The notes under the pieces: model-generated
What the model was told of the DNA's origin: nothing
What the model saw: only the letters and a program-made list of their open reading frames with translations
Database searches by the model: none
In this document: piece after piece, positions 1 to 40,750 of the stretch
Layout: every line of letters starts with the position of its first letter
How positions within the stretch are numbered: position 1 is the first letter of the stretch
Source of the DNA: an uncultured Bacteroidota bacterium
GTDB lineage: Bacteria; Bacteroidota; Bacteroidia; Chitinophagales; Chitinophagaceae
Direction of reading: 5' to 3'
Length of the DNA: 40,750 bases
NCBI GenBank assembly: GCA_903878475.1
Contig: CAIRHQ010000112.1
Span: 1-40,750 of the forward strand
Made by a program: the position numbers and the translations under genes

Positions 1-1143
1 CTACACGGCCTCACCATGCACAGCGAACGTCCGGGGCACCGCATGTACGAACAATACCATCCCTTGGGGATCGTGGGCGTAATATCTGCTTTTAATTTCC
101 CGGTGGCCGTATGGAGCTGGAATAGTATGTTGGCATGGGTTTGCGGAGATGTTTGTGTTTGGAAACCAAGCGAAAAAGCACCCCTTTGTGGGATCGCTTG
201 CCAACAGATCATTCAATCGGTCTTCAAGAAAAATCAGGTACCCGAAGGCGTTAGTAATATCATTTCAGGAGGAAGAGAAGTGGGCGAATGGATGAGCCAG
301 GATACCCGCATTGCGTTGGTTTCCGCTACCGGTAGTACCCGCATGGGTAAGGCAGTAGGCGCAGCGGTTGGGCAACGACTGGGCAGAAGTTTACTGGAAC
401 TGGGGGGCAACAATGCCATCATCATTTCGGCAGATGCCGACCTCGACATGGCCCTGATTGGCGCTGTGTTTGGTGCCGTAGGAACTGCCGGACAACGCTG
501 TACCAGCACCCGCAGACTCATCATTCATGAAAAAGTGTATAATAAATTCAGGGATAAACTGGTGCATGCTTATCAGCAATTGAAGATCGGCGACCCCCTC
601 AATACAAAAAATCATGTGGGACCGCTGATTGATCAGGATGCTGTAGCGATGTACCTCGACAGTATAGAAAAATGTAAAGCCGCAGGCGGAAATTTCATTG
701 TGGAAGGAGGCGTACTGAAAGGCAAGGCCTATACCAGTGGTTGCTATGTGAAACCCTGCATCGCGGAAGCTAAGAACCATTTCCCGGTTGTTCAACACGA
801 AACCTTCGCTCCTATTCTGTACCTCATGAAATACAAAACCATGGACGAAGCCATTGCACTTCAAAATGGAGTACCACAGGGTTTGTCATCGGCCATCATG
901 ACCAATAATTTGCGCGAAGCCGAGCATTTTCTTTCTACTGCGGGCAGCGATTGTGGCATTGCCAACGTGAATATTGGCACCTCAGGTGCAGAGATCGGTG
1001 GGGCATTTGGTGGTGAAAAAGAGACTGGCGGAGGAAGAGAAAGCGGTAGTGATGCCTGGAAAGTTTATATGCGCCGTCAAACCAATACCATCAATTACAC
1101 CCGAAATTTACCCCTAGCCCAGGGCATTAAATTTAATTTGTAA
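1..1143 (+). CDS. ALDH7-type aldehyde dehydrogenase, 5' truncated by window edge
   Basis: NAD(P)-dependent aldehyde dehydrogenase of the ALDH7 (antiquitin, alpha-aminoadipic semialdehyde dehydrogenase) family; in lysine catabolism this family oxidises aminoadipate semialdehyde to aminoadipate. The frame is open from base 1, before the first ATG at 16, so the gene starts outside the window; roughly 130 N-terminal residues of a ~510-residue protein are missing. Visible motifs are the ALDH7-typical ERPGHRM segment, [11 protein letters not shown], the WKPSEK cofactor-binding segment, LELGGNN with the general-base Glu, and [12 protein letters not shown] with the catalytic Cys. It ends at TAA 1141-1143 and is followed by an independent promoter. 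The family call is strong. The exact substrate is inferred from family resemblance; succinyl- or betaine-aldehyde dehydrogenases are less likely because of the GQRCTSTRR context. Confidence 0.92.
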
Positions 1144-1169
1144 ATATTTGCCAATAAAAGGTAAGCGGC

Positions 1170-1200
1170 TTTGCCAGTTAATACCCTAGGTTTATTTTCG
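1170..1200 (+). promoter_or_regulatory. Bacteroidota-type promoter for the subtilase gene
   Basis: TTTG at 1170-1173, then exactly 19 bases, then TATTTTCG at 1193-1200. This fits the Bacteroidota -33/-7 consensus TTTG-N19-TAnnTTTG with one mismatch. It lies 20 bases before the ATG at 1220, leaving a short leader. No Shine-Dalgarno sequence is evident in the leader. Confidence 0.5.
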
Positions 1201-1219
1201 CTAATATAAAATACACAAT

Positions 1220-2908
1220 ATGAACAAGACCTTTAATTTACTGATCGGTGCACTCAGTGTGTGTGCCAGTTCATTTGCCCAAACAGCAGCTGTGCCTAAA
1301 AGCTGGCATATGCTGGATAAAGAAGCCAGTGGATTTTACGGAATCAGTGCCGACAAAGCATATGATTTCATTAAAAGTAAGAACCTGAAAAGCAAGACCG
1401 TGGTGGTTGCTGTGATCGATAGCGGAATTGATACCCTGCACGAAGACCTGAAAGCCATCTTATGGACCAACCCAGGAGAGATACCCGGCAATGGCATTGA
1501 TGATGATAAGAACGGGTACATCGATGATGTACACGGATGGAATTTTATTGGCGGTAAAGATGGTAGAAATGTAAAAGAAGACAGCTACGAAGCTGCAAGG
1601 GTTTACCATGCACTGAAAGGAAAATGGGGTGGCAAAGAAGTTGATCTGTCTAATTTGACCGCTGCTGAAAAAACTGAATACAATATTTTCAAAAAAGCAG
1701 AACTAAAAATAATTGGTGATGGAGATGCTGGCGGAGCCGATATTGACATGCTGAAGCGCATCAAAATAGGCTTATTCAAAAGCGATAGCGTATTGAAAAT
1801 AGCCCTGGAAAAAGAGGTATTTACCGGCAAAGAACTGGAAAGTTTCGCCGCACGCAATGATGATGAAAGAAAAGCCAAGACAGGCTTACTGGGATTGATG
1901 AAAGGCAATGATGCATTGGACCAGACCAATAAGGAATTCCTCGACGGACTTGTTGAATATATTGCAGGAGAAGAAAGAAAAGCAGATGCTAAAAATACCC
2001 CTCCTATTGCATATCGCAAAGACATTGTAAAAGATGATGAAACCAATCTGAATGACCGTTTCTATGGCAATAACGATATCATGTCTGCTACACCCATGCA
2101 CGGTACACATTGTTCCGGTATCATTGGAGCCATTCGCGGAAATGGGAAAGGCATGGATGGCATCGCTGATAATGTTCGCATCATGATGGTACGTGCCGTA
2201 CCTGATGGTGATGAACATGATAAGGATATCGCCAATGCTATCCGTTATGCGGTTGACAATGGTGCACAGATCATCAGCATGAGCTTTGGAAAAGATTTCT
2301 CTCCACAAAAGCAATGGGTAGATGATGCTTTCCGCTATGCAGAAAGCAAGAATGTATTGCTGGTGCATGCAGCCGGCAACGATAGCAAGAATGTGGATAC
2401 TGCCGATAATTTCCCCAATCCGATTTTTGTTGACGGAAAAGGAAGGGCAGGTAATGTGATCACCGTGGGTGCCAGTTCTGGCAATGACCCTAAGAAAGGC
2501 GGCCTCACTGCTTCGTTCAGTAATTATGGCAAACAAGAAGTGGATGTGTTCTCACCAGGACAACAGATCTACTCTACCCTGCCCGGTGGCAACACGTATG
2601 GCAACTTAAGCGGAACCAGTATGGCTTGTCCGCTGGTAGCCGGTATCGCAGCCCTCACGCTCGAATACTTCCCTACGCTTTCTGCCAAACAATTAAAACA
2701 AGTGATCGAAAAATCTGCACAGTCGCCCGGTGTTAAAGTAAGAAAACCAGGCTCTGATGAAATGGTTGACCTGAATGAAATTTCAAAAACAGGCGGTATC
2801 GTAAATGTTTACGAAGCCGTTAAACTGGCCAGTACCATGAAAGGCGAGTTAAAACCTGGAAAGGAAGTCTTGCCAAAACCAAAAATGGTGAAAAGTAAAA
2901 AAGGATAA
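1220..2908 (+). CDS. Secreted S8 family (subtilisin-like) serine peptidase
   Basis: 562-residue exported serine protease of the subtilase family. An N-terminal Sec signal peptide (MNKTFNLLIGALSVCASSFAQ) ends at residues 20-21. The catalytic triad is complete: Asp67 in VAVIDSGID, His294 in HGTHCSG, and Ser467 in GTSMACPLVAG. The Asp-to-His distance, about 227 residues, is far longer than in classical subtilisins; the insert from about residue 110 to 280 is Lys/Glu/Asp rich, as in several Bacteroidota subtilases. The oxyanion-hole Asn sits in HAAGNDSKN. A Lys-rich tail (KPKMVKSKKG) follows the catalytic domain and there is no type IX sorting domain, so a periplasmic or outer-surface location is more likely than T9SS secretion. 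It has its own promoter and a strong terminator, so it is probably monocistronic. Confidence 0.93.
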   Translation: MNKTFNLLIGALSVCASSFAQTAAVPKSWHMLDKEASGFYGISADKAYDFIKSKNLKSKTVVVAVIDSGIDTLHEDLKAILWTNPGEIPGNGIDDDKNGYIDDVHGWNFIGGKDGRNVKEDSYEAARVYHALKGKWGGKEVDLSNLTAAEKTEYNIFKKAELKIIGDGDAGGADIDMLKRIKIGLFKSDSVLKIALEKEVFTGKELESFAARNDDERKAKTGLLGLMKGNDALDQTNKEFLDGLVEYIAGEERKADAKNTPPIAYRKDIVKDDETNLNDRFYGNNDIMSATPMHGTHCSGIIGAIRGNGKGMDGIADNVRIMMVRAVPDGDEHDKDIANAIRYAVDNGAQIISMSFGKDFSPQKQWVDDAFRYAESKNVLLVHAAGNDSKNVDTADNFPNPIFVDGKGRAGNVITVGASSGNDPKKGGLTASFSNYGKQEVDVFSPGQQIYSTLPGGNTYGNLSGTSMACPLVAGIAALTLEYFPTLSAKQLKQVIEKSAQSPGVKVRKPGSDEMVDLNEISKTGGIVNVYEAVKLASTMKGELKPGKEVLPKPKMVKSKKG

Positions 2909-2923
2909 TCTCTCCATATTTAC

Positions 2924-2961
2924 AAAGCGTTTACTCTGACCAGAAAGAGTAAACGCTTTTT
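2924..2961 (+). terminator. Rho-independent terminator of the subtilase gene
   Basis: A 14-bp perfect stem (2924-2937 with 2946-2959) around an 8-base loop, ending in a T-run at 2957-2961. It lies 16 bases after the subtilase stop. The A-rich left edge could give some termination on the other strand too. Confidence 0.85.
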
Positions 2962-2981
2962 GCATTCTAAATTAAAAGCAC

Positions 2982-3500
2982 ATGCCAAAACCTAACCCCG
3001 ATCAATACCCCCCGTATTTCGACCGCTATATCAGTCTGGTGGTAGAACCCGATTGCTACCAAGCATTCCAGCAACAAGCTGAATGGATTCCCGAATTCCT
3101 GAACGCCATTTCTGAAGCACAAAGCCTGTTTGCTTATGCCCCCGGAAAATGGACAATAAAGGAATTGATGCAACACATCATCGATTGTGAGCGAATATTC
3201 TGTTACCGGGCTTTGTGTATTGCACGAAAAGAAACCGTTTCGCTTCCGGGCTTTGATGAAGATGCTTATGCGGCTGCATCTGCTGCCAATGACAGATCAT
3301 GGAAAAGCTTAACAGATGAATTTTTGCTGCTTCGTAAAACCACTGAAATATTGTTCAGTAGTTTTTCTGAAGAGGCTTTACAGTTTTCCGGACTCAGCAG
3401 CAATAAACCCATCACCGTAAATAGCATCGGCTTTATTTTGGTTGGGCATGTTATCCATCATGTTGAAGTGCTGAGAAAAAGGTACCTATCTGCACAATAG
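2982..3500 (+). CDS. DinB family protein (DinB_2 four-helix metal-binding fold)
   Basis: 172-residue cytoplasmic protein of the DinB/YfiT-like superfamily. These are four-helix bundles that bind a divalent metal through three His residues; several are thiol-dependent transferases or hydrolases, but most are uncharacterised. Visible hallmarks are the APGKWTIKELMQHIIDCER segment (about residues 46-65) with the first ligand His, the catalytic-core-like FDEDAY motif, and a C-terminal GHVIHHVEVLRKRYL segment with the other His ligands. The start is ATG 2982. It lies between two terminators and so appears to be a single-gene unit. A specific substrate cannot be assigned. Confidence 0.85.
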   Translation: MPKPNPDQYPPYFDRYISLVVEPDCYQAFQQQAEWIPEFLNAISEAQSLFAYAPGKWTIKELMQHIIDCERIFCYRALCIARKETVSLPGFDEDAYAAASAANDRSWKSLTDEFLLLRKTTEILFSSFSEEALQFSGLSSNKPITVNSIGFILVGHVIHHVEVLRKRYLSAQ

Positions 3501-3512
3501 AACATTCAAATA

Positions 3513-3553
3513 AAAAAGATGCCGTCTAGCCCAAGGCTAGACGGCATCTTTTT
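3513..3553. terminator. Bidirectional Rho-independent terminator
   Basis: An 18-bp perfect stem (3513-3530 with 3536-3553) around a 5-base loop, with A-run on the left and T-run on the right. It sits between the convergent DinB (+) and Prc (-) genes and can serve both. Confidence 0.92.
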
Positions 3554-3569
3554 ATGCTTATATAACTAC

Positions 3570-5735
3570 TTACAAATTACTCTTTACCGTATTGGCCTGA
3601 TTGATCATACGGTTGATCACTTTTACTGACTCATCAATATAAATATCATTGCTGAGGTTGTTCAGCCATTTGGTATTCTTGTCAATTTTCTCTTTGGTCT
3701 TATTGATAACTACTGTATCCACTGCAATATTGGTCACTTTGAGTGCATTACTCAGTTTGGAAAGATCATCCAGTTCCTTATAAGTGGCATTCAGTTTTTT
3801 CTTCTCTTCACGGTATTTATTATAATTCAATGAATACTTTTTGTCGCTGTATTGATTCAACCACTCAATATCCGATTTGATCTTACTGAATGTGTTGTTC
3901 ATTTTGATCTCTTCATTAACATTATTTATCACCAGGTCATTGCTGATGGTACTGGTCCAGGTTTTGTAATCGGCCTTACCGATCTCATCCCAGGACAATG
4001 CAGACGGGTTGTCTTTTTCACGAAACTTAAGGTATTCCATCCTGTCTGGCAGAACGATATCCGGTGTAACTCCTCTCAACTGAGTAGCTCCTCCATTGAT
4101 GCGATAAAATTTCTGTAGGGTCAGTTTGATGCTGCCAAGATCCTCTGATTTATTGGTAGTGAACATTGAATTATCCGATTCGGGATTCAGGGGAATGCTG
4201 CGCTGAACGGTTCCTTTACCGTAAGTAGATGTACTGCCGATAATGATCCCGCGTTTATAATCCTGAATCGCTGCAGCAAAGATCTCTGAAGCACTGGCAC
4301 TGAATTCATCTACCAGCACGGTAAGCGGGCCGCTGTATGCAACGCTCTTGTCCTTGTCTTTCCACTGGTAAGGCTTTTCTTCCCTTCCCTGCACGATACA
4401 GATTGGACCGTCTTCAATAAACAATCCGGCCATTTTTACCACTTCAGGTAAAGAACCACCACCATTGCTTCTCAGGTCGAGCACGATACCCTCCACATGT
4501 TCAGCTTTTAATTTTTCGATCTCTTTCGCAACATCTTCCGAACATTTTGGCGCAGTGGGGTCATCAAAATTTACATAGAACTCGGGTAGATAAATATAAC
4601 CTACTTTATGGTCGCCATTGATGATGGCGCTTCTGGCAAAAGTATCATCCAGTTTGATCTCGTCGCGAAGCAACGATACCACTTTGGTACTGCCATCGTT
4701 TCTTTTTATGGTAAGTCGCACTTCAGAACCTTTTTGTGCACCCCTGATCAGTTTAACAGCATCCGTCACAGCATAACCTGTAACATCCACTGGCTCAGCT
4801 TTACCTTCGCCTATTTTAATGATCTCATCATCGATCCTGATCTCGCCACTTTTCCATGCGGGCATACCGGTGATAAGACTGGCGATCTTGATTTTGCCAT
4901 CATCATCTTTCAATTGTGCGCCAATACCGAAAAAACTTCCGCTCATTGATTCATCAAATGAACGTTTGTCAATGGGTGGCATATAGTTGGTATGCGGATC
5001 CATACTACCGGTGATCGTATTCACGAATGTGCTGAAATTCTCATCCGTTGTTTCATGTGTTTTTTTATTGGCGAACAATCTTTCGATCTGTTTGCGCACC
5101 ACATCCCTCGCTTCCCTTTCCAGGGTGCTATCGGCTTTCATTACAAAATCCTTAGTGTTCTTATTTTTTTCACGGTCATCCTGCAATTCAGAATATTTCA
5201 CCAGTGAATAATATTTCAAACGTTTCCTCCAGCTGTCGGTACGATCTGCTTCTGATTTGGGGAAGCTCAGTTTCTCGGGTTCTAATTCAATATTCTCATC
5301 TTTATTAAAATCGAATGGCTTTGCCAATAAGTCTTTATACAATATCGACACTTCATTCAATCGTTTCAGATAGAGATCATTGATCACAAAGAAAGATTCC
5401 AGATCGGCACCGTGGATCTCATCATCGATCTTATTCTCAAATTTTTTGAAAGCATCGATATCCGATTGCAGAAAGATATTCCTGTCATCATCCATTGCTT
5501 CGGTGAATTTTTTGAGGATCATTTTGGAAAAAGCATCGTCGATCTTTTTCGGACTGTAATGCCCCTGCTCTAACATGATGCCTACATTGCGGAGTACCTT
5601 GGCATATTTCGATTTAGGGTTGTCGTTATCTGTCTTTCCCTGCGTAGAGAAGGCAATGAACAGGCTGGCCCCGGTCAGCACCAGTATCACCGGAATGAAT
5701 TTCTTACTCATCATAAATTGTGCAATTTTTTGCAT
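3570..5735 (-). CDS. prc: Carboxy-terminal processing (tail-specific) protease, S41 family
   Basis: 721-residue periplasmic protease of the Prc/Tsp branch of peptidase family S41, which degrades proteins by recognising their C-termini and affects envelope proteins and peptidoglycan hydrolases. It starts with an uncleaved-looking N-terminal hydrophobic segment (KKFIPVILVLTGASLFIAF), followed by the helical N-terminal domain typical of Prc. A PDZ domain lies around residues 245-335 (GIGAQLKDDDGKIKIASL and following). The Ser/Lys dyad is in FSASASEIF (Ser about 481) and TYGKGTVQ (Lys about 507). A charged C-terminal helical domain (DUF3340-like) runs from about 560 to the end. Length and order match Tsp. 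A nearby second Met (residues 8-9, MMSKK) is an alternative start. It shares the bidirectional terminator with the DinB gene. Confidence 0.93.
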   Translation of the reverse strand: MQKIAQFMMSKKFIPVILVLTGASLFIAFSTQGKTDNDNPKSKYAKVLRNVGIMLEQGHYSPKKIDDAFSKMILKKFTEAMDDDRNIFLQSDIDAFKKFENKIDDEIHGADLESFFVINDLYLKRLNEVSILYKDLLAKPFDFNKDENIELEPEKLSFPKSEADRTDSWRKRLKYYSLVKYSELQDDREKNKNTKDFVMKADSTLEREARDVVRKQIERLFANKKTHETTDENFSTFVNTITGSMDPHTNYMPPIDKRSFDESMSGSFFGIGAQLKDDDGKIKIASLITGMPAWKSGEIRIDDEIIKIGEGKAEPVDVTGYAVTDAVKLIRGAQKGSEVRLTIKRNDGSTKVVSLLRDEIKLDDTFARSAIINGDHKVGYIYLPEFYVNFDDPTAPKCSEDVAKEIEKLKAEHVEGIVLDLRSNGGGSLPEVVKMAGLFIEDGPICIVQGREEKPYQWKDKDKSVAYSGPLTVLVDEFSASASEIFAAAIQDYKRGIIIGSTSTYGKGTVQRSIPLNPESDNSMFTTNKSEDLGSIKLTLQKFYRINGGATQLRGVTPDIVLPDRMEYLKFREKDNPSALSWDEIGKADYKTWTSTISNDLVINNVNEEIKMNNTFSKIKSDIEWLNQYSDKKYSLNYNKYREEKKKLNATYKELDDLSKLSNALKVTNIAVDTVVINKTKEKIDKNTKWLNNLSNDIYIDESVKVINRMINQANTVKSNL

Positions 5736-5874
5736 GTTGTAAAAATAAAGGAAAACACCGTGTTTCTATTTAATGAAAACGCCTGCAAGTGAATAATGTT
5801 TTGTTAAAGGCTTTTTTCGGAAAATAATCGTGATGAATGGTAAAAAAAATACTAGCTGATCCCATTTAATTCAC

Positions 5875-5907
5875 AAAAAAACAATTCCCGGCGATTAAAC
5901 CGGGAAT
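5875..5907 (-). terminator. Rho-independent terminator of tRNA-His
   Basis: Read on the minus strand: an 8-bp perfect stem (5900-5907 with 5884-5891) around an 8-base loop, followed by TG and a run of seven T (complement of A 5875-5881). It lies immediately downstream of tRNA-His. I see no gene or clear signal between it and the start of prc (5736-5874). Confidence 0.82.
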
Positions 5908-5911
5908 GTTG

Positions 5912-5986
5912 GGTAACCAATGGGGCTCGAACCCACGACCCTCAGAATCACAATCTGATGCTCTAACCAACTGAGCTATGGCTACC
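5912..5986 (-). tRNA. tRNA-His (anticodon GTG)
   Basis: A 75-base cloverleaf on the minus strand. The acceptor stem has eight bases, including the His-specific extra G(-1), paired with C73. D-arm GCTC/GAGC, anticodon stem TCAGA/TCTGA with loop TTGTGAT giving anticodon GTG, T-arm GTGGG/CCCAT with TTCGAGC loop. CCA is not encoded (the next bases are CAA). It has its own promoter and terminator. Confidence 0.97.
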
Positions 5987-5999
5987 GTATTGAGGACGG

Positions 6000-6030
6000 C
6001 AAAAATAAAGAAATTCGCGGCTTATTCAAA
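6000..6030 (-). promoter_or_regulatory. Consensus Bacteroidota promoter of tRNA-His
   Basis: On the minus strand TTTG (6030-6027), exactly 19 bases, then TATTTTTG (6007-6000): a full match to TTTG-N19-TAnnTTTG. It ends 13 bases before the first tRNA base, the expected distance for a start near the mature 5' end. This is the clearest promoter in the window and supports the phylum assignment. Confidence 0.8.
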
Positions 6031-6103
6031 ATTACATTTCAAAAAATGAGCAGCCTTCTTGCTGCAAGCGGCTGGAATGCCTGAGTTTACTAATTTAATG
6101 CTG

Positions 6104-6111
6104 TAGTTTTG
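6104..6111 (+). promoter_or_regulatory. Probable -7 element for the DUF445 gene
   Basis: TAGTTTTG matches TAnnTTTG and lies 22 bases before the ATG at 6134. No good TTTG is found 19 bases upstream, so only the -7 half is supported. Confidence 0.35.
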
Positions 6112-6133
6112 CAGCCGCAACAGCACCTAATAT

Positions 6134-6742
6134 ATGACTTGGACCCATTATATTTTTCCGGTAATTATTTCTGCATTTACAGGTTGGGTAACTACCTGGA
6201 TCGCCATCAAGATGCTATTCCATCCACGTGATCCCATCAATATCCTGGGCATCAAGATCCAGGGTATCTTCCCTAAGAACCAGAAGCTGATTGCCCAAAA
6301 GCTGGGCCAGGTGGTGAGTCGTGAGTTGCTTTCATTTGCGGAGATCGAAAAAAAAGTGACCGATCCGGAGAATCTTAGCAAACTGAAACCCGAAATAGAA
6401 AAACATATCGACAGCTTTTTACGCGACAAATTAAAAGATACCTTTCCCATGCTGTCGATGTTCATCGGCGATAAAACCATCAACCAGTTAAAAGCCGCTT
6501 TTTTGATGGAACTGGAAAGCCTTTTCCCGGTACTCATGAAAAGCTATATGACCAAACTGGAGCAGGAACTTGATCTGGAAAAAATTGTAACCGAAAAAGT
6601 AGCCAGTTTTTCTTCCAATAAGCTAGAAGATATCCTGAACCAGATTACCAAAAAGGAATTCAAGTTCCTGGAACTGGTGGGTGCCGTTTTTGGGATGATG
6701 ATCGGTATTGTACAAGTACTCGTACAAAGCTTCATACATTAA
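6134..6742 (+). CDS. DUF445 family membrane protein
   Basis: 202-residue inner-membrane protein of the DUF445 (YheB-like) family, whose biochemical role is unknown. The N-terminal membrane helix (about residues 5-27, ending in WIAIKMLFHPRDP) is followed by the family-typical GIFPKNQKLIAQKLGQVV segment. A long helical, charged middle region follows, then a C-terminal membrane helix (about 178-200, VGAVFGMMIGIVQVLVQSF). The protein would be held in the membrane at both ends with the helical part on one side. It stands alone between tRNA-His (opposite strand) and the receptor gene; no partner is suggested by context. Confidence 0.85.
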   Translation: MTWTHYIFPVIISAFTGWVTTWIAIKMLFHPRDPINILGIKIQGIFPKNQKLIAQKLGQVVSRELLSFAEIEKKVTDPENLSKLKPEIEKHIDSFLRDKLKDTFPMLSMFIGDKTINQLKAAFLMELESLFPVLMKSYMTKLEQELDLEKIVTEKVASFSSNKLEDILNQITKKEFKFLELVGAVFGMMIGIVQVLVQSFIH

Positions 6743-6872
6743 CATTTCTTTTAAACTTTTTACTGTTCCCCATGTTATATAGCCATTCATCAATGAATTG
6801 ACTGTAATCCGGTCATTTGCACTGACATTTGCCAAAATTTATAATCAGACAACTATTAAAACACAACTAGTA

Positions 6873-9512
6873 ATGTATAAGAAAATTTTATTACCTACCC
6901 TTCTTGCCCTACTATTCTTTACCCAGTCTGCCATAGCACAAATGCCAGGAGCAGGTCGTATGATGGGTGGACAGAACATGAATATGGGCCATTTTTATGG
7001 AAAGATATTGGATGCCGCCAATGGCAAACCCATGGATGCAGCCTCTGTTCAATTGATTCAAAGTAAGTTTGATACGGTTAGCAAGAAGAGAAAGGATGTA
7101 GTTGTTGCTGGAATGCTCAGCTCAAAGAAAGGAGAATTCAGCCTCGAGAACTTACCAATCATGGGTAGTTTCAAACTTAAGATCACGGCCATAGGCTATA
7201 AGACTCATGAGCAAAAAATTGCTTTTGAAATGAATATGAATGCTGCCAAAAATGGAGATTACAGCAGCATGCTCAATGCAGTGGATAAAGACCTAGGCAA
7301 TATCAAACTTGATATTGATGCCCAACAACTACAAAATGTAACGGTAACCGCCAGTAAGCCCATGCTTACGATGGGGATCGACCGCAAAATTTTCAATGTA
7401 GAGAAGAACCTTACCAGCGTAGGCGGAACAGCCGTTGATGTGATGAAGAATGTACCATCAGTGAATGTGGATATTGATGGAAATGTAAGTTTACGGAATG
7501 CAGCCCCTCAAATATTTGTAGATGGCCGCCCTACTACCCTTACCCTTGATCAGATCCCCGCTGATGATATTGCCAGCGTAGAGATCATCACCAACCCATC
7601 AGCTAAATTTGATGCCAGCGGTGGTGGAGCAGGTATCTTAAACATCGTACTCAAGAAGAACCGTAAAGCCGGATACAATGGAAATCTCCGTGCCAGTGTG
7701 GATTATCGCGGAAGGCCCGGTTTCGGCGGCGATTTCAACATCAAACAAAGTAAAGTGAATTTCTTTGCCGCTGGTATGCTGGGGGTAAGAAAATCGATCA
7801 GTACGGTAACGAGTAAACGCACAGACTTCCTTAATTCAGGTATTGCCAATCTTTCTCAAGACAATGCACCCGTAAACAATGGGGTGTTTGCATTTGGGCG
7901 ACTGGGGATGGATTATCTGATCGACAACCGTAATACACTCACCATTGGTGGTAATATCATGCACGGACATTTCGTAACCGACGACCAGATCAATATCTAC
8001 AGAGATACTGTAGGGGTTAATATTGTCCGCGACAGGGGAAGCCGTACCAGCAAAAATGTCGGCAATTTTAACAATGTGGGATCCACCCTTAGCTTCAAGC
8101 ATAATTTTGCGCGGGCCGGTAAGGAATGGACAGCAGATTTGAATTACAATTACAGCAAAAATGACAATACCGGCGATTACAACACCCAGTATTTTTATAT
8201 CAACAATAATCCCAAAACACCCGCCTATGTTGAACAAGCGAAAGGTGGTGGTACCAGCGGATTCTTTACCGTACAAACAGATTATGCCAACCCTTTCAAC
8301 AGCAAGATGAAGATTGAAGGCGGTATCAGGGCAGCGTTCCGAAACTTCACCAGCTTCAACGATAACTATATCCAGGTGAGTCCGGGCCAGTATATTTTAA
8401 TGAGCGGACTCAGCAACAATTATAAATTTGATGATGCCGTATATGCAGGTTATGCCACCTTTTCGCATCAACTTAAAAAGATAAACTACCAGTTAGGCTT
8501 ACGCGCCGAAAGTTCGGCTTATACAGGCGACCTGATCACTAAAACACAGCATTTTAAAACGAATTATCCGTTGAGCCTGTTTCCCAGTGCATTTGTTACT
8601 TACAAACTCACCGATAAACAAGACCTGCAGTTGAATTATTCCAGGAAGATCAATCGTCCTAATTTTTTCCAGCTGATCCCGTTCATCGATTATTCAGATT
8701 CACTGAATCTTTCTGTGGGTAATCCTAAACTGACACCCGAATTCACCAACCTACTGGAGATCTCTTATGCTAACCAGTATTCAACAGGTAATACATTCCT
8801 GGCCACTGCGTATATGCGCAATACCAATGATATGATCACCCGTTTTCAGTATAAGGATGCCAACCCAAATCCTGCTAAATTAGACAGTGTGATCATCAGT
8901 ACCTATGCCAATGCCAACAGGAGTTATACCGTAGGATTGGAACTTACCGGAAAGAATAAGGTCAGCAAATGGTGGGACCTGACCACCAACCTGAACCTGT
9001 TCAGTTCTACGATCCAAGCCGGCAACCTGGCGGGTGGTGTGAACAGCAATTTATTCAGTTGGTTTGCTAAGATCAATAACAACTTCAAACTTCCGAAGAA
9101 TTATTCTATTCAATTATCGGGTGATTATACAGCTAAAACACTGGTTGCACCCGGTGGAAGTGGTGGTGGAAGAATGGGAGGCGGTATGTTTGGCGGCGGT
9201 TCGCAGCCCAGTTCACAGGGATACATCAAACCTGTATATGGTGCCGATATCGCCCTCAAAAAAGAATTCCTGAAGAACAATGCAGCTTCACTTACCCTGC
9301 AGTTCAGCGATATCTTCCGTTCCAGGGTTTATGCTACACATGCTGAATCGCAGTATTTTGTTCAGGATAATGAACGCAGGCGCGATCCGCAAATGGTTCG
9401 CCTGAACTTCAACTGGCGTTTTGGTAAAATTGATGTGTCGCTCTTCAAAAGGAAGAACCTGAAAGGAGAAATGGAGAACATGCAGAATGCACAGCAGGGC
9501 ATGGGAAATTAA
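6873..9512 (+). CDS. TonB-dependent receptor, CarboxypepD-like plus plug plus outer-membrane barrel
   Basis: 879-residue outer-membrane receptor. I chose ATG 6873 because it begins a clean signal peptide (MYKKILLPTLLALLFFTQSAIAQ); an in-frame ATG at 6798 would add 25 residues before it. After a Met/Gly-rich mature N-terminus comes a carboxypeptidase-regulatory-like beta domain (about 35-125). A TonB plug follows (about 150-260, VTVTASKP to VEIITNPSAKFDASGGGAGI). The rest is a long aromatic-rich barrel of the OMP_b-brl_3 type. A Gly/Met-rich loop (GGGRMGGGMFGGGS) lies near residue 765. No SusD partner or transporter is adjacent, so the ligand cannot be inferred; the family includes TonB-linked receptors for metals, peptides or glycans. 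It ends in a strong terminator. Confidence 0.92.
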   Translation: MYKKILLPTLLALLFFTQSAIAQMPGAGRMMGGQNMNMGHFYGKILDAANGKPMDAASVQLIQSKFDTVSKKRKDVVVAGMLSSKKGEFSLENLPIMGSFKLKITAIGYKTHEQKIAFEMNMNAAKNGDYSSMLNAVDKDLGNIKLDIDAQQLQNVTVTASKPMLTMGIDRKIFNVEKNLTSVGGTAVDVMKNVPSVNVDIDGNVSLRNAAPQIFVDGRPTTLTLDQIPADDIASVEIITNPSAKFDASGGGAGILNIVLKKNRKAGYNGNLRASVDYRGRPGFGGDFNIKQSKVNFFAAGMLGVRKSISTVTSKRTDFLNSGIANLSQDNAPVNNGVFAFGRLGMDYLIDNRNTLTIGGNIMHGHFVTDDQINIYRDTVGVNIVRDRGSRTSKNVGNFNNVGSTLSFKHNFARAGKEWTADLNYNYSKNDNTGDYNTQYFYINNNPKTPAYVEQAKGGGTSGFFTVQTDYANPFNSKMKIEGGIRAAFRNFTSFNDNYIQVSPGQYILMSGLSNNYKFDDAVYAGYATFSHQLKKINYQLGLRAESSAYTGDLITKTQHFKTNYPLSLFPSAFVTYKLTDKQDLQLNYSRKINRPNFFQLIPFIDYSDSLNLSVGNPKLTPEFTNLLEISYANQYSTGNTFLATAYMRNTNDMITRFQYKDANPNPAKLDSVIISTYANANRSYTVGLELTGKNKVSKWWDLTTNLNLFSSTIQAGNLAGGVNSNLFSWFAKINNNFKLPKNYSIQLSGDYTAKTLVAPGGSGGGRMGGGMFGGGSQPSSQGYIKPVYGADIALKKEFLKNNAASLTLQFSDIFRSRVYATHAESQYFVQDNERRRDPQMVRLNFNWRFGKIDVSLFKRKNLKGEMENMQNAQQGMGN

Positions 9513-9540
9513 CCAGATCAGTATAAATCTCAATATAATG

Positions 9541-9571
9541 AGCAGTACAAAATTTTGTACTGCTTTTTTTA
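9541..9571 (+). terminator. Rho-independent terminator of the receptor gene
   Basis: A 12-bp self-complementary stem (AGCAGTACAAAA with TTTTGTACTGCT, 9541-9564) with almost no loop as written, followed by a T-run to about 9571. In practice the inner A/T pairs would open to form the loop. Confidence 0.82.
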
Positions 9572-9614
9572 TTTGCAGGGATAATTAGCTTTAATTTGCT
9601 TACAAATTTTATCG

Positions 9615-12254
9615 ATGAAATCTATAAGTTTTAAAAGCCTGCTCCCCCACCTGATCGCTATCGCCATTTTTTTGATCGTGGCAGTTGTATTTTGTAAACC
9701 AGCACTTGAAAAAGACCTGGTTTTACAACAAAGTGATATCGCAGGCTGGCAAGGAATGAGCCACCAGTCGTTCCAATACAAGGAAGCCCACGGCCATTTC
9801 CCGCTCTGGGCCAGCAATATGTTCAGTGGCATGCCAGCCTATCAGATAGCCATGGATGGTCCCTGGACTCCCCTGAGCATCATCCACAGCATCATTACCC
9901 TTTGGATGCCCATTCCCATTAGCTTCTTCTTTCTGGCTTGTCTCAGCTTTTATTTTTTATGCCTTTGCCTGCGCATCAAGCCATGGGCAGCCATATTGGG
10001 AGCACTGGCCTTTGCCTATTGCAGTTTCGACCCCATCATCATAACCGCAGGTCATAATACACAAATGTTTGCCCTCGCCTATGCACCTGCTTTACTGGGT
10101 GCCGTGATCCTGATCTATGAAAAGAAATATATTTCAGGGTTTGTGCTAACAGCCTTGTTCACGGCAATGGAGATATTTCAAAATCACCAGCAGATCAGTT
10201 ATTACCTGTTCATCATCATTGCCGCTATGTCGGTGGCCTATATCATCCGCTGGGTTAAAGAAGGTACAATAAAACATCTTGCCATATCTCTTGCGCTGAC
10301 CGCCGTAGCAGGAATTCTTGGAATTATGGTGACTGCCAATAACCTGCTCCCTGTTTATGACTATGCAAAAGAATCCAAACGTGCCGGTCAGCTGGTGATG
10401 GACAATGGCAATAAACATGATGCGGTTGCCGGGGGAAAAACAACCGGCCTCTCAAAAGATTATGCTTTTCAATGGAGTTATGGTAAAGAAGAAAGTCTGG
10501 GCCTCATGTTCCCCGGCGTTCAAGGCTACGGCATGTATTATACAGAGAGAGACGGAGAACAACACCTGTTCCCAAAACTGGATGAGAACTCACATGTAGC
10601 AAAATTCTTTATTGATAAATTAAATGCCCCCGAAGACCAGGCAGCAAATAATGCCATGCAGATGAGTACCAGCCTGTATTGGGGCGATCAACCCAGTACA
10701 GTAGGACCGGTATACTTAGGTGCAGTGATCTGTTTTCTATTCATCTTTGGTTTGTTTTATCTCGATAGCAAACATAAATGGTGGTTATTGGGCGCTTCTG
10801 TATTTGGTATTGTATTGGCCTGGGGAAGTCATTTCGCCGGGTTCAACTATTTCATGTTCGACCATCTGCCCTTGTACAATAAATTCAGGGTGCCTACCAT
10901 GGCCATGGTGATACCTCAGTTATTGTTCCCGATTGCAGCGGCATTGGTAGCGAATAAACTGATGGATAATACCGATGAAACCGGCTGGAAAAAATTCCGG
11001 ATGAGTGCGATAGCCACAGCAGCGGTATTTTTATTGGTAGGCTTCATCTATCTTAATTCCGATTTCAGCAGAGAGAATAAAGACAGAACCAAGGCCTTCA
11101 ATGAGATCATTAAGAGTGGCGGAACAAATGCTGCGGCAAAGATGGATTCATTGAATGCACAGTTTCCTCCTAGTTCGGATAACCGCTTGTATGAAAATAT
11201 CATGTTCAATAGCAAGGGCGATGAACAGATATCGAAAGGAATAATCAGTGCTTTACATAAAGACCGGTCGGATCTGTTCAGCGGAAGTTTATTGCGTTCA
11301 CTTGTTTTTGTACTGATCGCCCTCCTGATCATTGGCTTGTATTTGAAAAAGAAGATCAATGCGATCATCCTCATCAGCGGACTCACCCTGGCAACAGCAA
11401 TTGATCTGTTATTGATCGATTCTAAATACCTGAATGAAAAAAGTTTCGACAGCAAGGATAAATATGAAGCCGCTGAGTTCCCGATATCTGAGGCCGATAA
11501 AATGATCATGGCCGATAAGGATCCTAATTTCAGGGTTTACAATGAAGCCGGTGGCGATCCCTTCCAGGAATCAAAAACATCGTATTACCATAAATCCATT
11601 GGAGGTTATCACCCGGCTAAACTGGGTATTTATGATGATCTGGCAGCTAATCAGTTATCTGGTAATCCCAATGTAGCCGTGTTGAATATGCTGAACACCA
11701 AATATGTGATCAGACAAAATCAGCAAGGCAATGCTGTATCGGCGCTGACCAATCCGGGTGCGCTGGGTAATTGTTGGTTTGTAAAATCTATTCTGTTCGT
11801 GAAAGGGCCGGTAGAAGAAATGAGATCACTTAATAATTTCAACCCGCGCGATACTGCTTTTGTGGATGAATCATTTAAAAGCAAGCTAACTGCGTTTACC
11901 CCTGCTGATAGTTCGGCCAGCATCAGACAAACAACTTTCGACAATGATGCCATACAATACGAAAGCAATGCGACTGGAAGTCATGCTGCCATATTCAGTG
12001 AAATGTATTATAAGGATTGGAAGGCCTATATCGATGGCAAACCCGCTGATTGTTTTAAGGCAAACTATGTACTGAGGGGTCTGGTGATCCCGGCCGGAAA
12101 GCATACCATTGATTTTAAATTTGAGCCAGCCGCTTATTATCTGGGTATTACCATCACCAAAATTTCCAGTGCTATTTTATCGTTGCTGGTATTGGGCTAT
12201 TTGGGATGGCTGATCTGGGGAGTGGTAGGAAAAAAGAAAGACCCTCAATCATAA
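9615..12254 (+). CDS. YfhO family large membrane protein
   Basis: 879-residue polytopic inner-membrane protein of the YfhO family. Bacillus YfhO is implicated in glycosylating lipoteichoic acid, and the family has a GT-C-like membrane architecture. I see an N-terminal helix (HLIAIAIFLIVAVVFCKPAL), the family-typical SDIAGWQGMSHQSFQYKE segment, several hydrophobic helices to about residue 265, a large extracytoplasmic insert (about 266-365), further helices to about 600, a soluble C-terminal domain, and a last membrane helix near 850-870 followed by KKKDPQS. It is directly upstream of two + strand glycosyltransferases (gap 52 bases to the first), consistent with a cell-surface glycan role. A link to the polysaccharide locus is inference. 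Confidence 0.87.
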   Translation: MKSISFKSLLPHLIAIAIFLIVAVVFCKPALEKDLVLQQSDIAGWQGMSHQSFQYKEAHGHFPLWASNMFSGMPAYQIAMDGPWTPLSIIHSIITLWMPIPISFFFLACLSFYFLCLCLRIKPWAAILGALAFAYCSFDPIIITAGHNTQMFALAYAPALLGAVILIYEKKYISGFVLTALFTAMEIFQNHQQISYYLFIIIAAMSVAYIIRWVKEGTIKHLAISLALTAVAGILGIMVTANNLLPVYDYAKESKRAGQLVMDNGNKHDAVAGGKTTGLSKDYAFQWSYGKEESLGLMFPGVQGYGMYYTERDGEQHLFPKLDENSHVAKFFIDKLNAPEDQAANNAMQMSTSLYWGDQPSTVGPVYLGAVICFLFIFGLFYLDSKHKWWLLGASVFGIVLAWGSHFAGFNYFMFDHLPLYNKFRVPTMAMVIPQLLFPIAAALVANKLMDNTDETGWKKFRMSAIATAAVFLLVGFIYLNSDFSRENKDRTKAFNEIIKSGGTNAAAKMDSLNAQFPPSSDNRLYENIMFNSKGDEQISKGIISALHKDRSDLFSGSLLRSLVFVLIALLIIGLYLKKKINAIILISGLTLATAIDLLLIDSKYLNEKSFDSKDKYEAAEFPISEADKMIMADKDPNFRVYNEAGGDPFQESKTSYYHKSIGGYHPAKLGIYDDLAANQLSGNPNVAVLNMLNTKYVIRQNQQGNAVSALTNPGALGNCWFVKSILFVKGPVEEMRSLNNFNPRDTAFVDESFKSKLTAFTPADSSASIRQTTFDNDAIQYESNATGSHAAIFSEMYYKDWKAYIDGKPADCFKANYVLRGLVIPAGKHTIDFKFEPAAYYLGITITKISSAILSLLVLGYLGWLIWGVVGKKKDPQS

Positions 12255-12306
12255 TCATGCAATTGATCATGATTAAAAAACAGGTCAAGCTTTTGCTCAT
12301 CGTGTA

Positions 12307-13437
12307 ATGCAGGAAAATAATCAACATATTGCCGCCCTGGTATCGTACCCGGTTTACCCAGCAAAGATGGGTGGACAAAAAGGCATTGCTTTTTTTTACC
12401 GGTACCTGAGTAAGCTGGTATCCGTTACTGTTATTTCAACCAGAAATAATATAAAAGAGGATGTTGATGGAGTGAGCTTATTGCCGGTGATCAGCAATTC
12501 AGCCTCCAGGTATTACAACCCTTTTCTTTTCTTTACACTGAAGCGGATCATGAAAGAACGATCCATCAGTCACCTGATACTCGAACATCCCTATTATGGC
12601 TGGCTGGGCATGATGCTGCGCCTGTTTACCCGAACAACTTTGATCGTTCATTCGCACAATATAGAATCCCTGCGGTTCAAAAGCATGGGCAAATGGTGGT
12701 GGGGGATTTTATGGAATTATGAAAAGTTAACCCACCGGATCGCGCATTTCAGTTTTTTTATTCAGGATGATGACCGGGAATATGCCATCAAAAATTTTAA
12801 ACTGGATCCAAATAAGTGCACCACAATAACTTATGGATTTGAATTGAACGGAGCTCCTGCACAAGCGGATAAGGATATCGCCAGACAAGCGATCCTGAAT
12901 CAGTACTCGATCAATGCAGACAGCCTCATTCTCCTGTTCAATGGTACACTCGATTATCAACCCAATACCGATGCCCTCGATATTCTATTAGAACAAATAA
13001 ATCCGGTATGGATGGCCATCCCCGGTTTCAAATACAGTTTGATCATCTGCGGCAACAAATTGCCCGAGCGATATGCAGGCTTAGCCGCTTATCGCGATAA
13101 AAATATCATCTACGCCGGATTTGTAGATGATATCACTACTTATTTCAAGGGTGCCGATATCTTTATCAATCCGGTAATGGATGGTGGCGGTATCAAGACC
13201 AAAGTAGTGGAAGCGTTGGGCTACAACCTATCGGTTCTGAGTACACGAAACGGAGCCATTGGGATTACCCAGGAGATCACCGGTGATAAAATGAAGATCC
13301 ACGACAGTGAGAACTGGGAAGATTTTGCAAAACAAGTGTTGACCATGAAAAAAGGAAGTACCATCCCTCCTGCTTTTTTTGACCATTTTTACTGGGGCCA
13401 TATTGCTGAAAAAGCTGTAAAGCATTTGCCTATATAA
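12307..13437 (+). CDS. Glycosyltransferase, GT4-like (GT-B fold)
   Basis: 376-residue cytoplasmic glycosyltransferase, likely retaining and using a nucleotide sugar. The N-terminal Rossmann half holds the GGQKGIAFFYRYL acceptor-side motif and HSHNIESLRF. The C-terminal half begins near residue 205 with LLFNGTLDYQPNTDAL. It contains INPVMDGGGIKTKVVEALGYN, the typical donor-binding segment of GT4/GT1-group enzymes. Start ATG 12307; stop only six bases before the next gene, so the two are very likely cotranscribed. The donor and acceptor are unknown. Confidence 0.87.
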   Translation: MQENNQHIAALVSYPVYPAKMGGQKGIAFFYRYLSKLVSVTVISTRNNIKEDVDGVSLLPVISNSASRYYNPFLFFTLKRIMKERSISHLILEHPYYGWLGMMLRLFTRTTLIVHSHNIESLRFKSMGKWWWGILWNYEKLTHRIAHFSFFIQDDDREYAIKNFKLDPNKCTTITYGFELNGAPAQADKDIARQAILNQYSINADSLILLFNGTLDYQPNTDALDILLEQINPVWMAIPGFKYSLIICGNKLPERYAGLAAYRDKNIIYAGFVDDITTYFKGADIFINPVMDGGGIKTKVVEALGYNLSVLSTRNGAIGITQEITGDKMKIHDSENWEDFAKQVLTMKKGSTIPPAFFDHFYWGHIAEKAVKHLPI

Positions 13438-13443
13438 CTGAAC

Positions 13444-14226
13444 ATGCTGACCATTTCTATCATAACCATATGTTATAATAACCTACAGGATCTATTGGAT
13501 ACCTGTACATCTGTTGATGCACAACTGCTGGCACCCTATGAGCACATCATTATTGATGGATCAGTGTTACCCGACATCAAAAACTATCTTGAAAATAATA
13601 AACCACCACATTACCGGAAATGGATTTGTGAACCTGACCATGGAATAGCCGATGCCTTTAATAAAGGCTTAAAAAATTGCACTGGCGATATCGTGGTGAT
13701 GCTAAATTCAGGAGATAGCTTTATTGATGCACAGGTAATTACCACGGTAACAGAAACATTTCAGCAGCATCCCGATATACAATGGCTTCACGGTAAGTAT
13801 CAACTTTTAAGGGGCAACCGCGAGGTGGTGATTGGAAAACCTTTTGAAAAATCGAAATTATACCGGGGCATGCGCAGTATTTGTCACCAAACCATGTTTC
13901 TCAGAAGGACATTACATACGCGATACGGGTATTACAACACCGATGAAAAAATCGGAATGGATTATGACCTGCTTTGTCGTATCTCAGATGAACCTTTCTA
14001 TTTTATACCCAAAGCCCTGGTGAATTTTGCCCCTGCAGGCACCAGCAGTGTTCAATACCTGCAGTCATTGAAAGATGCGAAAAGGATCTATGAAAAACAT
14101 CATGGAAAAAGCTTCAAATTAACGATCTGGCAAATTCGTCTGAAGTTGCTGTATCATCTGCTGCACTCCCCAATTGGAAATTTTTTGTATACCCTTAAGA
14201 CCCGTTTAAAACTGGAAAATATGTAG
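13444..14226 (+). CDS. Glycosyltransferase family 2
   Basis: 260-residue GT-A fold inverting glycosyltransferase. The N-terminus TISIITICYN, the EPDHGIADAFNKGL segment and LNSGDSF (the DXD-region equivalent, here N-S-G-D) mark the family, and the GMDYDLLCRIS segment fits the acceptor-side region. Proteins of this shape are often annotated as WcaA/WfgD-like and act in O-antigen or capsule assembly. It lies 6 bases after the GT4 gene and converges on the minus-strand sugar operon. No terminator is obvious in the 46-base gap to the convergent gene. Confidence 0.88.
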   Translation: MLTISIITICYNNLQDLLDTCTSVDAQLLAPYEHIIIDGSVLPDIKNYLENNKPPHYRKWICEPDHGIADAFNKGLKNCTGDIVVMLNSGDSFIDAQVITTVTETFQQHPDIQWLHGKYQLLRGNREVVIGKPFEKSKLYRGMRSICHQTMFLRRTLHTRYGYYNTDEKIGMDYDLLCRISDEPFYFIPKALVNFAPAGTSSVQYLQSLKDAKRIYEKHHGKSFKLTIWQIRLKLLYHLLHSPIGNFLYTLKTRLKLENM

Positions 14227-14272
14227 GGGCCTACATGTTGTATTAAAATGTTGTGGATCTAAACAACCAGTC

Positions 14273-15277
14273 TTATTTGTAAACCGGTTTTGAATATATC
14301 TTCCGAAAGTATAGGAATAACAAACGGCTAAGCGGAGATGCATCAATGTATTTTGCCAGTCTAACAGCTTTGTCGGCTAAAGGATTATAACTATTACCGG
14401 GCACCAATCGGTCAGCATAGGTTTTACATTTTTTGATAAATCCGCCAACAGTTACTCCGTTACGATTTTTTAATGGAGTACGGATCAAGCGGTGCGATAA
14501 AGAACGGCAATAGTGATGGATGAATGTAATGCCTTGATCATTGATCACTTTAGCTGATAATGCATCTTGTTGTTTTAGACTATCAAGAAAGAATACCGCT
14601 CTTTCAAAAGCCAACTGCAATTTATCATCTGCAGTAGTCTTTGTTGTGCTTTGATGAATACGAAAAGAGAAACCAGTGGCCGCTGCAGTTGCCTTAAAAC
14701 CAATAGCGGTAAGCCTGTACCATAATTCAAGATCCGCAAACATCAGATTGGGATAATTTGGAATTCCGCCAAGGGCATCATAATCGGCTGAGCGCATCAT
14801 AAAACCAGTACCCATAATATCAAATGCATTGGTGAGGCTGCTTTTAAGGAATTCATCAGCCCTTTCTTCAGCCGGCATTGGCTTGCATTTTCGGATGAAT
14901 TCGCCATGGCTGTTAATATAATTGAAATGTGTCTGGTACAAACTTGCGGAGGGATATTGATGAATAAGCTGGTCCATGATGGCCAGGTAATCAGGCTCAA
15001 GGGTATCATCATGTCCGATCAGGGTAATGAACTCATGCTTATCAACTGATTTTATCCTCCCCCAGTTTTCTTCAATTGACAAAGGCCGGTCGGCAACAAT
15101 GATCCGTATCCTTTTGTCGAGCAAGGATCTTAACCACTCAACTGTTCCATCCGTGCTGCAATTGTCAAGAACAAGCAATTCAAACTCGGGTAGGCTTTGT
15201 GAGAGAATACTGTTTACACATGTTTTCACATATTCACCTCCATTATAAACAGGTAGTATGATGCTGTACTTATTCAT
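14273..15277 (-). CDS. Glycosyltransferase family 2, last gene of the CDP-sugar operon
   Basis: 334-residue GT-A glycosyltransferase. The N-terminal YSIILPVYNGGEYV, the VLDNCSTDGT nucleotide-binding segment and LIGHDDTLEPDYL (DXD motif) are intact. The C-terminal ~100 residues are Arg/Lys rich and may contact membrane or lipid-linked acceptor. The start ATG overlaps the upstream gene by 8 bases, implying coupled translation. As the last gene in the minus-strand operon, it may transfer the unusual deoxysugar made by the genes upstream (inference). The DNA here is more AT-rich than the flanking housekeeping genes, as is common in exchangeable polysaccharide loci. Confidence 0.88.
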   Translation of the reverse strand: MNKYSIILPVYNGGEYVKTCVNSILSQSLPEFELLVLDNCSTDGTVEWLRSLLDKRIRIIVADRPLSIEENWGRIKSVDKHEFITLIGHDDTLEPDYLAIMDQLIHQYPSASLYQTHFNYINSHGEFIRKCKPMPAEERADEFLKSSLTNAFDIMGTGFMMRSADYDALGGIPNYPNLMFADLELWYRLTAIGFKATAAATGFSFRIHQSTTKTTADDKLQLAFERAVFFLDSLKQQDALSAKVINDQGITFIHHYCRSLSHRLIRTPLKNRNGVTVGGFIKKCKTYADRLVPGNSYNPLADKAVRLAKYIDASPLSRLLFLYFRKIYSKPVYK

Positions 15278-16130
15278 GGGTGCCCCAGGCTAACCTGGTT
15301 AATTTTTTCTTTTCTGCCGGTGTAGAATTAGTAAACAACAAGGTTTGGTTATCTGCAAATATCAGGTTCTCCTGCTGATTCATCCAAAATGTATTTGTTT
15401 TTGGCCAGTCAGAATATTCAAATGATTTTCCAAATTTATCGATTAGTAAGATCTTATACCCTTGCTGCATCAATTGGCAATAAATACTATTTCTGCCGCT
15501 CTCAAATAAGTAAGCAGTAAATTTATTTATAACCGGCCGGTAATTTATCTTTAAGAATAGTTCTCTTTTTATTAAAAATGCGTTCGTTCTAAAATGCGGA
15601 TTGGGAAATGGCTTGAACAAAAAGCGCCAATAAAATATAGTTTTAATAAAGAGCTTGTACTTTTTGTAATTATGGCTAAACCCCAGCTCCTGTTGCCATT
15701 TGAATGTATTGTTACTAAAAACAGTTGAATAGTAACTTTGATAAGATGCTGTTGAGGCGATCACGGCAACATTTACTTCACTGATCTTTTGATGAAATTT
15801 TTTCAACCAGTCATTGGCAAGGATAATACTGCTGGTATTAAGAAAAAAGAAAAAAGCTGTTGTAACCTGCTTGGCAACATACATGTAGGTATCAATGTCT
15901 AGCCCCTTTTCAAATATATATTCTTGAAATTCTATTTTTTTATCATTAAGCAGATCACGAAATTGCGCCAATTTAGATAAATCACCATTCGCCCCTTTGA
16001 AAACTATGATCAGCTGATGTTCTATGCCGGCAGTATGGCCAGTATACGAATTAATAAATCGTTCAAACAAGTCAAATCCCATCGGGATATAAGCTATATA
16101 AACAACACTTATAGTTTTTTCAGTATCCAA
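15270..16130 (-). CDS. Glycosyltransferase-like protein, divergent, lacking a clear DXD
   Basis: 286-residue protein in the sugar operon. The opening ISVVYIAYIPMGFDLFERFINSY and the spacing to IEHQLIIVFKG resemble the start of a GT2-type Rossmann fold. However, the position expected to hold DXD reads FFFFLNTSSIILANDW, with no acidic pair. It could be a divergent, metal-independent or inactive glycosyltransferase. The only start in the right place is TTG 16130, 14 bases after the acetyltransferase stop; the first ATG would remove the leading beta strand. Its 3' end overlaps the next gene by 8 bases. Aromatic-rich (many Phe/Tyr) and AT-rich. Membership in the operon is certain from spacing, function is not. 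Confidence 0.6.
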   Translation of the reverse strand: MDTEKTISVVYIAYIPMGFDLFERFINSYTGHTAGIEHQLIIVFKGANGDLSKLAQFRDLLNDKKIEFQEYIFEKGLDIDTYMYVAKQVTTAFFFFLNTSSIILANDWLKKFHQKISEVNVAVIASTASYQSYYSTVFSNNTFKWQQELGFSHNYKKYKLFIKTIFYWRFLFKPFPNPHFRTNAFLIKRELFLKINYRPVINKFTAYLFESGRNSIYCQLMQQGYKILLIDKFGKSFEYSDWPKTNTFWMNQQENLIFADNQTLLFTNSTPAEKKKLTRLAWGTHE

Positions 16131-16144
16131 ATTGCGAAATCGAT

Positions 16145-16780
16145 TTATTGGTGCTTATTTACAAAATCATTAATGTTTTCAGAACATAATTGACGGACCT
16201 CCTGTTTTATTTTTAGTATATCCCAGTTCCACCATTTAATCAATAATAATTTTTCAATAACCTCATCATCAAATCGTTTCTTTACCATTTTCATAGGATT
16301 TCCAACAACGATGGAATAAGGTTCAACATCCTTAGAAACTACCGTACATGTTCCAATAACAGCTCCGTCGCCGATCTTTACCCCAGACAAAATAACTGCA
16401 CCCTGCCCTATCCATACATCATTGCCAATAATTACATCGCCCTTGGTAGCGGGTTGACCTAAAATATCCGCTGCTAACGGAAATTCCTGGTTAAACTGAT
16501 TAAAAGGGTATGTTGACACCCATTCCACACGATGATTTCCACCTGTGAATATTTTTACATCGGTTGCAATGGAACAAAATTTTCCAATAATTACGTTGCC
16601 GGTTTCTCCGTTGGGGAATTTAAGAATTTCTGGTTTCCCATAAGTATAATCACCAACGCTCAAGTATTTATCAAAAAGCAGATCTTGGGTAAAGACAGAT
16701 CTCTTTATATATTTATTAATAAAGAGCAATGTAGCTATCTTGGTTTTTTTAACCCTTCTTGAAATTGAGTATTTAGCCAT
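16145..16780 (-). CDS. CatB/Vat-like hexapeptide O-acetyltransferase
   Basis: 211-residue left-handed beta-helix acetyltransferase that would move acetyl from acetyl-CoA to a hydroxyl. Hexapeptide repeats run from about residue 60 to 160 (for example VWIGQGAVILSGVKIGDGAVI). The GGNHRVEWVSTYPFN segment, with the catalytic His, is typical of the CatB/Vat xenobiotic and sugar acetyltransferases. The GNPMKMVKKRF segment closes the coil. In this operon a sugar or polysaccharide O-acetylation role is far more likely than antibiotic inactivation. 36 bases separate it from the SDR gene upstream. Confidence 0.87.
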   Translation of the reverse strand: MAKYSISRRVKKTKIATLLFINKYIKRSVFTQDLLFDKYLSVGDYTYGKPEILKFPNGETGNVIIGKFCSIATDVKIFTGGNHRVEWVSTYPFNQFNQEFPLAADILGQPATKGDVIIGNDVWIGQGAVILSGVKIGDGAVIGTCTVVSKDVEPYSIVVGNPMKMVKKRFDDEVIEKLLLIKWWNWDILKIKQEVRQLCSENINDFVNKHQ

Positions 16781-16816
16781 AAATAAAATTTATACAGGCA
16801 GATTTAAAAAACTCGA

Positions 16817-17674
16817 TCAATCATGTTTATTTATTCTTACCAATTTACTGTTATCACCCCAAAAACTCATGGGTTCATAATCAACATACGGATAATACCC
16901 CAGGTTAAGGGAAATGGTTTTATTCACAGACTGTAAATAATCAAGTACAAATTGCTTTACGGTTACAGGCCGACCACTGCAACAGTTAATAATCCCTGTC
17001 CCCTTATCCTGCATGGCAATATCAGCAAGGTAAGCAGCCACCAGATGAACCGGTAAAAAATCCCTTACTTGTTCACCACCACTCATGTTAAATTCATTCT
17101 CCCCTTTACTGATAGCCATATCCAGTTGCGAAATTAGGGATTTTGGACTTTGCCCTTCTCCATACATATAAAACAAACGAACCCATTTGAGTATAAATGG
17201 GAGGTGCAATTGCAAAGTCTCTAATTTTTTTCTTAATTCATTTTTGGCCAGTGCATAGGGATTCGCAGGTTCACATTCCATATTTTCGTTCAGACAACCT
17301 TCCTTCATCCCGTATTCAAAACAAGTACCTGATATGGTTAAATTGGTCAACCCATTTTGTACCAGGTTTTCAAGAAAAGCAAAATGAAGTGGAAGGTTTT
17401 TTTCAACATGGAAAGATTCCTTGTAATTGGGAAGTCCTTCCCAAGCCAGATGAATCATTGCATCGGGCTTGTTAAAAAAAGAATAGTAGTTGACCGTACT
17501 TTCAAATTGGCTAAGGTCAAATTGTATATAGGTTAGTTTTTTATACCAGGATGCAGCCAGGGCTTTTTCCTTATCCCTAGAAGTAGCAATCACTTCATAC
17601 CCCCGATTCAATAATTCCTTAACCACATAATTTCCGATGAAGCCGGTAGCTCCTGTAACCAGTATTTTTTTCAT
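16817..17674 (-). CDS. NAD(P)-dependent sugar epimerase/dehydratase (extended SDR), probable 4-ketoreductase
   Basis: 285-residue extended short-chain dehydrogenase. The N-terminus KKILVTGATGFIGNYV has the GxxGxxG dinucleotide-binding motif, and YALAK supplies the YxxxK catalytic pair with an upstream SGTCFEYG segment. In a CDP-4-keto-6-deoxyhexose operon with an epimerase and a C-methyltransferase, the natural job is stereospecific reduction of the 4-keto group to finish the CDP-sugar (inference from order). It follows the methyltransferase by 3 bases. The specific stereochemistry cannot be read from the sequence. Confidence 0.85.
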   Translation of the reverse strand: MKKILVTGATGFIGNYVVKELLNRGYEVIATSRDKEKALAASWYKKLTYIQFDLSQFESTVNYYSFFNKPDAMIHLAWEGLPNYKESFHVEKNLPLHFAFLENLVQNGLTNLTISGTCFEYGMKEGCLNENMECEPANPYALAKNELRKKLETLQLHLPFILKWVRLFYMYGEGQSPKSLISQLDMAISKGENEFNMSGGEQVRDFLPVHLVAAYLADIAMQDKGTGIINCCSGRPVTVKQFVLDYLQSVNKTISLNLGYYPYVDYEPMSFWGDNSKLVRINKHD

Positions 17675-17677
17675 TAT

Positions 17678-18907
17678 TTAAAATTCCTGTAATGCAGGTA
17701 TTGGAATTATAAATTTTCCACCCCATTCCCGAATATATGATAATTGATCGGCTATTTCATCCTTCAGGTTCCAGGGTAGTATGATCACATAATCTGGTTT
17801 TGCTTGCTTCAGGTATTCTTCAGCAACAACAGGAATATGGCTCGCGGGTAAAAATTTATTCTGCTTATGCGGATTGGCATCCACTACAAAATCGATCAGG
17901 TCGTTTTTTATACCACAATAATTCAATAAGGTATTCCCCTTGGCGGCAGCACCGTATGCCGCTACTTTTTTACCGGCCCTTTTTTGGCGAATTAAGAATT
18001 CAGTTATTCCCAGTTTTACCCCTAATGCTTTTTGCTGAAAGTTATCATAGTAAGCGAGTGTGTTCAATCCTTTATCGCTTTCTTTTTTTAATAACCGTGC
18101 CACATTATCCGAAATGGTCTTTGTATCATCTTCCGCATGTTTTGCAAAGATCCGCAGAGAGCCGCCGTGGGTGGGTATCTCTTCCACATCAAACATTTCA
18201 AGGCCCTGTGATGCAAATATCTCTTTTACGGTATGGAATGACAGGTAAGAAAAATGTTCGTGATAAATGGTATCGAACTGGTTGTTATCGACCAGTTGCA
18301 TCAGGTGCGGAAATTCCATGGTAACTACACCGGTATCTTTCAGGATCAGTTTCATCCCCAGCACAAAATCCACAATATCCGGCACATGGGCCAGCACATT
18401 ATTACCTAATAATAGATCGGCCTTTACATCCCAATTATTGGAAAAACGATCGGCCAGTTCTGCACCAAAAAATTCAATCACTGTTTTGATGCCCTTCCCG
18501 ATGGCCACTTCTGCTGTGTTAGCAGTGGGTTCAATACCCATTACCGGAATATTCTTTTCTTTGAAATATTGCAACAGGTATCCATCATTTGATGCAACTT
18601 CTATCACCAATGAATTTTCATTGTATCCGAAGCGATCGGTCATCATTTCGGTATAGGCCTTGGCATGTTTCAACCAGCTGTTGCTATAAGAAGAAAAATA
18701 TACATAGTTGCTGTCGAATATAGCATCCGATTTTTTATACTCATCTACTTGCACCAAAAAGCATTGGTGGCAGGTATAAACTTTTAGTGGATAGAAGGTT
18801 TCAGGTTCATTCAGCTGTTCTTTGCTGAGGAATGAATTCGACGCAGGTGAGTTTACCAGGTCGATGAACACATGTTCCAGTTCCGTTTTACAAAATCTGC
18901 ACTGCAT
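17678..18907 (-). CDS. SAM-dependent sugar C-methyltransferase (TylCIII/TcaB9-like)
   Basis: 409-residue three-part enzyme. The N-terminal zinc-binding domain carries CRFC near residue 3 and CHQC near residue 46. The central class I SAM fold has VIEVASNDGYLLQYF (motif I) near residue 80. YHEHFSYLS holds the Tyr/Glu/His residues used in C-3 deprotonation in the TcaB9/TylCIII family. The C-terminal domain (KVAAYGAAAKGNTLLNYCGI) is the Methyltransf_14 module. The family adds methyl at C-3 of NDP-4-keto-6-deoxysugars, giving branched sugars. It is packed between the 3,5-epimerase (2-base gap) and the SDR (3-base gap). Family and C-methylation are well supported; the sugar is inferred. Confidence 0.88.
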   Translation of the reverse strand: MQCRFCKTELEHVFIDLVNSPASNSFLSKEQLNEPETFYPLKVYTCHQCFLVQVDEYKKSDAIFDSNYVYFSSYSNSWLKHAKAYTEMMTDRFGYNENSLVIEVASNDGYLLQYFKEKNIPVMGIEPTANTAEVAIGKGIKTVIEFFGAELADRFSNNWDVKADLLLGNNVLAHVPDIVDFVLGMKLILKDTGVVTMEFPHLMQLVDNNQFDTIYHEHFSYLSFHTVKEIFASQGLEMFDVEEIPTHGGSLRIFAKHAEDDTKTISDNVARLLKKESDKGLNTLAYYDNFQQKALGVKLGITEFLIRQKRAGKKVAAYGAAAKGNTLLNYCGIKNDLIDFVVDANPHKQNKFLPASHIPVVAEEYLKQAKPDYVIILPWNLKDEIADQLSYIREWGGKFIIPIPALQEF

Positions 18908-18909
18908 AG

Positions 18910-19455
18910 TTAAATTCCTTTAAAGTTTTCTTCTAGAAAAGCATGTTGGCCATCTCGTTCTGAGATACAGGTTACTGCTATGGGCCAAGAGATATTTATC
19001 CGGGGCTCATCATATTTGATACCGCCTTCAACACCAGGTGAGTAAAATGCCGAATGATGATATAATAGTTCACTGTTGTCTTCCAGCGTTTGAAACCCAT
19101 GGGCAAATCCTTCCGGTATATAGATCATTTTTTTATTAGCAGCAGATAACTCTACCCCATACCATTGCAAAAAATCGGGTGAATCCTTCCGCAAGTCAAC
19201 CACCACATCAAATACTTTCCCGGAAATGCAACGAACCAGTTTGATCTCACTGAACGGCGGCAACTGAAAATGCATCCCCCTAATCGTTCCTGTAAGTTTG
19301 GTAAATGAATGATTCATCTGCACCCATTCCTTATGGTGGCCAATGGTATTAAATTCATTTTTACAGAAACTTCGGATAAACCAGCCCCGTTCATCAGCAA
19401 ATACCTCCGGCTCAATGATGTAACAACCCGTTAATGGCGTTTCTATGAATTTCAT
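18910..19455 (-). CDS. dTDP-4-dehydrorhamnose 3,5-epimerase family protein (RmlC-like)
   Basis: 181-residue cupin of the RmlC family, which epimerises C-3 and/or C-5 of NDP-4-keto-6-deoxysugars. The TIRGMHFQ segment contains the catalytic His, GKVFDVVVDLRKDSP supplies the conserved acidic region, and GFAHGFQTL is the family signature. In this operon the substrate would be the CDP-linked ketosugar, possibly before or after C-methylation. It overlaps the CDP-glucose dehydratase gene by one base. The rmlC name is avoided because no dTDP-sugar genes are here. Confidence 0.88.
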   Translation of the reverse strand: MKFIETPLTGCYIIEPEVFADERGWFIRSFCKNEFNTIGHHKEWVQMNHSFTKLTGTIRGMHFQLPPFSEIKLVRCISGKVFDVVVDLRKDSPDFLQWYGVELSAANKKMIYIPEGFAHGFQTLEDNSELLYHHSAFYSPGVEGGIKYDEPRINISWPIAVTCISERDGQHAFLEENFKGI

Positions 19456-20528
19456 TATTGCCCGTAATTTTTTATTTGTGCAAGTGTAAATTCAAATGCT
19501 TTTTCAGCAGGTTGTTTGTACCATTCAATTGTCCATGCCACCGCTGTGGTGCTCGACAGTTTTGGTTCCCATCCTAATAATCGTTTGGCTTTACTGATAT
19601 CCAATTTCAACAATCCGGCTTCATGAACTGCAGCGGCATTAGAACGATCCACCCACTCCCCGGCACCCCAGGAAGCAATGGCAGTTTCCACCAGGGTTTT
19701 AACAGGCAGGTGATCTTCGGGCATTGGACCGAAATTATAAGCCCCGGAATATGTTAAGGCATCCTGATCAAGCAGCATCCCGGCCAGCAAGTAGCCTCCA
19801 AGTGGTTCAAGAACATGTTGCCAGGGCCTCACTGCCATAGGATTCCGAACTTCAATCGGGTTATGTGATTTTAGTGATCGTACAATATCGGGTATGATGC
19901 GGTCTTGGCTCCAATCGCCTCCTCCAATTACATTACCAGCACGGGCACTTATAATTGCTTTTTGGTGCAAGGCGTAAGACGTTATTGGGAAAAAAGAATT
20001 ACGAAAAGAACTTACCACGATCTCTGTAGCAGCCTTACTGGCGCTATAAGGATCATAACCACCCAGCACATCTGTTTCGGTATAATGGTGATCGGTCTCC
20101 CGGTTCTCATAAACCTTGTCGGTGGTGATGATGACAACGGTACATTTCTTCTCCAACGTTTTAACGGCTTCTAAAACATTGGCCGTACCCACTACATTCA
20201 CATCAAAGGTTTCGGCCGGTATTTCGTAAGATCGCCTAACCAATGCCTGCGCGGCAAGGTGAAAAATAAAATCGGGTTGAAAACTATTAATTGCGTCTTG
20301 TAATGCTGTAGTATCTCGAATATCAGCGATTACTTGTTCAAATTCCAAGTGTGGGGCAACGATATTAAAAAGGCTATTTTCTTCCGGTGCCAGGGCATAC
20401 CCTTTTACATGAGCGCCTGCCAGATGCAGCCAGCTAATGAACCAGGCTCCTTTGAAACCGGTATGACCGGTTACGAATACCCTTTTCCCCTGGTAATAAG
20501 ATGCTGCAGTGTTTACCAATTTTTCCAT
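19455..20528 (-). CDS. rfbG: CDP-glucose 4,6-dehydratase
   Basis: 357-residue extended SDR that converts CDP-glucose to CDP-4-keto-6-deoxyglucose using bound NAD. Motifs: VFVTGHTGFKGAWF (Rossmann, with the HTGFKG form characteristic of RfbG), TTDKVYEN, and DPYSASKAATE with the YxxxK pair. Length matches RfbG (about 355-360). It overlaps the cytidylyltransferase by 16 bases and the epimerase by 1 base, so translation is probably coupled. With RfbF it commits the operon to CDP-sugars. Confidence 0.94.
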   Translation of the reverse strand: MEKLVNTAASYYQGKRVFVTGHTGFKGAWFISWLHLAGAHVKGYALAPEENSLFNIVAPHLEFEQVIADIRDTTALQDAINSFQPDFIFHLAAQALVRRSYEIPAETFDVNVVGTANVLEAVKTLEKKCTVVIITTDKVYENRETDHHYTETDVLGGYDPYSASKAATEIVVSSFRNSFFPITSYALHQKAIISARAGNVIGGGDWSQDRIIPDIVRSLKSHNPIEVRNPMAVRPWQHVLEPLGGYLLAGMLLDQDALTYSGAYNFGPMPEDHLPVKTLVETAIASWGAGEWVDRSNAAAVHEAGLLKLDISKAKRLLGWEPKLSSTTAVAWTIEWYKQPAEKAFEFTLAQIKNYGQ

Positions 20529-21289
20529 TTTGCCTGGTTATTTTTCCAGAGTTCTTCCAGTTCCAGTTTATCGCGTAATGCGTCCATACATTTCCAGAAT
20601 CCCTTGTGCTGATAGGCTACCAGTTGCTGATCGCCGGTTAATTTTTCAAGGGGATCCTCCTCCCACATCATATTGCTCATATCCCCCTCCAAATAATTGA
20701 AGACCTCTGGTTTTAATACAAAAAAACCACCATTGATCCATTTGCTCTCGTCCTTGGCCTTCTCGCGAAACGAAACCACTGAACCATCCTGGCCAAGGTC
20801 CATACCGCCAAAACGGGCATCCATCTGAATGGCTGTAACGGTGGCAATTTTATTTTGGGTTTTATGAAATGACAACAATTCTTTCAGGTTAACATCACAT
20901 ACTCCGTCGCCATAAGTGAGCATAAAATCCTCATTGCCTATATATTTTTTTACCTGTTGCAAACGACCTGCGGTCTTGGTGTTCAATCCGGTTTCCACCA
21001 ACGTAACCTTGAAGGGTTCCGAACTGGTGCCATGTATCTCGGTCTTGTTATTGGTAAGATCAACCGTGATATCTGAATTATGCAGAAAATAATTGATAAA
21101 ATATTCTTTGATCAGATACCCTTTATAACCCAGGCATATAATAAAATCATTGAAGCCATAATGGCTATAGATCTTCATAATATGCCAAAGTATCGGTTTG
21201 CCACCGATCTCTACCATTGGTTTAGGTCGTATATCAGTCTCCTCAGAGATCCTTGTACCTAATCCCCCCGCAAATATGACTACTTTCAT
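20513..21289 (-). CDS. rfbF: Glucose-1-phosphate cytidylyltransferase
   Basis: 258-residue nucleotidyltransferase making CDP-glucose from CTP and glucose-1-phosphate; first gene of the minus-strand operon. I start it at ATG 21289 (MKVVIFAGGLGTRISEE), because the family begins exactly there; the longer in-frame start at 21340 would add a non-conserved N-terminus and run into the promoter. Motifs: GGLGTRISEETDIRPKPMV (nucleotide binding) and LTYGDGVCDV (metal binding). The RfbF-type C-terminus (WKCMDALRDKLELEELW) overlaps rfbG. Confidence 0.95.
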   Translation of the reverse strand: MKVVIFAGGLGTRISEETDIRPKPMVEIGGKPILWHIMKIYSHYGFNDFIICLGYKGYLIKEYFINYFLHNSDITVDLTNNKTEIHGTSSEPFKVTLVETGLNTKTAGRLQQVKKYIGNEDFMLTYGDGVCDVNLKELLSFHKTQNKIATVTAIQMDARFGGMDLGQDGSVVSFREKAKDESKWINGGFFVLKPEVFNYLEGDMSNMMWEEDPLEKLTGDQQLVAYQHKGFWKCMDALRDKLELEELWKNNQAKWKNW

Positions 21290-21337
21290 GTTTGGAAATT
21301 TCTTTATGGGATGTTGTAGTTTATTAAAAACTATGCG

Positions 21338-21345
21338 CAAAATTA
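21338..21345 (-). promoter_or_regulatory. -7 element of the CDP-sugar operon promoter
   Basis: On the minus strand TAATTTTG, a full match to TAnnTTTG, 48 bases before the rfbF ATG. The -33 side is poor, so the promoter may be weak or activated. It lies inside the long form of the rfbF frame, which supports the shorter start. Confidence 0.45.
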
Positions 21346-21365
21346 CTGAATTATCTTTTCTATCT

Positions 21366-21373
21366 TATGTTTG
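21366..21373 (+). promoter_or_regulatory. -7 element of the gmd-fcl promoter
   Basis: TATGTTTG matches TAnnTTTG and lies 25 bases before the gmd ATG (21399). Nineteen bases upstream is TTAC, a partial -33. Together with the minus-strand element 20 bases away it forms a divergent promoter pair. Confidence 0.5.
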
Positions 21374-21398
21374 CAGAACATTTAAATATTAAACGGCT

Positions 21399-22514
21399 AT
21401 GACCCCTGTTGCTCTTATTACTGGTATTACCGGACAGGATGGCGCGTATCTTGCCAATTTCCTATTGAAAAAAGGCTATGAGGTACACGGTATCAAACGA
21501 CGCAGTTCAACCATCAACACTCAACGTATAGATGATATTTATCAGGATCCCCATGAACAAAAACGCAACCTGATCCTGCATTATGGCGACCTTACTGATT
21601 CTTCCAATATCATCCGGATCATTCAACAGGTGCAGCCCGATGAGATCTATAACCTGGGTGCCATGAGCCATGTAAAAGTAAGCTTCGATACACCAGAATA
21701 TGTTGCCGATGCTGATGCGGTAGGTTTTTTGCGACTACTGGAAGCTGTAAGGCTGTTGGGACTGCAAAAAAAGACTAAGATCTACCAGGCTTCTTCCTCC
21801 GAAATGTTCGGCAAGGTGATGGAGATACCACAAACTGAAACAACACCTTTCTACCCACGTTCGCCCTATGCCGTAGCAAAAGTTTATGCCTACTGGATAG
21901 CCGTGAATTACCGTGAGGCTTATGATATGTTTGTATGTAATGGTATCTTGTTCAACCACGAAAGCCCTTTGCGCGGCGAGACCTTTGTTACCCGAAAGAT
22001 CACCAGGGCCGTGGCCCAGATCCTACTGGGACTTGAGCATAAACTATGGCTGGGTAATCTGGATGCCAAAAGAGACTGGGGCCATGCCGGTGATTATGTG
22101 GATGCCATGTGGCGCATATTACAGCAACCCGTAGCCGAAGATTTTGTGATCGCCACAGGTGTTACCACAACGGTACGCGATTTTGTGATCAAGGCCTTCG
22201 CGTATTGTGGTGTGGATATCGCTTTCCAAGGCAAAGATGAAAAGGAAATCGCGACAGTAGTGAGCTGCAGCAATGAAGCTTACCAGCTTCCAGCAGGAAC
22301 TGAAGTGGTAGCAGTTGATATCAGCTATTACCGCCCAACCGAAGTGGACCTCCTTATTGGAGATGCCAGCAAGGCCAAAGAAAAATTAGGCTGGACCCCC
22401 AAGCATAACCTTGATGATCTGGTGAATGAAATGATGGCCGCTGACCTCGACCTATTCAAAAGAGAACTTACCCTGAAGAATTCGGGTTTCACTACATTTA
22501 AGCAATATGAATAA
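21399..22514 (+). CDS. gmd: GDP-mannose 4,6-dehydratase
   Basis: 371-residue extended SDR converting GDP-mannose to GDP-4-keto-6-deoxymannose, the first step to GDP-L-fucose (and also to GDP-rhamnose or GDP-perosamine). [18 protein letters not shown] is the Gmd-specific Rossmann motif. SSSEMFGKV and [12 protein letters not shown] hold the catalytic Ser/Glu and YxxxK, and [17 protein letters not shown] is a Gmd hallmark. Length is normal (E. coli 373). The next gene starts 8 bases before its stop. Confidence 0.97.
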
Positions 22515-23436
22515 AACCGATAGCATTTATATTGCCGGTCATAACGGGATGGTGGGATCGGCGTTAAAAAGAAAACTGGAGGCTGAAGGGTTCCTGAACC
22601 TGATCACCCGGAGTTCATCTCAGCTGGACCTGCGTAACCAGCAAGCCGTCAATGATTTTTTTGAAAAGGAAAAGCCTGCTTATATTTTTTTAGCTGCTGC
22701 TAAAGTTGGGGGCATTCTTGCCAATAATAATTTTCGCGCCCAATTTATTTACGACAACCTGATGATCGAGGCCAATATCATCCATGCAGCCTATACCTAC
22801 GGTGCGGTCAAATTATTTTTTTTAGGCAGCTCCTGCATCTATCCCAGGATGGCAGAGCAACCCATTAAAGAATCGTATTTACTGACGGGCTTGCTTGAGC
22901 ACAGCAATGAACCCTATGCGATTGCCAAGATTGCCGGAATTAAACTTTGTGATGCTTACCGCAGCCAGTACGGAAGTAATTTTATATCGGGTATGCCTTG
23001 CAATCTTTATGGACACAATGATAATTATGATTTGGAGCAATCCCATGTGATCCCTGCCATGATACGCAAGTTTCATGAGGCCAAGATGAACCATGACCCT
23101 TTTGTGGAAGTATGGGGAACGGGAACGCCTATGCGCGAATTCCTCTATGTCGACGATCTTGCAGAAGCCGTGTTTTTTTTAATGCAGCAATATAACGAGC
23201 CGGGGCATATCAATGTTGGTTCAGGGAAAGAGATCAGTATTGCAGACCTGGCCGAAAAAATAAAAAAGATCACGGGTTATCCGGGAGATATTCGTTTCAA
23301 TACTTCAAAACCCGATGGTACACCCCGTAAAGTAATGGACGTTTCCAAACTGAATGATCTGGGATGGAAAGCAACCACTTCCCTGGATGATGGCCTGCAG
23401 AAAACCTATGAATATTTTAAACTGCGGCAGGGTTGA
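22507..23436 (+). CDS. fcl: GDP-L-fucose synthase
   Basis: 309-residue bifunctional 3,5-epimerase/4-reductase that completes GDP-L-fucose from the Gmd product with [19 protein letters not shown] is the GxxGxxG motif in the form specific to Fcl/Wca[10 protein letters not shown] and PYAIAKIAG hold the catalytic Ser and the Tyr/Lys pair, and [10 protein letters not shown] is a family signature. It overlaps gmd by 8 bases (coupled translation). Its last 20 bases overlap the 3' end of the convergent mqnA. Confidence 0.96.
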
Positions 23437-24166
23437 TCAGCTTTAAAAACAATTCCAGCCCCTTTCTTTTTTCTTCATCAAAACGGTAATCGATATAACG
23501 GGTATAATAAGCCTGCAGATCGAAGTTGCTGTAGTTGGCCTTACTGATCACTTCCGGTAAATGATCTAATCCGAATTGATTGGCCTTGTTGAATAATTGC
23601 ACAAATGAATCGGGTAATTTTTTATTGCTGATCCAGGCCGCAAATACAAAGGGCAAACCGGTCATCTCCTTCCATGCCAAACCAAGATCATAACTGAAGG
23701 CCGAGTGCTTATATTGTTCAAAGGCCCTATCGCCGATCACCAGTCCGGCCGCCCCTCTGCTGATCTGTTGTTCATATCCTTCTGTAGCATGCACCAATAC
23801 CGGTGAAATTTTCCAATGATCACGAAGCAACAATTTCAATAAGGCTACAGAGCTTTTACTCTGATAATCGAGGAAGATGGAACTGATATGGTTCAGGGGC
23901 ACATCGCTGAACAGGCAAACACTGGCTACTTCACCATCACAACATATCCCATAATCTGACACGATATGATATTCTGCAAGGGAAGGAATGGTTGCCACCG
24001 GTACTAATCCCAGGTCGATCCTATCATCGATCAGCATCGATGCTACCTGAGCAGGATAATCCAGTACCAGTTCCATTTCATCAGCCATCATCCCCTGTTC
24101 AAATCCATAGATCAGGGGTTTTGTATTGAGATAACTTACTGCACCAACCCTTATTTTTCTTTCCAA
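23417..24166 (-). CDS. mqnA: Chorismate dehydratase (futalosine menaquinone pathway)
   Basis: 249-residue periplasmic-binding-protein-like enzyme that dehydrates chorismate to 3-enolpyruvylbenzoate, the first step of the futalosine route to menaquinone. The N-terminal RVGAVSYLNTKPLIYGF, DLGLVPVATIP and GLVIGDRAF segments are MqnA hallmarks (MqnD is similar but lacks the first). The start is TTG 24166: it places the conserved VGAVSYLN right after five residues, and no ATG is available upstream in frame. Convergent overlap of 20 bases with fcl; divergent from purB, whose promoter overlaps this start. Confidence 0.9.
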   Translation of the reverse strand: MERKIRVGAVSYLNTKPLIYGFEQGMMADEMELVLDYPAQVASMLIDDRIDLGLVPVATIPSLAEYHIVSDYGICCDGEVASVCLFSDVPLNHISSIFLDYQSKSSVALLKLLLRDHWKISPVLVHATEGYEQQISRGAAGLVIGDRAFEQYKHSAFSYDLGLAWKEMTGLPFVFAAWISNKKLPDSFVQLFNKANQFGLDHLPEVISKANYSNFDLQAYYTRYIDYRFDEEKRKGLELFLKLINPAAV

Positions 24167-24185
24167 GATGATTAAGTTAATTTTG
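24155..24185 (+). promoter_or_regulatory. Promoter of purB
   Basis: TTTT at 24155-24158, 19 bases, then TAATTTTG at 24178-24185 (full TAnnTTTG match), 22 bases before the ATG. The -33 half overlaps the first codons of the divergent mqnA. Confidence 0.5.
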
Positions 24186-24207
24186 CCTACAAATTTACAG
24201 CAACCGC

Positions 24208-25542
24208 ATGGATTTACATCAACTTACTGCCATATCGCCAATTGATGGCCGGTACCGCAACCAGGTGCAACAATTGGATGCTTATTTTTCCGAGTATGCC
24301 CTTATCCGATACCGGGTATTGGTGGAAGTAGAATATTTTTTATTTCTGGCAGAAAAGAAGTTCTTCAAGCCCAATAAACAAACCATTGCCCACCTGAAAA
24401 AAACTGTGGATGAATTTTCTCTGGAAGATGCCCTGCGCATAAAACAAACAGAAAAGATCACCAACCACGATGTAAAAGCCGTAGAATATTTCCTGAAAGA
24501 AGAACTGGATAAATGTGGTGGCAGTCAATGGAAAGAATGGATCCATTTCGGACTCACTTCGCAGGATATCAATAATACGGCCATTCCCCTATTATGGAAA
24601 AATTGTGTGGAGGAGGAATATTTACCGGCCGTGCTGAACCTGCAAATTGAAATCGGTAAGCTGGCGCTGCTTTGGAAAGATGTGCCCATGCTGGCCCGTA
24701 CGCACGGACAACCGGCTTCGCCTACCCGTTTGGGTAAGGAACTGATGGTATTTGTGGAAAGACTGGAAAATCAGATCCAGTTGTTCAGCTATATCCCGTT
24801 CAGCGCAAAGTTTGGTGGCGCCACCGGAAATTTCAATGCTCACCATGTGGCCTACACGAAATACAACTGGATCAAGTTTGCCGATGATTTTGTGGAAACC
24901 AAACTCGGCTTGCAACGCCAGCAATACACCACCCAGATCGAACATTATGATACGCTGGCCGCGCATTTCGATGCGGTAAAAAGGATCAATACAATACTGA
25001 TCGATTTTTGCCGCGACTGCTGGTCGTATATCAGCATGGATTATTTCAAGCAAAAAACCAAGGCCGGGGAAGTAGGTTCCAGTGCCATGCCACATAAGGT
25101 TAACCCCATCGATTTTGAAAATGCTGAAGGCAATTTCGGGATGGCCAATGCCTTGCTGGAACATTTATCGGCTAAATTGCCCATCTCTCGCTTGCAAAGA
25201 GACCTTACCGATTCAACTGTATTGCGCAATATTGGAGTGCCACTGGCCCATACGATACTGGCGATTCAATCAACCCGAAAAGGCACCGGTAAACTGGTGC
25301 TCAATAAAGCCAAACTGGAGGCCGATCTGGAACAGAACTGGGCCGTGGTGGCCGAAGCTATTCAAACCATCCTGCGCAGGGAAAATTATCCCCAGCCATA
25401 TGAAGCACTGAAAGCATTGACTCGTGGAAAATCTAATATTGGTAAAAAGGATATTCACTTGTTCATCAATTCATTAAAAATATCTGCAGCACTTAAAAAA
25501 GAATTGAAAAGCATCAGCCCTTTTAATTATACAGGAGTATAA
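24208..25542 (+). CDS. purB: Adenylosuccinate lyase
   Basis: 444-residue homotetrameric lyase of the fumarase/aspartase superfamily, cleaving SAICAR to AICAR and adenylosuccinate to AMP in purine synthesis. Opening ISPIDGRY is typical. TSQDINNTA and RTHGQPASPT contain conserved Ser/Thr and catalytic His regions. The superfamily signature GSSAMPHKVNPIDFENAEG (about residues 290-308) holds the flexible catalytic loop. Length is close to the E. coli PurB type (456). 36 bases separate it from the LamG gene, which has its own weak -7 candidate (TAATTTTA, 25551-25558). Confidence 0.97.
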   Translation: MDLHQLTAISPIDGRYRNQVQQLDAYFSEYALIRYRVLVEVEYFLFLAEKKFFKPNKQTIAHLKKTVDEFSLEDALRIKQTEKITNHDVKAVEYFLKEELDKCGGSQWKEWIHFGLTSQDINNTAIPLLWKNCVEEEYLPAVLNLQIEIGKLALLWKDVPMLARTHGQPASPTRLGKELMVFVERLENQIQLFSYIPFSAKFGGATGNFNAHHVAYTKYNWIKFADDFVETKLGLQRQQYTTQIEHYDTLAAHFDAVKRINTILIDFCRDCWSYISMDYFKQKTKAGEVGSSAMPHKVNPIDFENAEGNFGMANALLEHLSAKLPISRLQRDLTDSTVLRNIGVPLAHTILAIQSTRKGTGKLVLNKAKLEADLEQNWAVVAEAIQTILRRENYPQPYEALKALTRGKSNIGKKDIHLFINSLKISAALKKELKSISPFNYTGV

Positions 25543-25578
25543 ACAAGCTTTAATTTTACCCGATCGTACAATTCAGTT

Positions 25579-26745
25579 ATGAAAAAATACCTGTTGATTT
25601 TCTTATGTATAGGCAATTGGGCTTCCGCCCAAGTGATCATTGATCCGAGTTTAAAAGCCTACTACCCCTTTGACGGCAATGCCAAAGATGCGAGCGGCAA
25701 CAAAAACAACCCCATTTTCAACAATGCCACGCTCACCAAGGACCGTTTTGACAAACCCAACAGTGCCTATCATTTTAACGGGATCAATCAATACATGCGG
25801 ATCCCCAATAGCGCTACGCTGAATCTGAAGAACCAGATCACCTTGTCGGTATGGATCAGACCCACCGGCTTTTATCACGGTATCTGTCATGCCAGTGCCA
25901 TACTATCAAAGGGAGGAGGCAATTACCTGCCCGGCGATTATGCGTTAAGGTTCGATGACGCCCTCATCAGTTCGGGTATGGGTTGCGGCGATATTACCGC
26001 AGATACCATTCACCAGAATTTCAGAGGAACCGGAACCGTGCTTAATCCCTATACGCCCTATATCAAAAAGAATCAATGGTATTCGGTGATCTATACCAAT
26101 GATGGTACTACTGCGCGACTGTATGTAGATTGTGAACTGAAATATGCGGTTACTTTTTCCGAAACCTTCAGCAATACCGAAGACCTGTTCCTGGGCAAGA
26201 GCAACGACCCTTATTTTAAATTCTGGATGAATGCCGACCTGGATGATATTCGTATCTATGATCGTGCCCTTACGGAAGATGAGATCGCTGCACCCTGCGG
26301 CGGCACACCCAAAAAGAAAGTAATCCCCGAAAAAAAGCCGGTTACAGAAATAATACCCGTTCCCAAAAAGGAGATCGAACCTGAAAAGAAAATTGAACTG
26401 GAAACCCGTACCAATGAATTGATGAGACAGATCACCGTTGATCACGACTCCATCTCCATCGATCTGTACGATAACGGTGAAATTGACGGCGACAGCGTAA
26501 CCCTGATCTATAATGACCAGATACTCACTACACATCAGTTACTCACTGATAAGGCTAAACGCTTTATCATTAAAGTAGCACCTGGGAATATCAAGAATGA
26601 GCTGGTCATGTATGCCGAAAACCTGGGCAGCATACCACCCAATACCGCACTGATGGTGATCTACGACGGCGATAAACGTTATGAAGTAAATGTAAGGAGC
26701 ACTAAAAGCACGAACGGTGCGGTGAGGTTCAAACTTAGGGAGTAG
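25579..26745 (+). CDS. Secreted LamG/concanavalin-like domain protein with a Bacteroidota C-terminal domain
   Basis: 388-residue exported protein. Signal peptide MKKYLLIFLCIGNWASAQ. Residues about 25-230 form a LamG/pentraxin-like beta-sandwich (LKAYYPFDGNAKDASGN, FNGINQYMRIPNS, ITLSVWIRP, ADLDDIRIYDRALTEDEI), a fold that commonly binds glycans or proteins. A Lys/Pro/Glu linker (about 243-275) follows. The C-terminal domain (about 285-388) contains IDLYDNGEIDGDSVTLIYN and AENLGSIPPNTALMVIYDG, which I recognise as a recurrent domain of Bacteroidota secreted proteins without a firm name. No enzyme residues are evident. Probably a surface or periplasmic binding protein. Confidence 0.82.
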   Translation: MKKYLLIFLCIGNWASAQVIIDPSLKAYYPFDGNAKDASGNKNNPIFNNATLTKDRFDKPNSAYHFNGINQYMRIPNSATLNLKNQITLSVWIRPTGFYHGICHASAILSKGGGNYLPGDYALRFDDALISSGMGCGDITADTIHQNFRGTGTVLNPYTPYIKKNQWYSVIYTNDGTTARLYVDCELKYAVTFSETFSNTEDLFLGKSNDPYFKFWMNADLDDIRIYDRALTEDEIAAPCGGTPKKKVIPEKKPVTEIIPVPKKEIEPEKKIELETRTNELMRQITVDHDSISIDLYDNGEIDGDSVTLIYNDQILTTHQLLTDKAKRFIIKVAPGNIKNELVMYAENLGSIPPNTALMVIYDGDKRYEVNVRSTKSTNGAVRFKLRE

Positions 26746-26760
26746 GGAAGTTCATAGTTT

Positions 26761-26880
26761 ATAGTTGGAGGTTGGAGGTTGTCCCGAAAGCTTTCGGGAG
26801 GAGGTTTCTTTAACTAGTTATACCCTGCGCTAAACAACTAAACAACTAAACAACTAAACTCCTCAACTCCTCAACCAGCT
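26761..26880 (+). repeat. Composite intergenic repeat, left copy (inverted relative to 28471-28645)
   Basis: Order: TTGGAGG-like short repeats, then a 66-base core (26778-26843), then AACTAAAC repeats, then CTCCTCAA repeats ending at the prfC stop codon. The core contains the 16-bp palindrome CCCGAAAGCTTTCGGG and the 10-bp palindrome TAACTAGTTA. The core is identical, base for base, to the reverse complement of 28537-28602 on the other side of prfC. Confidence 0.93.
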
Positions 26881-28467
26881 CTATTTATGTATCTCACTCG
26901 TAAAATGAAACTCAATATCCGGGTTATTCTGTCTTTCGGTATTTAAGAACCATTCACTATTGGCCAGGTATACCAGATGACCGTCTTTGTCTTCGGCAAT
27001 ATTGGCCTGCTTGAACCGGATAAAATCTTCCAGCTTTTTAGGGTCTGTACTGGTAAGCCAGCAAGCCTTGTAAAAAGGCAGGTTATTCATCTGAACGGAA
27101 GCGCCATATTCCTGCAACAAGCGGTATTGGATCACCTCAAACTGAAGTTCTCCCACACAACCGATGATCTTCTTATTTCCCCCAAACTGGGTGAACAATT
27201 GGGCCACACCTTCGTCTGTAAGTTGCAGTAATCCTTTCTCCAACTGCTTGGTTTTCATAGGATCTTTATTGACTACCTCCTTAAATATTTCAGGAGAAAA
27301 ACTGGGTATTCCGGTAAAGTAAAAATCCTCTCCTTCGGTCATGGTATCCCCAATTTTGAAGTTCCCGGTATCGAATAAACCCACCACATCGCCAGGATAG
27401 GCATCCTCGATCACTTCTTTCTGGCGGGCCAGAAAACTATAGGGATTGCTGAACCTGAAATCACGTTCCATACGTACATGATGGTAATAAGTATTGCGTT
27501 CGAACCTGCCGCTGCATACGCGCAAAAAAGCGATCCTGTCGCGATGCTTGGGGTCGAGGTTGGCATGTATCTTAAAAATGAACCCGCTGAACTTCTCCTC
27601 CTCAGGTCGTACATCCCTTACCGTGGTATGCCTTGGCCTTGGTGTAGGTGCGATCCGGATAAAAGTATCCAGCATCTCTTTTACCCCAAAATTATTAACG
27701 GCAGATCCAAAGAACACCGGGGCGGTCTTGCCCAACAGATAATCCTCCTCATGCAGTTCACCATACACGCCATCGATCAGTTCCACATCTTCGCGCAGCG
27801 TGGCTGCATCCTTCTCGCCTATCTTTTCATCCAGTACTTTTTCGCTAAGGTCATTGATCTCTACCACATCTTCATCATTGGCCTTGGTACCTGCGGTAAA
27901 CAACACCAGACTTTTCTTATGCAGGTCGTATACCCCTTTAAAATCCTTACCACTATTGATGGGTATGGTCATGGGGTGCAATTGTATCTTCAGCTCATTT
28001 TCTATTTCCTCCAGCAGGTCGAACCGGTTCTTTCCATCCCGATCCATTTTATTGATGAACACGATCACCGGCGTATTACGCATGGCAATAACTTCCATCA
28101 GCCTGCGGGTTTGGGCCTCTACCCCGTTTACACTATCGATCACCAGCACCACACTATCTACTGCCGTAAGCGTTCTATACGTATCTTCTGCAAAATCCTT
28201 GTGACCCGGGGTATCCAGCAAGTTGATGAGGTGTCCGTTGTATTCAAAGGTCATCACACTGGTGGCCACACTGATACCACGCTGACGCTCGATCTCCATA
28301 AAATCGGAGGTGGCGTGCTTCTTGATCTTATTACTCTTTACGGCACCTGCTGTTTGAATAGCTCCGCCAAATAACAGGAATTTTTCTGTTAATGTGGTTT
28401 TACCCGCATCCGGGTGAGAGATGATGGCAAAGGTCTTGCGCCGGTTTATTTCGTTTATGTACTTCAT
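26881..28467 (-). CDS. prfC: Peptide chain release factor 3 (RF3)
   Basis: 528-residue translational GTPase that removes RF1/RF2 from the ribosome after peptide release. G motifs: SHPDAGKTT (P-loop, residues about 18-26), RGISVATS (switch I), DTPGH (switch II), NKMDRDG (base specificity). The [14 protein letters not shown] and [16 protein letters not shown] segments are RF3 hallmarks that separate it from EF-G. Length matches E. coli RF3 (529). A 66-bp perfect inverted repeat brackets the gene, one copy in its 5' leader and one just after its stop. The downstream repeat begins at the base next to the stop codon. Confidence 0.97.
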
Positions 28468-28470
28468 GTT

Positions 28471-28645
28471 TTTGAGCTGGTTGAGCTGGTTGAGGAGTTG
28501 AAAAGTTGAGGAGTTGAGAAGTTTAGGGGTTTAGGTGTTTAGTTGTTTAGCGCAGGGTATAACTAGTTAAAGAAACCTCCTCCCGAAAGCTTTCGGGACA
28601 ACTTCCAACATCCAACATCCAACTTCCAACATCCAACCTCCAACA
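28471..28645 (-). repeat. Composite intergenic repeat, right copy, within the prfC leader
   Basis: Reading from prfC outward: GAGCTGGTTGAG units, TTGAGGAG and GGTTTAG-like units, the 66-base core (28537-28602), then about six CCAAC(A/T)TC units to 28645. The core is the exact reverse complement of 26778-26843; the flanking short repeats are of the same kinds but differ in number. The copy starts 4 bases upstream of the prfC ATG and lies between the ATG and the likely promoter. Confidence 0.93.
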
Positions 28646-28667
28646 ATTCTCTCCGTTTTAAGCGCCG

Positions 28668-28699
28668 CAAAGGTACAGTTTACCCCCCTAAAATTGAAA
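28668..28699 (-). promoter_or_regulatory. Likely promoter of prfC
   Basis: On the minus strand TACCTTTG (28675-28668) matches TAnnTTTG; TTTC lies 20 bases upstream (28699-28696). Transcription would start near 28660, giving a leader of about 190 bases that includes the whole right repeat copy. The rest of the 313-base gap to the permease gene shows no gene. Confidence 0.5.
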
Positions 28700-28780
28700 G
28701 CTATTTGAAACAGCCATAGTGTTTCAACCGCTCATCTATATTTTTGGTTAGCATTCGGCCTGTATCTTGTAATTTTGGCT

Positions 28781-30022
28781 ATGCGTAAAACGCTGAATAT
28801 AATACTGAATTCACTGAGGCTAACCTTTGAAGAACTGAGGGTGAACAAGATGCGTACCGCCCTGAGCCTTACGGGTGTTGCCTTTGGCATTTTCTGCATC
28901 ATTGGCGTATTGGCAACCGTAACCAGCCTCGAAAAGAATATACAAGACCAGGTTCAAAGTCTGGGTACCAATACCATCTATATTGATAAATGGGACTATA
29001 GTGGCGGCCCCGATATGCCCTATTGGAAGTTCAGGTCGAGGCCCGAACCAAAATATGAAGAGGCTGAAATGGTAAAACAGCGTTCTGAGCTGCTCGATGA
29101 TATTGCCTTCCTCTTACAAACCAATAGCAAGATCACCGTAAAAGGGGAATGGGTCGAGAACAAAGTGATGGGAGTAACCCCATCGCAGATGGTCATTCAA
29201 CCCATTAAGTTCGACCAGGGCCGTTATTTTTCACAGTCTGAATTCAATGCCGGCAGCAATGTTTGTTTGCTGGGCTTTGAAACCGCCGAAAATCTTTTTG
29301 GCAGTACCGAACGGGCCGTGGGCAAAGAGGTTGATATCAAGGGAAAAAAGGTCATGGTCATTGGCGTCATTAAAAAAGAAGGAAAGACTTTTATTGGTTG
29401 GGGTTTCGACAACTCAGCGATGATCCCCTACCGTTTATTCAAACAATTATTCAAAGAAGAATATTCCAGTCCGATCCTGATCGCCAAAGGAAAAGAAGGT
29501 GTACTCACTGCTGCCCTCACCGATGAACTGAAAGGCATCATGCGGCAGATCAGAAAATTAAGTCCTACCCAGGAAGATAATTTTTCACTCAACAGTGTGG
29601 AAGCGTTCAGTAAGGCCATCACAGCTTTTTTCTCTACAGTGAATGTGGTGGGTGGAATCATTGGCGTGATCAGTTTGATCGTGGGATTATTCGGTATCGC
29701 CAATATCATGTTCGTTACGGTGAAAGAGAGAACACCCATTATCGGATTGAAGAAAGCCATCGGTGCCAAAAAAAGCAGTATCCTCTTTGAATTTCTATTG
29801 GAAGCCACCATACTTTGTTTAATGGGTGGTGCGGTAGGACTCTTCTTCGTTTTCCTGCTCACAAAACTATTATCGGGCCCATTAGAGTTCCCCATCTATA
29901 TCTCTATTCCCCTACTTTTTGCTACCGTTATCGTTTGTCTGATCGTAGGCATACTTGCCGGCATATTCCCAGCAACTAAGGCTGCTAAGATGGATCCTGT
30001 GGAGGCGATAAGAAGCAAATAG
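28781..30022 (+). CDS. ABC transporter permease, MacB/FtsX type
   Basis: 413-residue inner-membrane permease with one N-terminal and three C-terminal membrane helices: TALSLTGVAFGIFCIIGVLATV near residue 25, a large periplasmic MacB_PCD domain (about 50-270), then helices in NVVGGIIGVISLIVGLFGIAN, the ATILCLMGGAVGLFF region and the LLFATVIVCLIVGILAGIFPA region. The closing PATKAAKMDPVEAIRSK is the family signature. I prefer ATG 28781 to the in-frame TTG at 28775. A TAATTTTG (28771-28778) ending 2 bases before the ATG resembles a -7 element, but would make the mRNA leaderless or start inside the gene. No ATPase gene is adjacent, so the partner is encoded elsewhere. Substrate unknown. Confidence 0.87.
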   Translation: MRKTLNIILNSLRLTFEELRVNKMRTALSLTGVAFGIFCIIGVLATVTSLEKNIQDQVQSLGTNTIYIDKWDYSGGPDMPYWKFRSRPEPKYEEAEMVKQRSELLDDIAFLLQTNSKITVKGEWVENKVMGVTPSQMVIQPIKFDQGRYFSQSEFNAGSNVCLLGFETAENLFGSTERAVGKEVDIKGKKVMVIGVIKKEGKTFIGWGFDNSAMIPYRLFKQLFKEEYSSPILIAKGKEGVLTAALTDELKGIMRQIRKLSPTQEDNFSLNSVEAFSKAITAFFSTVNVVGGIIGVISLIVGLFGIANIMFVTVKERTPIIGLKKAIGAKKSSILFEFLLEATILCLMGGAVGLFFVFLLTKLLSGPLEFPIYISIPLLFATVIVCLIVGILAGIFPATKAAKMDPVEAIRSK

Positions 30023-30080
30023 AAAACTACGATCAAATTGTTTTTAAAATGAGTGGCACCTGCTTTTCACTCAATTCAAT

Positions 30081-30088
30081 TAATTTTA
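30081..30088 (+). promoter_or_regulatory. Possible -7 element of tsaD
   Basis: TAATTTTA matches TAnnTTTG except the last base and ends 14 bases before the ATT at 30103. No good -33 element was found. It would allow a short leader for a start at 30103 but also fits the TTG at 30178. Confidence 0.3.
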
Positions 30089-30102
30089 CTGCTTAAATCT
30101 TT

Positions 30103-31146
30103 ATTATCATCACGATCCTCGCCATAGAATCATCCTGCGACGAAACCTCGGCATCTATTTGCCGGGATGGGAAAATATTGTCGAATATCATTGCCACCCA
30201 AACGGTGCATGAAAAATTTGGCGGCGTTGTACCCGAACTTGCCAGCAGGGCCCATATGCAAAATATTTTGCCGGTGGTGGACCAGTCACTCAAACAAGCT
30301 GCTGTAAGTTTAACTGAATTAGATGCCATCGCCTATACCCAGGCGCCCGGACTGATCGGTGCTTTATTGGTGGGTAGTCAGTTTGCCAAATCGTTGGCCC
30401 TTTCCCTCAATAAACCCCTGATCGCGGTTCATCATATGCAGGCACATGTATTGGCCAATCTGATTGCAGAAGATAGACCCAGTTTCCCCTTTCTATGTTT
30501 AACGGTCAGTGGCGGACATACACAGATCGTAGTATGTGAGTCGCCCACAAAACTAACAGTGATCGGCGAAACCATTGATGATGCTGCAGGAGAAGCTTTT
30601 GACAAATCGGCTAAATTATTAGGATTGCCCTACCCCGGCGGTCCACTCATTGATAAATACGCTGCTAACGGTAACCCAAAACGCTTTTCATTTACGGAGC
30701 CGCAGATACCCGGACTTGATTTTAGTTTCAGCGGATTAAAAACATCGATCCTCTATTTCCTGAAAAATGCAGGCGAAAGCAATGTATTCAAAGAAGCATT
30801 CTTAGCCGATGAGGAAACCTGTAAACTATTCATCAAAAATAACCTGGCCGATATCTGTGCTTCCATTCAAGCCCGTATCGTGAGCATCCTGATGAACAAA
30901 TTAAAAAAAGCGGCCCATGAAACCGGCATCAAGCAGATCTGTTTGGCCGGTGGAGTAAGCGCCAATAGCGGACTCCGCAAAGCTTTTACAGCCCTTGGCG
31001 AAAAAGAGAATTGGAAAACCTTTATTCCTGCATTTGAATATTGTACCGATAATGCAGCCATGATCGCCATTACAGCCCACTATAAATTTCTGGAAAAAGA
31101 TTTTGTGGGAATGGAGAGTTCGCCGAGTGCGAGGGCGGAGTGGTAA
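30103..31146 (+). CDS. tsaD: tRNA N6-threonylcarbamoyladenosine transferase, with probable ATT start
   Basis: Transfers the threonylcarbamoyl group to A37 of ANN-decoding tRNAs with TsaB/TsaE. Homologous sequence begins well before the first standard start: in frame from 30103 it reads ATT ATC ATC ACG ATC CTC, then AIESSCDETSAS, the universal TsaD N-terminus. The upstream stop TAA is at 30094-30096 and there is no ATG, GTG or TTG between it and TTG 30178, which would delete 25 residues including ESSCDET. With 30103 as residue 1, the metal ligands in HHMQAH fall at His111 and His115, the same numbers as in E. coli TsaD, and the protein is 347 residues. GGVVPELASRAH, SGGHTQIV and GGVSANSGLR are further hallmarks. 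ATT (or ATC 30097) initiation is inferred; a sequence error is the alternative. Confidence 0.9.
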   Translation: MIITILAIESSCDETSASICRDGKILSNIIATQTVHEKFGGVVPELASRAHMQNILPVVDQSLKQAAVSLTELDAIAYTQAPGLIGALLVGSQFAKSLALSLNKPLIAVHHMQAHVLANLIAEDRPSFPFLCLTVSGGHTQIVVCESPTKLTVIGETIDDAAGEAFDKSAKLLGLPYPGGPLIDKYAANGNPKRFSFTEPQIPGLDFSFSGLKTSILYFLKNAGESNVFKEAFLADEETCKLFIKNNLADICASIQARIVSILMNKLKKAAHETGIKQICLAGGVSANSGLRKAFTALGEKENWKTFIPAFEYCTDNAAMIAITAHYKFLEKDFVGMESSPSARAEW

Positions 31147-31154
31147 CCTTATAA

Positions 31155-31222
31155 CGTTTAAGGTTTAAGGGTTTAAGGTTTAAAGTTGGTTGAGGAGTTG
31201 AGGGGTTTAGAGGTTTAGGACA
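31155..31222. repeat. Degenerate third copy of the short intergenic repeats
   Basis: GTTTAAG-type heptamers (GTTTAAGGTTTAAGGGTTTA) followed by GTTGGTTGAGGAGTTGAGG and GGTTTAGAGGTTTAGG. The unit types match those flanking prfC, but the 66-base core is absent. It lies between tsaD and trmN6. Confidence 0.65.
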
Positions 31223-31266
31223 ATGCTAGGCTATAGCACCGGACAATTATTAATTCGCATCAGATC

Positions 31267-31980
31267 ATGCCCAACCATTTCTTTAAATTCAAATATTTTA
31301 CTGTTCAGCAGGAGCATTGTGCCATGAAGGTTTGTACCGATGCATGCCTGTTTGGCGCATTGGTGGCAGACAACTTGATGCCAAGCGCAAATTGTTTGGA
31401 CATTGGTGCAGGAACAGGATTATTAACCCTGATGTTGGCACAGAAGGATCCCCAACTAAAGATCGATGCGGTAGAATTGGATGAAGCTGCGGCGAAACAA
31501 GCAGGCGAAAATTTTGAATCTTCGCCATGGAATAAAAGGTTAACCATACATCATACCGATATCCTTGCATTCAAGCCCACAAATAAATATGATTACATCA
31601 TCAGCAACCCTCCTTTTTTTGAAGGCGATCTGTTAAGTGATGATGCTGCAAAGAATAAAGCAAAACATCATACTGGGCTTAGTTTAGAACAATTATTAAA
31701 CAGCATCAAAAGACTGCTAAGTCCGACTGGGGTGTTCGCCATCCTGCTACCCTATCATCGTGTTTCATTTTTTGAAGCACTGGCTGAAGGGCATGATTTT
31801 TATTGTCAGAAAAAGATCCTGGTGAAACAAACTGTTGATCACCCTTATTTCAGAGGCATCTTATTTTTTTCGAGAGAAAAGCATCAAACAGAAAGTACTG
31901 AGCTTTCCATCAAGAATAGCGAAGGAAAATATACTGAAGCGTTTATCCGATTAATGAAAGATTATTATCTCGCATTTTAA
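31267..31980 (+). CDS. trmN6: tRNA1(Val) adenine-37 N6-methyltransferase (TrmN6/YfiC-like)
   Basis: 237-residue class I SAM methyltransferase. FKFKYFTVQQEHCAMKVCTDACL is the opening pattern of the TrmN6 family (given here by its key residues F, Q, MKV, TD). Motif I is DIGAGTGLLTLMLAQ near residue 45. The catalytic NPPF (ISNPPFFEGDL) near residue 115 marks N6-adenine or exocyclic amine methylation. Family members methylate A37 of tRNA1(Val). It follows tsaD, another A37-modifying enzyme, though with a 120-base repeat-bearing gap. Its stop overlaps the convergent gene by 4 bases. Confidence 0.88.
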   Translation: MPNHFFKFKYFTVQQEHCAMKVCTDACLFGALVADNLMPSANCLDIGAGTGLLTLMLAQKDPQLKIDAVELDEAAAKQAGENFESSPWNKRLTIHHTDILAFKPTNKYDYIISNPPFFEGDLLSDDAAKNKAKHHTGLSLEQLLNSIKRLLSPTGVFAILLPYHRVSFFEALAEGHDFYCQKKILVKQTVDHPYFRGILFFSREKHQTESTELSIKNSEGKYTEAFIRLMKDYYLAF

Positions 31981-33179
31981 GCGATCCCGCCATATTCCTT
32001 TAAATAAGCATAATGTTCATTGATAGTACCCGACTTGACCATAGTGGCTTGATCGATCGTGCTACTTCCGCCCACACGAATATCATCCAACACATATTTG
32101 ATCAGTTGCTCACCAAAATAGCGACTGGCATCGCGGGGTAATTCATTAGGCAGATTTCCTACAGCCATCACATCAATGGAATTGGGCAGATAGGGAGCTG
32201 TTTTTTCAAAACTATTGCGGTCTACCCCATAGATCGGGTCTGCAATGCTGCAATCGCCCAGGTTACAGGGCACCGAGCCATAAGCATCATCGGTAATATC
32301 GGCTATGGTTTTGATCCGGAAATTCTCGTTATGAATATCCTCCATGTTAAAAAGCCGGGGAATATCTTTTTCCCAATATACCCCATTCATGAGTATATCC
32401 GCTTCCGTTAGGAAGTCTTTGAACGTACAAACATATTGATCGGGATGTGCATGAAAATCTTCTCGGTTGTATTTACCATTTGATTTACTGAGATAGATAT
32501 CGGCTCCCTTCAGGTGCACATAGGCCGGGTATGGAAATTCGCGTTCCAGAAATTCGGCGGGTTCTACTTCATGGATGCCCAGCAGGTTCATGATCTCTAA
32601 TACTCCATGTGCCACACGGCCACTACCCGTTACCGCTATCTTGATATTGGGAAGTTTTAATCCGAAATATGTATGTATTAGTTTTTGAAAACTGTTCACC
32701 GTACCCACCCGTTGCAATTGGAATGCTCCGGTTCGGTTTCCATAAGCCATCATACCATTATGCGCGCCTACGATGCCTGCAAAGAAACCGAAGCCGATGA
32801 TGCGGGTACCATCAGAATGTTCCAGACATTCATAATCGATGAGCGTAATTTTTTTATCGAGCATGGCCCTGAACAAGGGCTGGTTATGTGGCTGTGCTTT
32901 TTTAGTATGCGAAAAGAAAAGATAGGTCTTGCCCGGAATCAGCATCGGTATCGGTACTTCTTTTATGCCGAGCAATACATTGCAATCGCTGAGGTCTTCG
33001 GTAACGGTTACTCCGGCCTGAATATATTCTTTATCGGCATAGCATCGTGTATCGGAATGTTGAGCAGTGACCCTGATATCGGGAAAGTGTTGGTGCAGCC
33101 ATTTGCACTGGGCGGGCGTAAGTGCCACCCGATTATCGGCAGGGGTTTTACCCTCCCGTATCAAGCCTAGTTTTAGCAT
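31977..33179 (-). CDS. Saccharopine dehydrogenase-like NAD(P)-dependent oxidoreductase (AlaDH/PNT fold)
   Basis: 400-residue cytoplasmic oxidoreductase. I start at ATG 33179 (MLKLGLIREGKTPADNRVAL); an in-frame TTG at 33203 adds eight non-conserved residues. The N-terminal AlaDh_PNT-like domain has LLGIKEVP and FFSHTKKAQ, whose Lys and His correspond to the catalytic Lys77/His96 of yeast saccharopine dehydrogenase Lys1. A Rossmann motif is AVTGSGRVAHGVLEIM near residue 195, followed by ADILMNGVYWE and a C-terminal DPIYGVDR segment. Probably a lysine-forming saccharopine dehydrogenase or a relative; in bacteria such proteins may act on other opine-like amino acids. Divergent from hscB across a 69-base gap holding a palindrome. 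Confidence 0.75.
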   Translation of the reverse strand: MLKLGLIREGKTPADNRVALTPAQCKWLHQHFPDIRVTAQHSDTRCYADKEYIQAGVTVTEDLSDCNVLLGIKEVPIPMLIPGKTYLFFSHTKKAQPHNQPLFRAMLDKKITLIDYECLEHSDGTRIIGFGFFAGIVGAHNGMMAYGNRTGAFQLQRVGTVNSFQKLIHTYFGLKLPNIKIAVTGSGRVAHGVLEIMNLLGIHEVEPAEFLEREFPYPAYVHLKGADIYLSKSNGKYNREDFHAHPDQYVCTFKDFLTEADILMNGVYWEKDIPRLFNMEDIHNENFRIKTIADITDDAYGSVPCNLGDCSIADPIYGVDRNSFEKTAPYLPNSIDVMAVGNLPNELPRDASRYFGEQLIKYVLDDIRVGGSSTIDQATMVKSGTINEHYAYLKEYGGIA

Positions 33180-33217
33180 CAATCGTTGAATTTGCAGGGG
33201 CAAGTTAATTAATTTGG

Positions 33218-33243
33218 AATTTGAAATTTCAAATTTGAAATTT
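33218..33243. promoter_or_regulatory. AATTTGAAATTTCAAATT palindrome between divergent genes
   Basis: 33218-33235 is an 18-bp perfect palindrome, overlapped by a second TTTGAAATTT unit up to 33243. It fills the short gap between the saccharopine dehydrogenase-like gene (-) and hscB (+). It may be an operator for both or simply A/T-rich promoter sequence. It ends 5 bases before the hscB ATG. Confidence 0.35.
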
Positions 33244-33248
33244 GTAGT

Positions 33249-33728
33249 ATGAACTATTTTGAATTATTTGGCATTCCGGTGGGATTTAATACCGATAAGG
33301 CAGAACTTGCCCAGCGGTATTTTGAGTTACAGAAAAAATTCCATCCCGATTTTCATGCTCAATCCACTGAATTTGAGCAGGCCGATGCACTGGAACAATC
33401 CTCCATCCTGAATAAGGCACTCAAAACCTTACGTGATCCAGATGCTACCCTCAAATATGTATTACAATTGAAAGGAATGCTGGAAGTGGATGAGAAATAC
33501 CAGCTCCCCCCCGATTTTCTGATGGAGATGATGGACCTAAATGAGTCAATGGGTGAGCACACTCCTGCTCATATACAAGCATTGGAAAAGGATCTGGCAT
33601 TGCCTATCAAACCCATACTGGATCAGTATGATGATGCCCATATCGATCAGGCATCCTTATTAAAGTTGAAGGAATATTATTATAAGAAAAAATACCTGCA
33701 GCGTATTTTGGACAGAACTGAGGGATAG
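33249..33728 (+). CDS. hscB: Fe-S cluster assembly co-chaperone HscB
   Basis: 159-residue J-domain protein that delivers IscU-type scaffolds to HscA and stimulates its ATPase. The N-terminal NYFELFGIPVGFNTDKAEL matches the HscB/Hsc20 J domain, with the HPD tripeptide in KKFHPDFHAQS near residue 37. The C-terminal three-helix HSCB_C domain (about 85-155) begins near LPPDFLMEMMDLNESMGE. Slightly shorter than E. coli HscB (171). No isc genes are adjacent in the window. A promoter for the tRNA downstream seems to lie inside its 3' end. Confidence 0.92.
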   Translation: MNYFELFGIPVGFNTDKAELAQRYFELQKKFHPDFHAQSTEFEQADALEQSSILNKALKTLRDPDATLKYVLQLKGMLEVDEKYQLPPDFLMEMMDLNESMGEHTPAHIQALEKDLALPIKPILDQYDDAHIDQASLLKLKEYYYKKKYLQRILDRTEG

Positions 33729-33738
33729 CGTAATATTG
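33707..33738 (+). promoter_or_regulatory. Probable promoter of tRNA-Leu
   Basis: TTTG (33707-33710), 20 bases, then TAATATTG (33731-33738; one mismatch to TAnnTTTG), 26 bases before the tRNA. The -33 half is inside the hscB coding region. Confidence 0.4.
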
Positions 33739-33753
33739 CAGCCCATTAGATCC

Positions 33754-35427
33754 TCATAAGAGACGCCCAGATGGCGGAATTGGTAGACGCAGCAGACTCA
33801 AAATCTGCCGTTCGCAAGGATGTGCAGGTTCGATTCCTGTTCTGGGCACAAGACTAGAGTTAAGGTAATCTCCATCGAGGTTACCTTTCTTTTTTTCTGC
33901 TATAATCCTTTGCAGTGGCTGTATTGCAGCAAATAAGCTGTTCACTCTTTCGGTTCGAACAACCCCTTTTTCTTTATTATACAGGATTCCATAAGGAAAT
34001 ACCAGGTTTTGCAGTACACGCCTGTTATCAAAGCCTGCTGTAACCCAAGCCCTGCTTATGTTCTGTGCAATACCCAAACATTTCTCAACGGCATTTTCAA
34101 AGTTCGAACTGCTAACTTCAGTTTTAGCAAGATCATCTGATAATACCCTGATCTCTTCTTTAATTATTGCTAGATGTTTATGGTATATCTCTTTATCAAT
34201 TTCATCAAACAAAAACTTTCTCTCTATTTTTTCAAGCTGTGTTTCTTTCTCTGACAGCTTCTTTTTAACCAGCTTGGTTTCATCTACTGATTTTGACAAC
34301 CGTTTTGTAATACCCTGGAGTAATAGTTTTTTTAATGCTGCTTTTTTTTCTTTGTTGTACTCAAACTGTATTAAATAATCAACAAATAGCTTATTAAGGG
34401 TTGTAGCTCTTACATTAACAGGAACTACTGTGGATTTAGTTTTATAGTACCAATTGTTTTTGGTAGTATATCCCGTTAAAGGCTGTCCGCTGATATCATC
34501 TTTAGCAAAGATTTTTAGCGGCACCTCCTGATGTGCAAAAACTTTAGGGATACCGGCGATTGGTGATACGTCAAGCCTTTCGTTAGCTTTTACAAATGTC
34601 TCCAAATCTATAAGCGCAGGATGCTTCCCTTTTATCAATCGCCCTTCTAATAATTTGCCTGTAATATAACCAGCATAGAATGGATTAGTTATGATACCCC
34701 GAAATGATTTCTCATTGATATTAACTCCTCTTGCTCTTAACGTATCAATAATGGTACGATGATTTAACTTCCCTTCTGCTACAAGACCGAAGGCTTTTTT
34801 CAGTTCCTTTCCTTCATCTGTGATAATGTATTGATGAAAGCAGGCACGCTGCCCAATTTGTGTATTCTTGTATCCCACTGGCAGACAATACGGCCAGTAT
34901 CCCTTTTCCATTACTTCTCTAGTATGAAGCTTGGTTCTGTCACTCTTGGCAACATTATCAAAATTATTCATCAGGTGCATGAAGTTTTCCTGCAAACGGC
35001 CTGAAGCTGTTGATGTGTCTATATCCTGCATGACTGATTTAACAATGATTCCTTCCTTTCTTAAATCTTCACTCAGTTTTGCGGCTGTGGAACCGGTGCG
35101 GGAGAACCTGTCGTAACTTGATACAATGATATAAGTGATATCCTTATGCTTTCTAACATAAGAAAGCATACGCTGAAACTCTTTTCTTCCATCAGTTTTA
35201 GCACTCTCGTATTTACCTCCAAAAAGTTCCCGGACAGAGATTTTGTTTCTGGATGCAAATTCTTTGTCGATCTTCAACTGCACATCCAAACTACCATTAT
35301 TCTGTTCCTGCTCCAAACTGCTAACCCTGGTATATATAACACCATATTTGCCAGTTCGTAAATTCGGAATCTGGTATTGCCCTGCTATCATTTTTTCCAA
35401 AAGTAATTCAAGATTGTTCTTCTTCAT
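33754..35427 (-). CDS. Large serine recombinase (integrase), C-terminus reading antisense through tRNA-Leu
   Basis: A 557-residue site-specific recombinase from ATG 35427 (MKKNNLELLLEK; a longer in-frame start at 35466 adds 13 residues). The N-terminal resolvase domain has GVIYTRVSSLEQEQ with the nucleophilic Ser, VSSYDRFSRTG and the VMQDIDTSTASGRLQENF catalytic-core segments. The Recombinase domain spans about residues 165-290 (GYWPYCLPVGYKN, RGIITNPFYAGYITG). At the usual zinc-ribbon position (LKIFAKDDISGQPLTGYTTK) the Cys residues are absent. A coiled-coil stretch lies around 380-440. From about residue 527 the frame is the antisense of tRNA-Leu (LVPRTGIEPAHPCERQ and following). Probably the integrase of the element. 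The start overlaps the small ORF upstream by 20 bases. Confidence 0.9.
   Translation of the reverse strand: MKKNNLELLLEKMIAGQYQIPNLRTGKYGVIYTRVSSLEQEQNNGSLDVQLKIDKEFASRNKISVRELFGGKYESAKTDGRKEFQRMLSYVRKHKDITYIIVSSYDRFSRTGSTAAKLSEDLRKEGIIVKSVMQDIDTSTASGRLQENFMHLMNNFDNVAKSDRTKLHTREVMEKGYWPYCLPVGYKNTQIGQRACFHQYIITDEGKELKKAFGLVAEGKLNHRTIIDTLRARGVNINEKSFRGIITNPFYAGYITGKLLEGRLIKGKHPALIDLETFVKANERLDVSPIAGIPKVFAHQEVPLKIFAKDDISGQPLTGYTTKNNWYYKTKSTVVPVNVRATTLNKLFVDYLIQFEYNKEKKAALKKLLLQGITKRLSKSVDETKLVKKKLSEKETQLEKIERKFLFDEIDKEIYHKHLAIIKEEIRVLSDDLAKTEVSSSNFENAVEKCLGIAQNISRAWVTAGFDNRRVLQNLVFPYGILYNKEKGVVRTERVNSLFAAIQPLQRIIAEKKKGNLDGDYLNSSLVPRTGIEPAHPCERQILSLLRLPIPPSGRLL
33765..33848 (+). tRNA. tRNA-Leu (anticodon CAA)
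   Basis: An 84-base class II tRNA. Acceptor GCCCAGA/TCTGGGC with discriminator A73. Anticodon stem GCAGA/TCTGC with loop CTCAAAA, anticodon CAA. Long variable arm, and T-arm GCAGG/CCTGT with loop TTCGATT. CCA is not encoded. Its 3' end is the junction with the recombinase-bearing region, and the recombinase frame reads antisense across the entire tRNA. Confidence 0.97.
33862..33897 (+). terminator. Rho-independent terminator after tRNA-Leu
   Basis: An 11-bp stem with one G-T pair (33862-33872 with 33877-33887), a 4-base loop, and a T-rich run to 33896. It lies inside the reading frame of the opposing recombinase gene and has no T-run on the minus strand. Confidence 0.75.
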
Positions 35428-35548
35428 CCTGGCTTGTTTTATTTTCTGCTTCAAAATAAATATCAATCAGTAGCTCTGCAAACTGCAGTAGCTGCTCGTC
35501 GATGGATGGTTCGTTTATTTGTAAACCATCTTCATTTTTGTTTTGCAT
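35408..35548 (-). CDS. Small acidic protein overlapping the recombinase start
   Basis: 46 codons from ATG 35548 to TGA, encoding an acidic peptide (MQNKNEDGLQINEPSIDEQ, then LLQFAELLIDIYFEAENK). It overlaps the first 20 bases of the recombinase gene in another frame, so translation of the recombinase may be coupled to it. The predicted helix LLQFAELLIDIYFEAE looks like a real amphipathic segment. No function can be assigned; a recombination directionality factor or a translational-coupling leader are possibilities. Confidence rests on overlap and composition alone. Confidence 0.5.
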   Translation of the reverse strand: MQNKNEDGLQINEPSIDEQLLQFAELLIDIYFEAENKTSQDEEEQS

Positions 35549-35601
35549 GTGAAATTCATCAATGCAAATCCTGTCGGTCGTCTACCGTACAATCAATATT
35601 C

Positions 35602-36576
35602 TTATAATTGGTCTGATTCGTTCAGTACCTTTAATTGTTTTTTTATTTTTATAATATCGGTCACTTCCAGCTTTACTGGTATGCCGTCTCTTACATTCAG
35701 GTGGATCTCTTTATAATCTCCTTTTTTTAATATCCTTGATATTTTCTTTATCATCTCTTCATCCTGTTTCTTAGCTAGCCTGAGTTGAGTAATTGCCCCG
35801 TTGTCCATTTTAATGGTAATCTGTTTGTAATTACCTGTTCGTATTGCCTGTATTACTTCTTTTTCTTCAGCGTCCATTATTGAAAAATAAAATTCAGCAG
35901 GTGCATCCAGCTTTTCATTGTCAAAGAATTTGTTAATCAGGTTGCTGATATTGATCATGGAAAATGATGTATTTTGCATATTCCAAAAAACCTCATTCTG
36001 CTTCTGCGCATTTATTTCATCCACGGGCTTACCCAAATTTATAAAACAATTACTTTCTCTATCATTGTAAAAGGCGATAGTAGATTTTTCTATGAGGGCA
36101 ATCAAAACCATAGTCCCAAAAATACTAAACGAATTTTCGGCTAATGTGGTTACCATTTCATCGCCTTTCAAGCCCTCCTTAAGATTTTCTTGTATTGGTT
36201 TAAAATAATCCGGCCCTTGTATTTCTGAAATTTCTTCCAAACGGGTCCTGATTTCTGTGCTAGTTTTTGGAAAAAGTTCCTCTTTTAATGTTTTTACCTC
36301 TTCCAGCGGCATACCGTAATATCTTAACTCTCCGATAAATTTTACCCAGATCACTTCTATAAAACTAAAGGATCTCCATTTACGCTTTTCAGACTCATAA
36401 CTTATCAAGCCTGCCTTTTCCCAGTCACCAATTAACTTACTGTGTATCCCTGTTTCTTTTATATGGAATTTAGGCTCGTTTAAATGCGGATACAATTCAA
36501 CCGCTTTTTCCTCTATTTCTTTATCTAAAAAAAGCTCCGTAATAGAATCTAAGGTAAAAATATTAAAAACTAACAT
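35602..36576 (-). CDS. MerR-like regulator with two repeated C-terminal hairpin modules
   Basis: 324-residue protein, not matched to a named family with certainty. Residues about 37-100 resemble a MerR winged helix: FHIKETGIHSKLIGDWEKAG (HTH), LISYESEKRKWRSF (wing), then GELRYYGMPLEEVKTLKEEL, like the MerR second helical pair. The middle (about 105-235) is helical with a hydrophobic stretch near 150-165. The C-terminus has two similar modules: IQAIRTGNYKQITIKMDNGA (about 249) and ISRILKKGDYKEIHLNVRDG (about 290). Each is a helix then a beta hairpin with the pattern I-x-x-I/L-x-x-G-(N/D)-Y-K-x-I, reminiscent of DUF2292/YezD small proteins. It is divergent from the zinc-motif gene, with palindromes in between, fitting an autoregulated element regulator. 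Confidence 0.6.
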   Translation of the reverse strand: MLVFNIFTLDSITELFLDKEIEEKAVELYPHLNEPKFHIKETGIHSKLIGDWEKAGLISYESEKRKWRSFSFIEVIWVKFIGELRYYGMPLEEVKTLKEELFPKTSTEIRTRLEEISEIQGPDYFKPIQENLKEGLKGDEMVTTLAENSFSIFGTMVLIALIEKSTIAFYNDRESNCFINLGKPVDEINAQKQNEVFWNMQNTSFSMINISNLINKFFDNEKLDAPAEFYFSIMDAEEKEVIQAIRTGNYKQITIKMDNGAITQLRLAKKQDEEMIKKISRILKKGDYKEIHLNVRDGIPVKLEVTDIIKIKKQLKVLNESDQL

Positions 36577-36587
36577 TATTTAGTACT

Positions 36588-36620
36588 TTTGGTATTGTAA
36601 TTAATTACCAAATATACTTT
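36588..36620. promoter_or_regulatory. Divergent promoters with palindromic operator candidate
   Basis: Minus-strand -7 TATATTTG (36616-36609, full match) for the regulator; plus-strand TTTG (36588-36591) and TATACTTT (36613-36620) 21 bases apart for the zinc-motif gene. Between them lie inverted 7-mers TTTGGTA/TACCAAA (36588-36594, 36606-36612) and the 12-bp palindrome GTAATTAATTAC (36597-36608). A palindrome inside an overlong promoter spacer is the arrangement used by MerR-type activators. Confidence 0.45.
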
Positions 36621-36643
36621 ATTTATTCATTAAAACACAACAA

Positions 36644-37072
36644 ATGAAAAAAAATTTAGAATTTCCGCCTAGGTATTTTACCTATCTAAAGAAACGGGAA
36701 TGCAGGAACTGTGGCAAGCCAATCGCTGATCAGGAACATGCCGGCAGGACATACTGTCCCAAAATTTATGATGAATACGATAAAGTGGTTGATTGCAAAA
36801 CCACTTTAGCAAGAATCAATGACCAGCCTGACAGAGATCTACACAGAAACCTTATTAACGAGCAAAAGTTTTTCAGCAACCGCATTAAGGCACTTGTTGA
36901 AAAAAAGGGTTTGGAAGTATATACGGATGATTTAACCGCATATGACATAAAATTATCAAATGCTGTTAATATGAATCTCACACGGGATGGTATACTCACT
37001 ACTTATTTTTTTAACTACAGCATAATTTCAAACCCAATTACTAACAAACACAAAATTCAATATAATGGATAA
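36644..37072 (+). CDS. Small protein with a Cys-rich zinc-finger-like motif
   Basis: 142 residues, not recognised. The N-terminal third contains ECRNCGKPIADQEHAGRTYC, then a Cys about 15 residues later (VVDCKTT), a C-x2-C...C...C pattern with a His in between that suggests a structural zinc site like those of degenerate zinc ribbons. A helical, charged middle (RINDQPDRDLHRNLINEQKF) follows. The C-terminus is polar/aromatic with no membrane segment. Start ATG 36644 is 24 bases after the plus-strand -7 candidate. It overlaps the next gene by 8 bases, so the two form a coupled pair. Possible roles are DNA or RNA binding in the element; there is no evidence for a specific one. Confidence 0.6.
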   Translation: MKKNLEFPPRYFTYLKKRECRNCGKPIADQEHAGRTYCPKIYDEYDKVVDCKTTLARINDQPDRDLHRNLINEQKFFSNRIKALVEKKGLEVYTDDLTAYDIKLSNAVNMNLTRDGILTTYFFNYSIISNPITNKHKIQYNG

Positions 37073-37379
37073 TAAAATACTAATGAGCATACTAGCTCAG
37101 CTCCAAAAAACTCATACTCAGCGCCAGACCCTTTATATAATGGGTGGCATTATTATTATGGGAGGCATTAGCATATATTATTTAAAGAAAAATAATAATG
37201 CTCAATCATATAATATAAAATCCCTAACCGGCATTAATGGTACCCTTACTGCTCACGTTGGTAAGCAGGAGCAGGTATTATCGCAAAAGCAAGGGAAGAT
37301 TAATCAACTGGAAATAGACAATCAGCAGCTATCCCAAACCATAGCATCCCTGAGGCAGGAAAAGCCCCAGGAAAATTAA
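37065..37379 (+). CDS. Small single-span membrane protein with coiled coil
   Basis: 104 residues, not recognised. A short cytoplasmic-like head (MDNKILMSILAQLQKTHTQR) is followed by one membrane helix (about 23-40, TLYIMGGIIIMGGISIYYL), a KKNNN stop-transfer, and a Gln-rich coiled-coil segment (about 62-98, KQGKINQLEIDNQQLSQTIA). The layout resembles phage Rz-like or small anchored accessory proteins, but no lysis genes are present. Its ATG overlaps the zinc-motif gene by 8 bases. Confidence 0.6.
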   Translation: MDNKILMSILAQLQKTHTQRQTLYIMGGIIIMGGISIYYLKKNNNAQSYNIKSLTGINGTLTAHVGKQEQVLSQKQGKINQLEIDNQQLSQTIASLRQEKPQEN

Positions 37380-37430
37380 TAGTGTTTAAAGCTGGCTGTG
37401 TGAAATATGCGTTACGCCAACAGTTATTGG

Positions 37431-37510
37431 ATTCACGCTTAGTCATGGCTATTCACAGATATTCACGATGAATCACTTGTTGTCACTGCATTTCACGATA
37501 ATTCACGTGA
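37431..37510 (+). repeat. Eight in-register 10-bp repeats with a TCAC core
   Basis: Consecutive decamers begin ATTCAC, AGTCAT, ATTCAC, ATTCAC, AATCAC, TGTCAC, TTTCAC, ATTCAC at 37431, 37441, 37451 and so on to 37501. Seven of eight carry TCAC at the same offset; rough consensus ATTCACGnTn. The last unit runs into palindrome TTCACGTGAA (37502-37511), and a further palindrome CGTGAATTCACG lies at 37524-37535. A period of 10 puts all sites on nearly one face of the helix. Confidence 0.8.
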
Positions 37511-37580
37511 ACCAGATTTTTTGCGTGAATTCACGGAAAAATCTACACCTGCAACGGAAAAATCCCATAGGGTAATTTGG

Positions 37581-37610
37581 GAGAATTTAGGAGAGGTTAG
37601 GAGAAGTTTG
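37581..37610 (+). repeat. Three in-register GAGAnnTTAG decamers
   Basis: GAGAATTTAG, GAGAGGTTAG, GAGAAGTTTG in tandem, followed by T-rich DNA. The remaining parts of the 341-base gap (37380-37720) show no gene; the other feature is the hairpin before the recombinase ATG. Confidence 0.6.
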
Positions 37611-37697
37611 TTGTTTTTTTGGTAGAAATTTTGGTAATTATCACCCCGTTACCTTTTTTTGTATTTAATCCTCCACCTAATTTTAAAGAAATACCAT

Positions 37698-37719
37698 TGC
37701 TGTAACCAAAATTACAGCA
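37698..37719. promoter_or_regulatory. Inverted repeat just before the tyrosine recombinase start
   Basis: TGCTGTAA (37698-37705), a 6-base loop CCAAAA, then TTACAGCA (37712-37719), ending one base before the ATG at 37721. As RNA it would hide the start region; as DNA it could be an operator or recombinase-binding site. Confidence 0.5.
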
Positions 37720-37720
37720 T

Positions 37721-38794
37721 ATGAAAAGAAGCGCACCCACCATCTCTGTTTCAGCTTATTTAAGCCAATTTATTAATGCTTCCTCATCTGGAAGAAGATT
37801 AACCCCGTCCTGTAAAAGAATTGCACCAGGCACCATTTTAAATTATCAATATGTGCAAAAACTATTGCTACAATTTGAACAAAGGGTCGGGCATTCTTTA
37901 AGGATTCAATTATTGCACAGGGCTTCAATGGCTACTTTACAAAAGGAAAGAAAATACTGGGCCAGGTTTTATACCCAGTTTGCGAGTTTTTTGTATAAAG
38001 AGAAGGGCTATCATGATCATTATGTAAAAAGTACCTTCAAGGTATTGAAATCATTCTTTAATTACCTTCAAAATGATAAAGGATTCAGTGTGGGTAATTA
38101 CCATAAATTATTCAGAACACCATTACAAAATACTGCACCGGTGGTATTACTACCAGAAAGGTTGCAATTCCTGATTTCAGACAAAGCATTTGAAGAGGGG
38201 CTCAATACTCACCTTGAAAGGGCAAAAGATATCTTTGTATTTGGTTGTACGGTGGCGTTAAGGGTAAGTGATCTAATGAATTTGCAAAAAAGAAATATCG
38301 TGAATACCGGCGATGAAATTTATTTAAGTATTTGTACAAAAAAAACAGGAACAGAAATTAAAATCCCCTTGCCTGCCTATGCCATTGATATCATAAAAAA
38401 GTATAAACGGGTCGCTGGTAAGTATATTTTACCACGTTTATCAGTTACGAATTTAAATATTCAGATAAAAAAACTCATTGAAGCGGCAGGCTGGAATTAC
38501 CCATTACCAAAAATCATCAGTAGGCAGGGTAAGTTGATTGAACTAAAACTTGCAGACGGGAAGCCATGGCGGTTTCATCAGCACATTACTGCTCATACCA
38601 TGCGCCGTACTGCCATAACAACCCTGCTCATCATGGGAGTGCCGGAACTAATGGTTAGAAAATTATCGGGGCATGCACCCGCTAGCAAGGAGTTTTACAA
38701 ATATGTGAATATAGCCCAGGAGTACCTAAATAAAGAGGTATTAAAGGCTTTTAACAGTTTAGCTGAAACTGATTTTACATTGAAAACTGTTTGA
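37721..38794 (+). CDS. Tyrosine recombinase/integrase
   Basis: 357-residue phage-integrase family recombinase. An N-terminal SAM-like core-binding domain covers about residues 10-145 (with YVKSTFKVLKSFFNYL). The catalytic domain has all the expected residues: Arg in TVALRVSDLMNLQ, Lys in CTKKTGTEIKIP, His/Arg in AHTMRRTAI, His in LSGHAPASKEF, and the Tyr nucleophile in YKYVNIAQEY. It therefore looks active. The upstream gap contains phased decamers and an inverted repeat suitable for arm-type or regulatory sites. The gene need not belong to the same insertion as the serine recombinase 2.3 kb away. Confidence 0.93.
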   Translation: MKRSAPTISVSAYLSQFINASSSGRRLTPSCKRIAPGTILNYQYVQKLLLQFEQRVGHSLRIQLLHRASMATLQKERKYWARFYTQFASFLYKEKGYHDHYVKSTFKVLKSFFNYLQNDKGFSVGNYHKLFRTPLQNTAPVVLLPERLQFLISDKAFEEGLNTHLERAKDIFVFGCTVALRVSDLMNLQKRNIVNTGDEIYLSICTKKTGTEIKIPLPAYAIDIIKKYKRVAGKYILPRLSVTNLNIQIKKLIEAAGWNYPLPKIISRQGKLIELKLADGKPWRFHQHITAHTMRRTAITTLLIMGVPELMVRKLSGHAPASKEFYKYVNIAQEYLNKEVLKAFNSLAETDFTLKTV

Positions 38795-39040
38795 AGTAGA
38801 CGATATGAGTCCTCTCATCCAAAATCGATTTAACAATATAGCCGGGAAATTCCCGGCTATACAATGATTTCTTCTTGTTCTTGCCGGAAGAAAACACCAT
38901 GTTATTTATCAGATTGATGATTTTCTCTTTCCAGATTTCATAGTTTAAGCTCTCTGATAATAGTACTACAAATTAGCAAGCGAGGCTATTATGGCAAAAG
39001 AGATAGACCGAGACCCTTTCATCGGGCCTTTTGAAATAAT
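38775..39040. other. Non-coding gap with a hairpin and a short unassigned reading frame
   Basis: A 12-bp perfect hairpin arm pair, TATAGCCGGGAA/TTCCCGGCTATA, spans 38837-38861 with a 1-base centre and no T-run, so it is not a typical terminator. On the minus strand a frame open from about 38963 to TAA at 38775, with an ATG at 38900, gives 41 residues from the ATG (for example SLYSREFPGYIVKSILDERT) that look protein-like. It overlaps the last bases of the tyrosine recombinase antisense and may be a gene remnant. No other signal seen. Confidence 0.3.
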
Positions 39041-39694
39041 TCAATTATTGTCGATCGGACTAGATTTACCTTCGCTAGGCGTAAAAGTAATTCTTAATGT
39101 TTCAAAAAAATCAGCTTTATCAGAGAATTGCAATTTAAATGAATCTATTTCAGTATTAAGAACATCTAAAGTTGTTATCTGTTTTTTTAAAAAAAATAAA
39201 TCCGAGAACGACTCTTCATTAAATTTATTTTTTATTTGATTGTCCTTAATATAATCTTGAACAGGTTCAATAGCTTGGAGGAAATATTTATTTCGTTGAA
39301 TACTATCTGATTTAGATTCATAATATATACCATTAAAGTAATTATGGTACATTTTTTGTTTATACTTTAACTTAAAATCTGCTAAATTAAGAGAATCTAC
39401 AAATTTGATACCTAACTCATACTCTTTCAGAAGAGCCAATATGTTTATTTTTAATTGAACTGCTTCAAATCGTGTTTCTTCACAATTAATCGGATTTTCT
39501 AAATAGCTTAATGCATTAATCAATACTGATTGATCTGTATTTTGATAATACGAATAAAAAGCTTTTGATGCTTTATTATAATTGGATTTACACGTATCGA
39601 TTTTCTTTTGCTGTGCATCACAGCTATATAAAACGAAACAGAAAAAATAAACGGTTATTAATGTTGAAGGATTTAATGCTTTGAAATTGCACAT
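39041..39694 (-). CDS. Predicted lipoprotein next to the RHS cassette, candidate immunity protein
   Basis: 217 residues. A hydrophobic signal (STLITVYFFCFVLYSC) ends in a lipobox LYSC, followed by DAQQKKIDTCK, so lipid-anchored export is predicted. The rest is helical (ALSYLENPINC, LKINILALLKEYELGIKFVDS, YNGIYYESKSD-like) and resembles degenerate TPR-type helical pairs; this is an impression, not a match. It follows the RHS fragment by 5 bases on the same strand, as immunity genes follow polymorphic toxins. An envelope-located immunity protein would imply a toxin acting in the periplasm (inference). AT-rich. Confidence 0.65.
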   Translation of the reverse strand: MCNFKALNPSTLITVYFFCFVLYSCDAQQKKIDTCKSNYNKASKAFYSYYQNTDQSVLINALSYLENPINCEETRFEAVQLKINILALLKEYELGIKFVDSLNLADFKLKYKQKMYHNYFNGIYYESKSDSIQRNKYFLQAIEPVQDYIKDNQIKNKFNEESFSDLFFLKKQITTLDVLNTEIDSFKLQFSDKADFFETLRITFTPSEGKSSPIDNN

Positions 39695-39699
39695 ATTGT

Positions 39700-40689
39700 T
39701 TATTTAATATAAAAAGATGGGGTAAACGAGCCAAAAGTATTTGTATACGGTAGTGGTATACCGAAGATTCCTATAGGTGTTGGATCCCCGTTATCTGAGA
39801 TTTGCCAAGAAGTGCCACTTACCTTTAAGCCCGGGAAACTATCTCCTTTCGATATTTGATTAGCAGGGAGTAAAATACTACCTACTCTCACGCTAGTCTG
39901 GGACTCACGCAACCTATCAGTACCTTCAACTGGGCTTAAATAATTCTCATATTTAGTCCCTTTAAAAATTACTTGAGCTCCTCCAGTTGTTTCTATATTA
40001 TCTGCTCCTGCAGAGTTCTTTGTTATATTTGTAATTCCAATTCTTACTCCCATAAATTCCTTTGAGAGATTTTCACCATTTTTTAGGCCTAGACTTGTAA
40101 TTTTAATGTCGGCAGAAACGGTTATAGATGAATTCACTTGAACTTTGGCTAAAAATGAGGCGCCCCATTTCGCATCTATAATTCTTTCCCCTGGTTCGTT
40201 TGAACCCACTGCGATAAAACCAACTGTTGTTGATGTTGCAGGATTGTATGAAATTTTCCACCCTAAATCTTTGAGTATATCATTATCTTGTTTACCTACA
40301 TATTGATACCCTGCAGGAGTATTTGCGATTGAAGTTACTTCATTTCTCCACTCATATTTTCCTGCTTTATCTTTTATCCAATCTTTAGTATCCATTCCAT
40401 CTGGATCAATGAATCTAATTGGATTATTTACTCCATAAGTATAAGGGCTCCATCTGCTATATTTATCAGCAAAAGGGTCAACAGTCCACCATCTTCCGAC
40501 TTGAGGATCTAGCATTCTTGCTCCATAATCATAACTTTCAAGACCACTTCCATCACTGAACTCTTGATTTTGTAATTCTTTGCCGTTGTACTTGTATTTA
40601 TTTTGAAGTTTGCCAGCGGCTTTAGAACTAATCCCCGCCATTGTTAACCCGAATGGGTTATAATGAATTAAGGCAATACCAAAATTCAC
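39700..40689 (-). CDS. Orphan RHS-repeat core plus variable C-terminal domain, N-terminus missing
   Basis: 329-residue frame from GTG 40689 (in-frame TAA at about 40724, so the huge RHS N-terminus is absent). Residues about 10-30 hold [15 protein letters not shown], the normal link between shell and core. The RHS core (about 33-100) is intact: [56 protein letters not shown]. The remaining ~225 residues form a beta-rich domain I do not recognise, with no nuclease or deaminase motif visible. The conserved DPDGM boundary is where toxin domains are swapped. The GTG start may not be used; the fragment could be a silent cassette that recombines with a full-length rhs gene. The window edge prevents seeing what lies upstream. 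Confidence 0.7.
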
Positions 40690-40750
40690 TAAGGTTTCAA
40701 AGAACTTGTACTGACTATAAATTTAATAAATATTTATATTTTGGGTTTAC

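Follow-up and report, generated by a model that had tools for sequence, protein, structure and literature searches.

Introduction

The heptamer arrays described in bacteria have no known function. The closest precedent for the elements reported here is the set of convergent GGGAATC heptamers of Xanthomonas (PMC4692102), whose role, according to the available part of that paper, is still to be elucidated. TAACTGA repeats also form heptamer arrays, for which the available text gives 169 direct sets and one inverted case in the main genome (PMC4679880). Mrazek 2007 is cited in the available parts of both papers. No recognisable description of such arrays in Chitinophagaceae was found in the open-licence literature, as judged from titles and the beginnings of abstracts.

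We analysed a stretch of 40,750 nucleotides (contig C112, hereafter the window) from the 2.85-Mb, 245-contig genome of an uncultured Chitinophagaceae bacterium, in which the release factor gene prfC is bracketed by an inverted repeat. We report that this repeat is a pair of opposite-orientation copies of a dispersed intergenic element, and a claimed gene switch becomes a question about a repeat family.

Results

The inverted repeat pair around prfC

The nearest named counterpart of the window's prfC is that of Ferruginibacter sp. isolate P-RSF-NP-03 (95% identical), and on this basis we regard the host as a Ferruginibacter-like bacterium within Chitinophagaceae. Upstream of prfC is a divergent gene for a MacB/FtsX-type permease, and downstream lies a convergent gene whose product has a Laminin_G_3 domain. 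Copy 1 of the repeat occupies the gap separating the stop codons of the two convergent genes, with the prfC stop codon five bases beyond the end of its 8-mer array (26875). Copy 2 sits between a conserved TANNTTTG motif and the prfC ATG. The features are as follows.

26749–26784, plus strand: inward-pointing 7-mer array of copy 1, GTTCATA/GTTTATA and then GTTGGAG
26778–26844, plus strand: 67-bp block shared with copy 2, with palindrome, core and start of the 8-mer array
26783–26798, strandless: palindrome CCCGAAAGCTTTCGGG of copy 1
26828–26875, minus strand: inward-pointing 8-mer array of copy 1, GTTTAGNN and GTTGAGGA on the minus strand
26881–28467, minus strand: prfC, peptide chain release factor 3 (NF001964 and TIGR00503 above cut-off)
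28472–28552, plus strand: array of copy 2, 9-mer and then 8-mer (GTTGAGNN, GTTTAGNN), a few nucleotides short of the prfC ATG
28536–28602, minus strand: 67-bp block shared with copy 1
28582–28597, strandless: palindrome CCCGAAAGCTTTCGGG of copy 2
28596–28644, minus strand: inward-pointing 7-mer array of copy 2, GTTGGAG/T/A
28668–28675, minus strand: conserved TANNTTTG promoter motif of prfC (TACCTTTG), outside the repeat
31152–31220, plus strand: a further array element, the third in the window, with (TAAGGTT)n and then GTTGAGGA/GTTTAGAG 8-mers, after the TsaD gene

A base-by-base check confirmed the observation of an earlier note on this DNA that 26778–26843 is the exact reverse complement of 28537–28602; the perfect identity is in fact one base longer (67 bp, 26778–26844 and 28536–28602), and even the 66-bp match is far beyond chance. 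Both copies contain the two palindromes that the note had listed, CCCGAAAGCTTTCGGG at the positions above and TAACTAGTTA at 26811–26820 and 28560–28569. The wider arms (26739–26875 and 28505–28641, 137 nt) are 88% complementary, and BLAST aligned the pair at 94.6% over 112 nt; among element pairs longer than 100 nt it ranks first in similarity across the 913,478 bases examined. Short tandem units flank both copies, also as noted earlier, in 7-mer and 8-mer arrays whose unit numbers and spellings differ: in copy 1, one flank is built of GTTCATA/GTTTATA and GTTGGAG units and the other of TAAACAAC-type units; in copy 2, GTTGGAN occurs six times and the 8-mer/9-mer stretch is longer. The region 26600–28900 has no Rfam match up to E = 1.

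The suggestion that the prfC promoter lies outside the repeat is backed by the TANNTTTG motif, which we take to be the -7 promoter motif of Bacteroidota. This motif occurs within 350 bp upstream of the prfC ATG in 68 of the 78 relatives with enough sequence, compared with 14% of random 350-bp stretches. Its median distance to the ATG in relatives is 39.5 nt, reaching 186 nt or more in 4 of the 68, and the window has a single TANNTTTG within 350 bp, 200 nt from the ATG, with the element between motif and start codon. Such elements matter for the reading of leaders as well as for assembly. That arrays start with TAAAC follows from how they were counted, and this count does not enter the evidence.

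A dispersed family of intergenic elements

The 141-bp copy has at least 49 matches with E ≤ 0.001 in its own genome, itself and copy 2 counted (40 of 95 first-look candidates were scored). Most are partial and often consist of arrays alone. These matches bear out the generic intergenic repeat family that the earlier note had offered as an alternative. The note had named many dispersed copies at similar identity as evidence against its switch; the copies are indeed many, but their identity is lower than that of the prfC pair: the fullest other copies (L003, L004, L005) are 72–77% identical, and L004 and L005, on different contigs, match at 89% over 119 nt. A match between an end of contig C5 and an end of C7 (62 nt, 98.4%) may be an assembly overlap.

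The element consists of a GTTGGAG 7-mer array, the CCCGAAAGCTTTCGGG palindrome, a variable core and an 8-mer array on the opposite strand, both arrays pointing inward. The same module order was seen by eye in 30 of the at least 49 matched loci, where GTTCATA and GTTGGAG (or GTTGGCA) 7-mers come first, often followed by a TCCCG-N8-CGGGA palindrome, a core of about 25–60 nt or more that differs between the loci, and a third stretch of TAAACNNC and TCAACTCC 8-mers, often with TTAAACC 7-mers after it. Many of these loci have an incomplete set of modules. The CCCGAAAGCTTTCGGG palindrome has 10 exact sites in the genome, versus none for a reversed-pattern control, and 25 sites when W is allowed at two positions; of the 93 genus genomes compared, 24, ours among them, carry at least one such W-variant site. 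Among the 21 CCCG-N8-CGGG sites in the contig sample described below, 10 lie in the context of GTT/AAC arrays, and perfect sites outside arrays are present too (C18, C29). Contig C78 carries two near-identical arrays in the same direction, 165 bp apart, an instance of local copying elsewhere in the genome.

A hydrolase gene of the same genome (L025:458–1255, contig C242) contains array-palindrome sequence in frame, giving the peptide KLEVGPDSYREEVG. PGSG stands at the same spot in 9 of 11 aligned homologues and the loop is of nearly equal length, as if existing sequence had been overwritten rather than enlarged by an insertion. Other genus members (L280, L288, L283, L287) appear, on inspection by eye, to have CCCGAWAGCTWTCGGG within or next to tRNA-like and coding sequence, in some cases near contig ends and possibly as an assembly artefact.

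Array period and unit spelling

Since loci fetched by similarity are biased, contigs were sampled by number instead: up to 20 kb from the start of each of contigs C1–C80 of the 245, together with the window, comprising 841,286 non-N bases, with genes called crudely as the longest ORFs from 90 codons upward. The sample contains 32 tandem arrays of period 4–12, and 27 of these have period 7 or 8. GTT or AAC is present in 26 of the 27, compared with 22% and 25% of random 7- and 8-mers. GTT arrays are intergenic in 48 of 52 cases and lie in called ORFs in the other four. The units in this genome include GTTGGAG, GTTTAAG, GTTGAGGA and GTTTAGNN, none resembling GGGAATC with its G-runs.

The prfC loci of relatives (80 named loci, 1,271,275 bases) yielded 30 arrays, 20 of them with period 7, which is thus the commonest tandem-array period there too, with different units; GTT occurs in 10 of their 25 period-7/8 arrays. 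Together, the two scans indicate that the short period is common to the family and that our genome favours the GTT spelling far more strongly. A more sensitive intergenic scan of our genome gave 73 arrays, 42 with lag 7 and 17 with lag 8; in relatives, lags 7, 8 and 14 accounted for 39, 21 and 17 of 98 arrays, and each shuffled control yielded two arrays. One named strain, Longitalea luteola (L059), has a regular family of its own: three elements running from TAATTTGA-type to ATCATCAC-type octamers, with inner gaps of 67, 65 and 66 nt.

Array polarity relative to gene borders

Neighbouring GTT arrays in our sample converge in 11 cases, diverge in none and run in the same direction in six. A unit-independent test, which asks only which strand holds more G, was then applied with stretch-edge arrays and ties set aside (12 and 3 in our genome, 12 and 5 in relatives). 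The G-rich strand of an array points away from the nearest gene in 47 cases against 5 in our genome and in 60 against 15 in the 80 relatives' loci. Scored in this way, neighbouring pairs converge 18 times and diverge never in our genome, and 11 times and never in relatives, with 7 and 10 pairs in the same direction. Judged by unit similarity, neighbours are inverted in 18, direct in 7 and undecided in 1 case in our genome, and in 13, 9 and 1 in relatives, a weaker result. An earlier pair count (15 converging, 3 diverging, 11 in the same direction) was put aside, since most of its loci had been retrieved on the basis of similarity and, for two diverging pairs, the calls overlapped on a single 9-mer.

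Array-free intergenic sequence served as a control. On the 5' side of genes, G exceeds C in the outward direction at 180:59 in our genome and 234:110 in relatives, whereas the 3' side gives 69:95 and 117:132. With arrays present, the 3' side gives 27:3 and 40:12. Because the array-free control is outward on the 5' side only, the 3' polarity belongs to the arrays and the 5' polarity is partly background.

The two arms of neighbouring arrays are mirrored in four relatives (L048, where a variant unit is mirrored too, L097, L103 and L068). Mirrored arms as a general rule were dropped for our own genome, in which arms taken from different pairs match about as well as those within the 26 neighbouring pairs (9.4 vs 10.2).

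The prfC locus in relatives and the proposed inversion switch

Both copies are absent at prfC in the 12 relatives compared. Between the prfC stop codon and that of the following gene, L044 has 1 bp and L052 has 10 bp, versus 135 bp in the window, where the gap is nearly all element. Arrays of other units were seen by eye at the same places in five of the 12 (L041, L042, L048, L140, L153); these reflect either repeated gain at the site or inheritance with unit turnover. While gain of the element is visible at prfC, these relatives are too diverged for its ends to be defined by comparing target-site duplications or terminal inverted repeats (TIRs).

The earlier note had proposed that recombination between the copies flips prfC away from its promoter and thereby switches RF3 on and off. 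The assembly shows the segment on one contig and in a single orientation. The perfect 67-bp inverted repeat at both ends of the segment and a promoter motif outside it are what such a switch would need, and one relative (L055) has prfC, flanked on either side by 9-mer arrays, inverted with respect to purB. However, the arrangement of permease gene and prfC is constant where it could be compared. Among the 80 named prfC loci, a permease match within 4 kb was found in 28, and in all 28 the permease gene lies upstream of and opposite to prfC. A purB match within 4 kb was likewise found in 28, and purB is downstream of and opposite to prfC in 27, L055 being the exception; loci lacking such matches are short, diverged or rearranged. 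No permease match was found in the 21.6 kb of L055 itself. In L150, purB and prfC are on one strand with a gene between them and no GTT arrays were detected, so arrays are not needed for such a change. Changes of arrangement at prfC are rare in the family and happen with and without arrays. Moreover, the element type is generic and adjoins other genes too, and the prfC repeat pair was not found in the other genomes of the genus, where the 141-bp copy has weak matches in at least 11 of 92 (best E 1.6e-5, at most nine candidates scored per genome). We consider the switch unsupported and very improbable; the flipped prfC of L055 with its flanking arrays perhaps reflects a slow evolutionary inversion.

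A search of this fragmented genome for two recombinase families, PF00239 and PF00589, returned no dedicated recombinase adjoining the repeat. The single PF00239 hit (window 34900–35340) is about 5 kb away, within a 570-aa ORF overlapping tRNA-Leu, and looks like an island integrase rather than an invertase; one of the three PF00589 hits is at window 38225–38710. The surrounding region, 33754–40750, looks like an integrated island. Its GC content is about 31–37% from 34000 on, versus 40–46% before, and the low-GC stretch starts at tRNA-Leu (33765–33849), which the 570-aa serine-recombinase ORF (33754–35466) overruns on the opposite strand; a tyrosine recombinase gene lies inside the stretch at 37721–38794.

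Discussion

Origin and spread of the copies

We think it probable that the prfC copies arose by local copying of an ordinary member of the family, whose elements may serve as punctuation, and that they do not form an inversion switch. The earlier note had considered that a non-coding element was recently duplicated or converted, and the dispersed family, the near-identical pair and its absence in the 12 relatives support this. One prfC copy would have been derived from the other by recent local duplication or conversion in inverted orientation, and array slippage would afterwards have caused drift in the arrays while the core stayed unchanged.

How the family itself spreads can be read in two other ways. 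Polymerase slippage in place at gene borders, with template switching or gene conversion copying arms and cores between neighbours, would fit the prevalence of period 7 in the 80 relatives' loci despite their different units, the mirrored arms of the four relatives and the differently spelled arrays that occupy one intergenic site in different species. Yet the palindrome, the junctions and the module order are common across loci of our genome, which speaks for copying of one common sequence and against independent origin in place, and we regard slippage as possible but doubtful. Alternatively, the element could be a non-autonomous, MITE- or REPIN-like unit moved by a trans-acting transposase, with the prfC copies as a recent insertion pair. 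This is an unlikely explanation, even though dispersed copies have a common module order, the palindromes resemble REP hairpins, the genome has two Y1_Tnp genes and variants close to the hairpin of its second RAYT adjoin GTTGGAG-type arrays. The cores between arrays differ from element to element, no target-site duplication was demonstrated for the element, no transposase for it was identified, and the two RAYT genes of our genome are surrounded by other hairpin families. RAYT-type genes are found in 82 of 93 genomes of the genus, yet the palindrome is present in only one of 32 RAYT loci scanned (none of our two, one of 30 genus loci, the best 30 of more than 150 matches listed), and mobilisation of the palindrome by RAYT was rejected. 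Local copying of a family member remains our preferred account of the prfC pair.

Mobile carriers were likewise dropped: a distant blastn search of plasmids and phages with the 143-bp copy returned no match, and the exact 27-base core has no occurrence in viral contigs. By eye, the Y1_Tnp (RAYT-like) genes at L137 and L138 each lie amid their own hairpin repeats, CACCCCTTCGGGGT and GCCGTTTGTCGGGAGACAAGACGGC.

Possible function

Whichever way polymerase leaves a gene, the first array that it meets would have a G-rich RNA copy; on this ground we put forward, tentatively, that elements with convergent arrays may act as two-way transcription punctuation. A strong hairpin was dropped as the basis of such an effect, given that predicted RNA folding was no better than that of shuffled sequences in four of five element stretches (z = -1.18, -0.69, -0.92 and 0.33; -3.30 in the fifth). 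A C-rich, Rho-type signal was dropped by eye, since the units of several relatives are not C-rich. More speculatively, and with a rather low likelihood in our estimate, converging short-unit arrays of Chitinophagaceae, Xanthomonas and Nostoc might constitute one unit-independent intergenic class, with a 7–9-nt unit spelled by lineage and a constant polarity at gene borders maintained by a two-way insulator role or by one copying mechanism; pairs around a gene would then allow evolutionary flips, perhaps as in L055. If the 3'-end polarity holds across phyla and units, it offers a testable clue to the origin or role of the arrays, for example in stopping outgoing transcription both ways.

Comparison with known systems

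Several described repeats share individual traits with the elements reported here, as far as the available parts of the respective papers go. Galileo, a foldback-like transposon of Drosophila tied to chromosomal inversions, has TIRs with internal repeats; it is eukaryotic and carries a transposase gene, and the arms in our genome are not copies of each other (PMC3573991). REP, REPIN and BIME sequences associated with RAYT (PMC3116915, PMC2817692) are also extragenic palindromes dispersed in mosaics, whereas the hairpin here lies inside arrays and no RAYT is tied to the palindrome. The BrickBuilt MITE of Porphyromonas gingivalis (PMC4596501), like our elements, is intergenic, multi-copy, built as an array between end pieces and found in Bacteroidota; it has one direct array of 23-nt units with small inverted ends, in contrast to converging 7- and 8-mer arrays around a core. 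TAACTGA repeats of Beggiatoaceae, Cyanobacteria and five Bacteroidetes (PMC4679880) form intergenic heptamer arrays too, some beside other heptamer arrays, but they consist of one unit and in the main genome are mostly forward and just upstream of start codons.

The GGGAATC and GGGGA(C/T)T heptamers of Xanthomonas and Nostoc (PMC4692102) come closest, with the same polarity as our elements. They belong to other phyla and have another unit, one unit type being studied per genome in the available text. By the traits of the Xanthomonas type, our genome has intergenic 7-mer arrays and convergence, without a GGGAATC-like unit. The Xanthomonas and Nostoc units have G-runs able to form quadruplexes, while those here have mostly G pairs, and no palindrome, variable core or 8-mer half is described for them in the available text. 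The polarity is thus known from Xanthomonas; what is new here is its occurrence with another spelling and in another phylum, together with the added palindrome, core and 8-mer half.
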